From positions 186,001 through 250,000 of the forward strand of contig NZ_JABVEC010000005.1 of the NCBI RefSeq assembly GCF_014323705.1: a stretch of DNA of 64,000 bases, given 5' to 3'. Shown here piece after piece: positions 1 through 64,000 of the stretch. Both the position numbers and the translations under genes were made by a program. Within the stretch, counting starts at the first letter, position 1. Each line of letters begins with the position of its first letter. The notes under the pieces are model-generated. The model was not told the DNA's origin. It did no database searches and worked only from the letters and a program-made list of their open reading frames with translations. The stretch comes from Actinomadura alba (GTDB lineage Bacteria > Actinomycetota > Actinomycetes > Streptosporangiales > Streptosporangiaceae).

Positions 1-2
1 TC

Positions 3-125
3 CGCGAGGGCATGGACGTCGCCCGCCAGGACGGTCCGGGGCACCGCCTGGCCGGCACCGGCGTCGGCGCCGAGGGCGATGCCGATGCCGATGCCGATGG
101 TCCGGACCGTGCGTCCGGCGGCTGA
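3..125 (+). CDS. C-terminal tail of an unidentified protein (5' truncated by window edge)
   Basis: The frame beginning at base 3 is open to a TGA at 123-125 and gives about 40 residues with no recognisable domain. It ends 13 bases before the convergent dehydrogenase gene, a spacing typical of convergent neighbours. A short run of GATGCC units encodes alternating Asp-Ala near the end. The product cannot be identified from this tail, and the assignment rests only on frame and spacing. Confidence 0.3.
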   Translation, partial: REGMDVARQDGPGHRLAGTGVGAEGDADADADGPDRASGG

Positions 126-138
126 GCCGGACGGCGTC

Positions 139-1632
139 TCAGCCGCCGAGCCCGTCGACGCAGAGGTACTTCAGCTCGGTGAACTCGTCGATGCCGTGCC
201 GCGAGCCCTCGCGGCCCACCCCCGACTCCTTCATCCCGCCGAACGGCGCGCCCTCATAGGAGATCAGGCCGGTGTTCACGCCGACGACGCCGAACTCGAG
301 GGCCTCGCCGACCCGCCACATCCGGCCCAGGTCGGTGGTGAAGAAGTACGAGGCGAGGCCGAACGGCGTGTCGTTGGCCATCGCGATCGCCTCGTCCTCG
401 GTGCTGAACTCGATCACGGCGGCCACCGGGCCGAACGTCTCCTCCCGCGCCACCAGCATGCCGGGCCGCACCCCGGTGAGCAGGGTGGGCTCGAAGAAGG
501 TGCGACCGAGCGGGTGCCGGCCGCCGCCGCTGACCACGGTGGCCCCCCCGGCGACGGCGTCGCCGATGTGCCGCTGCACCTTCTCGACCGCGGCCTCCGA
601 GATCAGCGGGCCCTGCTCGGAGCCGTCCTCGAACCCGTTGCCGACGGTCAGCTCCTCGATGGCCGTACGGAACCGCTGGACGAAGGCGTCGTGGATGCCG
701 GACTGCACGATGACCCGGTTGGCGCAGACGCACGTCTGCCCGGCGTTGCGGAACTTCGAGGCCATCGCACCGGCGACCGCCGCGTCCAGGTCGGCGTCGT
801 CGAACACGATGAGCGGCGCGTTGCCGCCGAGCTCCAGAGCGACCTTCTTCACGGTGCGCGCGCTCTGGGCCATCAGCAGCTTGCCGACCTCGGTCGAGCC
901 GGTGAAGCTCAGCGCCCGCACCCCCGGGTGCGAGGTCAGGATCTCGCCGATCGTCGCCGGGGGACCGGCCACCACGCTGAGGACACCGTCCGGGACGCCC
1001 GCCCTGGCGCCGAGCTCGGCGAGTGCGGTGGCCGACAGCGGCGTCTCCTCGGCCGGCTTGATGATCATTGGGCAGCCGGCGGCGAGGGCCGGTCCGGCCT
1101 TGCGCAGGATCATGGCCGAGGGGAAGTTCCAGGGTGTGATGGCCGCGCTCACGCCGACCGGCTGGCGCAGGGTGAGCAGCCTGCGCCCGGCGACGTTCGT
1201 CGGGATGACCTCGCCGTAGGTGCGCTTGCACTCCTCGGCGTACCACTCGACGAAGCCCGCACCGTACAGGATCTCACCGCGCGCCTCGGCGAGTGGCTTG
1301 CCCTGTTCCGCGGTGAGGATGGCCGCCAGGTCGTCGGCGTTGGCGACGATGAGGTCGTACCACCGGCGCATGACGCGTGCGCGTTCGATCGCGGTCGTCG
1401 TGCCCCAGGCAGGGGCCGCCGCCTCGGCCGCCTCGATGCCGCGCCGGACATCGGCGTCGGTCGCGTCGGCCATCCGCGCGATGACGGCGCCGGTGGCGGG
1501 GTCGACGACGTCGGTGCGCCGCCCGGCCGAGCCGGGCGTCCAGGCGCCGCCGATGAAGAGGTCCTCCCGCAGCAGGCTCGGATCGCGCAGCTGAGAACGG
1601 TCGAAGGTCGAGTCCACGGCGTCAGCCTCCAT
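139..1632 (-). CDS. gabD: NAD(P)+-dependent succinate-semialdehyde dehydrogenase (aldehyde dehydrogenase family)
   Basis: A full-length 497-residue aldehyde dehydrogenase. Visible motifs are the cofactor region ITPWNF (N169) with IKPAEETPLS (K192), FTGSTEVGK at 243-251, the general-base glutamate in LELGG (E267), and the catalytic cysteine in NAGQTCVC (C301). The family oxidises an aldehyde to an acid in the cytoplasm; this subgroup usually handles succinate or glutarate semialdehyde. It is divergent from a class III aminotransferase 160 bases away. That suggests a pair in which the transaminase makes a semialdehyde from an omega-amino acid and this enzyme oxidises it. The exact semialdehyde is inferred. 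The ATG start at 1632 has only a weak ribosome site. Confidence 0.85.
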   Translation of the reverse strand: MEADAVDSTFDRSQLRDPSLLREDLFIGGAWTPGSAGRRTDVVDPATGAVIARMADATDADVRRGIEAAEAAAPAWGTTTAIERARVMRRWYDLIVANADDLAAILTAEQGKPLAEARGEILYGAGFVEWYAEECKRTYGEVIPTNVAGRRLLTLRQPVGVSAAITPWNFPSAMILRKAGPALAAGCPMIIKPAEETPLSATALAELGARAGVPDGVLSVVAGPPATIGEILTSHPGVRALSFTGSTEVGKLLMAQSARTVKKVALELGGNAPLIVFDDADLDAAVAGAMASKFRNAGQTCVCANRVIVQSGIHDAFVQRFRTAIEELTVGNGFEDGSEQGPLISEAAVEKVQRHIGDAVAGGATVVSGGGRHPLGRTFFEPTLLTGVRPGMLVAREETFGPVAAVIEFSTEDEAIAMANDTPFGLASYFFTTDLGRMWRVGEALEFGVVGVNTGLISYEGAPFGGMKESGVGREGSRHGIDEFTELKYLCVDGLGG

Positions 1633-1792
1633 GCCCGGATACCCGGCAGATCTGTCGAAATTCTGTTATCCCGGCACCCCGGTGGCCGGATAGCGGCCAA
1701 CAGTACGCCACGCGGCCATTTGTTGCTACATTGACCTCGCGGTCGCCGGCTCGGCCCCCGACCCCGGTCCCCCCACACACCGACTCCCATGG
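1633..1792. promoter_or_regulatory. Divergent control region with three CCGGATA-type boxes
   Basis: This gap separates the semialdehyde dehydrogenase from the aminotransferase operon. CCGGATA occurs at 1635-1641 and 1686-1692, and an inverted near-copy TATCCCGG lies at 1667-1674. Three copies within 60 bases of a divergent promoter suggest a regulator site, but no regulator gene is adjacent. No convincing -35/-10 pair was found. Confidence 0.35.
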
Positions 1793-3175
1793 ATGCAGGC
1801 GCGAATGACGATCGAGGACATCGACAAAGAGTTCTTCTTCCACCCGTTCACGCACGTGCGCGAGCACGAGCGGGTCGGGCCGCTGACCATCGTCGAGGGG
1901 CACGGATCGACGCTGACCGACACGCGGGGGCGGGCGTACCTCGACGCGATGGCCGGCCTGTGGTGCGTCAACATCGGCTACGGCAACGCCGAGATGGCCG
2001 AGACGCTGCGCGACCAGACGGAGCGGCTGGCGTACTACCACACCTTCGCGTCCATGGGGAACGAGCCGGTCGCGCGGCTGGCCCAGCGGCTCATCGCGAT
2101 GGCGCCGGGCTCGATGTCCAAGGTGTTCTTCGGCAACAGCGGCTCCGACGCGAACGACACCCAGGTCAAGCTCGTCTGGTACTACAACAACGTCCTGGGC
2201 CGGCCGGAGAAGAAGAAGATCATCTCGCGCGACCGCGGCTACCACGGGGTGACGGTGATGTCCGGCAGCCTGTGCGGTCTGCCCAACATGCACGCCGGGT
2301 TCGATCTGCCGCTGCCGATGGTGCACTTCGTGCGCGCACCCCACCGGCTGTGGGAGGCGGAGCCGGGACAGAGCGAGGAGGAATTCGTCCAGGGGCTCGC
2401 CGACGAACTCGAGCGGCTGATCCTCGCTGAGGGGCCGGACACCGTCGCCGCCTTCATCGCCGAGCCCGTGCAGGCCGCCGGCGGAGTCATCGTCCCGCCC
2501 AAGTCGTACTTCCCCGCGATCCAGGAGGTGCTGCGCAAGTACGACGTGCTGCTCATCGCCGACGAGGTCGTCTGCGGATTCGGCCGGCTCGGGCAGAACT
2601 TCGGCTCCGAGGTCTTCGGGATGACCCCCGACCTCATCACCGTCGCCAAGGGCATCACGTCGGCGTACATCCCGCTCTCGGCCTGCCTCGTCTCCGAGAG
2701 CGTGTGGGACGTCATCGCGAGCGGGTCGGACAAGTACGGCGTCTTCAGCCACGGCTACACCTACTCCGCGCACCCGCTGGCGGCCGCCGCGGCCATGACC
2801 AACCTCGACATCATCGAGCGCGACGGGCTCATCCCGCAGGCCAAGGCCCGTGGCGAGCGTCTCGCCGAGCGGCTGCGGGCCGAGTTCGGCGACCACCCGC
2901 TGGTGGGGGAGGTGCGCGGTGACGGTCTGCTCGGGGCGGTCGAGTTCGTCCGGTCCACCGACCCGCTGACGGCGTTCGACCCGGCGCTGAAGGTGGCGCC
3001 CGCGGTCGTGCGGCGCAGCCGCGAGCTCGGTGTGATCAGCAGGGCCCTGCCGGCCGCCGACACGATCGCGTTCTCGCCGCCGTTCGTGGTGACCGAGGCC
3101 GAGATCGATGAGATGGCGGCGGTGGCGCGGCGGGCGCTGGACGACGTGGCGGCGGAGCTTCGTCTCCTGCCATGA
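1793..3175 (+). CDS. Class III (omega) aminotransferase, PLP-dependent
   Basis: A 460-residue fold-type I aminotransferase of the beta-alanine/putrescine/taurine-pyruvate group. It has LYLD-type N-terminal strands with AMAGLWCVNIGYG, the phosphate-binding FFGNSGSDAND, the cofactor aspartate in LLIADEVV (D257), and the PLP lysine in TVAKGITSAYIPL (K286). It would move an omega-amino group to pyruvate or another keto acid, giving a semialdehyde. It is the first gene of the operon and overlaps the next gene by four bases (ATGA), so translation is coupled. An in-frame ATG at 1805 is an equally plausible start because neither has a strong ribosome site. The amino donor is unknown; the divergent semialdehyde dehydrogenase points to an omega-amino acid or diamine. 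Confidence 0.85.
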   Translation: MQARMTIEDIDKEFFFHPFTHVREHERVGPLTIVEGHGSTLTDTRGRAYLDAMAGLWCVNIGYGNAEMAETLRDQTERLAYYHTFASMGNEPVARLAQRLIAMAPGSMSKVFFGNSGSDANDTQVKLVWYYNNVLGRPEKKKIISRDRGYHGVTVMSGSLCGLPNMHAGFDLPLPMVHFVRAPHRLWEAEPGQSEEEFVQGLADELERLILAEGPDTVAAFIAEPVQAAGGVIVPPKSYFPAIQEVLRKYDVLLIADEVVCGFGRLGQNFGSEVFGMTPDLITVAKGITSAYIPLSACLVSESVWDVIASGSDKYGVFSHGYTYSAHPLAAAAAMTNLDIIERDGLIPQAKARGERLAERLRAEFGDHPLVGEVRGDGLLGAVEFVRSTDPLTAFDPALKVAPAVVRRSRELGVISRALPAADTIAFSPPFVVTEAEIDEMAAVARRALDDVAAELRLLP

Positions 3176-4320
3176 CCGAAGCACCACCGCAGGCACCACC
3201 GGCCCGCCCGGCGTCCCTCGGCGTGATCGTCAATCCGATCGCCGGGATGGGCGGCCGGGTGGGCCTGCACGGCACCGACGGGCCGGCGCTCGAGGCGGCG
3301 TTGCGCCGGGGTGCCGACGCGGTCGCGCCGTACAGGGCGCGCCGTGCGCTGAACCGGCTGCGCGAACTCGCGCCGGGGGTACCGGTGCTGGCGGCGGCCG
3401 GCCCGATGGGCGGCGACCACCTGACCGGGGAAGGCTGGACCGTCCGTACGCTGCCCCGCTCCCGCACCGGGCCGACCACGGCGGCGGACACGCGCGACGC
3501 CGCGCGGGCGATGGTCGAGTCCGGCGTCTCGCTTCTGCTGTTCGCCGGCGGTGACGGTACGGCCCGCGACATCGTCGACGTGGTGGGCACCGCCGTGCCC
3601 GTCCTCGGCGTGCCGTCCGGGGTGAAGATGCACTCCGGCGTGTTCGCGACGGGGCCGGAGGCGGCGGGCGAGACGGCGGCCCGCTATGTCGCCGATCCGG
3701 CCCGCGCCCGGTGTGCCGACGCCGAGGTGGTCGATCTCGCCGGCGATGACCTGGCGAGCGCCGCACCCCGGATGTTCGGCATCGCGAGAGTGCCCGACGC
3801 GAGGAGTTCCCTGCAGCGCGCCAAGGCGTTCACCGCCGGGGCGGACGACGCGGACCTCGTGGCGCTGGGCCGCGAGATCGCCCGCGAGATGCCCGCGGAC
3901 CGGCTGTACCTGCTCGGGCCGGGCACCACGGTGGCGCACGTCAACGCCGCGCTCGGGCTGCAAGCATCGCGCCTCGGCGTCGACGCCGTACTCGACGGGC
4001 GCCTGCTCGCCGCCGACGCGAGCGAGGCCGAGTTGCTGTCGCTGCTCCGGCGGCATCCGGCGGCGACGCTGGTGCTCGGGGTCGTGGGCGGCCAGGGCTT
4101 CCTGCTCGGGCGGGGCAACCAGCAGATCAGCGCCGCCGTGCTCGACGCGGTCGGCGCCGGGAACATCGAGATTCTCGCCGCGCGCGGCAAGATCGCCGCG
4201 CTCGATCCTCCGACGCTGCGGATCGACGTCGGCGACGAGCACGCGACCGCTCCGATCACCGGCTACCGCAAGGTGCGCACGGGGCGGGGCAGGAGCACCG
4301 TCTTGCGGATCGTGGCCTAG
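3172..4320 (+). CDS. ATP-NAD kinase / AcoX-like protein
   Basis: A 382-residue member of the NAD-kinase-like fold, in the AcoX-type branch rather than the housekeeping NAD kinase. It opens with VIVNPIAGMGG (18-28) and carries the nucleotide-binding GGDGT at 126-130, followed by GVPSGVKMHSGVF, typical of this branch. Housekeeping NAD kinases are usually near 300 residues, so this one is longer. AcoX relatives sit in acetoin and other catabolic operons and their reaction is not settled. The start overlaps the aminotransferase stop by four bases. Its conserved place beside P-protein-like subunits suggests it supplies or modifies a nucleotide cofactor for this pathway, which is inference. Confidence 0.75.
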   Translation: MTEAPPQAPPARPASLGVIVNPIAGMGGRVGLHGTDGPALEAALRRGADAVAPYRARRALNRLRELAPGVPVLAAAGPMGGDHLTGEGWTVRTLPRSRTGPTTAADTRDAARAMVESGVSLLLFAGGDGTARDIVDVVGTAVPVLGVPSGVKMHSGVFATGPEAAGETAARYVADPARARCADAEVVDLAGDDLASAAPRMFGIARVPDARSSLQRAKAFTAGADDADLVALGREIAREMPADRLYLLGPGTTVAHVNAALGLQASRLGVDAVLDGRLLAADASEAELLSLLRRHPAATLVLGVVGGQGFLLGRGNQQISAAVLDAVGAGNIEILAARGKIAALDPPTLRIDVGDEHATAPITGYRKVRTGRGRSTVLRIVA

Positions 4321-4350
4321 CCCAACGAGCGAACGTGCACAGAAGGGACC

Positions 4351-5751
4351 GTGACCGTGGCACATCCATATATGCCGAACTCGACGCCGGATGCGAAGAC
4401 CGCGATGATGCGGGCGGTCGGCATCACGGATGTCGACGAGCTGTTCGAACAGATCCCGGCCGACCACCTCACGGCGAAACCGATCGGCCTCGACGCCGGC
4501 ATCGCGGCCGAGTCGACGGTGCGCCGGCACGTGCGGCGGTTGCTCGACCGCAACGACAGCTGCGCCGAGAACCTGAACTTCCTCGGTGCCGGGTGCTGGC
4601 AGCACTACGTGCCGGCCGTGTGCGACGAGATCGCCTCACGCAGCGAGTTCCTGACCCCGGTGTGGGGCACGCCGTCCTCCGACCACGGCCGTAACCAGGC
4701 CTGGTTCGAGTACGCCTCACAGCTCGGCGAGCTGGTCGGGATGGAGTTCGTCGGCCTGCCCGTCTACAGCTGGGGCGCGGCGGCCGGGCACGCCGTACGG
4801 ATGGCGGCCCGGCTCACCGGCCGGCACGAGGTCGTCGTGCCGAGCACGCTCGACCCCGAGCGCCTGGCCGTCATCCGGACCTACTGCGGCCCGGGCGAGG
4901 GGAACGATCCGATCACCGTCGTCGTCGCCCGCCACGACCCGGCCACCGGCCGGGTGGACCTGGCCGACCTCGAGGCCAAGGTGGGCGAGGCCACCGCGGC
5001 CGTGTACCTCGAGACCCCCAATCACCTGGGCGTCATCGAGGCCGACGCGGCAGCCGTGGCGCGGCTCGCGCGCAGCCACGGCGCCGAGACCATCGTCGGC
5101 GTCGACCCGATCTCGCTCGGCGTCCTCATGCCGCCGCCGGAGTACGGCGCCGACATCGTCGTGGGCACCACCCAGCCGCTCGGAGTGCACCTCAACGCCG
5201 GTGGTGGCGTCGGCGGCTTCATCGCCACCCGCGACGACGAGCGTTACGCCCGTGAGTACCCGACCCTGCAGGTCAGCCTGTGCGACACCATCGTGCCCGG
5301 TGAGCGCGCGTTCGGCATGACGCTGTTCCACCAGACCTCGTACGGGTCGAGGGAGGACGGCAACGACTGGACCGGCAACTCCGTCTACCTGTGGACGGTG
5401 GTCAACGCCGTCTACATGGCCCTCATGGGTCCGCAGGGGTTCGCCGACATCGGCGAGACGATCGCGGCGAACAGCGCCTACGCGGCCCGGCGCATCGGTG
5501 AGGTACCCGGCCTCCGGGTGCTCTGGCCATCGGGGTTCTTCAAGGAGTTCGTCGTGGACTTCACCGGCACCGGCCGGTCCGTCGCGGCGGTCAACGGCTT
5601 CCTGCGCGACCGGGGCATCTTCGGCGGCAAGGACCTCTCGGCGGACTTCCCCGAGCTCGGTCAGGCGGCCCTCTACTGCGTCACCGAGATCCACACGGCA
5701 GACGACATCACCGCGCTGGTCAGCGCCCTCAACGAGGCGGTCACGGCATGA
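4351..5751 (+). CDS. GcvPA-like PLP-fold subunit with non-canonical substrate loops
   Basis: A 466-residue homologue of the N-terminal half of glycine decarboxylase (P-protein subunit 1). The family signature NFLGAGCWQHYVP (76-88) is present. Canonical GcvPA has a YTPYQ-x-E-x-SQG loop and a MYDG-A-TA stretch; here they read LTPVWGTPSSDHGRNQ (101-116) and VYSWGAAAG (138-146). The acidic and aromatic residues that line the glycine site are therefore not conserved. AGAAGGGA lies just upstream of the GTG at 4351, and a second GTG at 4357 is possible. The gene ends in an ATGA overlap with the GcvPB-like gene. No gcvT, gcvH or lpd is present. A standard annotation would call it glycine dehydrogenase subunit 1; the loops argue for another substrate. 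Confidence 0.8.
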   Translation: MTVAHPYMPNSTPDAKTAMMRAVGITDVDELFEQIPADHLTAKPIGLDAGIAAESTVRRHVRRLLDRNDSCAENLNFLGAGCWQHYVPAVCDEIASRSEFLTPVWGTPSSDHGRNQAWFEYASQLGELVGMEFVGLPVYSWGAAAGHAVRMAARLTGRHEVVVPSTLDPERLAVIRTYCGPGEGNDPITVVVARHDPATGRVDLADLEAKVGEATAAVYLETPNHLGVIEADAAAVARLARSHGAETIVGVDPISLGVLMPPPEYGADIVVGTTQPLGVHLNAGGGVGGFIATRDDERYAREYPTLQVSLCDTIVPGERAFGMTLFHQTSYGSREDGNDWTGNSVYLWTVVNAVYMALMGPQGFADIGETIAANSAYAARRIGEVPGLRVLWPSGFFKEFVVDFTGTGRSVAAVNGFLRDRGIFGGKDLSADFPELGQAALYCVTEIHTADDITALVSALNEAVTA

Positions 5752-7355
5752 ACGACGGGATGAGCCACGGCGTGAACGGCACGAATACCACGGGCGGCCT
5801 GAACCGCGCGGACGGTACGGCACGTCGCTACCACGCCGCGGTCTGGGACGAGCCGCTGATCATGGAGCAGGGTGCGCCCGGCCGTCGCGGTACCGTGCCG
5901 CCCGGTCCCATGGAGGGTGCGGGCGGCGGCGACCCGCTGCCGGCGGGCGTGCGCCGTACAACCCCGCCGGATCTGCCGGAGGCGGCCGAACCCGACGTGC
6001 TGCGGCACTACCTGCGCCTGTCGCAGCAGACGATGGGCATGGTCGGGATCAGCCTCTTCGGTACCTGCACGATGAAGTACAACCCGAGGGTCAACGAACT
6101 GCTCGCCGCGCGCGACCAGGTCGCCGAGGTGCACCCGCACCAGGACGACGGCAGCATCCAGGGCCTGCTCGAGATCGTCCACCGGTTCGACCTGATGCTC
6201 CGCGAGCTCTCCGGAATGGGCCGGTTCGTGTTCCAGGCCGGGGGCGGCGCGGCGGCCGCGTACCTCCACGCGTGCGTCACCCGCGCCTACCACGAGTCGC
6301 GCGGTGAACTGGCGCAGCGGCGCGACGTCATCACCACCGCGCAGGCCCACCCCTGCAACCCGGCCACCGCGGCGGCGGCCGGATTCAACGTGATCACCTT
6401 GCCCGTCGAGCGGGACGGTCACCCGTCGCTCGAAGCGCTGCGGGCGGTCGTGAGCGACCGTACGGCGTCGCTGATGATCAACAACCCGGACGACATGGGC
6501 ATCTACAACCCGCACATCAAGCAGTGGGTCGACATCGTGCACGAGGCCGGCGGCCTGTGCTTCTACGACCACGCCAACTTCAACGGGGTGATGGGCCGCA
6601 TCAAGGCGGCCGAGCTGGGCTTCGACGCGTGCATGTTCATGCTGCACAAGACGTTCGGCGTCCCGAAGGGCGGCGGCGGTCCGGCGGTCGGCGCGTACGG
6701 CTGCACGCCCGAACTCGAACGGTTCCTGCCCGGCCCGCTGGTGGTCCAGACAGACTCCGGCTACGAGCGGCGCGAGAACCCCGAGGGGATCGGCCGCGTG
6801 CGTGAGTTCCTCGGCAACCTGCCCCAGGTGGTCAAGGCCTACTCGTGGCTGCTGGCGATGGGAGCCGACGGCATCCGCGAGGCGGCCGACATCTCGGTGC
6901 TGGCCAACAACTACATGGAGGCGCGGCTGCTCGCGGTCCCCGGCGTCACGAAGTCGTTCGACCACCTGACCCTCCGGCGGCTGGAGATGACCCGGTTCAG
7001 CCTCGGCGAGTACACCGAGCAGACGGGCGTGACCGCCGTGGACGTCCAGAACCGCATGACCGACTTCGGCGTCGACGCGTTCTGGCTCAGCCACGAGCCG
7101 TGGATCGTGCCGGAGCCGTTCACGCCCGAGGCCGGCGAAGGGTGGTCGCTGGAGGACATCGACTACTGGATCGACGTGCTCGCGTACGTCATGGAAGAAG
7201 GGCGCACCTCCCCGGCGATGGTCAAGTCGGCCCCGCACAACCAGGTCGTGGCTCAGATCGACGGGTCGTCGCTGGACGACCCGTCCCGCTGGGCGACGAC
7301 ATGGCGCGCCTATCAGCGCAAGAACGCCCAGCGGGCGAACGCCGCCGGACGGTGA
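5748..7355 (+). CDS. GcvPB-like PLP-binding subunit with altered active-site loop
   Basis: A 535-residue homologue of the C-terminal half of glycine decarboxylase. The PLP lysine is K301 in LHKTFGVPKGGGGPA. Canonical P-proteins read PHGGGGPG here, so His is replaced by Lys and the last Gly by Ala. The downstream IGRVREFLGN matches the usual IGRV-x-x-FYGN. The first 50 or so residues are a low-complexity polar extension. Coupled by ATGA to the GcvPA-like subunit, it should form an alpha2beta2-type PLP enzyme in the cytoplasm. Fold and cofactor are secure. Glycine as substrate is doubtful because both subunits deviate in substrate loops and no lipoyl H-protein gene is in the operon. Confidence 0.8.
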   Translation: MNDGMSHGVNGTNTTGGLNRADGTARRYHAAVWDEPLIMEQGAPGRRGTVPPGPMEGAGGGDPLPAGVRRTTPPDLPEAAEPDVLRHYLRLSQQTMGMVGISLFGTCTMKYNPRVNELLAARDQVAEVHPHQDDGSIQGLLEIVHRFDLMLRELSGMGRFVFQAGGGAAAAYLHACVTRAYHESRGELAQRRDVITTAQAHPCNPATAAAAGFNVITLPVERDGHPSLEALRAVVSDRTASLMINNPDDMGIYNPHIKQWVDIVHEAGGLCFYDHANFNGVMGRIKAAELGFDACMFMLHKTFGVPKGGGGPAVGAYGCTPELERFLPGPLVVQTDSGYERRENPEGIGRVREFLGNLPQVVKAYSWLLAMGADGIREAADISVLANNYMEARLLAVPGVTKSFDHLTLRRLEMTRFSLGEYTEQTGVTAVDVQNRMTDFGVDAFWLSHEPWIVPEPFTPEAGEGWSLEDIDYWIDVLAYVMEEGRTSPAMVKSAPHNQVVAQIDGSSLDDPSRWATTWRAYQRKNAQRANAAGR

Positions 7356-7360
7356 GTGCC

Positions 7361-8365
7361 ATGTGGGAGCAGGAGCAGGAGCCGGAGCGGGTGCAGGAGC
7401 GGGAGCCGGCGCCCGTCGCGATCGTCGGAGCGGGCAGCATCGGCGCGGCGTGGGCGATCGTGTTCGCCCGCGCCGGTCACCGCGTCGCACTGCACGACAC
7501 CGATGCCGATCGCGCCGCGACGGCGCTCGCCGAGATCGAGAGCCGGCTCGCGGAGCTCGCCGGCTTCGGCCTCGTCGAGGGCGATGTCGCCGCCGTGCTG
7601 GGCCGCGTGAGGGTCGCGGCCGACCTCGGCGAGGCGCTCGAGGACGCCGTGTACGTCCAGGAGTGCGTGGTCGAGTCGCGCGAGGTCAAGCGGGAGCTGT
7701 TCGCCGAGCTCGACCGCCGCACCGGGCCCGACGCCGTCCTGGCCAGCTCCACGTCGATGATCCCCTGCTCGGAGTTCGCGGTCGAACTGCCCGGGCGAGC
7801 GCGATGTCTCGTCGTGCACCCCGGCAACCCGCCGTACCTGCTGCCGGTCGCCGAGCTCGCCCCCGCGCCCTTCACCGCCCCGGAGACGATCGCCCGCGCG
7901 AGGGCGTTGCTGTCGGCGGCGGGCATGGTCCCCGTCCTGGTGGGCGGGGAGAACGAGGGATTCATCTTCAACCGGCTGCAGGGCGCCCTGCTGCGGGAGG
8001 CCTACTGTCTCGTACGGGACGGCGTCGCATCACCGGCCGACGTCGACCTGGTCGTCAGCGCGGGGCTGGGCCGGCGCTGGGCCGTCCTCGGGCCGTTCGC
8101 CACAGCGGAGCTGAACACGCGGGGCGGTATCGAGCGCCACGCCCTGCTGCTCGGCCCGGCGTACGCCCGGATGGGCGCCGAACGGGGCCAGGACGACCCG
8201 TGGACGCCCGACCTCGTCGCCCGCGTCGCGTCGAGCGTGCACGAGAGCCTGCCGGCCGAGGAGTGGGCCGAGCACGTGAGCCGGCGCGATCGCGCGCTCA
8301 TGCGGCTCGAGCGGGCCAGGCGCGCGGACCCCGAGCTGTTCACCGGCTTCACCCGAACCGATTAG
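7361..8365 (+). CDS. 3-hydroxyacyl-CoA dehydrogenase-fold oxidoreductase (lambda-crystallin / L-gulonate 3-dehydrogenase-like)
   Basis: A 334-residue NAD-dependent dehydrogenase. The Rossmann motif VAIVGAGSIG spans 19-28. ASSTS at 128-132 and HPGNPPYLLPVAEL (H153, E165) match the CRYL1/L-gulonate dehydrogenase subgroup, which oxidises free hydroxy acids, more than the CoA-linked fatty-acid enzymes. The N-terminus is a Glu/Gln/Pro-rich stretch encoded by a GAGCAG-like hexamer run. It starts five bases after the GcvPB-like stop, so it belongs to the same operon and probably oxidises a hydroxy-acid product or intermediate. The precise substrate cannot be read. Confidence 0.75.
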   Translation: MWEQEQEPERVQEREPAPVAIVGAGSIGAAWAIVFARAGHRVALHDTDADRAATALAEIESRLAELAGFGLVEGDVAAVLGRVRVAADLGEALEDAVYVQECVVESREVKRELFAELDRRTGPDAVLASSTSMIPCSEFAVELPGRARCLVVHPGNPPYLLPVAELAPAPFTAPETIARARALLSAAGMVPVLVGGENEGFIFNRLQGALLREAYCLVRDGVASPADVDLVVSAGLGRRWAVLGPFATAELNTRGGIERHALLLGPAYARMGAERGQDDPWTPDLVARVASSVHESLPAEEWAEHVSRRDRALMRLERARRADPELFTGFTRTD

Positions 8366-8462
8366 CGCCGCCTGCGGCCGGCCACAGGGTGGTGCGCCTG
8401 GTCCGGGGGAAGGCTGAAGTCGTGACCGGGTGGCCGGAGCGATCGAGGACAGGAGTCGTGCG

Positions 8463-9110
8463 ATGACGGATCAGGAGCCCTTCGCGGCGGGACTGACAGT
8501 GCCTGACACCAGGCTCGCCACAGAGGCCACCGAGCTCGTACGGCAGACCACCAGCGAGCTGATCTACCACCACTCCCGCCGTGTCTACTGGTTCGGCGCG
8601 CTGCAGGGCCGCAACCGGGGGCTGAGCTTCGACCCGGAACTCCTTTACATCGGTGCGATGTTCCACGATCTGGGCCTCGGTGAAGAGTTCCACGGCAGCG
8701 GCCGGCGGTTCGAGGTGGACGGCGCCGACGAGGCCCGCCGCTTCCTGCACGCCCACGGTGTGCCCGAGGACAGTGTCCGGCGGGTGTGGACGGCCATCGC
8801 CCTGCACACCACGCCCGGCATTCCCGAGTTCATGGAACCCGAGGTCGCCCTGCTCACCGCCGGCGTGGAGTACGACGTGCTGGGCATCGGCTATGCGGAC
8901 ATCTCCGACAGCGACCGCGCCGAGATCACCGCGCTGCATCCCCGCCCCGACTTCAAGCGGCGCATCCTGCGGGCGTTCACCGACGGCATCGCCCCCAAGC
9001 CCGAGACCACCTTCGGCAACGTGAAGGCGGACGTGCTTGAGCACTTCGTCCCGGGCTTCGAACGCGGCGACTTCGTGAAGACGATCCAGGACTCGCCCTG
9101 GCCCGAATGA
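8463..9110 (+). CDS. HD-domain protein, cyanamide-hydratase-like
   Basis: A 215-residue HD-superfamily metal protein. It shows YHHSRRVYWFG (35-45), the metal pair H68-D69 in MFHDLGLG, and a later ALHTTPG. This pattern resembles the fungal cyanamide hydratase (Ddi2-type) branch, which hydrates a nitrile-like C-N compound to a urea. The ATG at 8463 is chosen because AGGAG lies at 8451-8455, seven bases upstream. It follows the catabolic operon by 97 bases in the same direction and may be co-transcribed. Substrate unknown; other HD hydrolases fit equally. Confidence 0.65.
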   Translation: MTDQEPFAAGLTVPDTRLATEATELVRQTTSELIYHHSRRVYWFGALQGRNRGLSFDPELLYIGAMFHDLGLGEEFHGSGRRFEVDGADEARRFLHAHGVPEDSVRRVWTAIALHTTPGIPEFMEPEVALLTAGVEYDVLGIGYADISDSDRAEITALHPRPDFKRRILRAFTDGIAPKPETTFGNVKADVLEHFVPGFERGDFVKTIQDSPWPE

Positions 9111-9137
9111 GATGCCGGTCGGGCTGACGGGGCACGG

Positions 9138-10205
9138 TCATGAGGGGGAGTGGCCGGATTCCGAGGCGGTCGAATAGTCGGTGTAGCCGCGGTGGTCGCC
9201 ACCGTAGAAGGTCGCGGGGTCGGCCTCGTTGTACGGCCCACCGGCTCGCACCCGGGCCGGCAGGTCCGGATTGGCCAGCCAGTATCTCGCCAGGCTGATC
9301 GCGTCGGCGAGTCCCTCGGTGAGGTCTCTGGCGCCGGCGTCGGGCGTGACCGGCGCGTCCGGCGGGGACGGATGCGGGTTGAGGATCAGCACTCCCGGCC
9401 ATTCGGCGCGGATCAGCGGGGCGACCGCCCGCGAGCCCGTCTCCATCACGTGCACGTAGGCCAGGTCGTACGCCGCCAGCGCCCGCGCCAGGGTGGTGTA
9501 GAGCTCCGCGGGGTCGCTCTCGGTGATGCCGTTGGCCGTGTTGCCCGGCGACAGCCGGATCCCGAGCCGATGGAATCCGATCGCGTCGCCGACGGCCCGC
9601 ACGAGTTCGACCGCGAACCGGATCCGGTTCTCCGCCGGCCCGCCGTAACCGTCGGTCCGCAGGTTGGCGCCGTCGGCGAGGAACTGGTGGATGAGATAGC
9701 CGTTGGCGCCGTGCAGTTCGACGCCGTCGAAACCGGCCTCGACCGCGTTGTGAGCGGAGGCCACGTGGTCATCGATGGTCCGCTCGATGTCGTCCAGCGT
9801 CATCTCGCGTGGGGTCGGGTGTTCGAGCATGCCGTCCGGCGTGTACAGCCGCTCCCCCGAGGCGATCGCCGAGGGTGCCATCGGCAACGCCCCGTCCGGG
9901 TAGAGCACGGGGTGCCCGACGCGGCCGCCGTGCATGATCTGGACGAAGATGCGCCCGCCCTCGGCGTGGACGGCGTCGGTGACCTTTCGCCACGCCGCCA
10001 CCTGTTCCGCGGAGTGCAGGCCCGGGGTGTCGAGGTAACCCTGCCCGATCACACTGGGCTGCGTGCCCTCCGTGATGATCAGACCGGCCGAGGCCCGCTG
10101 CGCGTAGTACCGAACGGTCAGCTCGCTCACCAGCCCGCCGTACGCTCTGCTCCGGGTCATCGGCGCCATCACCAGCCGGTTGGGCAGCTCGATCCCACCG
10201 AGCTT
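9138..10205 (-). pseudogene. Old-yellow-enzyme alkene reductase, 5' end lost
   Basis: An FMN-dependent ene-reductase of the NemA/OYE family. It retains VMAPMTRSRA, the substrate pair H154/N157 in ELHGANGYL (numbered from the ATG at 10172) and the C-terminal phosphate-binding part. The family-typical LGGIELPNRLV strand is encoded at about 10173-10205 but has no start codon in front of it. Beyond 10205 the frame becomes an arginine-rich string that is the antisense of the neighbouring LuxR gene. The first roughly 10 residues and the native promoter are thus missing. Translation could restart at 10172, but that would remove the first beta strand. Probably a recent pseudogene. Confidence 0.65.
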
Positions 10206-10213
10206 CAGCCATC

Positions 10214-11410
10214 GGGTGCGGCGACGGGATCGTCGAAGGCGTCGACCACCTGATCCGTGGCGACTACGCGCGAGGGCTTCCGCTGCTCGCGCGGATGGTG
10301 GCGCGGTCGCCGGACGATCCGGCCGTACGGGAGCACGCCCTGCTCGGCGGCATGATCCTGGGTGACGACGACGCGATGCTCGAACTGGCCGCCGCCGAGG
10401 TGGCCGACCGCCGCCGGCGCGGGCTGGCCGGGGCGCTGCCGGGCGCGCTCGGCGCGCTGGCGCAGGCCCAGGTCATGGCCGGACGGCATCGCGACGCCGA
10501 GGCCGGTGTGGCCGAGGCGATGGACATCGCCAGGGACGCCGGTCTCAACGGGAGCGTTCGCGGGCTCGGCGGGGTGCTGGCCAGGATCGCGGCGATCGAG
10601 GGGGACGAGGATCGTTGCCGCGAGCTGACCGGCGACGCCTCGGACGCCTTCGACGCGACCGTCGAGTCGGCGCTGAGCCTGCTCGACCTCGGGCTGGGCC
10701 GGTACGACAGCGCGCTGCGGCGGCTGGAGCGGGCCTGGCACGGCCCGGCGCGGCACTCGCCCCTGCTGCTCTTCGCCGCCGCCGACCAGGTCGAGGCGGC
10801 GGTCCGGGCCGACCGGCCGGAGCGTGCCGCCGAGCCGCTGCGCCGGTTCGAGGAGTGGGCCGAGGCCACCTGCCGGCCGTGGGCGCGGGCTGTCGCGCTG
10901 CGCGGCCGAGCACTGCTGCTCGACGAGGAGGAGCATTACGGGGCGGCCGTGCGCATGCACGGAGAAGGCGGTCGGCCCTTCGAGCGGGCACGGACCGAGC
11001 TGCTGTACGGCGAGTGGCTGCGCCGCGCGCGCCGCCGGTCCGACGCCCGTGCGCCGCTGCGCTCGGCGCTGGAAATCTTCGAACGGCTGCACGCGGCCCC
11101 GTGGGCCGAACGGGCCCGGTCCGAGCTGCGCGCCACCGGCGAGACCGGTGCGGCGGTGGCGCGCCCCGTGGCATCCGATCAGCTCGACCGGCTGACCCCG
11201 CAGGAGGCACAGGTCGTACGGCTGGCCGCGGAGGGCACCAGCAATCGCGACATCGCGGCCCAGTTGTTCCTCAGCCCGCGGACTGTCGAATACCACCTGT
11301 ACAAGGCCTATCCGAAGCTCGGCGTCTCGTCCCGCAGGGAACTCTCGGGCCTCGAATCGGGCGCCGACCCCTCCGGCGGCCGGTTCGCCCTGAACACCGC
11401 GGACTCATGA
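10214..11410 (+). pseudogene. LAL-type LuxR regulator, N-terminal half lost
   Basis: This is the C-terminal half of a large ATP-binding LuxR (LAL) regulator, a family of around 900 residues. Alpha-helical tetratricopeptide-like sequence runs from about 10220, for example LIRGDYARGLPLLARM, in frame and upstream of the first ATG (10295). It ends with a LuxR HTH: LTPQEAQVVRLAAEG, then NRDIAAQLFLSPRTVEYH. The AAA ATPase half is absent. The coding signal begins abruptly at the same point where the divergent OYE gene ends. One deletion that removed both 5' ends explains this best. A start at 10295 would make a 371-residue ATPase-less DNA-binding protein. Confidence 0.65.
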
Positions 11411-11563
11411 CCCGCCTCTCGGCCCGCATCCTGGTCCGCCGGAACCGCCCCGCCGGACCGGCGCGTCCGGCGCGCCGCTGCCCGGACGGGGAGGTCGTCG
11501 AGTAGAACTGTCGCACGTCAGGAACTGGGAGCCACGTGGCGGCGGGGTCGGGGGAGACGGCGA

Positions 11564-12769
11564 ATGGCGGATCCGGTCAGTCGGCGGCGGCTGTTGGGCG
11601 GTGCCGGAGGTGTGGCGGCCGGGGGCCTGCTCACCGCAGCGGGCCCATCCGGTTCCGCGGTCGCGCGCGCCGGGACGCGTGATCCGCGTTGCGCCGGGGC
11701 TCCGCCCGCCGTGGCCCCGGTGAACCGCGAGGTGGCCGCCCGCCACGGTCTCGACTACAAGGCGATGCCACGGCAGGCCGTCGGCGTGGACGTCGACTCA
11801 CTGATCACCCTCGACAGCACCGCCGATGTCGCGGCACGCCGGGCCAGGCTGATCGAGTACGTGTGGAAAGGGGCCGGTCTGCCGGCCCGCCTGCCGGGCG
11901 TCGCGCGTGGTGTCTCGACACCGGAACTGGCATCCCTCACCGGGGTACGCCGGATCGACGAACTGAGCGTCCCGCTCGCCCACGGAGTGACGTCCCGGGT
12001 CTTCCACGTGTTGCCCCAGCGGGGTTGGAACCATCGCCTCGCGGTGTATCACAACGGTCATGGCGAGGCTTTCGACACCATGGTGGGCACCTTGCGAGGC
12101 CTGCTGCACCATGGCTACTCGGTGCTGGTGTGCGCCATGCCGTTCATGCACTGGAACGCGCGGGCGATCGCAGACCCGGCCGGCGCGGGGAGGCCGGTCA
12201 AGGTCACCTCTCACGACGAACTCGCCAGGTGGGAGTCGGCGCGCTTCTCCGGCCTCACGTTCTTCCTCGAACCCGTCGCCGTCGCGCTCAACCACGCGAT
12301 CGCGACCTACCGGCCGACCTCGGTGCAGATGATCGGCCTGTCCGGTGGCGGATGGACCACGACGGTGTACGCGGCGATCGATCCCCGCGTCACCCGGAGC
12401 TATCCGGCGGCGGGTTCGCTGCCGTTCTATCTGCGGTCCGCCGCGCCGTACACCCGGTCCACCATCGGCGACTGGGAGCAGCGCAAGGACACCCTGCCCG
12501 GCTTCTACGGCATCGCCGGCTATCTCGACATGTACGTCATGGCCGCGACCGGTCCCCGCCGCCGGCAGATGCAGGTCCTCAACCGCTTCGACCCCTGCTG
12601 CTTCGGTGGCGTCGGCCACCGAAGTTACAGTGCCGCCGTGAGCCACCGCGCCGGCGTGATCGGCGGTGACTGGGACGTTCTCGACGACGCCACGCACGAT
12701 CGGCACAGCATCTCTCCGTACGCGCTGTCCGCGATCCTGCGCGACCTCGACGCCGGCCACGACGGCTGA
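11564..12769 (+). CDS. Tat-exported alpha/beta-hydrolase
   Basis: A 401-residue protein with an N-terminal twin-arginine signal (SRRRLLGGAGGVAAGG) and an Ala-x-Ala-like cleavage zone near residue 37. The mature part has YHNGHGEAF and a nucleophile elbow GLSGGGW with S260, characteristic of alpha/beta hydrolases related to dienelactone hydrolases and acetyl-esterases. Conserved Cys-Cys and His residues follow near the C-terminus. It probably cleaves an ester outside the membrane. GGGGGAGA sits just before the ATG. The gene stands alone between the truncated LuxR gene and the sugar importer. Substrate unknown. Confidence 0.7.
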   Translation: MADPVSRRRLLGGAGGVAAGGLLTAAGPSGSAVARAGTRDPRCAGAPPAVAPVNREVAARHGLDYKAMPRQAVGVDVDSLITLDSTADVAARRARLIEYVWKGAGLPARLPGVARGVSTPELASLTGVRRIDELSVPLAHGVTSRVFHVLPQRGWNHRLAVYHNGHGEAFDTMVGTLRGLLHHGYSVLVCAMPFMHWNARAIADPAGAGRPVKVTSHDELARWESARFSGLTFFLEPVAVALNHAIATYRPTSVQMIGLSGGGWTTTVYAAIDPRVTRSYPAAGSLPFYLRSAAPYTRSTIGDWEQRKDTLPGFYGIAGYLDMYVMAATGPRRRQMQVLNRFDPCCFGGVGHRSYSAAVSHRAGVIGGDWDVLDDATHDRHSISPYALSAILRDLDAGHDG

Positions 12770-13079
12770 GCCCTCCTTGTTAGAAGCCTAGTTAGAAGAC
12801 TCACTGCCAAGTGTTATATGGCCGGTCGTATGTCCAGGTCTCGCGTACGTCACCGGTCGGTTCGCCCCTTCGGCGCAGGCCGCCAAGCCGATGTGATGCC
12901 GTCCGTACTCGACGGGTTGTCGCGGTTGCATCACTCCATTCGGAGCGATGTTACATCCTTGACATGTTCACATCCCTAAATGTTAACTTCGTGCCAGCTC
13001 GGAAACGCCCCGGTCGGGTGGACGGGCGGTCCGCGTGTGAGAACAGTCCGAACCCCCACGCATCACAAGGAGTGCTCAC
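12770..13079 (+). promoter_or_regulatory. Promoter region of the sugar ABC importer
   Basis: A 310-base gap. TTGACA at 12959-12964 is a good -35, with TTAACT near 12983-12988 as a weak -10. Two GTTAGAAG copies lie near 12779 and 12790, just after the hydrolase stop. AAGGAG sits ahead of the ATG at 13080. No gene is seen in the gap. Confidence 0.5.
12948..12987 (+). repeat. Three 16-bp-phased ATGTT-ACATCC operator-like repeats
   Basis: Copies are ATGTTACATCC (12948), ATGTTCACATCC (12964) and ATGTTAAC (12980). Each start is exactly 16 bases after the previous one, and the array covers the -35 element. The first two contain ATGT..ACAT half-palindromes. This looks like a tandem repressor or activator site. 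Confidence 0.55.
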
Positions 13080-14141
13080 ATGAAGGCTCTTCGCCTGTCG
13101 GCCGTGCTGGCCGCCTCGGTTCTGGCGGCCACCGCGATGAGCGCCTGCGGGTCTTCTTCGTCGTCGGACGAGGGCGGTGCGAAGATCGCGTTCCTCATGC
13201 CCGACATCGCCTCGACCCGCTACGAGCTGTTCGACGCGCCGCTGTTCAAGGCGAAGATGAAGCAGCTGTGCGCCAAGTGCGAGGTGCTCTACCAGAACGC
13301 CAACTCCGACGCGGCCAAGCAACAGCAGCAGGCCGACTCGATGCTGGCCCAGGGCGTCAAGGCGATCGTGATCGACCCGGTCGACTCCGCCGCGGCCGCG
13401 ACCATCGTCAACTCGGCCCGGTCCCGGAACGTTCCGATCATCGCGTACGACCGGCCCATCCCCAAGGCCCGGGCGGACTACTACGTCTCGTTCGACAACG
13501 AGAAGATCGGCGCGTTGATCGCCCAGTCGCTCGTCGACCACCTGAAGGACACCAAGGCCGAAGGCGGCATCCTCCAGGTCAACGGCTCCCCGATCGACGC
13601 GGCGGCGGGCCTGATCAAGAATGGGATCCACACCGCCGTGGACCCGAGCGGTTTCAAGCTGCTGGCCGAGTACGACACGCCCGGCTGGGACCCGACCAAG
13701 GCGCAGAACTGGGTGAGCGGGCAGATCACCCAGTTCAAGGGTCAGATCGCGGGAGTCGTCGCCGCCAACGACGGCACCGGCGGCGCGGCCATCGCCGCTT
13801 TCAAGGCCGCGGGCGTCACGCCGGTGCCGCCGGTGACCGGCAACGACGCGGAGCTCGCCGCCGTCCAGCGGGTCATCAAGGGCGACCAGTACAACACGAT
13901 CTCCAAGCCCATCAAGACCGTCGCCGACGCCGCCGCCGAGGTCGCCCACGCCTTTGCGCAGGGCCGCAAGCCCGCTCCCCAGGTGACGTTGTTCGACACG
14001 CCGTCCCAGCTGTTCACCCCGACCGTGGTGACGAAGGAGAACGTGGTGAAGGTCGTCACCGAGCCGGGCTTCGCGCTCAAGGTGGCCGACATCTGCGCCG
14101 GTGAGTACAAGGCCGCCTGCGACGAGCTCGGGCTCAAGTAA
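13080..14141 (+). CDS. Sugar ABC transporter substrate-binding lipoprotein (RbsB/XylF type)
   Basis: A 353-residue periplasmic-binding-protein type 1 family member. The signal peptide ends in AMSACGSS, making C23 the likely lipidated residue. It is followed by IAFLMPDIASTRYELFD and a two-lobe sugar-binding fold with VDSAAAATIVNSA and NDGTGGAAIAAF. It anchors outside the membrane and delivers a monosaccharide to the downstream ATPase and permease. AAGGAG precedes the ATG. The ligand class (xylose, ribose, fructose or inositol) cannot be fixed from sequence. Confidence 0.85.
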   Translation: MKALRLSAVLAASVLAATAMSACGSSSSSDEGGAKIAFLMPDIASTRYELFDAPLFKAKMKQLCAKCEVLYQNANSDAAKQQQQADSMLAQGVKAIVIDPVDSAAAATIVNSARSRNVPIIAYDRPIPKARADYYVSFDNEKIGALIAQSLVDHLKDTKAEGGILQVNGSPIDAAAGLIKNGIHTAVDPSGFKLLAEYDTPGWDPTKAQNWVSGQITQFKGQIAGVVAANDGTGGAAIAAFKAAGVTPVPPVTGNDAELAAVQRVIKGDQYNTISKPIKTVADAAAEVAHAFAQGRKPAPQVTLFDTPSQLFTPTVVTKENVVKVVTEPGFALKVADICAGEYKAACDELGLK

Positions 14142-14175
14142 ACCGCCGTACGACCGGACAGGGAGGTGGCCGCGC

Positions 14176-15009
14176 GTGCGGCAGTCAGCAACGGCGGGCG
14201 CCCCGGGGGACGTGGGGCACGCCATCCTCAGCCTGCGGGGGATCTCCAAGACGTTCGGCGCCGTCGCCGCGCTGACCGACATCGACCTGGAGGTGTCCCC
14301 CGGAGAGGTCCTTGCCCTCGTCGGGGACAACGGGGCGGGCAAGTCGACCCTGGTGAAGATCCTCTCCGGGGTGTACGCCCCGGACGCCGGGCGCGTCACG
14401 TTCGGGTCGGAGGAAGTGACGATCTCCAGCCCGGCGGTGGCCCAGCGGCTGGGCATCGCCACGGTGTACCAGGACCTCGCCCTGTGCGAGAACCTCAACG
14501 TGATCGAGAACCTCTTCCTCGGCCAGGAGATCCGGCCGGCGCGCCTCGACACCGTGGCGATGGAGGTCCGGTCCTGGGAACTGCTCGGCCGGTTGTCGGC
14601 CAGGCTGCCGACGCTGCGCGTCCCGATCGCCTCGCTGTCCGGCGGGCAGCGGCAGACGGTCGCGATCGCCCGCTCGCTGCTGGGCGACCCCAAGGTCGTC
14701 GTCCTCGACGAGCCGACGGCCGCGCTGGGGGTCGCCCAGACCGCCGAGGTGCTCGACCTCATCGAGCGGCTCCGCGACACCGGCCACGCCGTCATCATGA
14801 TCAGCCACAACATGCCCGACGTACGGGCGGTCGCCGACACGGTCGCGGTGCTCAGGCTCGGCCGCAATAACGGGATCTTCCCGGTCAGGGACGTCTCCAA
14901 TGAGGAGATCATCGCGGCGATCACGGGCGCGACCGACAACGTGGTCACGCGACGCGCCGAGCGGGCGGGCACGGGTACCGCTCCGGGAAAGGACGATCAG
15001 CCATCATGA
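14176..15009 (+). CDS. Sugar ABC transporter ATP-binding protein, single-domain
   Basis: A 277-residue ATPase. Walker A GDNGAGKST is at 50-58, the signature is LSGGQRQ and Walker B is VVVLDEPTAAL. Many sugar importers of this class (XylG, RbsA) carry two fused ATPase domains; this one has a single domain like FrcA. GTG at 14176 is preferred because GGGAGG lies at 14161-14166, whereas upstream in-frame starts overlap the binding-protein gene. The stop overlaps the permease start (ATGA). Confidence 0.85.
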   Translation: MRQSATAGAPGDVGHAILSLRGISKTFGAVAALTDIDLEVSPGEVLALVGDNGAGKSTLVKILSGVYAPDAGRVTFGSEEVTISSPAVAQRLGIATVYQDLALCENLNVIENLFLGQEIRPARLDTVAMEVRSWELLGRLSARLPTLRVPIASLSGGQRQTVAIARSLLGDPKVVVLDEPTAALGVAQTAEVLDLIERLRDTGHAVIMISHNMPDVRAVADTVAVLRLGRNNGIFPVRDVSNEEIIAAITGATDNVVTRRAERAGTGTAPGKDDQPS

Positions 15010-16274
15010 CCGACGGCACCGCCACCGCGGGCACCGCTGCCGCCGCCGGCACGGCCAAGGACCTTCAGGACGAGCGGCTGATCCAGGCCACCGGTCCACG
15101 GCAGGCCCTGTCGGCCACCATCGGACGGATCCGCGACGGCGATCTCGGACTCCTCCCGGTGGTCCTCGGCCTCGTCGTCATCGGGGTCGTGTTCCAGACC
15201 CTCAACCCCAACTTCCTGTCGAGCGCCAACCTGGTGAACCTGCTCATGGAGAGCGTCCCGGTCGGGATGATCGCTCTCGGGCTGGTGTGCGTCCTGCTCG
15301 TCGGCGAGATCGATCTGTCGGTCGGCTCGGTCAGCGGGCTGTCGTCGGCGCTGACCGCGGTGCTCTTCGTCGACCAGGGCCTGCCCGTGTGGCCGGCGGT
15401 CGCCACCGCGGTCGCCGCCGGTGCCGTCATCGGCTTCGTGTACGCGCAGGTCTTCATCCGCTTCGGGGTGCCCAGCTTCGTCATCACCATGGCAGGGCTG
15501 CTCGCCTTCCTCGGCCTCCAGCTCAAGGTGCTGGGCGCGGACGGGTCCATCAACCTGCCGTTCGACTCCGGCCTGGTCGGCTTCGCCCAGCTGAAGTTCG
15601 TGCCGGCCTGGCTGTCGTACGTCCTCGTCGCCGTCACGGCGGCCGGGCTGTTCGCCGGCGGATACCTCAAGGCGCGCGAACGGCGGGCGGCCGGGCTGTC
15701 CGGACGCTCGACGGCGGTGCTGGCCGCGCGCAGCGTGGCGTTGCTCGCCGGCTTCGGTGCGGTGGTCTGGTACCTCAACCGGGCCCGTGGCGTGGGCTGG
15801 ATGTTCGTGCTCTTCGTCGTGCTCGTGCTGCTCCTGAACTACGCGCTCACTCGTACGAGATGGGGCAAGTCCGTCTACGCCGTCGGCGGCAACGTCGAAG
15901 CGGCGCGGCGGGCCGGGATCAACGTGCACGCGGTCTACACCACGGTGTTCATGCTGGGCACCGCGCTCGCGGCGTCGGGCGGTGTGCTCGCGGCGGCGCG
16001 GCTCGCGGCGGCCAACCAGAGCACCGGTGGCGGCGACGTCAACCTCAACGCGATCGCCGCCGTCGTCATCGGGGGCACGAGCCTGTTCGGCGGGCGCGGC
16101 AGCGCGTTCGCGGCGCTGCTCGGGATCCTGGTGATCCAGTCGATCTCCAGTGGTCTGACGTTGCTCAACCTCGACTCCGCCTACCGGTTCGCCGTGACCG
16201 GCGTGGTGCTCCTGCTCGCCGTGATCCTGGACTCCGTCGCCCGGCGGTCCCGTGCCTCACGGGGGCGTGCCTGA
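15006..16274 (+). CDS. Sugar ABC transporter permease (XylH/RbsC family)
   Basis: A 422-residue inner-membrane permease with about ten hydrophobic segments. The family stretch GEIDLSVGSVSGL and the C-terminal NLNAIAAVVIGGTSLFGGRG are both present. It forms the channel for the preceding binding protein and ATPase, to which it is translationally coupled. At 422 residues it is in the longer XylH-like class rather than the roughly 330-residue RbsC class. Confidence 0.85.
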   Translation: MTDGTATAGTAAAAGTAKDLQDERLIQATGPRQALSATIGRIRDGDLGLLPVVLGLVVIGVVFQTLNPNFLSSANLVNLLMESVPVGMIALGLVCVLLVGEIDLSVGSVSGLSSALTAVLFVDQGLPVWPAVATAVAAGAVIGFVYAQVFIRFGVPSFVITMAGLLAFLGLQLKVLGADGSINLPFDSGLVGFAQLKFVPAWLSYVLVAVTAAGLFAGGYLKARERRAAGLSGRSTAVLAARSVALLAGFGAVVWYLNRARGVGWMFVLFVVLVLLLNYALTRTRWGKSVYAVGGNVEAARRAGINVHAVYTTVFMLGTALAASGGVLAAARLAAANQSTGGGDVNLNAIAAVVIGGTSLFGGRGSAFAALLGILVIQSISSGLTLLNLDSAYRFAVTGVVLLLAVILDSVARRSRASRGRA

Positions 16275-16496
16275 CCCCGGCGGCATGTGCTCAGGCCGTC
16301 ACGGTCGGCACGGTCTCGTTCCCACGGGTGGTCTGTACTGGCGGCCCGGCTGCAGGCGCCCCCCGAGCTCATCGGCGCCTGCCACCGGATGACCATCCAC
16401 CGTTCGTCCGCGGGTACGGGCTCCGTCCCCCGGTGCGTCACCGGCCGTTTCGATCATCATCGCGGACGGCACCGTGGACCGCTGAGAGGACCTGTC

Positions 16497-18778
16497 GTGG
16501 GGCAAGCCGAGCACGGAAGCGCCGCAGGCGGCGATGGCGACGGGCACAAGTGCGAGCACGGGTACGAGCGTGAATACGAGCGCCAGTACGGGCTCGACGC
16601 CGGGTACGACGCCGGAGCCCCGAAGGGCGGTCCGGCGCTGCACAGGCGTGGATTCCTTGGCCTCGCGACGGGATCGCTGGCCTCCGCCGGTGCGCTCGGC
16701 GCGCTGATCGGAGCGGCGCCGGCGGCCTCGGCCGCGGAACGGCCCGCAGGGGGCGACCGGTCCCGGACGGTGCCGCTGGGGGTTCGCCGTCGTGTCCGAC
16801 ACCCACATGAGCGTCACGAACCCGCAGGCGACGAGCCGGCTGACCCTCGTCCACCGGGCCATCGCCGACCGCGACCCCGCGTTCGTGCTGCACTGCGGTG
16901 ACATCACCGACACGGGCCTGCCGGACGAGTACGAGCTCGTCGCACAGACGATCCCGGACGCGCTGCACGGGAGGATCCACTACGCCCCGGGGAACCACGA
17001 GGTTCGCTGGGCCGCGTCCGCCGAGGACGAGTACCGCCGGCACTTCGGCCCCGCGCCGTACTCCTTCGACGCGGGCGGGATCCATTTCATCGGCTTCGAC
17101 CCGACCCAGCCACTGCAGGAGCCCGGCCACCACGGTGCGGAGAATCTGGCCTGGCTGGCCGAGGACCTCCGGCGGGTGCGCCGCGGCACGCCCTCGGTGC
17201 TCTTCCAGCACTACCCGATGGGCGACGCCTTCTACTACCTCGACGACCAGGACCGGTTCTTCGAGCTGGTCGCGAGGCACGATGTGCGCGGCGTCTTCGC
17301 CGGGCACGTCCACCGGGACCACGTTCTCAGGATGAACGGGCTCACCCAGGTCGCCGTGGACGCGGTGAAGAACGCCGACGGCTCCGAGACCACCCGGCCG
17401 ATGGCCGTGGTCGCGCTCGGCGACGAGGGTCCCGGCGCGGCGCAGCGTCCGAGCGCGATCCGGCTGAGCGATGTCCGGGCCGGGCGGTTGCCGGTCGAGG
17501 TCCTGACGGGTGCGCGGGCGCGGGCGACGTCGGTGGGCTGTCACGTCTATCCGCAGGAGGTGTTCGGCGGCACGTACGCGAACACCTGGATCGACCTGGC
17601 CGCGACCGGACCCGGCCGGCAGTGGTCCGGGACGGTGGACGTCGCCGGGCTGCCGCCGGGGCGGCAGCGGCTGCAGGTGCGCGTGACCGGGCCGGACGGC
17701 GTCTGGGTGGGAGCAGACCGAGACCTTCTCCGTCCCCGGGCCCGCGCACACGCCGCGTCAGGTCTGGGAGCACCGGATGCGCGGTTCCGTACAGGGTGGC
17801 CTGGCCCTCGCCGGCGGCGCGGTGGTCGCGGCCTCGACCGCCGGTGAGGTGACGGCCCTGCGGCCCGACGGTCACCGTGGCGTGCGAGCGCTCTGGCGGA
17901 CGAGCGTCGGGCCGGTGTACCGCCGCCCCGGCGTGACCGCCGACGGCCGTCTGCTGTTCGTACCGTCGGCCGACCACCGCCTGTACGCCCTCGACGCCCG
18001 AAGGGGACGGATCCGCTGGACCTACCGCGCGGCCGCCCCCGTGCTGAGCAGCCCGCTGGTGACGCGGGTCGACGACCGCGAGACCGTACTGTTCACCGCC
18101 GGCGACGCCCTGGTCGCGCTCGACGCCGAGTCCGGCCGGCGGATCTGGGCCGCGGACGGTCACGGCTTCTTCGCCGGCCGGCCGGCCTGCGACGGCACCC
18201 GGATCTACACGGGTGGCGGCGACGGCCGAGCTCGTGCCTTCACGGCCGCCACGGGCGAGCAGGTCTGGGAACGCGAGCTCGCGACCGGTGACGAGCACCG
18301 CAGACTGCTGTACGGCCCCTGGGACGACACGATCCTGCTCGGCGGCGACGCCGTGCTCGTGTCCACGGTCGCGGCCACCTGGGCGCTGGACCAGGGCACC
18401 GGCGCCCAGCGCTGGACCGTGGCGGGAAGCGCGATCTACGCACCCGCAGTGCTCCTGCCCGGCGATCCGCTCTGCGTCCTGCTCATCACCGAGTGGGGCG
18501 TGGTGACGCGGGTCGAGGTGGCGACCGCGAAGGTCCTCTGGCAGACCTCGCTGGGCGTTCGCGTGATGAACAGCGGGGCGGCGGTACGAGACGGCACCGC
18601 GTGGGTGCAGTCGGTCGACGGGCAGCTCATCGCGGTCGACCTGTCCGACGGTGCGGCCGGGGGGCGGCTGCGACACGGCCTGTCCTACTGCTTCAGCACA
18701 CCCGTGGCGATCGACGACGTCGTGATCGCCGCTGACCAGGACGGTGTCGTACGCGGCATCCGGGTCGGGGCCGCCTAG
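16497..18778 (+). pseudogene. Tat-exported metallophosphoesterase / PQQ-like beta-propeller fusion broken by two single-base shifts
   Basis: One reading unit is split over three frames. From GTG 16497 (GAGAGGA upstream) come a low-complexity N-terminus and a twin-arginine signal (RRGFLGLATGS). A G5 run at 16778-16782 then shifts the frame; dropping one G joins the signal to FAVVSDTHM, the first metal motif of a calcineurin-like phosphoesterase. GNHEVR and FAGHVHRDH follow. At 17709-17711 another extra G breaks the frame; removing it restores VEQTETFSVPGPAHTPRQ and leads into a PQQ-like propeller with repeated WxxD-type blades. Corrected, the product would be about 760 residues and exported. 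Both errors are single-G insertions, so sequencing error is possible. The stop overlaps the convergent sigma-factor stop by four bases (CTAG). Confidence 0.7.
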
Positions 18779-19875
18779 GGCAGCGAGGCGGGTAGCCCGA
18801 AGGGCCGGAAATCGCCGGGGCCGATGAAAGAGGTGATATCGGCGATCCGCTCGCCGCGCAGGGTCAGCACGTTGATCGACCAGCCGAGGTGCGCGCCGGC
18901 GTCCTCGTTCCAGAGGTAGGAGGCCACGGCGGGCTGGCCGTTCGCACTGGTCGGGAGGTTCCGCCAGTTTCCGCAACCGGCCAGCGGGACCTGAACGGCG
19001 AAGTCGGTGACGGCCTCGAGGCCGTGGTACCAGCCCGCCAGCGGCGGCATCGACCAGGTGACATCCTCGGTGAGCAGCGCGACCAGGGCGTCGGCGTCGC
19101 CGCTCTCCAGCGCGGCGGAGTATCCGGCGACGATCTCGCGCAGGCGCGCGTCGTCGATCTCCCGCAGCGTCTGCTGCTGGGTACGGGAGGGGATCTTCTC
19201 GGCGACGATCCGGCGGGCCCGCTGCAGGGCACTGTTGACCGAGGCGATGGTGGTGTCCATCGTGGTGGCGATCTCGGCGGCCGAGAAGCCGAGGACCTCG
19301 AAGAGCAGCAGCGCCGCACGCTGGTTGCCCGGCAGGTGCTGCAGGGCGGCGACGAAGGCGAGTTCGACGGCCTCGCGCTGCTCGTAGCGCGCGTCCGGCC
19401 CCGGCAGATGGTCGGTGAGGCCCGCATCGGGGTAGGGGCCCAGCCAGGCGACCTCGGCCGCCGGGGCGTCCCCGACCACGGCCCGGTCGCTGGACGGGCC
19501 GAGGTCGACGGGCAGCGCCCGCTTGCCGCGGGTCGCGACGATGTCCAGGCAGGTACGGGTGGCCACGGTGTAGAGCCACGAGCGCAGCGAACTGCGCCCC
19601 TCGAAGCGCGCGAGCCCCCGCCACGCCCGCAGCAGGGCCTCCTGCAGGGCGTCGTCGGCGTCATGGGTCGAGCCGAGCATGCAGTAGCAGTGGGCGTGCA
19701 ACTCGCGCCGTAGTGGCTCCACGAGGCGGGTGAACGCGGCGTCGTCCCCGTCTCGCGCCCGGGCCAGATCGGGATCATCGGCACGCCACACTGCCGTGTC
19801 CCCGGTCGGCGAAGAAGTCTCCCTCACAGGCGTTGATTCTGCCGCACGACGGGAGTCCGCCCTCCGACCGGGCAT
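18775..19875 (-). CDS. ECF sigma factor with C-terminal SnoaL-like domain
   Basis: A 366-residue sigma-70 family protein. Region 2 contains LHAHCYCMLGSTHDADDALQE, trimmed here to its core DADDALQEALLRAW. Region 4 includes FSAAEIATTMDTTIASVNSALQRAR. The last 130 residues form a SnoaL/NTF2-like fold, seen in the SigG/SigJ-type and TIGR02960 families, where it can replace an anti-sigma factor. No anti-sigma gene is adjacent. The start is uncertain: the ATG at 19875 gives a 35-residue polar extension, and a GTG near 19791 would begin closer to the domain. Confidence 0.8.
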   Translation of the reverse strand: MPGRRADSRRAAESTPVRETSSPTGDTAVWRADDPDLARARDGDDAAFTRLVEPLRRELHAHCYCMLGSTHDADDALQEALLRAWRGLARFEGRSSLRSWLYTVATRTCLDIVATRGKRALPVDLGPSSDRAVVGDAPAAEVAWLGPYPDAGLTDHLPGPDARYEQREAVELAFVAALQHLPGNQRAALLLFEVLGFSAAEIATTMDTTIASVNSALQRARRIVAEKIPSRTQQQTLREIDDARLREIVAGYSAALESGDADALVALLTEDVTWSMPPLAGWYHGLEAVTDFAVQVPLAGCGNWRNLPTSANGQPAVASYLWNEDAGAHLGWSINVLTLRGERIADITSFIGPGDFRPFGLPASLP

Positions 19876-19958
19876 GACCGCTTCCAGGAGCCGATCTCAC
19901 CTTCGACGGGCGCGAAAACTCTTTGCCGGGCAGGGGGAATGGCGGCCACACTTGCAGG

Positions 19959-20870
19959 ATGGTCGAGGGCCTGCACATCGACGGGCGCGCTGGGATCGAC
20001 GCGGGGCTGGTGAAGCGGCTGATCGCGACCCAGTTCCCGCAGTGGAGCGGCCTTCCCGTGACACCGGTGAAGGTCGACGGATGGGACAACCGCACGTACC
20101 GCCTCGGTGACGAGATGTCGGCGCGTCTTCCCACCGCCGCGGGCTACGCCCCGGCGGTCGACAAGGAACATCGATGGCTGCCGCTTCTCGCGCCGTCGTT
20201 GCCGGTAGCCGTTCCCGTACCGCTGGCGAAGGGGGCGCCGGGCGAGGGATACCCGTTCAACTGGTCGATCCGCGGCTGGCTGGAGGGCGAGACCGCGAGC
20301 CTGGACGGGATCGACGACCTGTGCGGATTCGCGACGTCGGTCGCCGACTTCATCCTCGCCCTGCAGCGCATCGACGCGACGGGCGGGCCGCGGGCCGGTG
20401 CGCACAGCTTCTACCGGGGTGCGCCGCCGGCTCACTACGACGACGAGACCCGCCGTTCCCTCGCCGTGCTGGAGGGGCGCATCGACACCGACCGGGCGAC
20501 GGCCGTGTGGGACGCCGCTCTCGAGGCGGCCTGGCCGGGTCCGCCGGTGTGGTTCCACGGCGACGTTGCGAGCGGCAACCTGCTGGTCAGGAACGGAAGG
20601 CTGGCCGCCGTCATCGACTTCGGAACATCGGGCATCGGTGATCCTGCCTGCGATCTGGTGATCGCGTGGACGATGTTCTCAGGCGACAGCCGCGAGACCT
20701 TCCGCCGCGCTGTCGGTCACGACCTCGCCACGTGGGCGCGCGCCCGCGGCTGGGCGCTCTGGAAGGCATTGATCGGCCTCGCCGAGGACATCGACACCGG
20801 CGAGGAGCGGGCGGCGGGCAACCGCCGCATCATCGCGGAAGTGCTGGCCGACCACGATCGGGCCGGCTGA
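19959..20870 (+). CDS. Aminoglycoside phosphotransferase (APH) family kinase
   Basis: A 303-residue protein kinase-like small-molecule kinase. The catalytic loop is WFHGDVASGNLLV (H200, D202), followed by the metal-binding IDFGTSGIGDP. The family includes drug and metabolite kinases; the substrate is not evident and resistance should not be assumed. CACACT, then six bases, then the ATG suggests a leaderless transcript, supporting 19959 over an upstream in-frame ATG at 19923. It is divergent from the sigma-factor gene with a gap of only 83 bases. Confidence 0.75.
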   Translation: MVEGLHIDGRAGIDAGLVKRLIATQFPQWSGLPVTPVKVDGWDNRTYRLGDEMSARLPTAAGYAPAVDKEHRWLPLLAPSLPVAVPVPLAKGAPGEGYPFNWSIRGWLEGETASLDGIDDLCGFATSVADFILALQRIDATGGPRAGAHSFYRGAPPAHYDDETRRSLAVLEGRIDTDRATAVWDAALEAAWPGPPVWFHGDVASGNLLVRNGRLAAVIDFGTSGIGDPACDLVIAWTMFSGDSRETFRRAVGHDLATWARARGWALWKALIGLAEDIDTGEERAAGNRRIIAEVLADHDRAG

Positions 20871-21036
20871 CTGCAGCGGGACGGGCGATCGGCGGCACCG
20901 GTGCCGGGGGCTCGAACAGCCGGCCGAACCCATGGCCGCCTTCTGACTCCTACCTCGGCAAGCTCGTCCGCAAGGCTTATGGGCGTTGACGAAATTACCC
21001 AAGGGAATGTCGTAGCAATGCAGCAAGGCTACGAAA

Positions 21037-21083
21037 GTTTCTGTCAGAAACATCTTGTACAACGCGGGTCAGGGTCTTAATGT
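21037..21083 (+). promoter_or_regulatory. Promoter and palindromic operator of the alpha-1,3-glucanase gene
   Basis: GTTTCTG-T-CAGAAAC at 21037-21051 is a perfect 7-1-7 palindrome. It is followed by TTGTAC (21055-21060), 17 bases, then TAATGT (21078-21083), a credible -35/-10 pair. CGAAAGTTTC at 21032-21041 resembles the CGAAA-N-TTTCG boxes of Streptomyces glycoside-hydrolase genes. Likely bound by a LacI-type regulator. Confidence 0.55.
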
Positions 21084-21153
21084 CACCTCACCCGCATGGT
21101 GTCCGCTCCACCTCGAGCGTCTGCAGATGTCACCCGAGAGAAACGAGCATTCG

Positions 21154-23223
21154 ATGTCACGGAGCATCACAGCAGCCGGAGCGAGGTGGTCCAGCACGCC
21201 GGCGCGGTGGGCCGCGATGTCGGTCCAAGCGGCGACCGCGGCCACTGTCGCACTCAGCGTCGCGCTCGGCGGCACGGCCATCGCCGACACGGGCGCGCGC
21301 GCCGCTTCGACCCCCGTCGTGACGCGCGCCGCTCTCGCCCCGTCGCTCGTCGCCGGCCGAGGCGCCGACGTCGACTTCGCCGAGCAGGAGGCGGAGAACG
21401 TCCGGACGAACGGCACGATCATCGGCCCGGACCGTACCGCGTACACGCTGCCGGCGGAGGCGTCCGGCCGTAGGGCGGTCAAACTGACGCCGGGTGAGCA
21501 CGTCGAGTTCACGCTGCCCAGCGCGGCGAACGCCATCACCGTGCGGTACAGCATCCCGGACGCCCCGGGCGGCGGCGGCATCACGGCGCCGCTCGACGTC
21601 ACGGTGAACGGCGAGAACCGGACCACCATGACGCTCACGTCGCAGTACGCGTGGCTCTACAACCAGTATCCGTTCACGAACGACCCGGACGCCGACCTGC
21701 TGCACCCCGACTGGTGGATCACCGAGTGCTCCTGCGTGCCCAACGCCACGACTCCGGCCCCCACCATCGCGAAGCCGTTCCGCCCGAACCACTTCTACGA
21801 TGAGCAGCGCCTGTTGCTCGGCCGGAAGTACCGCGCGGGTGACAAGGTGCGGCTGACGGTTCCCGCCGGGAGCAACGCGGCATGGACGGTCATCGACCTG
21901 CTCGACTCACAGCTCGTCGGCGCACCGCGCATCAGGCTCGTCGCGGCGAACGTGCTGGCGTTCGGCGCCGACCCGCTCGGCCGGCGCGACTCCGCCGACG
22001 CGTTCGACAAGGCGATCGCCTTCGCGAAGCGTGAGCACCTCAAGGTCTACATCCCGCCGGGCCGCTACCAGGTGAACCGCCACATCATCGTCGACAACGT
22101 GACGATCGAGGGTGCCGGCAGCTGGTACACGATCATCAAGGGCCGCGAGGTGGCACTCAATCCCCCGGCCCCTGACGGTTCGGTCCACACCGGCGTCGGC
22201 TTCTACGGCAAGGACGCATCGGCGGGTGGAAGCAGGAACGTCCACCTTTCCGGCTTCGCGATCGAGGGCGACGTCCGCGAGCGCATCGACACCGATCAGG
22301 TGAACGGCGTCGGCGGGGCGATGAGCGACTCGACCATCGACGGCCTTTACATCCGCCACACCAAAGTGGGCATGTGGTTCGACGGACCGATGACGAACCT
22401 GCGGATCACGAACAACGTCATCGTCGACCAGATAGCCGATGGTCTCAACTTCCATACCGGCGTCACGAACTCGGTCGTGTCGAACAACTTCATCCGCAAC
22501 TCCGGTGACGACGGCCTCGCCATGTGGTCGGAGAAGACCGCCAACGCCCGCAACACGTTCGACCACAACACCGTGCAGACGCCGGTCCTCGCGAACGGCA
22601 TCGCCATCTACGGCGGCCTCGACAACACCGTCTCCGGCAACCTCATCGCCGACCCGATCCGTGAGGGCAGCGCCATCCAGGTCGGTTCCCGGTTCGGCGC
22701 CGAGGCGTTCACCGGACATCTATGGATCAAGGACAACACCACGGTACGGGCCGGCACCTACGAGCTGAACTGGAACATCGGCCTCGGAGCCATCTGGATC
22801 TATGCGCTCGAGAAGAACATCGACGCCGATATCCAGGTGGTCGGTGACCACTTCCTCGACAACACGTACAACGCGATCATGCTGGTCAGCGAATGGTCGG
22901 TGAAGGATCTGTACTCGATCACGAACGTCCACTTCAAGGACATCAGGGTCGACGGCACGGGCACCTCGGTCGTCAGCGCTCGCGTGGCGGGGTCCGCGTC
23001 CTTCCAGAACGTCGATGCCCGCAACGTCGGCGCAGTCGGCGTCAACAACTGCGGGTCGTTCCACTTCACGCCCGCCGGCTCGGAGTTCTCACTCACCGAC
23101 CTCGGCGGCAACGACGGGGGCGGCACGACCGGCCCCTGGCTCGCCCCGTGGGAGCTGCCGAACACCATCACCTGCGACGACCGTCCGCCCGTTGTCGTAC
23201 CGCCGGCGCCGTCCCCGTGGTGA
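21154..23223 (+). CDS. Secreted GH87 alpha-1,3-glucanase (mutanase/mycodextranase family)
   Basis: A roughly 689-residue exported protein. After a long signal peptide comes a carbohydrate-binding-like beta sandwich beginning near DVDFAEQEAENV, then a right-handed beta-helix starting near VLAFGADPLGRRDSADAF. The aspartates D429 (IADGLNFHTG), D452 and D453 (NSGDDGLAMWS) have the 23+1 spacing of the catalytic triad reported for GH87 alpha-1,3-glucanases as I recall it (D1045/D1068/D1069 in Agl-KA). It would hydrolyse alpha-1,3-glucan of fungal walls or bacterial biofilm outside the cell. ATGs at 21127 and 21154 are both possible; 21154 gives the more typical signal peptide. GH28/GH55-like beta-helix enzymes are the alternative. 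Confidence 0.75.
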   Translation: MSRSITAAGARWSSTPARWAAMSVQAATAATVALSVALGGTAIADTGARAASTPVVTRAALAPSLVAGRGADVDFAEQEAENVRTNGTIIGPDRTAYTLPAEASGRRAVKLTPGEHVEFTLPSAANAITVRYSIPDAPGGGGITAPLDVTVNGENRTTMTLTSQYAWLYNQYPFTNDPDADLLHPDWWITECSCVPNATTPAPTIAKPFRPNHFYDEQRLLLGRKYRAGDKVRLTVPAGSNAAWTVIDLLDSQLVGAPRIRLVAANVLAFGADPLGRRDSADAFDKAIAFAKREHLKVYIPPGRYQVNRHIIVDNVTIEGAGSWYTIIKGREVALNPPAPDGSVHTGVGFYGKDASAGGSRNVHLSGFAIEGDVRERIDTDQVNGVGGAMSDSTIDGLYIRHTKVGMWFDGPMTNLRITNNVIVDQIADGLNFHTGVTNSVVSNNFIRNSGDDGLAMWSEKTANARNTFDHNTVQTPVLANGIAIYGGLDNTVSGNLIADPIREGSAIQVGSRFGAEAFTGHLWIKDNTTVRAGTYELNWNIGLGAIWIYALEKNIDADIQVVGDHFLDNTYNAIMLVSEWSVKDLYSITNVHFKDIRVDGTGTSVVSARVAGSASFQNVDARNVGAVGVNNCGSFHFTPAGSEFSLTDLGGNDGGGTTGPWLAPWELPNTITCDDRPPVVVPPAPSPW

Positions 23224-23340
23224 GGAGCGCGCCTTCAGGCGTGTGTTCGTGCTCGGGTGGGGGTGTGGACATGGATCCCCGTGCAATCCGCGGGAAGCGG
23301 TTGGAAATGCGGCAGGGATGCCGGGTTGACCGTCGCGGCC

Positions 23341-23346
23341 TACAGT
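23341..23346 (+). promoter_or_regulatory. Leaderless -10 element (TACAGT) for the DUF1707 gene
   Basis: TACAGT is followed by exactly six bases and then the ATG at 23353, the geometry of a leaderless transcript whose first base is the A of ATG. No ribosome site precedes the ATG. Confidence 0.4.
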
Positions 23347-23352
23347 GGGTCC

Positions 23353-24012
23353 ATGACGGGCGAGATGTCGCCGATGGGCCGCGGCGATGAGGTGGCGTCA
23401 CCTGACGATGTGCGTGCGTCGCACGAGGACCGGGATCGGGTCGTCGAGCTGCTGAGGGTGGCCGCTGGTGATGGTCGGCTGACCGCGGATGAACTGGACG
23501 AGCGGCTGGAGAAGGCCCTGACCGCGCGTACCCACGGCGAGCTCCGGGTGCTGACCAGGGACCTGCCGGCCGCTCGCGACCTCATTGCGGGCGCGTCGGC
23601 CCCACAGCCGAGAGAATCGGTCCGCATCGACTGCCATAGCGGCAGCACGAAGCGTGACGGCCGCTGGCTCGTGCCACAGCGGATACACGTGCACCTATCG
23701 AGCGGCAGCGTGACACTGGACTTCACCGAGGCGGTGATCACGCAGCCGTCGCTCCAGATCGAGGTGGACATGCGCAGCGGCATGCTGACGCTGGTGACGA
23801 AGCCCGGCGTCATGGTCGATGCCGATGACGTCGCGGTCCGGAGCGGCAGCGTAAAGGTCCGGGCACCATGGGATCGTGACATCCCCACTACTCTGCGGAT
23901 CCACGTGTCGGGCAAGGTGGCGAGCGGCAGCATCTCGGCACGCCCGCCGCGCCGGACCTTCTGGCAGTGGCTTCGGCGGCGTCCCAGGCCCTATGCGCTT
24001 GCCCCACCCTGA
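23353..24012 (+). CDS. DUF1707 (SHOCT-like) domain protein
   Basis: A 219-residue protein. Its N-terminal DUF1707 block, RASHEDRDRVVELLRVAAG followed by GRLTADELDERLEKALTART, is common in actinobacterial membrane-stress proteins. The rest is beta-rich, with alternating IEVDMRSGMLTLVTKPGVM strands like the DUF2154/LiaF-type C-terminal sheets, and a basic tail. No clear membrane segment is present. Function unknown; relatives are often linked to envelope stress sensing. Confidence 0.75.
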   Translation: MTGEMSPMGRGDEVASPDDVRASHEDRDRVVELLRVAAGDGRLTADELDERLEKALTARTHGELRVLTRDLPAARDLIAGASAPQPRESVRIDCHSGSTKRDGRWLVPQRIHVHLSSGSVTLDFTEAVITQPSLQIEVDMRSGMLTLVTKPGVMVDADDVAVRSGSVKVRAPWDRDIPTTLRIHVSGKVASGSISARPPRRTFWQWLRRRPRPYALAPP

Positions 24013-24122
24013 CCTACGGCACTGGCTGAGGGCTTCCTCGGCGGCATTCGGCGGCGCATACGCGAAACCCCGGCGACAGGTGGTCTAGCCGGTCAGCCGG
24101 GGTTCGATGTGATCATCTGGGG

Positions 24123-24195
24123 TGCCCCCGGCAGGATTCGAACCTGCGGCACACGGTTTAGGAAACCGTTGCTCTATCCCCTGAGCTACGAGGGC
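24123..24195 (-). tRNA. tRNA-Arg(CCT)
   Basis: On the minus strand a complete cloverleaf is visible: acceptor GCCCTCG/CGGGGGC (one G-U pair), D stem GCTC/GAGC, anticodon stem ACGGT/ACCGT with loop TTCCTAA (anticodon CCT) and T arm GCAGG-TTCGAAT-CCTGC. The discriminator is A. CCA is not encoded precisely (ACCCCA follows). Confidence 0.95.
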
Positions 24196-24553
24196 TTGTC
24201 GCTGGTCAGAGCCTAGCGGAGCCGACCTGCTGTACGTCCGGCGACCTGATCATTGCACAGATATCGCCCTGGCTCCGACCGGCCGGTCCGACGGCTGCTC
24301 ACCGTCCTGGTACAGGGTACGTGCTCAGCTCGAGTCACGTGTCATCAATATCGGCGCGTGTCCCGTGCGAGATCCCTCGACCGGTCACCTCGTTTGTCGT
24401 CGCCCACCCCTCGGGCATCGGGGCGGACATCCCCGGTCCTGCGCCGTACCGAGACGTGTTGTCGGTCTGCTCGCCATGTCGTGTCTCAGCATGAAGGCCC
24501 GGCTGTGGTCGTACCGGCGCGACAGTCGGGGCGATCTTTGGTATGCATCCTGC
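24196..24553. other. Intergenic stretch after tRNA-Arg
   Basis: About 360 bases upstream of a small gene. An in-frame extension of that gene into this stretch is proline/arginine-rich and has no domain, so I treat it as non-coding. TATGCA, six bases, then ATG 24554 fits a leaderless -10. Nothing else was recognised. Confidence 0.3.
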
Positions 24554-25024
24554 ATGCGACCGGAAATAGTGGTGTCAGTGACCTCCCTGGTCGGTGTGGG
24601 CGTCGGCGGTGCCCTTTCCTATCTGGCTCAGCTCACCACGCAATGGCACGTGAGTCGTCATGAGTCGAACCGTCAGGCGAAGGAACTGGCTGAGAGACGG
24701 CGCACAGAGCGGCTTGAAGTACTGCGGCAGTTCATTGAAGCCACCCAGGAAGCCGAGCGTGCCGCTGGAGAAAAAGAGGATAGCTCCGAATGGTGGGCCA
24801 CTTCTGAGAACGCCATGGATCGTCTTTGGGTGCAGGGACGCATGATCTATCTGTTGTTCGGGCCGTCTCTTTATGAACCCGCTCATGCATACAGCTGGGC
24901 CCTGAACCAGGCGATGAATAGGGAGATCGAACCCGACGGCGCCACGTCGCGGTGGGCTTTCATCGAACTCATCGATGAGCCCAAGGTCGCGTTCCTCGCT
25001 GCCGCTCACACCGAGTTGGGTTGA
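24554..25024 (+). CDS. Small membrane-anchored protein of unknown function
   Basis: A 156-residue product. One N-terminal hydrophobic segment (IVVSVTSLVGVGVGGALSY) is followed by a basic/acidic helix rich in Glu and Arg that looks like a coiled coil, then a helical domain with several Trp. The topology suggests a single-pass protein with a cytoplasmic helical domain. Codon use is less GC-biased than in the neighbours, which may indicate transfer. I do not recognise the family. Confidence 0.5.
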   Translation: MRPEIVVSVTSLVGVGVGGALSYLAQLTTQWHVSRHESNRQAKELAERRRTERLEVLRQFIEATQEAERAAGEKEDSSEWWATSENAMDRLWVQGRMIYLLFGPSLYEPAHAYSWALNQAMNREIEPDGATSRWAFIELIDEPKVAFLAAAHTELG

Positions 25025-25301
25025 AGCCGCAAGCCCGAACGGACGACGAGCGAGCAGAGTGTGTTCGCCGACGAACCCTATCGCCGGGTCAACGACTCTA
25101 CGTACGACTAGGCAGGCTGCGGCCACTGGGCGTGGTGCGCGAGCGTGGTCCAGGTCCGTGGGGACAAATAGGCCATAACCATCATCCTGTAGGAAATTGT
25201 TGGCGGTAACGGCGCCGAGTATCGAAGAATTTCCAGCAAAGAATTGTGGTTCGCTCAAGTGTTCGATAACATTCGTTGGACGGTGGGCGGGAGGTGCTCC
25301 G

Positions 25302-26693
25302 ATGACGGTCCAGCAGGATGCTCCAATGGCCTGGGAAGATCTTGCGGGATTTCCTCCCGGGCCGCATCTGGCTTTTGCTCTTGCTGATGCCGAGTTGGTG
25401 GGTTTGTCGGATGTGGAATTGACTGCGGTGATCGCGGCGGCGCGGCGGCAGACGTCGTGGACGCAGGCGTTGGAGTTGGCGGCGGTGGCGGAGTTGTCAC
25501 GGCGTCGTCATGACCAGGAGTCGGGTCTGGCCGCTCAGGGCATGGGGCAGTTGCAGATCAATGCGATCGTGGTCGATGAGGTGTCGCTGGCGTTGACTCT
25601 GACGGGCACCGCGGCCGCCGGGTGGGTGTGTTTGGCCGAGCAGCTCGCCGACGACCTCCCGGTGACGGCGGCGGCCCTGGTGACCGGTCGGATCGACCTG
25701 AAGCGGGCTCAGATCATCGCGGACGCCCTGCGTGGCGTCGAGCGTGCTGTGGCCACCGAGGTGGAGACCGCCGTCGCTGACGATGCGCCCGGCCTGACCG
25801 CGGCACGGTTGCGGCCTCGCGTCAAGCGGGCGATCAGGGCGGCCGATCCGCAGGCGTTCGAACAGCGCCGGCGGGCGGCGCGTGATGAACGCCGGCTGGA
25901 GTTGTGGGACAACGCCACCGGCACCAGCGACCTGGCGATCCGCAACATCACCACCGGTGACGGTCACGCCATCTACAACCGGATCAATGCCGCCGCCCAA
26001 GCCCTCAAAACCGACGGCGACCCACGCCCCATCGACCACATCCGCGCCGACCTCACACTCGCCCTGCTCCGCGGGCTCCCCCTGCCCGAGGCCATCCGCG
26101 ACCTGCTCACCGGCGGTATAGACCCCGCACCAGGTCAGGCAGACCGTGAACCGGCCCCCACACGCGCGGGTGACGACGACGGTGCGGATCTCCTCGACGC
26201 GATGGACCGGCAGATCACCCAGGCCCTGGCCGGCATCACCGAGGAGCATCTGCGCGACCTGCTGACCCAGGCCCGCCTGGACGGGCGGTTGGACGGGCTC
26301 GCCCTGCTCATCACCCAAGCCACCCAGGCCATGGCCGATGGCCTGCAACGCCTGCGCGACAGCTGGTGCCAGAGCACCGGCAACGACCCTGATCGGCACG
26401 GTCACGACGGCTACCGGCCCCCCGCCGGGATGCGACGGCTCATCGAACGCCGCCACCGCACCTGTGTCTTTCCGACCTGCAACGCACGCTCGACACGCTG
26501 CGACCTCGACCACACCCGGCCCTACGACAAAGGCGGGGCCACCTGCCGCTGCAACCTGGCCCCACTTTGCCGCAGACATCACAAACTCAAGCAGCACCGC
26601 CGGTGGCGGCTCTTTCAGTTATGGCCCGGGCTGCTCATCTGGATCACACCCACCGGAACCTGGCACATCATCACACCCGACCTGCGGGAATGA
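25302..26693 (+). CDS. DUF222 / HNH-endonuclease-like (13E12 repeat family) protein
   Basis: A 463-residue protein. The DUF222 region covers roughly residues 15-330. An HNH-type C-terminal module follows: CVFPTCNARSTRCDLDHTRP, then CRCNLAPLCRRHHKLKQH, with paired cysteines for zinc and the DH-N-H catalytic framework. Such genes are multicopy in actinomycetes, and their biological role is unproven. The ATG at 25302 is chosen for GGGAGG at 25289-25294, rather than the in-frame start at 25197. The A+T-richer upstream stretch differs from neighbouring DNA and fits a transferred element. Confidence 0.8.
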   Translation: MTVQQDAPMAWEDLAGFPPGPHLAFALADAELVGLSDVELTAVIAAARRQTSWTQALELAAVAELSRRRHDQESGLAAQGMGQLQINAIVVDEVSLALTLTGTAAAGWVCLAEQLADDLPVTAAALVTGRIDLKRAQIIADALRGVERAVATEVETAVADDAPGLTAARLRPRVKRAIRAADPQAFEQRRRAARDERRLELWDNATGTSDLAIRNITTGDGHAIYNRINAAAQALKTDGDPRPIDHIRADLTLALLRGLPLPEAIRDLLTGGIDPAPGQADREPAPTRAGDDDGADLLDAMDRQITQALAGITEEHLRDLLTQARLDGRLDGLALLITQATQAMADGLQRLRDSWCQSTGNDPDRHGHDGYRPPAGMRRLIERRHRTCVFPTCNARSTRCDLDHTRPYDKGGATCRCNLAPLCRRHHKLKQHRRWRLFQLWPGLLIWITPTGTWHIITPDLRE

Positions 26694-27006
26694 GGGGCGA
26701 CCACCCGCACGAACGCGCCCTCCGATCAACAGACGGACAACCACACAGGCGGGACGCATCGGCGGCATGCCCGAAAGCACTTCGCGAACGCCTACGCCTC
26801 ACAGGCACCGCACCGTCAACCATCACCGCACTGTCACGGCACACCGACACCGGACCGGTGGGCGGGCCGAACCCGCTCTGCCTCCGCGAGGAGGCCATCG
26901 AGCGTGCGGAGTCCGAGACGCGTACTCGCCGAGCCGCGTAAGGCGGGTCCGGACATGGGGCGCATCTCGGGTGTGCTTCTGGCAGCTGTGGGCAACTTGG
27001 GACGTC
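26694..27006. other. Intergenic region with no recognised gene
   Basis: About 310 bases between the HNH gene and a small membrane-protein gene. Several frames are open, but they yield arginine/histidine-rich strings without domains. No RNA or strong terminator was recognised. Confidence 0.3.
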
Positions 27007-27516
27007 ATGGACCATCACCGTCTGTTGCTCGGTACGCTCCTGTCCGTGGCAGGTAGGCATCGTGAGAAGACGCATGCGCAGCCGGAGGGCGGTGACGACG
27101 CTCCGATGGAGCGGTCGCCCGCCCTGGCGCCCCCGCCTCTCGGCGACCGGTTGCGGGCGAACAGCGGGGCCGTCCTGCTGGTCACGGGATTGCTGCTGAC
27201 CGGAGTCGCACTCGCCGGGTTCGGTGCGACCCGGCACTACGGTACGGAGCCCGCCGCCAAGCCGGAGACATCGCAGGAGCCGCGCGGCGGCGCGACCGAG
27301 CGGCCCACGCCCCGTGCCTATCCGACCCGCGGGGAGCTCGTCCCCCCGGCCCCGGCGAGCCCGACCCCGAAGGCGACCACAACGTCGACACCGCGCTCCA
27401 CCAGGTCGAGTACAAGGCCGCCGAGGGTGCGGTTCGATCGACGCTGCCCCGGCGACTGGCGCCGGTTCCCGCCATTGCGCGAGTGGTGTGAGCAGAACGG
27501 TTACCAAACTGACTGA
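27007..27516 (+). CDS. Single-pass membrane protein with Pro/Thr-rich stalk
   Basis: A 169-residue product. One transmembrane segment (SGAVLLVTGLLLTGVALAGF) is followed by a Pro/Thr/Ser-rich extracytoplasmic linker and a short C-terminal basic module RRCPGDWRRFPPLREWCEQN with two Cys. An ATG at 27106 is an alternative start. Function unknown. It precedes the VanY-like peptidase in the same direction, so a cell-surface role is plausible. Confidence 0.5.
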   Translation: MDHHRLLLGTLLSVAGRHREKTHAQPEGGDDAPMERSPALAPPPLGDRLRANSGAVLLVTGLLLTGVALAGFGATRHYGTEPAAKPETSQEPRGGATERPTPRAYPTRGELVPPAPASPTPKATTTSTPRSTRSSTRPPRVRFDRRCPGDWRRFPPLREWCEQNGYQTD

Positions 27517-27611
27517 GATCTCCTGATTTCTCAGGGTCACATCTGATTCGCAGGGAAACGTGTAGTAACGTTCCTGGCGCTGTCACCCCCCACAGCATCC
27601 GGAGTGTCCAC

Positions 27612-28673
27612 GTGTCAGGTCCCCGGTCAGCCGTGCTGACCGCGGTCTTCCTGGCGATGGCGTTGCTTGCGCAGATCAGCGCACCGCACACGTTCATGTC
27701 GCCGGGTATCGCCGCGCAGCGTGTCAGCAGTGATCCGGTCGAGGTTCTCCATCGCCAGGCGACCAAGGCGCGCGCCGATCTGGAGAAGGCCACCGAACAG
27801 TGGGAGACCCAGCGGAAGTCGCTGGTCGCGTCACAGCGCAAGCTCCAGCTCACCCTGCGCGATCTCGGTCAGGCCGACGCGCAGCTCGACGTGATGCGCG
27901 GCCCGATCGCCCAGCTCGCGAACGCCGCCTATCAGCAGAAGGGCTCGGGCGGCACGATGGCCGTCTTCGGCATGCAGGCGCCGGTGTCGGGGCTGCGTGG
28001 AGCGGCGGACATCAGTTACATCGCCACCGGGCAAGACGCGCTGGTGAAGCAGGCGAACACGCTCAGGCAGCGCCGCGAGAAGCTGGCCTCCACCGCGCAG
28101 GCGCTGCAGTCGGACAACGCGGTCGAGCAGGCCAAACTTCAGCAGTCGGTCGATGCGCTGCGGCAGCGGTCGGGACAGCTCACGAAGCAGCTCACCCAGA
28201 TGCTCGACCGGATGCGGGCCAGCCGGGACCGGCGGCTTGCTCTCGGTTGTGACCGTGGCCTGGTGGCCGACGCGCGCAAGTACCCGAACGGGCTCGTCCC
28301 GGAGCGCTACCTGTGCGCCCTGCCGCAGAAGGGCATGAAGCTGCGGGCGGATGCGGCGCTGGCGTTCTACAAGCTCAACTCCGCCTACAAGAAGCGCTTC
28401 AACGTCGACATGTGCGTACGGGACGCCTACCGCAGCCTGTCGTCGCAGCAGAGCATCTACTACCAGCGGCCCGGCTTCGCCGCCGTCCCGGGGCGCAGCA
28501 ACCACGGCCTCGGCACGGCCCTCGACTTCTGCGGCGGTGTGCAGAACCAGGGCTCGCTGCAGTTCAACTGGCTGCGGGCCAATTCCCAGAAGTACGGCTG
28601 GTTCCACCCGGCGTGGGCTTACAGCAACCCGTTCGAGCCCTGGCACTGGGAGTACGACCAGCAGGCGGGCTGA
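27612..28673 (+). CDS. Exported D-alanyl-D-alanine carboxypeptidase (M15/VanY-like) with coiled-coil
   Basis: A 353-residue protein. It has an N-terminal signal/anchor, a long coiled coil (about residues 40-200, rich in Gln/Leu heptads), and a C-terminal M15 metallopeptidase. Zinc ligands are H298 and D305 in SNHGLGTALDF and H345 in EPWHWEY. It should trim the terminal D-Ala of peptidoglycan stem peptides outside the membrane. The coiled coil resembles those of NlpC/EnvC-type wall hydrolase regulators. Start is GTG 27612 with GGAG eight bases upstream. Confidence 0.85.
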   Translation: MSGPRSAVLTAVFLAMALLAQISAPHTFMSPGIAAQRVSSDPVEVLHRQATKARADLEKATEQWETQRKSLVASQRKLQLTLRDLGQADAQLDVMRGPIAQLANAAYQQKGSGGTMAVFGMQAPVSGLRGAADISYIATGQDALVKQANTLRQRREKLASTAQALQSDNAVEQAKLQQSVDALRQRSGQLTKQLTQMLDRMRASRDRRLALGCDRGLVADARKYPNGLVPERYLCALPQKGMKLRADAALAFYKLNSAYKKRFNVDMCVRDAYRSLSSQQSIYYQRPGFAAVPGRSNHGLGTALDFCGGVQNQGSLQFNWLRANSQKYGWFHPAWAYSNPFEPWHWEYDQQAG

Positions 28674-28681
28674 GCGGGCGG

Positions 28682-29392
28682 TCAGCGGCCGGCGGCGACC
28701 GTCACCGACAGGCCCGCGCCCGCGCCCGCGAGTGCCATGGCCTGTTCCCGGCTCGTGGCCACGACGACGAGCGCGCCGTGGTCACCGGGAGGTTCGCGTG
28801 GTACGGCGATGACCGGTACCGACGACACGACCATACGGGCCCGCCGCCCGTACGCCGGGACGATGTCCTCCAGCGGGCCACCTGCCGCGACCGCCAGAAT
28901 GTCGATCCGGTCGCCGGCGTGCAGCAGCCGTACGGCACCCGCGTCCGCGACCCGTACCGGTGCCGCGACGACGTCCGGGCCGTAGCCGTCCAGCAGTCCC
29001 GCGCCCAGCAGCCCGGCGTCGGTGAGCGGCTCACCTCGCCGCATCGGCCCGGCGAGCACTCGGCCGGCGAGCGCTCGGCCGGTGAGCGCCCGGCCGGGGC
29101 CGCCGGACCGTACGGCTCCGTCGGGCACTGCACGGGTGGGCAGCGCGACCACGCGGAGGTCTCGCGCGCGGAGCGTCGTGCCGCCGGGCAGGTCGCGGGA
29201 AGCCGCGAGGATCTGTACGGAGGGCGGCGGTGACGGCCGCAGCGCGAGCAGCCCGAACCCCGTCGCGGCGGCCGCGAGCACGGCAGCGAGCGGGCGGCGG
29301 TGGCGGGCTAACCGGATGCGGACGGCCGCCGGGAGCCCGGCGCCCGAGGGGACTTCGGCGTCCGGCGGGCGGTGCCGCCGCGGTGTGCTCAC
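28682..29392 (-). CDS. SAF-domain protein (CpaB/RcpC-like)
   Basis: A 236-residue protein. One N-terminal membrane segment (LAAVLAAAATGFGLLAL) is followed by a SAF domain (ILAASRDLPGGTTLRARDL) as in the Flp-pilus protein CpaB and in flagellar FlgA. The GTG start overlaps the mtnP stop in the minus strand (GTGA), so the two genes are coupled. No Tad/Flp pilus genes are near, so a pilus role is unproven. Confidence 0.7.
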   Translation of the reverse strand: MSTPRRHRPPDAEVPSGAGLPAAVRIRLARHRRPLAAVLAAAATGFGLLALRPSPPPSVQILAASRDLPGGTTLRARDLRVVALPTRAVPDGAVRSGGPGRALTGRALAGRVLAGPMRRGEPLTDAGLLGAGLLDGYGPDVVAAPVRVADAGAVRLLHAGDRIDILAVAAGGPLEDIVPAYGRRARMVVSSVPVIAVPREPPGDHGALVVVATSREQAMALAGAGAGLSVTVAAGR

Positions 29393-30207
29393 GGCAGCTC
29401 CAGGGGGAGCTTCATGCCGTCGAGCGCATGCGCGCAGGGGCAGTCGCGCTCGGCCGGGAGCGCGGCGGCCGCCTCGGCGACGACGGGGCGGAGCCGGCCG
29501 ATGTTCTCGGCGAAGACGCGGTAGACCTCGTCCATGGTGACCCCCGCGCCCTCCTCGATCCCAGCGTCGAGATCGGTGACCAGACAGACCGGGGTGTAGC
29601 AGAGCGCCAGCTCGCGGGCGAGTACGGCCTCGGGGTGCCCGGTCATGCCCACCAGGGTCCAGCCCTGTGCGGCGTACCACCGTGACTCGGCGCGCGTGGA
29701 GAACCGTGGGCCCTCGATGACCACGAGCGTTCCGCCGTCAACGGGCGGCCAGCCCGCCGCGCCGGCGGTGTCGAGGGCGGTACGGCGGCCCACCGGACAG
29801 TACGGGTCGGCGAAGGACAGGTGCACCGCGCCGCCCTCGTCGTAGAAGGTCTGCGTACGGCCGTAGGTGCGGTCGACGAGCTGGTCGGGGATGGCCAGCG
29901 TGCCCGGTCCGTGCTTCGGGGTGAGTGAGCCGACCGCGCTGGGGGCGAGAACCTGCCGGACTCCGACCGAGCGGAGCGCCCACAGGTTGGCCCGGTACGG
30001 GATCTTGTGCGGCGGATAGCGGTGGTCGCGGCCGTGGCGCGGGACGAAGGCGACCCGACGGCCGGTGGGCAGCGTGCCGACGGCCACCGGGTCGCTGGGC
30101 GGGCCGTAGGGCGTGTCGACGGTGATCTCCTCGACGTCGTCGAGGAAGGAGTAGAAACCTGAGCCGCCGATGACTCCGACCTCGGCGACGAACTGTGACG
30201 TGGTCAT
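29389..30207 (-). CDS. mtnP: S-methyl-5'-thioadenosine phosphorylase
   Basis: A 272-residue PNP/MTAP family enzyme that splits methylthioadenosine with phosphate into adenine and methylthioribose-1-phosphate for methionine salvage. Signatures are VGVIGGSGFY near the N-terminus, PRHGRDHRYPPHKIPYRAN for phosphate/ribose, and VIEGPRFSTRAES. Length is normal for the family. It is the upstream partner of the SAF-domain gene. An unrelated purine phosphorylase specificity cannot be fully excluded. Confidence 0.85.
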   Translation of the reverse strand: MTTSQFVAEVGVIGGSGFYSFLDDVEEITVDTPYGPPSDPVAVGTLPTGRRVAFVPRHGRDHRYPPHKIPYRANLWALRSVGVRQVLAPSAVGSLTPKHGPGTLAIPDQLVDRTYGRTQTFYDEGGAVHLSFADPYCPVGRRTALDTAGAAGWPPVDGGTLVVIEGPRFSTRAESRWYAAQGWTLVGMTGHPEAVLARELALCYTPVCLVTDLDAGIEEGAGVTMDEVYRVFAENIGRLRPVVAEAAAALPAERDCPCAHALDGMKLPLELP

Positions 30208-30344
30208 GGCGCCGACCCTAACCGCCGCCGCGCCGCCCTGGGAGACGACCCCGTGCGCCCTGTGGACAACCTCCGGCGACGACGACCTCCGGCGACGACG
30301 ACCTCGGCCACGACGATCCCGGCGGCGACCGCGAGCGCCGAAGG

Positions 30345-30391
30345 CCGTGATCTCGCAGTCGCCTGTGGGTGGGGCGACTGCGAGATCACGG
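30345..30391. terminator. Perfect 19-bp inverted repeat behind the MMPL gene
   Basis: CCGTGATCTCGCAGTCGCC (30345-30363) is fully complementary to 30373-30391, with a 9-base loop. It lies 15 bases past the MMPL stop on the minus strand. There is no T-run, so it would be an actinobacterial hairpin-type terminator or an mRNA-end stabiliser. Confidence 0.6.
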
Positions 30392-30405
30392 TGGGGGAGG
30401 GTGGG

Positions 30406-32550
30406 TCAGTGGGTGGTCTCGAGGACCCGGTGCCCGGTGCCCTCCATGGTCGCCGCCGGAGATTCGCCCCTGGCCAGGCGGCCGGGGAGCCAGATCCGCC
30501 GGCCGATGTCGAACGACAGCGCCGGCAGCAGTAGCGACCGGACGATGATCGTGTCGAGCAGCACGCCGAACGCCACCACGAAGCCCATCTCGGCCAGGGT
30601 CACCAGTGGCAGCGTGGCCAGGGCCGCGAAGGTGCCCGCCAGCACGATGCCGGCCGAGGTGATCACACCGCCGGTGACCGTGAGCCCGCGCAGGATGCCG
30701 GGCCGGGTCCCGAGCAGAGCCGACTCCTCCCGTACGCGGTGCATGAGGAAGATGTTGTAGTCCACGCCGAGGGCGACGAGGAAGATGAAGGCCAGCAGCG
30801 GGAACCCGGCATCGGTGCCCTCGAAGCCGAAGAGGTGCTTGAAGATCAGCGCACTGGCACCGAGCGAGGCCGCGAAGGACAGCAGCACCGTGGCCATCAT
30901 CAGCAGCGGTGCCACGATCGCCCGCAGCAGCGCGACGAGGATCAGCATCACGACGAGGAGCACGATCGGGATGATCACCATGTTGTCCCGGTCGGAGGCC
31001 CGGTTGATGTCCAGGGTGGTGGCGGTCGTCCCGCCGACCTTGGCGTTCGCGTCCGCCACCCCGTGCACGTTGTCGCGCAGTGTCTCGATCGTACGGGCGG
31101 CCGCCTTGCTGTCGGCGGCGTCCCGCAATGTCGCCTCGAGCTGTACGAGGCCGTTCACGGTGACCGGTTCGCCGACCTCGGCCACGCCCGGCGTACGGGC
31201 GATGGTCTCGCCCAGCGGGCCCGCCGCGGAGGCGTTGCCGATCACGACCGCCGGGCTTCCGGAGCCCGCCGGGAAGTGCCGTGCCAGGACCTCTTCACCG
31301 ACGATCGAGTCGGGCTTGCTCACGAACTGGCCGGCGTTGGACAGCCCGCCGGCGTTCAGCGAACCGAGCCCGAACGTCAAGGCGATCAGCCCGACCGAGG
31401 TGACCGCCCAGATGACCCGGGGACGGGCGCTGATCACGCGGGCGACACGGGACCAGATCCCGTGCTCCTTCTCGAAGCCGTCGGGCTTCTCGTACTTCGC
31501 GTCGTAGCGGGGGATGAGCGGCCAGAACACCCACCGGCCGAAGATGACGAGCAGCGCCGGCAGCAGCGTGGTCATCGCCGCGAGGGCGCAGATGACGCCG
31601 GCGGCGGCGACCGGACCGAGGCCCTTGGTGGAGTTCATCTCGGCCATGAGCAGGCACAGCAGGCCGACGGCGACGGTGGCCGCCGAGGCGATGAGCGCCG
31701 GGCTCGCCCGGTGCAGCGCGAACGCCATGGCCTCGTGCCGGTCCTCGTGCCGGTGCAGTTCCTCGCGGTAGCGGGCCACGAGCAGCAGCGCGTAGTCGGT
31801 CGCCACGCCGAAGACCAGGACGGTGAGGATGCCCGCGCTCTGACCGTTGACGGTGAGGTCGGCGTACTTCGCCAGCAGGTAGACCGCCGACTGGCTCATG
31901 CCGAGTGCGACGAGCGCCGACAACACCGGGACGATCCACAGGGTCGGGCTCCGGTAGATCAGCAGGAGCAGGACGATCACGACGATGGCGGCGGCGATCA
32001 GTAGGAAACCGTCGAGGCTATCGAACACCTTGAACATGTCCGCGCCGCCGCCGGCCTGTCCGGTGACGTGCGCGGCGAGCCCGGGCGGGCCGCGCTTGGC
32101 GAGATCGCGGGCGTCGTCGACGGCCTTGATGAGGTCGACGTCCTTCAGCGGGACGAAGGTCTGCAGCGCCTTGCCGTCCTTGGACGGGAACGGGCCCTGC
32201 GGCTGTTCGGCGCCGGGCAGCTGGGCGAACTGACGGGTGTCGGCCTGGGCCTTGGCCTGGTCCGCCGCCGTGATGCCGGCCGGGCGCTCGTAGACGATGA
32301 CCGCCAGCATCGTCTCGTCCTTGCGGAACTGCTCCTGCAGTTTCGTGACCTGGGTCGACTCGGCACCGGCCGGCAGCCATGCGGCGGCGTCGTTCTCCTC
32401 GACGTCGCCGAGCTTGCCGGCGAGCGGGCCGAGGGCGCCGAGGATCACCACCCAAAGCGCGAGTACGACCCATTTCGTCCGGCGTCCGGCCGGTATGCCC
32501 GCGAAGCGATACCGCTTCGTCGTGGGCTCGGCCTGTCCTGAAGCGCCCAT
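30406..32550 (-). CDS. MMPL-family RND exporter
   Basis: A 714-residue inner-membrane transporter with about twelve segments in two repeats separated by two extracytoplasmic loops. FGVATDYALLLVARYREEL and ALGVDYNIFLMHRVREES are the two RND signature helices with the proton-relay aspartates. MMPL proteins export lipids or hydrophobic compounds using the proton gradient. GGAGAGGG precedes the ATG at 32550. The promoter region has several palindromes, so it is probably repressor-controlled, but no regulator gene is adjacent. Confidence 0.85.
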   Translation of the reverse strand: MGASGQAEPTTKRYRFAGIPAGRRTKWVVLALWVVILGALGPLAGKLGDVEENDAAAWLPAGAESTQVTKLQEQFRKDETMLAVIVYERPAGITAADQAKAQADTRQFAQLPGAEQPQGPFPSKDGKALQTFVPLKDVDLIKAVDDARDLAKRGPPGLAAHVTGQAGGGADMFKVFDSLDGFLLIAAAIVVIVLLLLIYRSPTLWIVPVLSALVALGMSQSAVYLLAKYADLTVNGQSAGILTVLVFGVATDYALLLVARYREELHRHEDRHEAMAFALHRASPALIASAATVAVGLLCLLMAEMNSTKGLGPVAAAGVICALAAMTTLLPALLVIFGRWVFWPLIPRYDAKYEKPDGFEKEHGIWSRVARVISARPRVIWAVTSVGLIALTFGLGSLNAGGLSNAGQFVSKPDSIVGEEVLARHFPAGSGSPAVVIGNASAAGPLGETIARTPGVAEVGEPVTVNGLVQLEATLRDAADSKAAARTIETLRDNVHGVADANAKVGGTTATTLDINRASDRDNMVIIPIVLLVVMLILVALLRAIVAPLLMMATVLLSFAASLGASALIFKHLFGFEGTDAGFPLLAFIFLVALGVDYNIFLMHRVREESALLGTRPGILRGLTVTGGVITSAGIVLAGTFAALATLPLVTLAEMGFVVAFGVLLDTIIVRSLLLPALSFDIGRRIWLPGRLARGESPAATMEGTGHRVLETTH

Positions 32551-32899
32551 GTCCCTCTCCGTTTTTCAAGATATATCGTGAGCTAGCTTAGAATGTCTCT
32601 GATGCCGAGACTTGTCAAGTACTATCGCGTTAGCGCCTGACTCGGAACTCGTCGAGTTCGGCCTCGCCGTGCACAGGACAAATCGTCTCCGCCGGGCGCC
32701 GACTCCGCGTCCTCCAGCGGATGTGATCGCGTCAGGTCCCGGTGGAGTAGCGGGCCTGGAGCGCCTACGCCGTACGGACGAGTCGCCCCCTCGACCTTCC
32801 GGCGTAGACGCCTGCGTCCTTTGACCCATGAGTCGGCTTGATCCATGAGTCGGCGTTCGGGCCGGCGACCGCCCGTTGTACGGTCGGGGAGGGCGTTCC
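32551..32899. promoter_or_regulatory. Divergent control region: MMPL exporter and ECF sigma factor
   Basis: On the exporter side are three palindromes: GATATATC (32570-32577), AGCTAGCT (32581-32588) and ACTTGTCAAGT (32610-32620). The last contains TTGACA in the minus orientation, a good -35. On the sigma-factor side a 12-base direct repeat CCATGAGTCGGC occurs at 32826-32837 and 32843-32854, spaced 17 bases. GGGGAGGG (32887-32894 region) is the ribosome site for GTG 32900. Confidence 0.5.
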
Positions 32900-33946
32900 G
32901 TGGTCAGGGACAGGGCGAGGCGAGGCCAGGTGGAGCAGGCCGAGGTCGTGGCGGCGGCACAGGCGGGCGACGAGGCGGCGTTCGGGCTGCTCTTCGAGGA
33001 GTACCGCCGGGAGCTCCGGGTGCACTGCTACCGCATGCTCGGCTCGTTCGAGGACGCGGAAGATCAGGTACAGGAGACGTTCCTGCGCGCCTGGCGCAGA
33101 CGGGAGACCTTCCAGGGGCGCTCCACCTTCCGCGCCTGGCTGTACCGGATCGCCACCAACGCCTGCCTCGACCTCCTCGACCGCCATCCGCGCCGACCCC
33201 GGCCTCGCCAGGAGCCGGTGGCGGCGAGCGTCGACGCCGCGTCGGCGCCGACGACCCAGATCTACTGGATCCGGCCGTACCCCGACCGGCTGCTCGAGCC
33301 GGCCGCCCCGGGCGACGCCGAACCGGACGCTACGGTCGTCGCGAAGGAGACGATCGAGCTCGCCTTCCTGACCGCGATCCAGCACCTGCCGCCGAGGCAG
33401 CGCGCCGTGCTGATCCTGCGCGACGTGCTCGGCTGGTCGGGACAGGAGACAGCCGACCTGCTCGAGGTGAGCGTCGCCACGGTGAAGAGCGCGCTCCAGC
33501 GGGCCCGGCCGACGATGCGGGCGCACCTGCCCGGGCGGCGGTCGGAGTGGGCGCCGTCCGCGGACCCCAGCGCGGACGAGCGCGCGTTGCTGCAGCGCTA
33601 TATCGATGCGATCGAGCAGGCCGACCCTGACATCCTGGCCGCCGTGCTACGCGAGGACGCCGTGCAGACGATGCCGCCGGAGCCGATCTGGATTCTGGGC
33701 GGGGAGGCCATCGTGGAGGGCTGGCGCTGGGCCATGGTCGGTCCCGAAGCGTGGGGCGACTGGCGCGTCCTGCCCACGTGGGCGAACCGGCAGCCCGCCG
33801 CCGCGGCGTACCTGCGGCGGCCGGGCGAGCCGGTGTTCAGCCCGTCCTGGCTCAGCGTGCTGCGGGTCGAGGACGGCCTGGTCGCCGAGATCACGACCTT
33901 CGGTGAAGATGTGTTCCCCCTGTTCGGCCTGCCGGCGACGCTCTGA
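32900..33946 (+). CDS. ECF sigma factor with C-terminal SnoaL-like domain
   Basis: A 348-residue sigma-70 protein of the same type as the one at 18.8-19.9 kb. Region 2 contains RVHCYRMLGSFEDAEDQVQE and region 4 contains WSGQETADLLEVSVATVKSAL. The C-terminal 130 residues form the SnoaL-like fold with TWANRQPAAAAYLRR. GTG 32900 is chosen for the strong GGGGAGGG upstream. The serine-hydrolase gene follows about 100 bases later and may be a target or partner. No anti-sigma gene is near, consistent with in-cis control by the C-terminal domain. Confidence 0.8.
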   Translation: MVRDRARRGQVEQAEVVAAAQAGDEAAFGLLFEEYRRELRVHCYRMLGSFEDAEDQVQETFLRAWRRRETFQGRSTFRAWLYRIATNACLDLLDRHPRRPRPRQEPVAASVDAASAPTTQIYWIRPYPDRLLEPAAPGDAEPDATVVAKETIELAFLTAIQHLPPRQRAVLILRDVLGWSGQETADLLEVSVATVKSALQRARPTMRAHLPGRRSEWAPSADPSADERALLQRYIDAIEQADPDILAAVLREDAVQTMPPEPIWILGGEAIVEGWRWAMVGPEAWGDWRVLPTWANRQPAAAAYLRRPGEPVFSPSWLSVLRVEDGLVAEITTFGEDVFPLFGLPATL

Positions 33947-34046
33947 ACGACTACCCGCTCCGAAAAAGATTCCGCGCGACCGATTCCTGTTCCGCCGTCG
34001 TGCCGTCTCACCGGTGATCACATCATCCTCGAGAACGGAAGCGATC

Positions 34047-35189
34047 ATGGAGCGACTGCAGAAGCAGGTCCAGGAGGCCATCGACCGGTTGGTCGAGTCG
34101 GGAGCGGAGACGGGTCTGCAGGTCGCCGTCTACCGGCACGGCGAGGCGCTGGTCGACGCCGTCGCGGGCGTCGCCGACCCCGAGACCGGGCGCGCGCTCA
34201 GCTCCGACACCCCCGTCTTCGTCGCCTCGGTCGGCAAGGCCGTCACGGCGACCGTCGTGCACGTGCTCGCCGAGCGGGGTGCCCTGGACTACGACACCCC
34301 CGTCGCCGACCTGTGGCCGGAGTTCGGCGCCCACGGCAAGAAGGGCGTGACCGTACGGCAGGTGCTCACCCACACCGCCGGCGTGCCCGGACTGCCCGCC
34401 GACACCACGCCTGAGGACCTGTGCGACTGGGACAAGATATGCGCCGCGATCGCCGACGAGCAGCTGTGGTGGGAGCCGGGCGCCAGCACCGGCTACCACG
34501 CCCAGTCGTACGGTTACATCCTCGGCGAGGTCGCCCGCCGCGTGACCGGCCGGCCGATCTCGCAGGTCCTGCGCGAGGACGTGGCGGGGCCGCTGGGCGT
34601 CGCCGACGAGCTTTACTTCGGCGTCCCAGAGGCGGAGCTGGGCAGGCTGGCGCGGCTGGACGACGCACCCGCCCCGGCCGACATGCCGGAGATGACCCCC
34701 GAGATGCTGGAGCAGATCCCGTTCTTCAAGGTCGTGAACGGGTACACGGCGGCGCCGTTCGCGGTGCTGCCGAACGCCGAGTACGGCAACCGCGCCGATG
34801 TGATGATCTCCGACATTCCCGCGGGGGGCACCATGTCCGCGCGTGGTGTGGCGCGGATGTACGCGGCGCTGCTGCACGAGGTGGACGGGGTGCGCCTCGT
34901 CGGCCCCGAGCGGCTCCGTGAGATCACCTCCGTGGCCTACAGCGGGGTCGACGAGCTCACGAGCTTCCCGTGCAAGAGGGCCCTCGGCTTCGAGATCGGC
35001 CTGCCCACGCCGGGTGCGCCCGAGGCGCCGACGGTGTTCGGGATGGGCGGCACCGGCGGAAGTGCCGCGTACGCCGACACGGCCACCGGAGTGGTCTTCG
35101 CCGTCGCCAAGAACCGGATGACCGCCGGGCAGTTCACCGTCGTCGAGCGGATCGGTGAGATCGTCGCCAAGGCCGTCGCCGACGGCTGA
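34047..35189 (+). CDS. Serine hydrolase / class C beta-lactamase-like esterase
   Basis: A 380-residue penicillin-binding-protein-fold enzyme. SVGK at 61-64 supplies the nucleophile S61 and K64, and Y150 in STGYHAQSYGY is the catalytic tyrosine. The pattern fits the EstB/LACTB esterase group more than a true beta-lactamase. No signal peptide is seen, so it is likely cytoplasmic. It follows the ECF sigma gene in the same direction. Confidence 0.8.
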   Translation: MERLQKQVQEAIDRLVESGAETGLQVAVYRHGEALVDAVAGVADPETGRALSSDTPVFVASVGKAVTATVVHVLAERGALDYDTPVADLWPEFGAHGKKGVTVRQVLTHTAGVPGLPADTTPEDLCDWDKICAAIADEQLWWEPGASTGYHAQSYGYILGEVARRVTGRPISQVLREDVAGPLGVADELYFGVPEAELGRLARLDDAPAPADMPEMTPEMLEQIPFFKVVNGYTAAPFAVLPNAEYGNRADVMISDIPAGGTMSARGVARMYAALLHEVDGVRLVGPERLREITSVAYSGVDELTSFPCKRALGFEIGLPTPGAPEAPTVFGMGGTGGSAAYADTATGVVFAVAKNRMTAGQFTVVERIGEIVAKAVADG

Positions 35190-35251
35190 GGGGCGGCATG
35201 GCGAGGGCCGGGTCCGGGGCCGTCATGCCCCGGATCCGGCCGTGCCGTGGG

Positions 35252-35599
35252 TCAGGCGACCTTCTCGGACGAGGAGGACGACGAAGAAGAAGATGAGGAT
35301 GAGGATGAGGAAGATCCCGTGGAGTCGCCGGAGCCGCTCTTGGCCTCGGACTTCGTGGACTCGCCCTTCTTGTCCGACTTCTCCGAGGCACTGGTCGTGG
35401 TGGACGAGGAGCCCTTGCCGGAGCCGCGGCTGTCGGTCCGGTAGAAGCCCGATCCCTTGAAGATGATGCCGGCGGCGGAGAACACCTTGCGCAGGCGACC
35501 ACCGCAGGTCGTGCACTCCGTCATTGGGTCGTCGCTGAACCTCTGTACGACCTCGAGCCGCTCGTCGCACGCGGTGCAGGCGTACTGATAAGTCGGCAC
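35252..35599 (-). CDS. FmdB-family zinc-ribbon protein with poly-serine tail
   Basis: A 115-residue protein. An N-terminal zinc ribbon (C8, C11, C29, C32; MPTYQYACTACDERLEVVQ) is typical of FmdB/CxxC_CxxC_SSSS proteins. The C-terminal 60 residues are Ser/Gly/Lys-rich, ending in 16 consecutive serines from mixed codons, then EKVA. AGGAGGAG lies before the GTG start. Function of the family is unsettled; it may bind nucleic acid or act as a regulator. Confidence 0.8.
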   Translation of the reverse strand: MPTYQYACTACDERLEVVQRFSDDPMTECTTCGGRLRKVFSAAGIIFKGSGFYRTDSRGSGKGSSSTTTSASEKSDKKGESTKSEAKSGSGDSTGSSSSSSSSSSSSSSSSEKVA

Positions 35600-35684
35600 G
35601 GGCTCCTCCTAGCTGCACACAGCCCCGTCGGGACTGGCACTCTCATCTATCGGCTGCTAATGGTACCTGCGGAATGTTCGCCGG

Positions 35685-37169
35685 TTACTCACCGGTCTCA
35701 CCGAACCAGCCGGCCAGCTTGCCGCGCCTGCTGATCGCGCGCAACCGCCGCTCCGCCTCGTCGCGGGCGGCCGCGGTCGCGACGACCAGCAGTACGTCGC
35801 CACCACGGATCTCGTCGGTCGGACCGGGCACGAAACTTTGCCCGTCTCGCACGATCAGTGTGATGGACGCCCCGGTGGGCAGGCGCAACTCGAAGATCTC
35901 GACACCGCTGAGCTGGGAATCGGGCGGGACCCGGACCTCCAGCAGATCGGCATCGAGTTCCTCCAGCGGCGCCGCCTCCACCTGCAGCTCCCTCGGCTCG
36001 CCGTCGACGGTGACCCCGCACAGCCGCGCGAACACCGGCAGGGTAGGTCCCTGGAGCAGGGTGAACACCACGACCACGACGAAGACGAGCGCGAACATGC
36101 GTTGCGCCCCCGGCACGGCGTTGGTCATCGGTACGGTGGCCAGCACGATCGGCACTGCGCCTCTCAGGCCGGCCCAGGATAGGAACGCTTTCTCCCGCCA
36201 GCTGATTCCGAACCCCAGTGTCGAGATCAGGACCGACAGCGGCCTGGCCAGCAGGACGAGCACAAAGCCGGCGATCAGGCCGGGCAGCACCTGCACAGGC
36301 AGTTCCGACGGCGAGGCGAGCAGGCCCAGCATGACGAACAGCCCGATCTGGGACAGCCAGGCGAGACCCTCGGCGAAGCCGCGGGTCGCCGGCCGGTGCG
36401 GGAGCCGGGCGTTGCCGAGCGCGAGCGCGCACAGGTAACAGGCCAGGAAGCCGCTCGCGTGGAGCAGGGTCGCGGCACCGTACGAGCCCAGTGCCAGTGA
36501 CAGCACGGCGATCGGATAGAGGCCCGATGCGGGCAGGGCCACCCTGCGCAGGGCGTAGGCGCCGAGCGGGCCGATCACCAGGCCCACCACGGCGCCGACC
36601 ACGAGTTCGTACAGCAGGATCGCCAGCAGCGACCACAGGCCCGGCGGGTGCCCGTGGCCGGAGCTGAGCATCACCACGATGATCACGACGGGAGCGTCGT
36701 TGAAGCCCGACTCGGCCTCGAGGCTTCCGGCCAGGCGACGCGGGAGCGGCAGCCGTCTGAGCACGGAGAAGACGGCGGCCGAGTCGGTCGGCGCGAGCAC
36801 GGCACCGAGCAGGAACGCCAGCCGCCAGTCGAATCCGATCAGGTAGTGCCCGGTGAGCGCGACCACGACGACGCTCACCGCCGTGCCGATCGTGGCGAGG
36901 GACAGTGCCACGGGGATGCCCGGCCGGACGTCCTTCCAGTTGGTGGTGAGCCCGCCCTCGGTCAAGATCACCACGAGGGCGGCCAAGCCGAGGGTCTGGG
37001 CCAGCTCGGCGTTGTCGAAGCGGATGCCGAACCCCGACTCGCCCAGGAGCAGCCCGAGCCCGAGGTAGGCGAGAAGGCTCGGCAGGCCTATCCGGTACGA
37101 GAGCCGTACGGCCACGATCGACACGATCACGAGGGCGGCGCCCGAGAGCATCCAGACGTCGAGCCGCAC
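35685..37169 (-). CDS. K+/H+ (Na+/H+) antiporter with regulatory TrkA_C domain
   Basis: A roughly 494-residue CPA1 antiporter of the NhaP2/CvrA type. It has about twelve membrane segments, with the ion-binding region GAVLAPTDSAAVFSVL and GFNDAPVVIIVVML. The C-terminal cytosolic domain (from about residue 385) contains the TrkA_C-like LPTGASITLIVRDGQ and RGGDVLLVVAT. It exchanges protons for K+ or Na+ across the membrane. GTG 37169 is preferred because GAAGGG (37178-37183) is eight bases upstream; a GTG at 37175 is too close. Confidence 0.85.
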   Translation of the reverse strand: MRLDVWMLSGAALVIVSIVAVRLSYRIGLPSLLAYLGLGLLLGESGFGIRFDNAELAQTLGLAALVVILTEGGLTTNWKDVRPGIPVALSLATIGTAVSVVVVALTGHYLIGFDWRLAFLLGAVLAPTDSAAVFSVLRRLPLPRRLAGSLEAESGFNDAPVVIIVVMLSSGHGHPPGLWSLLAILLYELVVGAVVGLVIGPLGAYALRRVALPASGLYPIAVLSLALGSYGAATLLHASGFLACYLCALALGNARLPHRPATRGFAEGLAWLSQIGLFVMLGLLASPSELPVQVLPGLIAGFVLVLLARPLSVLISTLGFGISWREKAFLSWAGLRGAVPIVLATVPMTNAVPGAQRMFALVFVVVVVFTLLQGPTLPVFARLCGVTVDGEPRELQVEAAPLEELDADLLEVRVPPDSQLSGVEIFELRLPTGASITLIVRDGQSFVPGPTDEIRGGDVLLVVATAAARDEAERRLRAISRRGKLAGWFGETGE

Positions 37170-37201
37170 GCACACCGCCCTTCAAACCCGCGATCAGTGG
37201 T

Positions 37202-37244
37202 TGTAGCGATCCTACAGATTTGAGGGGGTACCGCACACTTGTAG
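37202..37244. promoter_or_regulatory. BlaI/CopY-like boxes in front of the antiporter gene
   Basis: TGTAG (37202-37206) and CTACA (37212-37216) form an inverted repeat with a 5-base spacer. A further TTGTAG at 37239-37244 continues as TACTACAA on the other strand, the core of BlaI/MecI/CopY boxes. The region lies between the 2-hydroxyacid dehydrogenase and antiporter genes, both on the minus strand. Confidence 0.4.
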
Positions 37245-37262
37245 TAAAGCGACGGCGGCCGG

Positions 37263-38270
37263 TCAGCCCTCTCGGGAGCCGCCGGAGCGGCGGTGCACCC
37301 GAGGTGCCACCTCGTTCACCACGTTGATCACCGGATCGCCATTGATCGCCGCGGCGATGTTGGCGGCGACCTGCGACAGGATGTTGAGCTGGGCCTGTCC
37401 GGTCGCACCGGCGACGTGCGGTGACAGCAGCACGTTCTCGTGCGAGCGGAGCGGATGGTCGGCGGCCAGGGGCTCCGGCTCGAAGACGTCGAGCGCCGCC
37501 CCGGCGAGCCGCCCCGAGTTCAGGGCGTCCAGAACGGCCTGGTCCGGGGCGATCCCGCCCCGCGAGACGTTGACGAGGAAAGCCCCCTGCGGCAGCAGCG
37601 CGAGCCGCTCCGGGCCGAGCAGCCCGGCGGTCTCGGCGGTGCGGGGCAGCGCCATGACCAGGATGTCGGACCAGCCCAGCAGCTCGTCGAGCTCCAGGTA
37701 GGCGGGGGACACGTCGGGGCGCCGGCGTCGCGACCAGTAGGACACCTTGCAGCCGAGCGCCTCGAACAGCCGGGCGGTCTCGGCTCCGATCGCGCCGTAC
37801 CCGAGGACGCCGACGCGCTGGGTGTGGATCTCACGGGTGCCGCGGCCCAGCAGCTCGGCCTGCGGCCACGAGCCGGAGCGCATCCGCCGGTCGCCCCAGA
37901 CCAGGTGACGGCACAGGGCGAAGGCGGCGGCCACCGCCCACTCGGCGACCGCGCGGGCGTTGGCCCCGGCGGTGTTCGCCACCGGTACCTCGGCCGCGGT
38001 CAACGCCGCCAGATCGCAGCTGTCCACGCCGACCTGCGGCATCTGGACGAACGCCAGGTGAGGCGCGGCCGCGACCGCGTCGGCGTCCAGCGCCAGCACG
38101 CCGGTGAAGTCCCCGATCACGAGTTCCGCGTCGGCCAGCGCGGCGTGCAGGCCCTCGCGATCCCGGCTCCGCGGTACGGACACGTCCGCCGCCGGATCGG
38201 TGAACAACCGCCGGATGATCGCTTCGTCGAGGGGAGGCAATGCCAGGATCCGCCACGGGCCGTCAGCCAT
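37263..38270 (-). CDS. D-2-hydroxyacid dehydrogenase (NAD+)
   Basis: A 335-residue D-isomer-specific 2-hydroxyacid dehydrogenase. VGVLGYGAIGAETARLFEALG is the Rossmann loop (first 20 residues quoted in part: GYGAIG). Further motifs are NVSRGGIAPDQAVLDAL, ALDVFEPEPL and SPHVAGAT with the catalytic His. It interconverts a 2-oxo acid and a D-hydroxy acid in the cytoplasm; specificity is not readable. It is separated from the antiporter gene by about 93 bases and may form its own unit. Confidence 0.8.
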   Translation of the reverse strand: MADGPWRILALPPLDEAIIRRLFTDPAADVSVPRSRDREGLHAALADAELVIGDFTGVLALDADAVAAAPHLAFVQMPQVGVDSCDLAALTAAEVPVANTAGANARAVAEWAVAAAFALCRHLVWGDRRMRSGSWPQAELLGRGTREIHTQRVGVLGYGAIGAETARLFEALGCKVSYWSRRRRPDVSPAYLELDELLGWSDILVMALPRTAETAGLLGPERLALLPQGAFLVNVSRGGIAPDQAVLDALNSGRLAGAALDVFEPEPLAADHPLRSHENVLLSPHVAGATGQAQLNILSQVAANIAAAINGDPVINVVNEVAPRVHRRSGGSREG

Positions 38271-38317
38271 GCGTCATTCCTACCAGAGCGCTACTAATCG
38301 GACATAGATGTCGTGGG

Positions 38318-38938
38318 TCAGGTCGCCGGCCGGGTCCCCGGGAAGCGGTGGAAGCCCCCCGAAGGCGTGACGACGGCCCGGAGCCGCTGGTCGTGCGGTG
38401 CGGACGGCAGCGCCTCGACCAGCTCGGCGTCGTACACCAGGCCGACCGTGAGGATCTGCGGGCCGACCCGCGCCAGCGCGCGGTCGTACGACCCGCCGCC
38501 CCGGCCGAGGCGCACGCCGGTACGGTCGACCGCCAGCGAGGGGACGATCACGACGTCGGCCGCCTCCACGGCACGCACTCCGCGCGCCTCGGCGGTCGGC
38601 TGGAGCAGCCCGTACGGGCCGGGCACGAGCGAGTCGGGCCCCTCGTAGGTCGCCCAGTCGAGATCGCGATCCGGCAGCACCCGGGGGAGCAGCACGTACG
38701 TCCCCCGCTTCCAGAGGGCGAACAGCAGCCCGCCGGTGTCGGGCTCGCTGCGGAGCGAGGCGTACGCGGCGATGGAGGCGGCCATCTCCACCTCGGGCAG
38801 CGTGAGCAGGGCGTCACGTATCGACCGCGCGGCCGCGGCGCGGTCCTCGGTGCCCATCGCACCCCGCGCGTCGACCGGCAGGGCCGCCCCCGCCGTCTTT
38901 CCCGCCGATGTTCCGGCCTGCCCCTCAGGGTCCTGCAC
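38318..38938 (-). CDS. 5-formyltetrahydrofolate cyclo-ligase
   Basis: A 206-residue enzyme that uses ATP to convert 5-formyl-THF to 5,10-methenyl-THF. The family signature is GVRLGRGGGSYDRAL. The GTG at 38938 is chosen for AAGGCGGAGAG just upstream; the start could also be the Met in ARGAMGTEDR. It is divergent from galU with only 33 bases between, an arrangement conserved in actinomycetes. Confidence 0.85.
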   Translation of the reverse strand: MQDPEGQAGTSAGKTAGAALPVDARGAMGTEDRAAAARSIRDALLTLPEVEMAASIAAYASLRSEPDTGGLLFALWKRGTYVLLPRVLPDRDLDWATYEGPDSLVPGPYGLLQPTAEARGVRAVEAADVVIVPSLAVDRTGVRLGRGGGSYDRALARVGPQILTVGLVYDAELVEALPSAPHDQRLRAVVTPSGGFHRFPGTRPAT

Positions 38939-38959
38939 GACTCTCCGCCTTCCGGTGAC

Positions 38960-38965
38960 TAGGGT
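38960..38965 (+). promoter_or_regulatory. Leaderless -10 element (TAGGGT) for galU
   Basis: TAGGGT, six bases, then ATG 38972. This is the same spacing as at the DUF1707 gene and implies a leaderless mRNA. No ribosome site is present in the 33-base gap. Confidence 0.45.
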
Positions 38966-38971
38966 CAACGC

Positions 38972-39880
38972 ATGGCCGACTTCACACCTGTCCTCAAGGC
39001 GGTCGTCCCGGCGGCCGGCCTTGGAACCCGCTTCCTCCCCGCCACCAAGGCGACTCCCAAAGAGATGCTGCCCATCGTCGACAAGCCCGCGATCCAGTAC
39101 GTGGTCGAAGAGGCCGTGTCCGCGGGCCTCACCGACGTGCTCATGGTGACCGGGCGCAGCAAGCGTTCCATCGAGGACCACTTCGATCGAGCCTACGAGC
39201 TTGAGGAGGCACTGCACGCCAAGGGCGACGAAGAAAGGCTCGAAGCGGTACGCGAGTCCAGCGAGCTCGCCATCATGCACTACGTGCGCCAGGGCGAGCC
39301 CAAGGGGCTCGGGCACGCCGTCCACTGCGCCCGCCAGCACGTCGGCCGCGACCCCTTCGCGGTGCTGCTCGGCGACGACATGATCGACGCCCGCGACCCG
39401 CTGCTCACCCGGATGATCGAGGTGCGCAACCAGTACGGCGGCAGCGTCATCGCGCTCATGGAGGTCGAGCCGGACCAGGTCTCCTCGTACGGCTGCGCCG
39501 CGATCGCGCCGACCGAGGAGGACGACGTGGTCAACGTGACCGATCTGATCGAGAAGCCGGCCCCCGAGGACGCCCCGAGCCGGTGGATCATCATCGGCCG
39601 CTACGTCTGCGATCCCGCGATCTTCGACGTACTGGACAAGACCCCGCCAGGGCGCGGCGGCGAGATCCAGCTCACCGACGCCCTGCGCACGCTCGCCGGC
39701 ATGGAGGCGAGCGACGGTGGGCAGGTGCACGGTGTGCTGTTCCGGGGGCGCCGCTACGACACCGGCAACAAACTGGAGTACCTCCGCACAGTCGTGCAGT
39801 TCGCCTCCGAGCGGCCGGACCTGGCGCCCGAGTTCATGCCATGGCTCCGGGAGTTCGTGGCGGCGCACGACGACGCCTGA
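38972..39880 (+). CDS. galU: UTP-glucose-1-phosphate uridylyltransferase
   Basis: A 302-residue nucleotidyltransferase making UDP-glucose from UTP and glucose-1-phosphate. The activation loop GLGTRFLPATKATPKEMLPI and VDKPAIQYVVEEAV are diagnostic. It supplies UDP-glucose for wall and storage polymers. It heads the block galU-glp-moaC-mog-rimJ-sepX. Confidence 0.95.
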   Translation: MADFTPVLKAVVPAAGLGTRFLPATKATPKEMLPIVDKPAIQYVVEEAVSAGLTDVLMVTGRSKRSIEDHFDRAYELEEALHAKGDEERLEAVRESSELAIMHYVRQGEPKGLGHAVHCARQHVGRDPFAVLLGDDMIDARDPLLTRMIEVRNQYGGSVIALMEVEPDQVSSYGCAAIAPTEEDDVVNVTDLIEKPAPEDAPSRWIIIGRYVCDPAIFDVLDKTPPGRGGEIQLTDALRTLAGMEASDGGQVHGVLFRGRRYDTGNKLEYLRTVVQFASERPDLAPEFMPWLREFVAAHDDA

Positions 39881-39938
39881 ACGAGGGGCGGGCGACATCC
39901 ACGACCACGAAGCCGACACGAGGAGATGAGCTAGGGCG

Positions 39939-41159
39939 ATGAAGAGCGTCGAGGAACACCTCTCCGGGATCCTCAGTGCGGTGCCGCTGCTGGCGCCGCT
40001 CGACATCGCCCTGCTCGACGCTGAGGGCGCGTCGCTGGCCGAGCCGGTGACGGCGCCGGTTCCGCTGCCGCCCTTCGACAACTCCGCCATGGACGGGTAC
40101 GCGGTCTGCGCCTCCGACGTGATGGCGGCGTCGCCGGAGACGCCGGTGTCGCTGCCCGTCATCGGCGACGTCATGGCGGGCGACCAGGCCATCTCGGCGA
40201 TCGAGCCCGGCCTGTGCGCGCGGATCATGACCGGTGCGCCGATGCCCGCCGGGGCCGACGCGGTCATCCCGGTCGAGTGGACCGACGGCGGCACGGTGCG
40301 CGTGAACATCGCGCGTGCCGCGCCGCCCGGTCACTACATCAGGCGGGCCGGCGAGGACGTCCGGGCCGGTCAGGTGGTGCTGGAGCCGGGCGTACGGCTG
40401 GGCGCGGCGCAGCTCGGCATGCTCGCCGCCGTCGGCCGGGGCCGCGTGCCCGTACGGCCCAAGCCGCGCGTCGTCGTCATGTCCACCGGCAGCGAGCTGC
40501 GCGAACCCGGCTCGCAGATCGCCCCGGGGCAGATCTGGGACTCCAACAGCTTCATGCTCGCCGTCGCCGTCCGCGAGGCGGGGGGAGTCGGCTACCGCCA
40601 GGCGACGGTGGCCGACGAGTCCGACAAGGTCCTGGAGACGATCAAGGACCAGCTGACCCGCGCCGACGCGATCATCACGACGGGCGGCGTCTCGATGGGT
40701 GCCAAGGACGTCGTCAAGGACGTGCTGTCGGGGCTCGGCACCATGGAGTTCAGCAGCGTCGCGATGCGCCCCGGCAAGCCGCAGGGCTTCGGGCTGATCG
40801 ACGGCATCACGCCGATCTTCACCCTGCCCGGCAACCCGGTGAGCGCGTACGTCTCCTTCCAGGTCTTCGTACGGCCCGCCCTGCGCGCCATGCAGGGGCT
40901 GCCGCCCGAGTCGCTGCCCACGGTGCCCGCCGTGCTCACCCAGGAGATCACCTCGCCGCGCGGGGTGCGGCATTACCTGCGCACCCGGCTGAACCGCCCC
41001 CCCGGCGGCGAGGACCAGCGCTACGCGGCCACTCCCGCCGAGGGACAGGGTTCCCACCAGCTCGCCGCGCTGTCGTCGGCCGACGGGCTCATCGTCGTGC
41101 TCGAGGATGTCGAACGGCTCCCGGCGGGCGCCAGGGTCGACGTGATGAGGTTGCCATGA
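39939..41159 (+). CDS. glp: Gephyrin-like MoeA family protein (molybdopterin molybdotransferase / divisome protein Glp)
   Basis: A 406-residue MoeA-fold protein. PLPPFDNSAMDGYAV and the TTGGVSMGAKD loop are canonical. Actinobacteria usually encode several MoeA paralogues. The one placed between galU and rimJ/sepX is reported as Glp in corynebacteria, a SepF-binding divisome protein with a membrane receptor (GlpR/SepX). Here that context is conserved, so a division role is likely, while the enzymatic motifs suggest molybdopterin activity may persist. It overlaps moaC (ATGA). Confidence 0.8.
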   Translation: MKSVEEHLSGILSAVPLLAPLDIALLDAEGASLAEPVTAPVPLPPFDNSAMDGYAVCASDVMAASPETPVSLPVIGDVMAGDQAISAIEPGLCARIMTGAPMPAGADAVIPVEWTDGGTVRVNIARAAPPGHYIRRAGEDVRAGQVVLEPGVRLGAAQLGMLAAVGRGRVPVRPKPRVVVMSTGSELREPGSQIAPGQIWDSNSFMLAVAVREAGGVGYRQATVADESDKVLETIKDQLTRADAIITTGGVSMGAKDVVKDVLSGLGTMEFSSVAMRPGKPQGFGLIDGITPIFTLPGNPVSAYVSFQVFVRPALRAMQGLPPESLPTVPAVLTQEITSPRGVRHYLRTRLNRPPGGEDQRYAATPAEGQGSHQLAALSSADGLIVVLEDVERLPAGARVDVMRLP

Positions 41160-41656
41160 GCACGGAAGCAGAGGGGGCCGGCAGGGGCCCCTTCACCCAT
41201 CTGGACGAGTCCGGGGCGGCCCGGATGGTGGACGTGTCCGCCAAGGACGTTTCGGTCCGCACGGCGACCGCCACGGGCTTCGTACGGCTGTCGGCCGGCT
41301 GCGTGAGCGCCCTGCGTCAGGGCGACGTCCCCAAGGGCGACGCCCTCGCCGTGGCGCGCATCGCGGGAATCCAGGGCGCCAAGAAGACCCCGGACCTGGT
41401 GCCGCTCTGCCACCCCATCGCGCTGCACGGCGTCTCGGTGACGCTCGAGGTACGCGATGCGGGCGTGGCGGTCACGGCGGTGGTCCGTACGGCCGACCGG
41501 ACGGGTGTGGAGATGGAGGCGCTCACCGCGGTCTCAGTGGCCGGGCTGGCGCTGATCGACATGGTGAAGGCCCTCGATCCGGCCGCTGTGATCACCGATG
41601 TACGGGTCGAGGAGAAGACCGGCGGCAAGACGGGTACCTGGCGCCGGGACGGGTAG
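41156..41656 (+). CDS. moaC: Cyclic pyranopterin monophosphate synthase
   Basis: A 166-residue MoaC. It carries the active-site region KTPDLVPLCHPIALHG and GVEMEALTAVSVAGLALIDM. It converts the MoaA product to cyclic pyranopterin monophosphate in molybdenum-cofactor synthesis. Start overlaps the glp stop by four bases. moaA is not in the window. Confidence 0.9.
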   Translation: MSTEAEGAGRGPFTHLDESGAARMVDVSAKDVSVRTATATGFVRLSAGCVSALRQGDVPKGDALAVARIAGIQGAKKTPDLVPLCHPIALHGVSVTLEVRDAGVAVTAVVRTADRTGVEMEALTAVSVAGLALIDMVKALDPAAVITDVRVEEKTGGKTGTWRRDG

Positions 41657-41703
41657 ACCGGCCCGGACAAGTAGGTGATCACGGTGCTGGGAGGGAAGGG
41701 CAG

Positions 41704-42186
41704 ATGATCCGCGCGATGGCGCTCTCGGCGTCCAACCGGGCGGCGGCCGGGGTCTACGAGGACCGGTCCGGACCGGTGCTGGTGCAGCTGCTGAGGGAGG
41801 CCGGGTGCGAGGTCGAGGGGCCGTTCGTCGTCCCCGACGGTGAGCCGGTCTTCGAGGCCCTGAGGGATGCGGTCGAGGCCGAGTACGACCTCGTGGTGAC
41901 CACGGGCGGCACGGGGCTGACCCCCACTGACCGGACCCCGGAGATGACCCGGCGGGTCCTCGAACGGGAAGTGCCCGGCATCGCCGAGGCCATCCGGCTC
42001 CAAGGGCGCGACAAGGTCCCCGCGGCGATCTTGTCTCGCGGCCTCGCGGGCGTCGCCGGAAGGACGCTCATCGTTAATCTTCCCGGCTCCACGGGTGGCG
42101 TTCGGGACGGTATGGCGGTACTGGGTCCGGTCATAATTCACGCGATTGACCAGATACATGGTGGAGATCACCCACGTACTGATTGA
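41704..42186 (+). CDS. MogA/MoaB-family molybdopterin adenylyltransferase
   Basis: A 160-residue MoCF-biosynthesis fold protein. The motif TTGGTGLTPTDRTPE and the C-terminal NLPGSTGGVRDG are typical of MogA/MoaB. It adenylylates molybdopterin before metal insertion. GGGAGGGAAGGG lies upstream of the ATG. It ends near the rimJ-like gene. Confidence 0.85.
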   Translation: MIRAMALSASNRAAAGVYEDRSGPVLVQLLREAGCEVEGPFVVPDGEPVFEALRDAVEAEYDLVVTTGGTGLTPTDRTPEMTRRVLEREVPGIAEAIRLQGRDKVPAAILSRGLAGVAGRTLIVNLPGSTGGVRDGMAVLGPVIIHAIDQIHGGDHPRTD

Positions 42187-42232
42187 GCTGGTGTCAACAT
42201 TTGATGGCGTCCTGCGCACAGAGCAGGGAATC

Positions 42233-42880
42233 ATGGGATTTGTGGAGCGTATGCGGGGTTGGCCGGTCACCTTGACGGAGGGCCCGATCGGGTTGCGCCC
42301 ATTGCGGATTCGCGATGCCGCGACGTGGCGGGACATGAGGGTGCGGAACGCCGAGTGGCTCCGTCCGTGGGAGCCCACCAATCCGGAGACCCCGCTGTTC
42401 CGCAGTGGGCTCGGGCCGTACATGGGCATGGTGCACACCATGCGCCGCGAGGCGCGGCAGGGCCTCGCCCTGCCCTGGGTCGTCACCTACCAGGGGAGCT
42501 TCGCGGGCCAGCTCACCGTGGGTGCGGTGGTGTGGGGCTCCGCCAGGTCGGCACAGATCGGCTACTGGGTCGACCGGCTCGTCGCCGGACGCGGGGTGAT
42601 GCCCACGGCGGTCGCCATGGCGGTCGATCACTGCTTCTTCACCGTCGGCCTGCATCGCGTCGAGGCCAATATCCGGCCCGAGAACACCGCGAGCCGCCGC
42701 GTGGTGGAAAAGCTCGGGTTCCGGGAAGAGGGAATTAGGCGCCGGCAGCTCCACATCGACGGCGCCTGGCGAGATCACATCTGTTACGCGCTCACCGTCG
42801 AGGACGTTCCCGGCGGCCTGCGGGCACGCTGGCTCGGTGACTCCCGGCAGGCATTTCCGCGGTCCTCTTCATCTCCGTGA
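42233..42880 (+). CDS. GNAT N-acetyltransferase (RimJ/RimL type)
   Basis: A 215-residue acetyltransferase with the RimJ/RimL pattern: GLRPLRIRDAATW at the N-terminus, IGYWVDRLVAGRGVMPTAV for the acetyl-CoA loop, and RVEANIRPENTASRRVVEKL near the C-terminus. The ATG at 42233 is preferred (AGGGA just upstream); another at 42251 is possible. Conserved neighbour of glp/sepX. It could acetylate a ribosomal or division protein. Confidence 0.75.
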   Translation: MGFVERMRGWPVTLTEGPIGLRPLRIRDAATWRDMRVRNAEWLRPWEPTNPETPLFRSGLGPYMGMVHTMRREARQGLALPWVVTYQGSFAGQLTVGAVVWGSARSAQIGYWVDRLVAGRGVMPTAVAMAVDHCFFTVGLHRVEANIRPENTASRRVVEKLGFREEGIRRRQLHIDGAWRDHICYALTVEDVPGGLRARWLGDSRQAFPRSSSSP

Positions 42881-43052
42881 ACTTCTGCGATCAACAGAGA
42901 TTTGGTAAACAACGGGTCACCTTGCGCCCTATCTCGCGACACACCGCCCCTTATGCTCGTCAACTGCTGACACCGGGTCCTACCGTGCGGGACGTGAGCC
43001 TACGTGCGCCCAAGGTCAACTCGCGTCCTTGGCGCGCCCAAGAGGTGGGCCC

Positions 43053-43748
43053 GTGAGCAGCACCCTCCTCTATCTCGCCATCGTCGCGGTGTGGGCGGTC
43101 GTCCTCGTGCCCATGTACCTCCGGCGCGACAACGACACGGCCGGCATCTCCCGGCTGCTGCACCGCCGGTCGGGCATGGCCGAGCCGGGCATGGACACGG
43201 CCACGGGCGGCACGCTCACCGAGACCGTGACCAGCACCATGACCGAGACGACGGCCGGTGACCGGCCCGACGGCGACGCGGACCGGCACTACGAGCCCTA
43301 TCCGCGTGATCGTTCTGCGTCCGAGGAGATCTTCGACGAGGATCTGGACGGCCCCGGCCGCCGCGGCGTGCGCCGCGCCACGGTCATCGCCCGGCGCCGG
43401 CGCCGTACGTTCCTGCTCACGGTGATGAACCTCACCGGGGTCGGCATCGTGGCCGGCGGCCTCGCCCCCTGGTGGGTGTCGCTCCCACCGGTGGGTCTGC
43501 TCGTGTTCCACCTGGCGCTGCTGCGGGTCGCCGTCGGCATGGACGCCGCACGCAACGAGCGGCTGCAGCGGGCCCGAGCCGAGGCCCGGGCCGAGGCGCG
43601 CGCCGCCGAGCAGGCGAGGCTCGCCCAAGAGGCCGCCCAGGCGCAGATCATCGATCTGGCCGAGCGCGCCCGGGCCCGCGACGTGTTCGATCAGCATGCC
43701 AAGCGGGAGGGCGACGAGGGCGACGTCGCACGCGCCGTCGGCGACTGA
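43053..43748 (+). CDS. sepX: Actinobacterial divisome membrane protein, SepX/GlpR-like
   Basis: A 231-residue protein. One N-terminal membrane segment (TLLYLAIVAVWAVVLVPMYL) is followed by an acidic cytosolic middle, two further membrane segments (LTGVGIVAGGLAPWWVSLPP and VGLLVFHLALLRVAVGM) and a charged, alanine-rich coiled-coil tail. Topology and position at the end of galU-glp-moaC-mog-rimJ match SepX of Streptomyces and GlpR, the receptor for the gephyrin-like Glp. It likely helps place or stabilise division complexes. GTG 43053 has AGAGG upstream. Name rests on context and topology. Confidence 0.65.
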   Translation: MSSTLLYLAIVAVWAVVLVPMYLRRDNDTAGISRLLHRRSGMAEPGMDTATGGTLTETVTSTMTETTAGDRPDGDADRHYEPYPRDRSASEEIFDEDLDGPGRRGVRRATVIARRRRRTFLLTVMNLTGVGIVAGGLAPWWVSLPPVGLLVFHLALLRVAVGMDAARNERLQRARAEARAEARAAEQARLAQEAAQAQIIDLAERARARDVFDQHAKREGDEGDVARAVGD

Positions 43749-43823
43749 TCGTCCGCCGGCGCCGTCCGGGCGGAAACCGATGCGCGAACATCCGCCAACC
43801 TTTGCTAACCTTGCTGAGTCCTT

Positions 43824-43900
43824 GGGGATGTAGCGCAGTCCGGTAGCGCACCTCGTTCGCATCGAGGGGGTCAGGGGTTCGAATCCCCTCATCTCCACCA
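43824..43900 (+). tRNA. tRNA-Ala(CGC)
   Basis: Acceptor stem GGGGATG/CATCTCC carries the G3-U70 alanine identity pair. The anticodon stem is CCTCG/CGAGG with loop TTCGCAT (anticodon CGC). T arm AGGGG-TTCGAAT-CCCCT and an encoded CCA complete the cloverleaf. The DNA to the right differs in character, so this is a candidate integration site. Confidence 0.95.
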
Positions 43901-43920
43901 AGGAGTGACTCAGACGCAAC

Positions 43921-43963
43921 GGCACCCACCTGCATCCGTGCAGGTGGGTGCCTTGTTTTGTTG
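43921..43963 (+). terminator. Rho-independent terminator of tRNA-Ala
   Basis: GGCACCCACCTGCA (43921-43934) pairs perfectly with 43939-43952 around a TCCG loop, followed by TTGTTTTGTTG. This is a textbook intrinsic terminator, rare in such GC-rich DNA. Confidence 0.85.
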
Positions 43964-44482
43964 ATCGCCACGGTCCGGCTCTGTCCGGCCGTCGTCGATC
44001 CGCGGCGGGTGCCTGTGCCGAATACGTGCCGAAGCCTCCAGAGCTGGTGCCGCACCAGGCAACGCCCGGCTGTCACGCGCCTGTGGGGTGCGGAAAGTGA
44101 GTCGGTGCTGCTGACCTGCAGGTTGATGGCTTGAGCGTGGTGGGGGAACGGCCATCCTGACTGGTTGTGTTCTGGCCCTTCCCCTACCTCGTCCTCGGCC
44201 ACGTTCTCCGGCTCTTGCTCCTGCTGGTGCGTGGAGACCGGAGCAAGGAATCCGAGATTCTCCTGCTCTGGCATCAGGTCGCTGTCCTACGCCGTCAGGT
44301 CGCATCCGACAGGATGCTCGTGGTGATCCTGGCTGTGGGGGACCGGGATCGGTGGTCGGGATCGATATCGCCCGCACGTCCAATCCAGCGCAGAATCTCG
44401 GTGTTGCGCAGGCGATGGTGAATCTCGCTAGCTGACCGTTCTCCCGACGGAATCCGGTTCGGGTAGGGCAGAACGCGAGCAC
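43964..44482. other. Island edge: mostly non-coding with gene remnants
   Basis: About 500 bases between the tRNA-Ala terminator and the first IclR gene. Apart from the transposase remnant at 44167 there is no intact gene. GCCGAA/TTCGGC-rich repeats near 44010 (CGAATACGTGCCGAA) resemble ends of integrase genes, but no integrase is recognisable. I see no second copy of the tRNA 3' end in this stretch. Confidence 0.35.
44167..44310 (+). pseudogene. IS transposase N-terminal remnant
   Basis: The first 45 or so residues (LRLLLLLVRGDRSKESEILL, then HQVAVLRRQVAS) match the start of rve-superfamily integrase-type transposases, which normally exceed 300 residues. Homology stops near 44310 and the frame ends at 44421. 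No inverted ends or target duplication were found. A decayed IS fragment at the island edge. Confidence 0.6.
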
Positions 44483-45292
44483 CTATATGTGACCGGAAGC
44501 CACGCTGAGCCTGTCTAGGCGAGAGCGTGAACGCACTCTGCCACCAGTTGCAGCCAGCCGACGCGAAATCTCCTTCGCGGCGGTGTGGAGGGCCGGGGTG
44601 TAGCGGGTGAGGTCGGTAGTGGCGTGGACGACGATGCTGAGGGCTGCTTGGACGGTGCCGGTGGCGTCGGTGATGGGAGCGGCGATGCTGGCGCTGCCGA
44701 GGGTCATTTCTTCGCGGGCGGTGGCGATTCCGGTGGTTCGGGTGGTGGCGAGGGAGGCGGCGAGGCGGCCGGGCATGGTGAGGGTGTAGGCGGTGTAACG
44801 GCGTAGGCCGCGGGCGTGGAGTTCGGCGAGGAGTTCGGGGTGGACGTGGGCGAGCAGGAGCTTGCCGACGCCGGTGGCGTGCAGGGGGAGGTGGCCGCCG
44901 ACTTCGGTGAGGGTGGGGACGGCGCGTAGGCCGGTGAGGCGTTCGATGATGAGGGCGTGGTGTCCGTCTCGGATGGCGAGTTGGACGTTTTCGTGGGTGG
45001 ATTCGTAGAGGTCTTGCATGAGGGGTAGGGCGGTTTCGCGCAGGGTGGTGGCGCTGGTGGCGCGGTTGCCGAGTTTCCAGAGGTGCAGGCCGATGCGGTA
45101 GCGGCCGGTGGGGGTGCGTTCGACGCCGCCCCAGGTTTCAAGTGCGGCCAGCATGCGGTGTGCCGTGGTGAGGGGAAGTTGGGAGCGTTCGGCGACGTCG
45201 GCCAGGGACAGGTCGGTGCCGTCGAAGACGTCGAGCAGGGTCAGTAGCCGGTGGACCGTTGACCGGCCGGGTTCACGAGCGTTACCCGACAC
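44483..45292 (-). CDS. IclR-family transcriptional regulator
   Basis: A 269-residue regulator. The N-terminal winged HTH contains LSLADVAERSQLPLTTAHRM and the C-terminal effector domain includes HENVQLAIRDGHHALIIERL. GTG 45292 is chosen because GGGAGG lies just upstream and the resulting SGNAREPGRST start aligns with the second IclR gene at 52.9 kb. Its third-position base use is repetitive and unusually GC-rich compared with neighbours. Likely controls part of the aromatic island. Confidence 0.8.
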   Translation of the reverse strand: MSGNAREPGRSTVHRLLTLLDVFDGTDLSLADVAERSQLPLTTAHRMLAALETWGGVERTPTGRYRIGLHLWKLGNRATSATTLRETALPLMQDLYESTHENVQLAIRDGHHALIIERLTGLRAVPTLTEVGGHLPLHATGVGKLLLAHVHPELLAELHARGLRRYTAYTLTMPGRLAASLATTRTTGIATAREEMTLGSASIAAPITDATGTVQAALSIVVHATTDLTRYTPALHTAAKEISRRLAATGGRVRSRSRLDRLSVASGHI

Positions 45293-45349
45293 ACCAGTCA
45301 CCTCCCGCCCCTGCCGAGCGGGCCGCGTCACCGTGGATCGCCCGGGTCG

Positions 45350-45595
45350 TCACAGCAGCGCGCCTTGCCTGCGCAGGGCGGCCCCCACGTCAGCGCGGTC
45401 GCTGCTGCCCTTGTGTGCGGTCAGTGCCGCGGCGACCCCGGCAGCGTGGCCGGCCGCAAACGCGGTTCCTCCCAGATAGCCGTGCCGTTCGATCAGGCAG
45501 GTCCGCGCGCCGAGCCGCGCGGCGCCGGCGGCAGCCACACCCGCAGCGGCGCCTCCAACGACGACGACGTCGAACTCGGCCGATTCACCCACCAC
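45350..45595 (-). pseudogene. FAD-dependent oxidoreductase with the middle deleted in frame
   Basis: An 81-residue frame. The first 43 residues are the FAD-binding Rossmann start (FDVVVVGGAAAGVAAAGAA, then GARTCLIERHGYLGG). The rest (TAFAAGHAAGVAAALTA, DVGAALRRQGALL) is the far C-terminus of the same FAD_oxidored family, normally some 400 residues later. The joint at LGG/TAF keeps the frame, so about 80-85 percent of the protein is missing. It cannot be an active enzyme. Confidence 0.65.
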
Positions 45596-45632
45596 GCAAC
45601 ACCTGCCCTTCCTGACGTAGGCCGTTGAGTGA

Positions 45633-45649
45633 TGACGTCCAAGACGTCA
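45633..45649. promoter_or_regulatory. TGACGTC-CAA-GACGTCA palindrome
   Basis: A perfect 7-3-7 inverted repeat between the FAD relic and the LysR relic. It lies upstream of both in opposite directions and is probably an old operator of the divergent pair. Confidence 0.45.
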
Positions 45650-45732
45650 GGGAGAATCCTCACGCCTAATCGTCGATGTTCAAAATGCTCATTGGGCTAG
45701 TCCGTTATGCTCGCAGGGCATATCCCGTATAC

Positions 45733-46099
45733 ATGCTCGAGCTGGGCTTGCGTACTTTCGCGCGGTCGCTGAGCTGGGATCAGTGGCTAAAGCGACCGCG
45801 GCGCTGAGCCGTCAGATCGCCCAGCTCGAGTACAGCGTCGGTTACCAGCCGATGCGTCGAACGACGCGCGGCATCACCTGACTCCAGCGGGGGAGGGGCC
45901 GAGCGAGCAGGCTCGCGAGGTGCTGGCGCAGGTCGACCGGATCCCGGACGTCCTTCGAACCTTCGACCAAGCCGAAACGCTGGTGCACGTCGGGGTACCG
46001 CCGGGCTGCCACGAGTGCTTCGACCGATTCCGAGAGTCGCTCCGCGTGGCCGCGCCCCGGGCCAAGATCTCCCTGTATGAGGCGACCAGCGAAGAACAA
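45733..46099 (+). pseudogene. Decayed LysR-family regulator, tandem copy of the next gene
   Basis: Reading across frames reconstructs a LysR N-terminus. ATG-CTC-GAG-CTG at 45733 is followed, after a shift, by YFRAVAELGSVAKATAALSR from 45753, QIAQLEYSVGY and RRTTRGIT, then a stop at 45879. A further shift gives QVDRIPDVLRTFDQAE to EATSEEQ (ends 46099). Compared with the intact LysR next to it, six or seven residues containing the HMTQPT recognition-helix part are missing. It therefore has at least two frameshifts, a stop and a deleted HTH. Confidence 0.65.
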
Positions 46100-46207
46100 C
46101 CGGCCGTGGGGTGTCGGCGGTCGCGCACCGGCCGCGCAGTGTGCCGGTGGTTTCGGCATGGCCGTCTCGAAAAGCAGCTGAACATGAACTGCTTATTGCG
46201 CTCACCA

Positions 46208-46228
46208 CCTATGCCTCGACAGCATAGG
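46208..46228 (+). promoter_or_regulatory. Inverted repeat directly before the LysR start
   Basis: CCTATGC (46208-46214), seven bases, GCATAGG (46222-46228), four bases before the ATG at 46232. It fits a LysR T-N11-A-type autoregulatory site or a translation-blocking hairpin. Confidence 0.45.
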
Positions 46229-46231
46229 CAG

Positions 46232-47143
46232 ATGGTTGAACTTCGGCATCTGAGCTACTTCAACGCGGTCGCCGAGCTCGGCTCCATCGCGAAGGCGGCG
46301 ACAGCTCTACACATGACCCAGCCGACGCTCAGCCGACAGATCGCCCAGCTGGAACGAACCCTCGGCTACGAGCTGCTTCGCCGCAGCGCACGCGGGACGT
46401 CCCTGACCCCGGCCGGGAAGGGGCTGCATGAGCACGCCAAGATCATCTTCCATCATGTCGACCGGATTCCCGAGGTGCTACGGGTCTGCAGCGAGGCCGA
46501 ACGGACCCTTCAGGTGGGTATCCCGGCCGGTATCCCGCACGCCTGGTTCTCCCGATTCGAGGCCCAGCTGCGTAGGTTGGAGCCGAGAGTCAGGCTGTCG
46601 TTGCATGAGGCAACGAGCGACGAGCAGCGCAGGCTCGTGCAGATTGGAATGATCGATGTCGGCCTCGTGCACGCCGAGCCGCAGGGGATCCACTCCGCTT
46701 TGATCATGTCCCAGCAGTTCGGATGCTGCATCCGCGACCCGGACGTTCTGCGCGACGCCAAGACGCTCACGTTCGCCGACCTCACCGGCCTGCGAGTCAT
46801 GGCCCACTCGGCCGCGGAGACCCCTGGCGAAGAAGTGCGCCTGAGGGCAGCCGCGGACGCAGCCGGCTCAGACGTGCACTGGATGTTCCGGAGGTTCTCG
46901 CAGCACGGGCAGTTGATCGCCGAGACCTCGGACGCCGACGCCGTCCTCGTCAGCGAAGCCTCCGCCGCCAAGGACTTCACCACCTGGCGCTGGATACCTC
47001 TGGCCGAGTCCGAACCCAATGCTGTCATCGAAACCTGGGCGATCTGGTCGGACCCTGACCTGACAGACGTAGACGTCTCCATCTCCGCGATGCGGCACGC
47101 GAGCGAGTCGGCGGCCGACCGGAGTCATGGCTTCGGCCGGTAG
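46232..47143 (+). CDS. LysR-family transcriptional regulator
   Basis: A 303-residue LysR protein. The N-terminal HTH reads LRHLSYFNAVAELGSIAKAA then HMTQPTLSRQIAQLE, followed by RRSARGTSLTPAGKG and a periplasmic-binding-like effector domain. ATG 46232 begins at the family's usual VELRHL. Its 3' end overlaps the convergent maleylacetate reductase gene by 19 bases. By position it is a candidate activator of the hydroxyquinol genes. It has a decayed tandem copy immediately upstream. Confidence 0.85.
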   Translation: MVELRHLSYFNAVAELGSIAKAATALHMTQPTLSRQIAQLERTLGYELLRRSARGTSLTPAGKGLHEHAKIIFHHVDRIPEVLRVCSEAERTLQVGIPAGIPHAWFSRFEAQLRRLEPRVRLSLHEATSDEQRRLVQIGMIDVGLVHAEPQGIHSALIMSQQFGCCIRDPDVLRDAKTLTFADLTGLRVMAHSAAETPGEEVRLRAAADAAGSDVHWMFRRFSQHGQLIAETSDADAVLVSEASAAKDFTTWRWIPLAESEPNAVIETWAIWSDPDLTDVDVSISAMRHASESAADRSHGFGR

Positions 47144-48183
47144 GCCGCTGTCAGGATGGCTCGGACGGCATCCGCGTCGACCGGGCGGGGATTCTCGATC
47201 GGCAACTTCTCGATGACGACCTGAATCGCCACCCTCAGTTGTTCTGCGGTCAGGCCGAGCCCGGCCAGGCTCACCGGCGCGCCGACGCGTCGGTACAGGT
47301 CCCGCAACGACTCGACCGCGTCGGTGCCGCCCAGGGCCGAAGTCAGCCGGGTAGCCGAATCCGCGCGCATCGCCACGATGTTGAAGTCCAACGCGTGCGG
47401 CAGCACAACCGCGTGCGTCTCCGCATGGGGAAGGTCGAAGGCGCCACCTAGCGCATGACAGATCTTGTGGTGCAGCCCCGAGCCAGCGACCGCGAAGGAT
47501 GCTCCTGCGAGGTAAGCGCCGAGGACCAGATTCTCGAAGGCGGCCGGGGTGAGGTCCGTTACCAGCTCGTCCAGTCCTTGCCGCAGCACCCGGACGCCTT
47601 CGAGAGCCATCAGGGTCGTGACAGGCGTGGCGGTCGACATCCACAACGCCTCGATGCAATGAGCCATCGCGTTGAGAGCGGACGATGTCGCCACCTTCCG
47701 CGGAAGGCCTTCGACCAGCTGAGGGTCGTAGATCACGACCTTGGGCAGAACCATCGGAGATCGACCGGTCTCTTTACGCCCGCCGGTGGTCATGCCCCAG
47801 ACAGGCGTCAGCTCCGAACCCGCGTAGGTCGTCGGGACCGAGACGATCGGTAGTCCGCTGGTAAGAGCCACGATCTTGGCGGTGCCGGTGATCGAGCCGC
47901 CGCCCACGGACAGCAGACCGTCGACGCTGTGCTCTTCGGCCAGGGTGCGGGCCTCCCGTGCGACCGAGTCGGGCACGTGCGGCAGGACGCGGGTGAAGGA
48001 CACGGCAAGGCGATCCTGCAGTCCGTCGGTCAGCGCGCGAGCAAGGTCGAGCTGACGTTCCGAGGTGATCACCATGAGCCGCCGCAGACCCAGCCTCGTC
48101 ACCTCGTCCACCAGTCGTCGCCGTGCGCCCCGGGCGAACACAACTCGTCCTGGCAAGGCGTCGTGGACAAACTCAAGGCTCAC
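47125..48183 (-). CDS. Maleylacetate reductase
   Basis: A 352-residue iron-type alcohol dehydrogenase-fold enzyme, the usual length for maleylacetate reductases. It has the NAD-binding DGLLSVGGGSITGTAKIVAL, the YAGSELTPVWG stretch characteristic of this family, and HHKICHALGGAFDLPHAETH near the metal/active site. It reduces maleylacetate to 3-oxoadipate with NAD(P)H, the step after hydroxyquinol or chlorocatechol ring cleavage. GTG 48183 has GAGGGAGG upstream. It is divergent from the SDR gene. Confidence 0.85.
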   Translation of the reverse strand: MSLEFVHDALPGRVVFARGARRRLVDEVTRLGLRRLMVITSERQLDLARALTDGLQDRLAVSFTRVLPHVPDSVAREARTLAEEHSVDGLLSVGGGSITGTAKIVALTSGLPIVSVPTTYAGSELTPVWGMTTGGRKETGRSPMVLPKVVIYDPQLVEGLPRKVATSSALNAMAHCIEALWMSTATPVTTLMALEGVRVLRQGLDELVTDLTPAAFENLVLGAYLAGASFAVAGSGLHHKICHALGGAFDLPHAETHAVVLPHALDFNIVAMRADSATRLTSALGGTDAVESLRDLYRRVGAPVSLAGLGLTAEQLRVAIQVVIEKLPIENPRPVDADAVRAILTAAYRPKP

Positions 48184-48428
48184 TGTGGCCTCCCTCTCGT
48201 CGGCGCACCGATGATGCCCCAGATCGTGCCTCCGGCCGGCTCTCGGACAGCCACTCAGCAAAAAGGTCACTCAGACAGGAGCTTGGCATCCTGAGATCTG
48301 CGGCCTTCCGTCAGTGGCTGCGAGGGCCTTCCACTCAGTGGATGGAAGAAGATGCCAGCGGACCCCGCATTTGCGAATGTCGGCTTCGTCGGGTCGGAGA
48401 CCAAACCAGCAGCGGATCGGGGGAACTC
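48184..48428. promoter_or_regulatory. Divergent control region with IclR-like boxes
   Basis: CCACTCAGTGG at 48331-48341 is a perfect palindrome nested in CTTCCA...TGGAAG. CAGTGGCTGCG at 48312-48322 recurs identically at 53746-53756 in front of the importer/IclR genes. The gap separates the maleylacetate reductase and SDR genes. No gene within. Confidence 0.5.
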
Positions 48429-49199
48429 ATGAAGGCTGCCGCGACAGCGCCTGTGGCGGTTGTCACCGGAGGCGCGGGCGTTCTCGGAGTGGCGATCGCC
48501 GGAGCTTTGGCGGCAAGAGGCAGCACCATCGTCATCGTCGACCGCGACGGAGAAGCGGCGGAGTCGGCGATCAAGGCGATTGCGGAGGAGCCGTCAGGTC
48601 GGGTCCTCGCCTGGGAGTCCGACATCTCCTCGGACTCCCAGAACCGACAGCTGGTCGACCGGATCCACGAGTCGTTCGGCCGCCTCGATCAGCTGGTGAA
48701 CAACGCCGCGTTGAGTCAGCGCAGCCGGTTCGGCGAGATCGGTGCCGAGGAATGGCAGCAGGTCATGGAAGTCAACCTGTGGGGACCGGCATCCCTGTGC
48801 CAAGCCGCGGCCGGTCTCTGGAAGACCTCCGGCGGCGGCGCTGTCGTCAACATCTCCTCCCGGACCTGGCTGTCCGGTGGCCCGCTCTCGTACGTCTCCT
48901 CCAAGGCGGGCCTTGTCGGTCTTACCCGTGCTCTGGCGGTGGAGCTCGCGCCTCTCAACGTGACCGTGAACGCGGTCGCTCCCAGCACGGTCGAGACACC
49001 CTTCGTACGGAGCGGTCGTACCGAGGAAGAGTTCCAGCGGCACATCGAGCGCCATCGCCGGCTGCCACTGATCCAGCGGATGGCGACGCCGGAGGATGTT
49101 GCCGAAGCGGTGGCTTTTCTCGCCTCGCCGCAGGCGAGCTTCATCACCGGGGAAGTCCTGCATGTCTGCGGGGGATCCCAGCTCGCACCCGCTCCGTAG
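48429..49199 (+). CDS. Short-chain dehydrogenase/reductase (SDR)
   Basis: A 256-residue classical SDR. TGGAGVLG is at 13-20, NNAA at 91-94, and the catalytic set is S143/S144, Y155, K159 (SYVSSK). It is NAD(P)-dependent and oxidises or reduces a hydroxyl. GGGGGA lies just before the ATG. It starts the plus-strand run SDR - isomerase - hydrolase, and a sugar-like or cyclohexanediol-type substrate is plausible. Its C-terminus (ITGEVLHVCGGSQLAP) is matched by the relic at 51.1 kb. Confidence 0.85.
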   Translation: MKAAATAPVAVVTGGAGVLGVAIAGALAARGSTIVIVDRDGEAAESAIKAIAEEPSGRVLAWESDISSDSQNRQLVDRIHESFGRLDQLVNNAALSQRSRFGEIGAEEWQQVMEVNLWGPASLCQAAAGLWKTSGGGAVVNISSRTWLSGGPLSYVSSKAGLVGLTRALAVELAPLNVTVNAVAPSTVETPFVRSGRTEEEFQRHIERHRRLPLIQRMATPEDVAEAVAFLASPQASFITGEVLHVCGGSQLAPAP

Positions 49200-49248
49200 C
49201 TCCTCCTGCCACATCGACGCCTAAGTCCACCTTGACGATCGGGCAGCC

Positions 49249-50124
49249 ATGCGTTTCTCTTACGCGACCATCGCTCTTCCCACCCTCACCCCGCTCCAGG
49301 CGATCGAGGAACTCAGCCGATCCGGCTATCGCGGTGTCGAGTGGAAGGTGGGGGAGGCCCCGCACGCCATGAGCAGCACGTCGGCGTTCAGCTTCCTGAA
49401 GAACAACAAGTGCACACTCGATCCCGACTCGACCGACAGGAAAGAGATCAGGGATGCCTGCGAGGCTGCGGGACTCACCATCGTGGGCCTGGGGCCGTAC
49501 CTCGCCGTCGGAGACGAAGACGGCCTGCAACGGATGATGCTGCTGGCCTCCGACCTTGGTGCGTCACAGGTGCGTCTGCAGGCCCCTCGCACCACGTCCG
49601 GCACTTTCGACTACCCGAAACTGGCGGAGGAGACGAGGCAGTACCTGGCGTTCGCCGAGGACCTCGCCGCGACGACCGGTGTACGGGTGGTCCTCGAGAT
49701 GCATCACGACACCATCGCGCCGAGCGCCTCCCTCGCCTTCGCGCTGGTCTCGAAGCTGGATCCGGCCAGGATCGGCGTCATCTACGACGCGGGCAACGTC
49801 GTCTGGGAGGGGTACGAGAACCCTCGGATGGCGTTCCAGATCCTGGGCCCGTACCTGCATCACGTTCACCTGAAGAACGCCACCGTGGCCAGATCTGCAC
49901 CTGGCGCGAAGTGGGGCCACGCCTGGTCGCCGCTGGACGCCGGCATGGTTCCGGTCGCCGAGGTGCTGGGCCTGTTGGACGACCACGGATACACAGGGTG
50001 GGTGTCTCTCGAAGATCTGTCCACTGAGCGGGACCCGGTCGCAACGCTCAGGTTCAACGCAGCTGTCCTGTCCGGGATACCGGAGGCATCATGGCCTGGC
50101 GCGTCAGCGGGCTCGGTGCGGTGA
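49249..50124 (+). CDS. Sugar-phosphate isomerase/epimerase-like TIM-barrel enzyme
   Basis: A 291-residue AP-endonuclease-2/xylose-isomerase-like barrel. The metal ligands expected for the family are visible: E150 (VVLEMHHDT), D180 (VIYDAGN), H207 (HHVHLKN) and a C-terminal Glu in WVSLEDLS. Members isomerise keto-sugars or inosose, or dehydrate dehydroshikimate; related barrels also serve C-glycoside cleavage. In an aromatic island with an SDR it may remove or remodel a sugar, or act as a dehydratase. Spaced 49 bases from the SDR gene. Confidence 0.75.
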   Translation: MRFSYATIALPTLTPLQAIEELSRSGYRGVEWKVGEAPHAMSSTSAFSFLKNNKCTLDPDSTDRKEIRDACEAAGLTIVGLGPYLAVGDEDGLQRMMLLASDLGASQVRLQAPRTTSGTFDYPKLAEETRQYLAFAEDLAATTGVRVVLEMHHDTIAPSASLAFALVSKLDPARIGVIYDAGNVVWEGYENPRMAFQILGPYLHHVHLKNATVARSAPGAKWGHAWSPLDAGMVPVAEVLGLLDDHGYTGWVSLEDLSTERDPVATLRFNAAVLSGIPEASWPGASAGSVR

Positions 50125-50171
50125 CCGCCGCGGCCGTCGGCGCCCGACTGACCTGATCGGCGGTTTTGCGG

Positions 50172-50255
50172 GTGCTCAATCTGCTCAAGCAACTCCAGCA
50201 CGATCTGGGTGTCAGCTACCTGTTCGTGGCGCACAATCAGCTGGAGGCTCGAGCG
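50172..50255 (+). pseudogene. Oligopeptide-type ABC ATPase scrap
   Basis: One frame reads VLNLLKQLQHDLGVSYLFVA then HNQLEARAV, closely matching the Walker-B-to-H-loop stretch of Opp/Dpp ATPases (VLNLLRDLQ...LTYLFISHDLAVV). Nothing before or after matches. About 28 codons survive from a roughly 330-residue gene. Confidence 0.55.
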
Positions 50256-50287
50256 GTGACATGTTCCAGAAGAGAGGTTCAGTAGCC

Positions 50288-51106
50288 GTGCCCTACCTTT
50301 CCGTCCCGGGTTCTCGCATTCACTTCGAGGACCACCCCGGTCGGGCTACTTCGCGGGCACCTCTCGTCTTCGTGCTCATCCACGGGTGGCCGTGCGACTC
50401 GCGTGACTGGGCAGACCTGGTCGGCCCGCTTCAGGACCACGGCCGGGTCGTCAGCGTTGACCTGCGCGGCCACGGCGGTTCCGACGCCAGTTCGCAGGGG
50501 TACGCTCTGACGACCCTGAGCGGTGACGTCGTCCAGCTGCTGCGTCACCTCCACGTCAATCACGCCGTCATGGTGGGACACTCGGCGGGTTCCGAGGTGG
50601 CTCTGATGGCTGCCGCGCTCGAACCGCAACGGGTGAGTGCCGCCATCGTCGTCGATCCGGCCTACGGTTTCGCCTCCGAGGACCGAGTGAGGATTGCGCA
50701 GGTGTCACACGAGCTCGCGGCCGGTGACCCGAGCGCCGTGGCGCTCGGCTATTTCCGCGCACTCGACGGTGAACGAACGCCGGCGGCCGTCACGCAAGCC
50801 CATGCGGGCCGTGTCGTCAACTCCCTTCCCGAGGCCATCACGGCCGTCTTCCACGACTTCGCCTTCGGCCCCGGCAGCTTTCACTTCCGGCCGGAGACCG
50901 ATCGCTTCCACGAGGACTCGCGGAGGATCCCGTTGCTCGCCTTCTACCGCAATGAGGCGAGGGCAGCGGGCGGGCATGCCTTCGCAGTGAAGCCCGGAGA
51001 CAGGGTCATCATCTATCCCGGGTCCGGACACTGGCTCCACCACGAGGATTCCGCTCGCTTCCTCAGTGACGTGTCGTCCTGGTTGTGCGACCTGGGACCG
51101 GTGTAG
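50288..51106 (+). CDS. Alpha/beta-hydrolase
   Basis: A 272-residue hydrolase. The HGWP oxyanion motif is at 32-35, the nucleophile is S99 in VGHSAGSEVAL, and a C-terminal GSGHWLHHED holds the catalytic His. No signal peptide. GTG 50288 (AGAGAGG upstream) gives the usual VPYLSVPGSRIHFED start; an ATG at 50261 would add nine residues encoded by the ABC-ATPase scrap. Likely cleaves an ester or a ring-fission-type C-C bond in the pathway. Confidence 0.75.
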   Translation: MPYLSVPGSRIHFEDHPGRATSRAPLVFVLIHGWPCDSRDWADLVGPLQDHGRVVSVDLRGHGGSDASSQGYALTTLSGDVVQLLRHLHVNHAVMVGHSAGSEVALMAAALEPQRVSAAIVVDPAYGFASEDRVRIAQVSHELAAGDPSAVALGYFRALDGERTPAAVTQAHAGRVVNSLPEAITAVFHDFAFGPGSFHFRPETDRFHEDSRRIPLLAFYRNEARAAGGHAFAVKPGDRVIIYPGSGHWLHHEDSARFLSDVSSWLCDLGPV

Positions 51107-51114
51107 ATGCTTCG

Positions 51115-51291
51115 TCAGATCGAGATCACGGGCGCGAGCTGCATGCCGGCTGCGACGTGAAGCACTTCGCCGGTGATGTTCCGAGCTTTGATACCGCAAC
51201 AGTCGAATCCGCTGGCCCTGGCCGCAGTGACCAGCTCGAAGGGGTCCGCATCGAGCATCGTCAGATGATGCAGAGAAAGCAGGCGCTTCAC
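51115..51291 (-). pseudogene. Chimeric relic: isomerase N-terminus joined to SDR C-terminus
   Basis: A 58-residue frame whose GTG overlaps the dioxygenase stop (GTGA). Residues 1-35 (VKRLLSLHHLTMLDADPFEL then VTAARASGFDCCGIK) match the start of a sugar-phosphate isomerase-type barrel. Residues 36-58 (NITGEVLHVAAGMQLAPV) match the end of an SDR. An in-frame deletion of roughly 500 codons has fused two adjacent genes. It may still be translated by coupling but cannot fold as either enzyme. Confidence 0.6.
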
Positions 51292-52163
51292 GACTGGTTG
51301 GTCTCGAGCCGTTCGAGCACGACGTCGACCCGGCACACCTCGAAGGGGACGGCGACTCCGCACTTCGCGGCCAGATCTTCGTCGTCGCAGACGGACTTGT
51401 GTACGACGAGCGAATCACGGACCGCGAAGACGGCGTCGGAGTCAAGGTAAGGGGAGTCGCCCATGAAGACGTGGGTCGTCAGCTGGCGATGTCCGGGCGC
51501 GCTGAGGATGAAGTGGATGTGAGCCGGCCGGAAGGGATGACGCTTCGTGGCTGCGAGCAGCCGGCCGACCGGCCCGTCGGTCGGGATCGGGTAGGGCGCC
51601 GGCGCAACCGTCCGAAACCAGAACCTGCCGTCCGGGTCGACCTGGAAGAACCCGCGCCCGTTGCCTTGTGGCTGGAGATCGGGCACCTGTACGTCGTAGA
51701 AGCCGTTCTCGTCGGACTGCCACACGTCGATCGTCCCATCGCTCAGGGGGATCCCGTCGGTTGAGGTCAGCCGGCCCTCGATGATCAGCGGGTCGCCGGC
51801 CATCACCTCGTCGATGGAGTCGCCCAGCTCCCGACGCGGGGAATCGGTCAGGTGGAACGGGCCCAACACCGTCGCCTCGGTGGCGTGCGAGTCCTGCAGG
51901 TCCTCGTTGAGGATCTCGGTCAGCATCGACACACCCAGGACATCGGACAGGAGGATGACCTCCTGCCGGACTTCGGTGCAGGCCTGACCGACCTGCGTCA
52001 GGAAGTCGATGGCCGCTTGCCACTCCTGGCCCGTGACGGCATTTTCGACGAAATAGGCGTGCAGATGCTCGACCAGCCCGCGCAGCAGGGTCCTGAGCCG
52101 GTCGTCAGGTGTGGAGCCGAAGCTGCTGAGGACATCAGCGGTGAGCCGCTCGGTGTTCTTCAT
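51288..52163 (-). CDS. Hydroxyquinol 1,2-dioxygenase (intradiol)
   Basis: A 291-residue Fe(III) intradiol dioxygenase. It has an N-terminal helical dimerisation domain (1-95), then ATVLGPFH. The iron ligands are Y156 (GFYDVQ), Y191 (APYPIP), H215 and H217 (RPAHIHF), with spacing close to the hydroxyquinol enzyme of Nocardioides. It opens benzene-1,2,4-triol between C1 and C2 to maleylacetate, which the divergent-strand maleylacetate reductase would use. Catechol as substrate is possible but less likely given that reductase. It lies one base from the upstream NTF2-like gene. Confidence 0.85.
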   Translation of the reverse strand: MKNTERLTADVLSSFGSTPDDRLRTLLRGLVEHLHAYFVENAVTGQEWQAAIDFLTQVGQACTEVRQEVILLSDVLGVSMLTEILNEDLQDSHATEATVLGPFHLTDSPRRELGDSIDEVMAGDPLIIEGRLTSTDGIPLSDGTIDVWQSDENGFYDVQVPDLQPQGNGRGFFQVDPDGRFWFRTVAPAPYPIPTDGPVGRLLAATKRHPFRPAHIHFILSAPGHRQLTTHVFMGDSPYLDSDAVFAVRDSLVVHKSVCDDEDLAAKCGVAVPFEVCRVDVVLERLETNQS

Positions 52164-52164
52164 G

Positions 52165-52824
52165 TCAGCGACCGGTGTTTCTGATCAACCTGCCCGGGGT
52201 GGATGCTCCGTCCAGCCACGCGGTCCCTTCGGAGTAGAGCTGCTCGATCGCCGGTCCTCGGAGGCCGGGCAGATCGGACATCACGTCGTACCCCAGGTGC
52301 TTCTGGATGTAGGCCAGATGCCGATAGCCGGACGGGTAGGAGGTGAGTACGTTGGGGTCCAGGATGAGTGTCGACGTGGGGTCGACGAGATCGAGACGGT
52401 CGCGCTCGTACACGGGCTGGCGTCGGACGATGCCCCAAGTGCCGTCGCGGTGCTCGAGGAAATCGTAGAAGCGGCCGCTGCAGGTGACGTCGACCTCCAC
52501 CCCATGCACCTTCGCGCGCTGTTCGATCTTCATTTTGGTCTGGGCCACCGCCCGGGTGCTTTCGATGGTGCAGGTGAAGCCACCCAGGAAGTGAGAGATC
52601 TGTATGCCGCGTTCGAACCCCTCGCGGCTGACGTCGATGAACTCACGGTAGGGGCCTTGGAACCAGGTCGCAGTCATCCATCCGTCGGTGTGCCAGACGC
52701 CCGCGAAGGCGTCCCAGTCGCCCGCGTCGCGGAAGATCGCCCAGTCCTCGACGACCTTGCGAACCTGGTGCGCCTCGCGGTCATCGGCATGCGTCGGCCG
52801 GCCTGTTGAGAGTTCCGAAGTCAC
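52165..52824 (-). CDS. NTF2/SnoaL-like protein in operon with hydroxyquinol dioxygenase
   Basis: A 219-residue protein with an NTF2-like cone fold. It has VEDWAIFRDAGDWDAFAGVW near the N-terminus, a central beta sheet with VTCSGRFYDFLEHRDGTWGI, and a C-terminal helical extension of about 60 residues. Such folds serve as dehydratases, cyclases, decarboxylases or small dioxygenase subunits in aromatic catabolism. Only one base separates it from the dioxygenase gene, so joint function is likely. Enzymatic role unknown. Confidence 0.7.
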   Translation of the reverse strand: MTSELSTGRPTHADDREAHQVRKVVEDWAIFRDAGDWDAFAGVWHTDGWMTATWFQGPYREFIDVSREGFERGIQISHFLGGFTCTIESTRAVAQTKMKIEQRAKVHGVEVDVTCSGRFYDFLEHRDGTWGIVRRQPVYERDRLDLVDPTSTLILDPNVLTSYPSGYRHLAYIQKHLGYDVMSDLPGLRGPAIEQLYSEGTAWLDGASTPGRLIRNTGR

Positions 52825-52903
52825 GCGTTCACGGTCACAGGAGTGGACGCCAGGGGTCCAGCTTGAGTATTCACCCAGTGAAATGTGCTGCTCAGCGGAC
52901 AGC

Positions 52904-53674
52904 TCAGTGTTTCAGGTTCGACCAGCGAGCAAGCTCTCGCGAGAGTCCCAGGGCGGCGGTTCTGACGGCAGGTGCGAGCCGGGTGACGTCGGTGGAGGCG
53001 TGGACGACCAGCCCGAGGGCGGCTGCGAATCGACCGTCCGGGCCGAAGACAGGCGAGGCGACGGACGAGGCTCCCTTGGTCATCTCTTCGTAGGCGAAGC
53101 CGAGCTCGGTCGACCTGACCTGCTCCACGGCCTGTTTGAGTTGGCCGGGCGTGATGATGGTCCTCGGCGCCAGCTTGGGAAGGCCTTCCGCCACCGTGAG
53201 CGCCATCAGTTCCGGCTCCGAGAATGCCAGCGTGACTTTCCCGACCGCTGTCGCGTGCAGCGGAAGACGACCGCCGACGCGGGTGGCGGAGGGGATGGCG
53301 CTCCGTCCCGACACCATCTCGACGATCAGGACCTCGTTACCGTCCCTCACCCCGATCTGCACGTTCTCTTTCGTGGCGTCGTACAAGTCCTGCATATAAG
53401 GGCGGCTGAGCTCGCGGAGGTATCGCTGGCGAGGCGCCAAGGACCCGATCTCCCACAGGCGCAGGCCTACGCGGTAGCGCCGATCGGGGAGTCGCTCCAG
53501 TGCTCCCCACGTCGCCAGCTCGCGCGCGAGGCGATAGGTCGTCGCCACCGGTATGGCCGATCGTTGAGCCATCTCCACCAACGTCAGTTCTTCGTTACGG
53601 ACGGTGAAGACCTCGAGGAGTGTGAGCAGCCGCGAAGCTGTGCTCCGGCCGGGCTCGGCGGCGTTGCCTGCCAT
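52904..53674 (-). CDS. IclR-family transcriptional regulator
   Basis: A 256-residue regulator similar to the one at 44.5 kb but more diverged in the effector domain. The HTH reads LTLVEMAQRSAIPVATTYRL and the effector part includes KENVQIGVRDGNEVLIVEMV. ATG 53674 (AAGGA upstream) is chosen over GTG 53680. It lies between the dioxygenase operon and the importer genes and probably regulates both through the CACTGAG-type boxes. Confidence 0.85.
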   Translation of the reverse strand: MAGNAAEPGRSTASRLLTLLEVFTVRNEELTLVEMAQRSAIPVATTYRLARELATWGALERLPDRRYRVGLRLWEIGSLAPRQRYLRELSRPYMQDLYDATKENVQIGVRDGNEVLIVEMVSGRSAIPSATRVGGRLPLHATAVGKVTLAFSEPELMALTVAEGLPKLAPRTIITPGQLKQAVEQVRSTELGFAYEEMTKGASSVASPVFGPDGRFAAALGLVVHASTDVTRLAPAVRTAALGLSRELARWSNLKH

Positions 53675-53720
53675 CCTCACATCCTTGGTCGGATCCCCCC
53701 GGGTGGTTGCGCTGAACTTA

Positions 53721-53773
53721 CCACTGAGCGGGATTTGCTGGTGGCCAGTGGCTGCGCCGGACTTAACACTGAG
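53721..53773. promoter_or_regulatory. IclR-like operator cluster before the importer binding-protein gene
   Basis: CCACTGAGCGG (53721-53731), CAGTGGCTGCG (53746-53756) and AACACTGAG (53765-53773) occur within 53 bases between divergent genes. The same 11-mer CAGTGGCTGCG and a CCACT-C-AGTGG palindrome occur at 48.3 kb. Confidence 0.5.
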
Positions 53774-53826
53774 GTAACTGCACCGACATCTGCTCGAGTG
53801 CCTTCGACTGCAACAAGGAGTACAAG

Positions 53827-54831
53827 GTGAGGCGTTCGGTCCTTCTACTGGTGATGTTGTTGGCGTGCGTCGGCTGCGGCGGCGGTATCCAGGCCGGAGG
53901 TGATGAAGGCGGAGGGACGGTCGACGTCGCGCATGTCGCCTCCCCCTTGTTCACGCCTTTGTACGTCGCCGAGGCCAAAGGCTACTTCGAGGCCGAAGGC
54001 ATCAAGGTGAAGCTCCATCCGGTGGGGTCCGGTCAGGACGCGGTTCCCCTGGCGTCCAGCGGAAAGATCGACGTCATCGTCGCGGGCTTCGCGGCCGGGT
54101 TCTTCAGCGCTCTCGACTCCGGTCTCGACCTGCGGGTCGTCGGCAGCATGTCGGTCAGCGACGGCAATTCTGAGGACCCTCCGTCGGCACTCGAGGTCGC
54201 CTCGAAGCTAGTTGACCGTGGCGACGTCCGTACGCCGGCCGACCTCAAGGGTCGCCGGATCGCCGTGGCCGGGGGACCGGGCGGCTCGGGCGCCTATCTG
54301 CTGGACCTAGTGCTGCGCGAGGCGGGGATCTCGATCAAGGACGTGACCCTCACCAACATCACCAACGCCGACATGCCGGCTGCCTTGTCGAGCGGGTCTG
54401 TCGACGCGGCGCTGACGTCAGCGCCGTTCACGGAGGCCATCGAGAAGGCGGGAACGGGGAAGGCGCTGGCCGTCCCGCCGGCAGGCAGTTCGAGCACCGG
54501 GGTCATCTACTCCGAGAAGTTCGCGAAGACCGGTCAGGCGCAGGCGTTCTTCAACGCTCTGGCCCGTGCGGCCAAAGAGCTCCAGGGCGACGCGCGGAGT
54601 GCGCCGGAGAACATCGACCCGGTGGCGAAGGTGATGAAGGTCGAGTCCTCGGTCATCATGAACCTTCCAACGTTCACCTGGCGTCCCGATCTGGCTCCCT
54701 TGCCCGATCAGCTGGAAGCAATGCAGCGCACGTGGCTTGATGCGAAGCAGTTGACCTACGGAGATCCCATTCCCACGTCCGAGTTCACCGACACGAAGTT
54801 CTCCGAGAACGCAAAGAAGGCGTCCAACTGA
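53827..54831 (+). CDS. ABC importer substrate-binding lipoprotein (SsuA/NMT1-like)
   Basis: A 334-residue lipoprotein. The lipobox LLAC (C14) and a nearby second Cys are followed by VAHVASPLFTPLYVAEAKGY and a two-lobe NMT1/SsuA fold. Ligands of this class are sulfonates, nitrate, pyrimidines or aromatic acids. AAGGAG lies seven bases before GTG 53827. Its ATPase and permease are on the opposite strand 0.5 kb away, an unusual split probably caused by rearrangement. An aromatic or phenolic ligand is inferred from the island. Confidence 0.8.
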   Translation: MRRSVLLLVMLLACVGCGGGIQAGGDEGGGTVDVAHVASPLFTPLYVAEAKGYFEAEGIKVKLHPVGSGQDAVPLASSGKIDVIVAGFAAGFFSALDSGLDLRVVGSMSVSDGNSEDPPSALEVASKLVDRGDVRTPADLKGRRIAVAGGPGGSGAYLLDLVLREAGISIKDVTLTNITNADMPAALSSGSVDAALTSAPFTEAIEKAGTGKALAVPPAGSSSTGVIYSEKFAKTGQAQAFFNALARAAKELQGDARSAPENIDPVAKVMKVESSVIMNLPTFTWRPDLAPLPDQLEAMQRTWLDAKQLTYGDPIPTSEFTDTKFSENAKKASN

Positions 54832-54848
54832 AGGGTCGCAGCCTAGTC

Positions 54849-54883
54849 GCAGGGGCCGAAGGCGTATCGCCTTCGGCCCCTGC
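54849..54883 (+). terminator. Terminator after the binding-protein gene
   Basis: GCAGGGGCCGAAGGCG (54849-54864), loop TAT, then its perfect complement (54868-54883). It lies 18 bases past the stop codon. Confidence 0.75.
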
Positions 54884-55047
54884 TGGTATCAGCCCCAGCC
54901 TCCACTGAAGGAGAAGAACTGGCCGATGAGGTGCCGAACGCGCCCCCCTTGAATCGAGTCGAGCATCTGGTCGATTAGAAACAGGTCGGTCAATGGTGGT
55001 GTGCGTGTTGCCGAATCGCGCCACCTGATTAATGAGTAACGTCTGGA

Positions 55048-55212
55048 GTGTTGAGGCCCGTGTTCGAGCCGGACATCGTTCATCACATCGATCTGGCCCA
55101 AGTGAGGTTCGCCTACCGACAGGTGGGCACTGGTCCAGGACTTGTCCTGCTTCTTCATGGCCGGCCACAGACCGGCCTCTGCTGGCGATACGTCGTCCCG
55201 AATGCCGGGGGA
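55048..55212 (+). pseudogene. N-terminal stub of an alpha/beta-hydrolase (epoxide-hydrolase type)
   Basis: From GTG 55048 about 52 residues match the start of epoxide hydrolase/haloalkane dehalogenase-like proteins: EPDIVHHIDLAQVRFAYRQV, then GPGLVLLLHGRPQTGLCWRY. Homology stops near 55212, just before a large hairpin. The nucleophile and all later motifs are missing. Confidence 0.6.
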
Positions 55213-55222
55213 TCGGCAGAAA

Positions 55223-55265
55223 CCCCGGGTGTGTGGAAGACAAGACGTCTTCCACACACCCGGGG
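55223..55265. terminator. 19-bp perfect hairpin
   Basis: CCCCGGGTGTGTGGAAGAC (55223-55241), 5-base loop AAGAC, perfect complement (55247-55265), then TCTTCGCTG. It lies 48 bases beyond the stop of the minus-strand permease and could end transcription from either side. It may instead have been the 3' end of the deleted hydrolase gene. Confidence 0.65.
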
Positions 55266-55312
55266 TCTTCGCTGTGCGGCAGTCGGAGGGATACTGATCA
55301 GGCTCTCGGCCC

Positions 55313-56212
55313 TCAGGCCGCTGGCCTGGGTCGCCGCCGGAGGGTGAACCGTCGTCCTGACACGGACCGCCAGGGAATGAGGATCCGTTCGAGGCCGAGC
55401 ACGAGTGCCGTGAGGATCGCTCCGAGCAACGCGACGGAGGCCATTCCCACATACATAGGACCAGGCTGGAAGATCTGCCAGGAGTTCCAGATCAAGAACC
55501 CGACTCCGTTGTCAGCGGCAACGAACTCGACGGAAGTGATGATCGTGACCGCCATGCCGGCGGACACGCGCAGCCCCGTGAACACCGACGGTAGTACGGC
55601 GGGCAGGACCACGTAGCGGAAGAGACGCCAGCCGGTCGCACCGTAGGCCGTTGCCGCCTCCAGGACGCGGGGATCGATCTGGCGTATCCCGGCCAGCGTG
55701 TTGATCTGGAGAATGAAGAAGACTCCGATCATGACGAGGAGCACCCTGGGTGTTTCCGTGAAGCCGAAGATCAGCAGCAGAATCGGCAGGATGGAGATCT
55801 TCGGAAGCGCGTACAGAGCCGAGAACAACGGATCGAACGCCGCTTGGAGGGGCTTCCACACGCCCATGACGAGTCCCATGGCGATTCCCACGATGGCACC
55901 CGCCACATAACCCACCATCAGCCGAGCCACAGTGATGCCGACCGCCTCGGGAAGCTGGCCGGATGCGGTCATGTCCACGGCGTACCGGGCGATGTCGCTG
56001 GGAGGCGGGAAGATCCTGGTGTCGGTGATGCCCAAGCTGCCAAGCGCCTGCCACACCAGCAGCAGGACGGTGGGGGTGGCCAGGGCGAGCAGGGCGTACC
56101 GGCGGGTCAGCCTGCGGGTCCGTTTGCGCTCCGACTCCAGGGCCGCCGCCATCGGATCAGGCGTCGAATCGCTTCGGGCAGAAACCGGCGCGGGTTTCGA
56201 CATGGTCGTCAT
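55313..56212 (-). CDS. ABC importer permease (SsuC/TauC family)
   Basis: A 299-residue permease with about six membrane segments. The EAA loop appears as LEAATAYGATGWRLFRYVVL, which contacts the ATPase. GIRQIDPR precedes it as in SsuC/TauC. It pairs with the ATPase gene, whose stop overlaps its start by four bases. Confidence 0.85.
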   Translation of the reverse strand: MTTMSKPAPVSARSDSTPDPMAAALESERKRTRRLTRRYALLALATPTVLLLVWQALGSLGITDTRIFPPPSDIARYAVDMTASGQLPEAVGITVARLMVGYVAGAIVGIAMGLVMGVWKPLQAAFDPLFSALYALPKISILPILLLIFGFTETPRVLLVMIGVFFILQINTLAGIRQIDPRVLEAATAYGATGWRLFRYVVLPAVLPSVFTGLRVSAGMAVTIITSVEFVAADNGVGFLIWNSWQIFQPGPMYVGMASVALLGAILTALVLGLERILIPWRSVSGRRFTLRRRPRPAA

Positions 56213-57054
56213 GAGAAGACCACCGACTTCTGGACCTCGTCACGCAAGGATTCCCAGATGTTGTGTTTCATGTCTGCGAACTCCGGAGTGCTTTCGATGT
56301 CGATGTTTCGCGGGTGATCGAAAGGCACCTTGATGTCTTCCTTGATCTGGCCCGGGCGCGCGGACATGAGAATGATCCGGTCCCCGAGGAGTAGCGCCTC
56401 CTCGATCGCGTGGGTCACTAGCACCACGGTCTTTCGTTCCCGCTCCCAGAGCTCGATCAGCTGCTCCTGCATCAGGCGGCGCGTCTGGGCATCCAAGGCG
56501 CCGAGCGGTTCGTCCATCAGGAGACAGGGCGATCCGGTGGCGAACGCGCGCGCGATCGCGGTCCGCTGCTTCATTCCGCCCGAAAGCTGATGGGGGTAGC
56601 TGTTCGCGAACTCACTGAGGCCCACATACTCGAGCCACGTGCGAGCCGTGGCGTTGCGTTCCTCGCGCGAGAACCCAGCCATGCGCAGTCCGAACGCGAC
56701 GTTCTCCAGCACCGTGAACCAAGGGAAGACCCCGTGCTCCTGGAACACGAACGCGGAGACGGGGACTGCCGACTTGCGTTCAGGAGCCGTCACCTGCCCA
56801 ATCGTCGCCTGTTCGAGCCCGCCGAGGATGCGCAGGAGCGTGGACTTACCGCACCCTGACGGCCCGACGATGCAGGTGAACGAGCCCGCCTCGACGTCGA
56901 GAGACACACCGTCCAGCGCGGTGACTGATCGGTCCGGGGCATAGAAGACCTTCGACACATCGCGCGCGGAGTAGGCGATGTCCGGGCCATCCGCACCAAC
57001 GCCGGCAGACGTTGTTTCGTCGGCGCGCGGCTTCCTCGCGTCCAAGCTGTACAT
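56209..57054 (-). CDS. ABC importer ATP-binding protein (SsuB/TauB family)
   Basis: A 281-residue ATPase. Walker A is GPSGCGKST at 64-72, the signature LSGGMKQRTAIARA, and Walker B CLLMDEPLGALD. ATG 57054 is chosen for GAGAGGTGG upstream over an in-frame start at 57111. Head of the two-gene unit ATPase-permease that matches the binding protein at 53.8 kb. Confidence 0.85.
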   Translation of the reverse strand: MYSLDARKPRADETTSAGVGADGPDIAYSARDVSKVFYAPDRSVTALDGVSLDVEAGSFTCIVGPSGCGKSTLLRILGGLEQATIGQVTAPERKSAVPVSAFVFQEHGVFPWFTVLENVAFGLRMAGFSREERNATARTWLEYVGLSEFANSYPHQLSGGMKQRTAIARAFATGSPCLLMDEPLGALDAQTRRLMQEQLIELWERERKTVVLVTHAIEEALLLGDRIILMSARPGQIKEDIKVPFDHPRNIDIESTPEFADMKHNIWESLRDEVQKSVVFS

Positions 57055-57474
57055 GACGATTCCACCTCTCGCCGGTGAGCGATCCTCACACGGCGCTAAG
57101 GTGTCACGCACGTTACAGGCTGACTACCTGGGCTTGCCGCTCAGCGAAACCCGGCGAGTGGCATCCGGCAACGTGTTTGGACGACCGCGCGATTCATACG
57201 CCTGGCGGCACGTGTCATGACACGGTTTCAGGCGCATGGCTGCTGAGCAAATCCTCGACTACGGTGCGTCATCCCTGTGTCTCACGGTAGCCACGTTAGT
57301 GTCGGTTCCACGACCACGGTTTGTACTTTGGGTCGTACACAGGGACGGGTCTGCGGCGCGGATGGGCCGCCAGATCCGCGGCAGGCCGCTTTGGCCGTCC
57401 CGCCACACGGCGCGACATCCGCATACCCGCCATTGGTCGCGGCCATCCGTGGTGTGGCCGCTCTCGCGCTGCCG
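57055..57474. other. Intergenic region with a 14-bp palindrome
   Basis: About 420 bases between the importer ATPase and the MarR gene. CGTGTCATGACACG at 57211-57224 is a perfect palindrome and a candidate operator for the importer promoter. No gene was recognised. Confidence 0.4.
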
Positions 57475-57942
57475 TCAGGTGCCGGCGCCCAGGAGTTTGC
57501 CGAGGAGTGCGGTGAGTTGGTCGCGCTCCTGGAGGCTGAGGGACTGGAAGGTGTCGTCGAGGAATGCCGGGATTGACTCCTCTGCCTCGGCGAGTCGTTG
57601 CCGGCCGGAGTCGGTGATGGTCACCGCGTAGGAGCGCCGGTCGCGGGGGTTGCGCTCGCGCCGGGCAAGGCCCGCGCGTTCGAGGTCATCACAGACGCTG
57701 ACCATGACACTGCGGTCGATGCGCAGTTCCTCGCTGAGTGTCTGTTGGGAGCAGGGGCCGACGGCGGCGAGCATCTTCAGCACCAGGTGCTGGCCGACGC
57801 CGAGCCCTTGTGCGCCTGCGTGGGCGTCGGCCGCCCGCGCCACCGAGGCCGAGGCCCGGCACAGGGCGATGTCCAGCCGTTCGGCCGCCAGTTGCGGGAA
57901 GTAGGTCGGCCTGATGGGCCGCCGGTCGGTCGTCGTCGGCAT
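57475..57942 (-). CDS. MarR-family transcriptional regulator
   Basis: A 155-residue winged-helix repressor. The HTH has PCSQQTLSEELRIDRSVMVS and the wing ARRERNPRDRRSYAVTITDSG with the conserved DxRxxxLxLT-like pattern. It is divergent from the MFS exporter and probably represses it. Operator half-sites lie in the shared gap. Confidence 0.85.
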   Translation of the reverse strand: MPTTTDRRPIRPTYFPQLAAERLDIALCRASASVARAADAHAGAQGLGVGQHLVLKMLAAVGPCSQQTLSEELRIDRSVMVSVCDDLERAGLARRERNPRDRRSYAVTITDSGRQRLAEAEESIPAFLDDTFQSLSLQERDQLTALLGKLLGAGT

Positions 57943-58000
57943 CGGATCCCCTCGGTATGCGGTGCGACCAGCCTACCAAATCCGTCTTCATGTCGATCGT

Positions 58001-58057
58001 TTGACAACAGATGATTGTCGGCCATACGGTCCGAATCATCTGATCACAGATCGTCTG
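58001..58057. promoter_or_regulatory. MFS promoter with MarR operator-like inverted repeats
   Basis: TTGACA (58001-58006), 18 bases, TACGGT (58025-58030). CAGATGAT (58008-58015) and ATCATCTG (58035-58042) form an 8-bp inverted repeat around the -10. CAGA-TCG-TCTG at 58047-58057 is a further site. Confidence 0.6.
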
Positions 58058-58077
58058 CACATAGATGGAGGATGGTC

Positions 58078-59442
58078 ATGACGCATCCCGTAGGCCGTGA
58101 GCGGGTGGCCTTGGTGTTGTTGTGCGCGGCGGTGTTCCTGGACTCGATGGACCTGTCCTTGATGGGCGTGGCACTACCCGCCATCGGCGCGGACCTGTCG
58201 CTGCCGGAGAGCACCTTGCAGTGGCTGATGTCGGGCTACGCCGTCGCCTACGGCGGATTCCTGCTGCTAGGCGGCCGCATGGCCGACCTGGTCGGGCGGC
58301 GCAGGATGTTCCTGCTGTCGCTGGCGGTGTTCGCGGCGGCGAGCCTCGCCGGCGGCCTGCTGTCGTCGGGCTGGCCGCTGGTCGCCACCCGGGTGATCAA
58401 GGGCGTGGCGGCCGCGCTGACGGCCCCCGCCGCGCTGTCGCTCATCACCACCACATTCGCCGAGGGGCCGCGCCGCAACCGGGCGCTGGGGGTCTACGCG
58501 CTGGCAGGCGCGACGGGCTACAGCGCGGGACTGATCGCCTCCGGGCTGCTCACCGAGATCAGCTGGCGGCTGGTGTTCTTCCTGCCGATCCCGATCTCGC
58601 TGCTGGTGCTGGTCACCGCGCCGCTGGTGCTGCCACGCGGGGACCGGCCGACTGCGCCCGCCGGTGGTTTCGACGCCGCCGGTGCCGCGGCCGTCACCGG
58701 CGGCGTGCTGCTGCTGGTGTACGCGCTGACCGAGACCAGTTGGCAGGCCGGCGTCGTGGCCGCGGGTCTGCTGGGCGCCTTCATTTTCATCGAACGCCGG
58801 CAACGGACCCCGCTGGTCCCGCTGGGAGTGTTTCGGTCCCGCAGGCTGACCGCCGCCAACCTCGCGGCGCTGGCCTGGGCGTGCGCGACCATCGGCTGGC
58901 AGTTCGTCGCCGTCCTCTACCTCCAGCAGGTCCTGGGCTACACCGCGCTCACCACTGGGCTGGGGATCGTCCCGATGGGCCTGGCCATCGTGGTGACCGC
59001 CAACCTGGCGGGACGGCTGATCAGCCGCTGGGGCCTCGGCCGGGTCGCCGCCGCCGGTTTGCTGCTGCAGGCCGCAGGCATCCTGCTGTTCCTGCGGGCC
59101 GGCACCTCAGGCGACTACGTCACAGTGTTGCTGCCCGCGCTGCTCATACACGGAGCGGGCAACGGGCTGTCGTTTCCCAGCCTCAACATCGCCGCCGTCG
59201 GCGGACTGCCCAACGACCAGCAAGGCCTGGCCTCCGGCCTGGTCACCTCCGCGGTCCAGATCGGCGCCGGCATCGGCGTGGCGGTCCTGGCCGCCGTCAT
59301 GGCCCTCGGCGACTCCACCCTGGCCGGTTACCGGCTGGCGTTCCTGACGGCCGGGAGCTTCTCGCTGCTCGGCGCCCTCGTCGCCCACCTCGGCCTACGC
59401 GCCCCGGCGGCCGGGCCCACACGCGTGACGACCCGAGCCTGA
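58078..59442 (+). CDS. MFS drug/metabolite exporter (EmrB/QacA, DHA2 type)
   Basis: A 454-residue major-facilitator protein with twelve to fourteen hydrophobic segments. Motif A appears as LLGGRMADLVGRRRMFL, and motif C as GATGYSAGLIASG. It exports a small molecule by proton exchange. GGAGG (58067-58071) precedes ATG 58078. It is divergent from MarR and followed by a nitroreductase, so resistance to, or transformation of, a nitro/quinone compound is plausible. Confidence 0.85.
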   Translation: MTHPVGRERVALVLLCAAVFLDSMDLSLMGVALPAIGADLSLPESTLQWLMSGYAVAYGGFLLLGGRMADLVGRRRMFLLSLAVFAAASLAGGLLSSGWPLVATRVIKGVAAALTAPAALSLITTTFAEGPRRNRALGVYALAGATGYSAGLIASGLLTEISWRLVFFLPIPISLLVLVTAPLVLPRGDRPTAPAGGFDAAGAAAVTGGVLLLVYALTETSWQAGVVAAGLLGAFIFIERRQRTPLVPLGVFRSRRLTAANLAALAWACATIGWQFVAVLYLQQVLGYTALTTGLGIVPMGLAIVVTANLAGRLISRWGLGRVAAAGLLLQAAGILLFLRAGTSGDYVTVLLPALLIHGAGNGLSFPSLNIAAVGGLPNDQQGLASGLVTSAVQIGAGIGVAVLAAVMALGDSTLAGYRLAFLTAGSFSLLGALVAHLGLRAPAAGPTRVTTRA

Positions 59443-59470
59443 TCATCGTCCTGCCTTGGAGGCACATCTC

Positions 59471-60118
59471 ATGACCCTGGACCTCACCCCCGACGAGCTG
59501 CTGTCCACCACTCGCGCGGTGCGCAGGCGCCTCGACTTCACCCGGCCGGTGCCCCGCAGGCTGATCGAGGAGTGCGTGGACCTGGCCGTCCAGGCGCCGA
59601 CCGGCCGCAACCGGCAGCGCTGGCACTTCCTGGTCGTCACCGAGCCCGCCCAGCGGCGGGCCGTGGCCGACATCTTCCTGCGGGCCCTGCCGCTGGCGGT
59701 CGGGCAGCCGCTGACCAAGCGCGACCTTTGGCGCATGAACTACCACCCCGGCTCGACCGAACGCGTCTTCGACGGCCTGCGCCACCTGGCCGACAACATC
59801 CACCGGGTGCCCGCCTTCGTCATCCCGGCCGTGGAGGGCCGCACCGACCGCGCCCCCGTGGCCGTCCAGGCCGGAGCATGGGGCTCGATCCTGCCCGCCA
59901 CGTGGAGCTTCATGCTCGCCGCCCGCGCCCGCGGCCTCGGCACGGTGTGGACGACCGCGCAAGGCCCCCTCGAACACGAACTGGCCCGGACGCTCGGCGT
60001 CCCCCACGACGAGGTCATGCTCGCCGCGTTCATCCCCCTGGCGTACACCATCGGGACCGACTTCAAGCCCGCCCGACGCATCCCCCGCGAACAGATCCTG
60101 CACTGGGACCGCTGGTAG
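59471..60118 (+). CDS. Nitroreductase-family FMN enzyme
   Basis: A 215-residue flavin enzyme. TRAVRRRLDFTRPVPRRLIE near the N-terminus is the usual R-x-x-R-x-F start, and QAPTGRNRQRW is the FMN-contact loop. A GLGTVWTT stretch follows near residue 155. It reduces nitro groups or quinones with NAD(P)H. GGAGG lies before ATG 59471. Probably co-transcribed with the MFS gene, 28 bases upstream. Confidence 0.8.
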   Translation: MTLDLTPDELLSTTRAVRRRLDFTRPVPRRLIEECVDLAVQAPTGRNRQRWHFLVVTEPAQRRAVADIFLRALPLAVGQPLTKRDLWRMNYHPGSTERVFDGLRHLADNIHRVPAFVIPAVEGRTDRAPVAVQAGAWGSILPATWSFMLAARARGLGTVWTTAQGPLEHELARTLGVPHDEVMLAAFIPLAYTIGTDFKPARRIPREQILHWDRW

Positions 60119-60182
60119 GCCATCGAGAGGCCGCCAACGAACACCGCAACCGTTGGTCGGTCAGTCCACGGGAGAGCCGAGG

Positions 60183-60791
60183 CTATGGCTGCGGCCGCCC
60201 GCCAAACCGCCAGTCGTGGACCTCGACGCTCTCGTACAGCCCGGCCCGGGCGTAGGGCTCCTGCGCGATCAAAGCCTCAGCGGAGCTTCGGTCCGGCAAC
60301 TCGGCCAGTATCGCGGTTCCGCGCCATTCGGCACCATCGTCGGACAGCAGCGGTCCGCATGCGATGAGGCGCTCGTGGTAGCCCTCGTCGAGATAGTGCC
60401 GGTGCGCTTGGCTCAGAGCGTCGCTGATCGCAAGCACACCCGGCCTGCCGTGCGCCATGATCAGGAAGCGGTGGTAGCCGGCGGTGCTCCCGCTGTACTG
60501 CCACATGGTGCGCCCCAGGGTGTTGCTCCAGCGGCGCACCAGCACCTCGTCGTACACGCCGGCCTTGTAGTTGGGCTCGTCGAACGCGAACGCCTGCGCG
60601 GCCTGGACGTCGGGCAGGTCGACGATGTGCATACTGCCGGTCGCGGCCGCGCCGTCGGGGGTCAGGGTGGGGCCACGCGCGATCATCGCTTCGGCGTACC
60701 GGTCCATGAAGGTCCAGTGAGCTTCGGCCAATTCCGAACGCAACTCCCCAGAATCTGGCCTATCACGGCAATAAACGAAGTACTCCATGCC
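60183..60791 (-). CDS. Protein with two YCII-related domains
   Basis: A roughly 202-residue protein with two ferredoxin-like YCII repeats. The first begins MEYFVYCRDRPDSG and the second YHRFLIMAHGRPGVL; each has the conserved His and an Ala-rich ending (DVQAAQAFAFDEPNYKAGVY; SAEALIAQEPYARAGLY). ATG 60791 is preferred (GAGGG upstream). YCII proteins act in aromatic catabolism or as small enzymes; function unknown. It is convergent with the nitroreductase. Confidence 0.65.
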   Translation of the reverse strand, partial: GMEYFVYCRDRPDSGELRSELAEAHWTFMDRYAEAMIARGPTLTPDGAAATGSMHIVDLPDVQAAQAFAFDEPNYKAGVYDEVLVRRWSNTLGRTMWQYSGSTAGYHRFLIMAHGRPGVLAISDALSQAHRHYLDEGYHERLIACGPLLSDDGAEWRGTAILAELPDRSSAEALIAQEPYARAGLYESVEVHDWRFGGRPQP

Positions 60792-61145
60792 GCCCTCGCT
60801 GGTGAGCATCAGATCTGCGCAGTCGATTTGGTGAGCACGAACCCTACCAGCGATCACCTTGGATTCAGACAAACGCCGGCAGGTCTACCAGGGCACCATC
60901 GACGTCGCCTCGAACGGTGCACACGTGTCGCCGGCCGAAGATGGAGTACGTAGAGCGGCAATAACTCCTTGCGGTCGCCAGAATGCGCCTGGTGGCGAGA
61001 TGTTAGGGATTGGTCAAGGTTGGCGCCGCTGAGATGGCTCCACGCCGAATTCAGGTTTCAGTGGAGTTGCGCTCGCCGCGTCGGGGGGACGGCGAGACGG
61101 CCCGCATCCCGTGGCCGTCAGGCCCACTCAGGAGGAGTGTATTTA
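60792..61145. other. Intergenic region upstream of a secreted-protein gene
   Basis: About 350 bases between divergent genes. GGAGGAG lies just before the ATG at 61146. No other gene or clear promoter was recognised. Confidence 0.3.
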
Positions 61146-61643
61146 ATGCGGAAGACCTCGAAGCTCAACAGGTCCACTCGGAAGATCGCAGCCGCCGTCA
61201 CTGTGCCGCTGGTGACGGCCGCGGCCCTCGCGGTCACCGCGCCCCCGGCCTCCGCCGCGACGACGAAGTGCTCCGGTTACCAGTACCGAACCGGACCCGT
61301 CGTCACCCAGGTCGCAGTCAAGACGTGTGTCGTGGCGAGCGGGAGCTCGCGCTATGCGTACATCCTGGTCGAATGGGCCCGCGCCTACGGCGGTACGGAC
61401 TGGGACCTGTTCAAGGTCCACGCGCGTCTTGAGCGGAATGACGGCAACTATGCCACGAAGTGGTGCGACTTCACTGACTCGATGAACAGGTACCAGAACG
61501 GCCGTCTCACGTGCAGAACCGCAACGGTCAGCTCTTCCGTGAGCGGCGGATGGACCGGTGACGGCATCGTCAACTTCAACATCAATCTCGATGGTCTAGG
61601 GACGAAGACCTGGGAACTTGGCGGGTCGCCCAGCGTGAGCTGA
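61146..61643 (+). CDS. Small secreted protein with four cysteines
   Basis: A 165-residue exported protein. The signal peptide ends AVTAPPASAATTKC. The mature part of about 125 residues has four Cys (KCSGY, KTCVV, KWCDF, LTCRT), enough for two disulfides, and is beta-rich with many aromatic residues. I do not recognise the family. A strong ribosome site (GGAGGAG) suggests good expression. Confidence 0.6.
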   Translation: MRKTSKLNRSTRKIAAAVTVPLVTAAALAVTAPPASAATTKCSGYQYRTGPVVTQVAVKTCVVASGSSRYAYILVEWARAYGGTDWDLFKVHARLERNDGNYATKWCDFTDSMNRYQNGRLTCRTATVSSSVSGGWTGDGIVNFNINLDGLGTKTWELGGSPSVS

Positions 61644-61664
61644 TCGAGGGAGTAGCCACACGGT

Positions 61665-61708
61665 TGCGATGAGCGCCTGTTCGACTTCGGTCGCGGGCGC
61701 TCATCGCA
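61665..61708 (+). terminator. Hairpin after the secreted-protein gene
   Basis: TGCGATGAGCGCC (61665-61677) pairs perfectly with 61696-61708 across an 18-base loop, 22 bases past the stop. No T-run. Confidence 0.55.
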
Positions 61709-61991
61709 CAGGCCGTGGCCCGCCGGCCCTGGGCACGCCGAAAGTGATAAAAGGAACGTCGCAGGCGTAAAGAGAATATGCGCCCCTTATGGAATGAAAG
61801 TCACCGACGCGTGACGGGCTCCATCGGGGGCCGGGCCATCGGTGATCAACTTGTGACCTCCGAACGCTCGATGGGCGGTGAGAGAACGATCTAATCTGCG
61901 GCTGCAGACGAGGAAACGCGACCCAGCGGCACTTACGTTGGCCGGCCGCTGTGTTCCATTCCTCTGGCACAGATCCTTCATGGGGAGCCGC
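61709..61991. other. Upstream region of the two-component operon
   Basis: Nearly 280 bases with no gene. Several in-frame starts precede 61992, but they extend the response regulator into sequence without domains. GGGGAG at 61982-61987 is the likely ribosome site. Confidence 0.35.
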
Positions 61992-62711
61992 ATGAGAGTT
62001 CTGCTCGTGGAGGACGATCGCCGTTTCGCGGCCGCGTTGACGAAGTCGCTGCACCAGTGCGGGTACGAGGTCGAGCATGTCACGACCGTCGCTGCGGCGA
62101 TGCGCGCACCTTTGTGCGATGTGTTCCTCCTGGATCTCACGCTGCCCGATGGCGACGGCCTGGACGTATGCCGGAAGCTCCGCGCCCACAGTGACGTCGC
62201 CATCATCATGGTGTCCGCCCGCGGCACCGAACGCGACAGGGTGAACGGCCTTCGCGCCGGCGCCGACGACTATCTGGTCAAGCCGTTCGGCATCGCCGAG
62301 TTGCAGGCGAGGCTCGACGCGGTGCTCCGCCGGGTCCGGCCGCGGGCGGCGGGAGTGCGCGTGCTCGGCGGGCTCCGGGTCGACCTGGACGGTCGCCTCG
62401 CCTATGTGAACGACGCCCTCGTGAAACTGACCCCGAAGGAGTTCACCGTCCTCGCCGTCCTGGTACGTGAGACGGGCGTCGTGGTCAGGCGCGAGCAGCT
62501 GATCCGGGAGGTCTGGCAGACCTCTTGGCGAGGCAAGTCCCGTGCCCTTGACGTGCATGTCTCCACGTTGCGCACGAAGGTGCGGGCCGCGGCCCGGGTC
62601 GAGGCCGTGCACGCCGTCGGCTACCGGTTGCGGGCACTCGACCAGGCGGAAGAGCCCGCCTGGTCAGGGAACGGTCCGTACCTCACGTACCCGTACCCGT
62701 CGTACGGGTGA
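61992..62711 (+). CDS. OmpR-family response regulator
   Basis: A 239-residue regulator. The receiver begins MRVLLVEDDRRF, with the phospho-acceptor D48 in FLLDLTLPDGDG and the switch lysine in YLVKPFG. The C-terminal winged helix has LTPKEFTVLAVLVRE and ALDVHVSTLRTKV. The last 20 residues are a Tyr/Pro-rich tail. Start ATG 61992 is preferred to 61980. It partners with the sensor kinase 16 bases downstream. Confidence 0.9.
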   Translation: MRVLLVEDDRRFAAALTKSLHQCGYEVEHVTTVAAAMRAPLCDVFLLDLTLPDGDGLDVCRKLRAHSDVAIIMVSARGTERDRVNGLRAGADDYLVKPFGIAELQARLDAVLRRVRPRAAGVRVLGGLRVDLDGRLAYVNDALVKLTPKEFTVLAVLVRETGVVVRREQLIREVWQTSWRGKSRALDVHVSTLRTKVRAAARVEAVHAVGYRLRALDQAEEPAWSGNGPYLTYPYPSYG

Positions 62712-62727
62712 CCCTGATGGATCCCGG

Positions 62728-64000
62728 ATGAGACGTCGTCTGCTCGCGACGTATCTGACGTTGCTGGTCGTCGTGCTCATGGCGCTGACCGTGCAGCTGG
62801 CGATCACTTCGGCCTCCCGGGACACCCAGACGATGTTCATGGACCGGGTCAACGACACGGTGCGGTTCGCCTCGCTCGCGGAGACGGCGCTGCGTACCGG
62901 GCACACGTCCGCCCTTGAGGCGGAGCTTCGCCAGTACGAGGGGCTGTACGGCATCGGTGTGATCATCGTCGGTCGGGATGGCGGTCTGCTCCTGGTGTGC
63001 GGGGCGCCGGTCGATTTCAATGCGCCGTGGATACGCGATGCGGTCGACGACGCACTCTCGGGCAACCGGTCGGCCACCGCGGACATCATCTGGCCGTGGA
63101 GCGATGAACCACTGGTGGTCATCGAACCGGTCGGACGGGGCGGCGAGGTCGTCGGTGCCGCAATGACGTTGTCCCCGACCGCCCGGCTGCGCGGGGCGAT
63201 GTTGCGTGGCTGGGCCGTGCTCGCGGCCCAGGGACTGGCGGTGCTGCTGATCGGGGCCGGCGCCGCCTTCCCGCTCACCCGCTGGCTGCTGCGCCCGGTG
63301 CGGCAGCTCGACAGAACGGCGCACGCGCTGGCCGAGGGACGCCTCGGGGAGCGGGTCGGCATCACCTCCGGGCCGCCGGAACTGCGCCGGCTCACCAAGT
63401 CGTTCGACGCCATGGCCGAGCAGCTCTCGGTGCTCATCGACAGGCAGCGCGCGTTCGTCTCCTACGCCGGCCATCAGCTGCGCACGCCACTGGCGAGGCT
63501 GCGGCTGTCGATGGACAACCTCGCTCCCGCGGTCCTCCCCGCTGGATGCGACGATCACCAGATGGTGGTGGAGGAGATCGAGCGGATGGCGCGCCTCTAC
63601 GACGCGCTCCTGACGTACGCATCGGTCGAGGCCGCCTCCGTCGAGGTCGGCACGGTCGACCTGGCCGAGATCGCCGACACCCGGGTGGCTCGCTGGGCGG
63701 AGGTGGCAGAGGAGGCCGGGGTCGTACTGTGCCGGACCGGTGAACGTTCGGCCACCGCGAGCGCCGCGGCCGACACGATCGACCAGGTTCTCGACGCCCT
63801 CATCGAGAACGCCGTCAAGTTCGCCGGCGTCGGCAGCCGGGTCACGGTGGCGGTGGAGGCGACGGCACCGGACCAGGTGGCCGTCCGGGTCATCGACGAC
63901 GGCCCGGGGATGCCGGAAGAGGATCTCCGCCGGGCGATTGAGCCGTTCTGGCGGCACCCCAAGGACCAGAACCTCGAAGGGTCCGGCCTCGGGGTCACCA
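62728..64000 (+). CDS. Sensor histidine kinase (3' end beyond the window)
   Basis: A kinase open to the window edge (424 residues visible). One N-terminal membrane segment (LLVVVLMALTVQLAI), an extracytoplasmic domain, a second segment (LAVLLIGAGAAFPLTRWLL) and a HAMP domain are followed by the H-box AGHQLRTPLARLRLSMDNL with H249. HATPase motifs ALIENAVKFAG and VIDDGPGMPEE follow. The G2 box GSGLGVT is where the sequence stops. ATG 62728 is 16 bases after the regulator stop. Confidence 0.9.
   Translation, partial: MRRRLLATYLTLLVVVLMALTVQLAITSASRDTQTMFMDRVNDTVRFASLAETALRTGHTSALEAELRQYEGLYGIGVIIVGRDGGLLLVCGAPVDFNAPWIRDAVDDALSGNRSATADIIWPWSDEPLVVIEPVGRGGEVVGAAMTLSPTARLRGAMLRGWAVLAAQGLAVLLIGAGAAFPLTRWLLRPVRQLDRTAHALAEGRLGERVGITSGPPELRRLTKSFDAMAEQLSVLIDRQRAFVSYAGHQLRTPLARLRLSMDNLAPAVLPAGCDDHQMVVEEIERMARLYDALLTYASVEAASVEVGTVDLAEIADTRVARWAEVAEEAGVVLCRTGERSATASAAADTIDQVLDALIENAVKFAGVGSRVTVAVEATAPDQVAVRVIDDGPGMPEEDLRRAIEPFWRHPKDQNLEGSGLGVT

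Follow-up and report, generated by a model that had tools for sequence, protein, structure and literature searches.

Two genes in the 64-kb stretch of DNA analysed here (the window) very probably lost their 5' ends in one event, a deletion of about 1.6 kb in an ancestral divergent pair formed by an old yellow enzyme (OYE) gene and the gene for a LAL-type LuxR regulator. A single deletion was put forward for both truncations in the original prediction, and it is supported as the best explanation by the intact layout in relatives, the nature of the lost parts and the clean join. The event is of a known kind, an ordinary, clean double gene loss. The window covers positions 186001-250000 of contig C46 in an assembly (G000) of 8.38 Mb, 100 contigs and 93.5% completeness. 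The OYE remnant on the minus strand and the LuxR remnant on the plus strand abut head to head near base 10208 (Table 1).

Table 1. Features around the junction (positions in the window)
Feature	Position	Strand	Evidence
OYE-family ene-reductase gene, first ~7 codons absent	9138..10208	-	Pfam PF00724, open frame, N-termini of relatives, DNA comparison
First in-frame start left in the OYE frame (GTG), no Shine-Dalgarno core	10170..10172	-	
LAL-type LuxR regulator, C-terminal ~400 codons with GerE HTH at the end; ~500 N-terminal codons with AAA_16 ATPase domain missing	10208..11410	+	
First in-frame start left in the LuxR frame (ATG), no Shine-Dalgarno core	10295..10297	+	
Deletion junction, where OYE homology ends and LAL homology begins; no inserted bases	10208..10209	.	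Alignments, junction search

Two 5'-truncated genes meet at one point

The FMN-binding oxidoreductase domain is present in the protein encoded on the minus strand (Pfam Oxidored_FMN, PF00724, E 1.1e-70, profile positions 6-338 of 342). In an intact relative, the domain starts at profile position 1. The frame (9138-10208) is open, with no stop before its end, and its product shares 63-75% identity with the OYEs in the 55 divergent pairs described below. Like other Old yellow enzyme/Oxidored_FMN ene-reductases, it carries the PF00724 domain, here extending from LGGIELPNRL as far as the C-terminus; unlike them, it lacks the first ~7 codons, the start and the ribosome site. The window protein keeps L-K-L-G-G-I-E-L-P-N-R-L, and the residues before this motif are unrelated. 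The typical N-terminus in intact relatives is M-x-E-L-F-E-P followed by three residues and then G. Among the matches listed, most solved ene-reductases begin to align at LKLGG or at one of the two residues that follow, and solved pentaerythritol tetranitrate reductases align from their own residue 8-10 at the OYE break in the window.

Start codons in the relatives were sought 3-15 codons upstream of the last match, with preference for the best Shine-Dalgarno core. They lie beyond the break point, 7 codons upstream in 49 of the 55 pairs and 8 codons upstream in the other 6, and a Shine-Dalgarno core precedes the start in 45 of the 55 intact genes. The position of the start in all 55 pairs, together with the late beginning of PF00724, bears out the claim that the window gene has no start of its own. 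By this comparison, it is not a complete OYE gene.

The plus-strand frame (10208-11410) is also open up to its end. Its product contains a C-terminal LuxR-type HTH (PF00196 GerE, E 2.6e-16), and no ATPase domain was found in it with Pfam. The intact LAL L097, in contrast, contains AAA_16 (residues 2-172) as well as GerE (residues 844-897), as expected if the ATPase half is missing from the window gene. In genome G011, the fragment aligns with residues 562-959 of an open frame that is 963 residues long. It also aligns with the C-terminal part of OYE-facing LALs from other genera, to which it is up to 66% identical. LAL homology starts at A-I-G-C-G-D-G-I-V-E-G, where L097 has R-A-I-G-R-H-D-A-V-V-E-G. 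A search of the window with 506 N-terminal residues of an intact LAL gave nothing beyond chance.

Of the 80 loci examined, 5 are cut by an end. In the 75 uncut loci, the open frame ahead of the matching part, measured up to the most distant in-frame start, is 336-950 codons long, and 476-611 in 67 of them, in agreement with the several hundred missing codons originally proposed. A naturally short LuxR protein was rejected, since all 75 loci have at least 336 open codons there. In a passage of PMC9628970, the LAL family is defined by an N-terminal ATP/GTP-binding (Walker A) domain. Because this domain is absent, the window gene is the remnant of a LAL and not itself a LAL. It resembles LAL regulators such as MalT and SCO6993 in the C-terminal HTH and the region before it, and differs from them in missing the N-terminal domain that defines the family.

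Both homologies stop at the junction, as had been claimed. The proposed break points of ~10205 and ~10220 needed correction: in the alignments both fall at ~10208, with nothing between them. The two flanks appear to share at most ~3 nt at the join, a possible microhomology. A 121-base junction query found some match in 213 of 341 family genomes. Among the matches listed, those that cross the join come from the window's own genome only; the matches in other genomes end at query position 63 or earlier (position 61 is base 10208). The same short proteins in relatives would have spoken against a deletion, and none appeared among the matches listed in this search.

The same results bear on a misassembly, in which 1.6 kb present in the organism was dropped when the contig was joined. 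This is unlikely. The distribution of the junction among the matches listed, the undecayed state of the remnants (see below) and an assembly of 100 contigs and 93.5% completeness would agree with such an error, but the missing half is found on no other contig. Furthermore, the junction lies ~196 kb along a 279-kb contig. This interior position and the very short sequence that the flanks could share make repeat collapse by the assembler unlikely. A join free of repeats fits illegitimate end joining, and the lack of visible repeats here points to that route.

The divergent pair is intact in relatives

Among the matches listed for the 40 relatives searched first, there was no adjacent OYE/LAL pair. 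This early case against a deletion was reversed by the pairs found in a family search of 341 genomes. Twenty regions were taken from it, 16 chosen as they hold both genes on one contig and 4 on a high-scoring OYE match alone. The divergent OYE/LAL pair is present in all 20 chosen regions. Two of them are cut by contig ends, L093 within the OYE gene and L096 within the LAL gene; the L096 LAL matches only residues 6-89 of the LuxR fragment, at 39% identity. The positions that touch in the window are 1,553-2,323 bp apart in the 20 regions, with a median of 1,618 bp.

Named genomes were scanned with the LuxR fragment, and the best 80 of 99 loci were analysed. A divergent OYE gene lies within 4 kb of the LAL gene in 55 of these 80, and the positions that touch in the window are 1,533-2,323 bp apart (median 1,615 bp). 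One locus has an OYE gene in another orientation. The remaining 24 show no OYE gene; in 5 of them, the sequence ends short of the LAL start. The two counts overlap, as 16 of the 20 regions are the same contigs as named loci. The named loci with related LALs are mostly from Actinomadura; Nonomuraea, Planobispora, Streptosporangium, Actinoallomurus, Streptomyces and others also occur. The divergent pair is a common arrangement in Actinomadura, Nonomuraea, Planobispora and neighbouring genera. Removal of one segment of ~1.6 kb suffices to link this layout to that of the window.

The intact pair that the original prediction expected in a close relative therefore exists (55/80 loci, 20/20 regions), but was found in other genera and not in a close relative. 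The intact comparators, from these other genera, have ~70-79% DNA identity. The congeners G001 and G002 gave no OYE or LAL match at E 1e-90 or better, and only weaker OYE-like and LAL-like matches. In narrow full-text searches of the literature, the papers listed lacked the term old yellow enzyme in one case and alkene reductase in the other, which does not by itself make the pair new.

Other arrangements were also seen. In genomes G012, G008 and G010, OYEs 68-73% identical to that of the window face a BTAD/AfsR-type regulator, not a LAL. Divergent pairs of this type are found at L024:9859-14351, L025:5558-10066 and L026:5205-9766, as if the regulator had been exchanged. Separately, the N-terminal half of the LAL is split across reading frames at L150:3014-5609 (Actinomadura sp. 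CNU-125) and L134:2859-5619 (Nonomuraea endophytica); these are either frameshifted pseudogenes or sequencing errors.

Inheritance of the pair and search for moved parts

Separate trees of 56 rows each were built for the OYE and the LAL fragment. The OYE tree puts the window in a group of 9 rows (98/94) with Planobispora, Nonomuraea, Streptosporangium, Streptomyces marokkonensis and Actinoallomurus soli. The LAL tree puts it in a 13-row group (99/99) composed of all these companions, A. craniellae and three Streptomyces. The trees do not agree in every detail: A. craniellae is the partner of the window in the LAL tree (99/77) and is placed elsewhere in the OYE tree with weak support (65/86). 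These overlapping relatives fit a pair that would have been inherited together. The OYE/LAL pair of Streptomyces marokkonensis (L104) groups with the Nonomuraea/Streptosporangium copies in both trees, which may reflect transfer between families.

The missing 5' half of the LAL gene was not recognised elsewhere in the 93.5% complete genome. The stretches most like it are 54% and 53% identical and lie within 929-aa open frames. A search of the genome for the AfsR/BTAD-type regulator, the OYE partner in three relatives, gave matches of at most 57% identity. With these values (at most 54% for LAL and 57% for AfsR/BTAD), neither search pointed to a moved 5' half.

The trees and the genome search also bear on a larger rearrangement, an inversion or translocation that would have joined the OYE gene to an unrelated LAL. 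It could draw on the OYEs of similar identity that face a BTAD/AfsR-type regulator and on the 24 of 80 loci where a related LAL has no nearby OYE (5 of them cut by an end). However, the two genes are divergent in 55 of the 80 loci, in the orientation seen in the window, the trees place the two proteins with overlapping sets of relatives, and no reciprocal fragment was found in the genome. We consider a rearrangement extremely improbable, and a single deletion within a pre-existing pair remains the preferred reading.

A conserved block in the spacer of intact pairs

The spacers between intact OYE and LAL genes are 74-148 bp long. This was determined from 52 of the 55 spacers, leaving out two that were not parsed and one that was misparsed. 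A block, GAATCNGTANNNTTTCGGTA, occurs with at most three mismatches in 48 of the 52 and with at most two in 46. It has no match in the 64-kb window. The four spacers that lack it all belong to the Nonomuraea/Streptosporangium group, which is near the window in the OYE tree, so the ancestor of the window may have had either form of spacer. In some spacers, for example those of L136 and L141, TACGGGGC and GCCCCGTA lie on either side of GAATCNGTANNNTTTCGGTA and form an inverted repeat. The position and conservation of the block suggest that it is a candidate LAL operator or shared divergent promoter.

Elsewhere in 31 genomes, GAATCNGTANNNTTTCGGTA has 13 two-mismatch matches, spread over 11 genomes, more than the reversed control with its 3 matches in 3 genomes. 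The window's own genome contributes one of the 13 (C13:468146-468165, L184), and a similar site is found in the congener G001 (C112:85324-85343, L185). The two sites occupy the same place within a 3-kb stretch that is 84% identical between G000 and G001. It is possible that a target of this type remains elsewhere in the genome.

State of the remnants

Neither remnant is visibly decayed. Among the residues that are invariant in the other aligned sequences, the window has changes at 2 of 135 in the OYE, compared with 0-8 in each of 19 others, and at 1 of 95 in the LAL, compared with 0-5 in each of 18 others. L093 was left out of this test for the OYE, and L091 and L096 for the LAL, owing to a contig end or an insertion. 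Decay was rejected as an age marker, as none is seen and the changes in the window are within the range of intact relatives. In a random-mutation control with the window's own two frames, the probability of three or fewer extra invariant-site changes fell from 0.09 at a neutral divergence of 1.5% to 0.007 at 2%. Any neutral period was short, since ~2% neutral divergence would have shown in this control. The end branch of the window measures 0.31 in both trees, about three times the median; some intact rows are equally long, and the window has no close relative in either tree. The undecayed remnants are explained by one of three conditions: a young deletion, continued constraint or an assembly error.

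Continued constraint would apply if the deletion is real and the short genes function, as an ene-reductase with a shortened N-terminus and a LuxR protein of 371 aa that lacks the ATPase and starts at ATG 10295. Open frames, conserved residues and the retained HTH are consistent with this. Against it, five remaining starts were tested in the two remnants and none is preceded by a Shine-Dalgarno core. The spacer block is gone as well, and the same form is seen in none of the 75 uncut loci nor among the junction matches listed. Functional short genes are accordingly very unlikely. There is a similarly slight chance that the LuxR remnant, with its middle domain and HTH, is a new ATPase-less regulator that starts at ATG 10295 and is still expressed by read-through, which would act independently of ATP on former LAL targets elsewhere. 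The likeliest state is that both genes lost by the deletion are now non-functional, because the spacer is gone and no ribosome site precedes the remaining starts.

Discussion

Our analysis suggests the following course of events. The ancestor would have carried a minus-strand gene for an OYE-type flavin ene-reductase, divergent from a plus-strand gene, some 75-150 bp away, for a LAL of ~900 aa with an ATPase, a middle domain and a LuxR HTH. The LAL probably controlled the shared promoter region between the two genes. One deletion of ~1.6 kb, with its ends at OYE codon 7 and near LAL codon 500, would then have joined the two gene bodies head to head, presumably by illegitimate end joining. Both starts, the ribosome site and the ATPase half of the LAL would have gone with it, as would the spacer and its likely promoters and operator. 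This double gene loss was probably a recent event.

Pseudogene pairs that arise when one deletion spans a divergent promoter are a general type. The window agrees with this type in having two 5'-truncated genes head to head, a clean join and an intact pair in relatives. It differs in that the remnants are still undecayed and are known from a single isolate. The locus offers a well-delimited case in which a single event probably disabled an enzyme together with its presumed regulator. The part most worth testing, more than the deletion itself, is the conserved spacer block.
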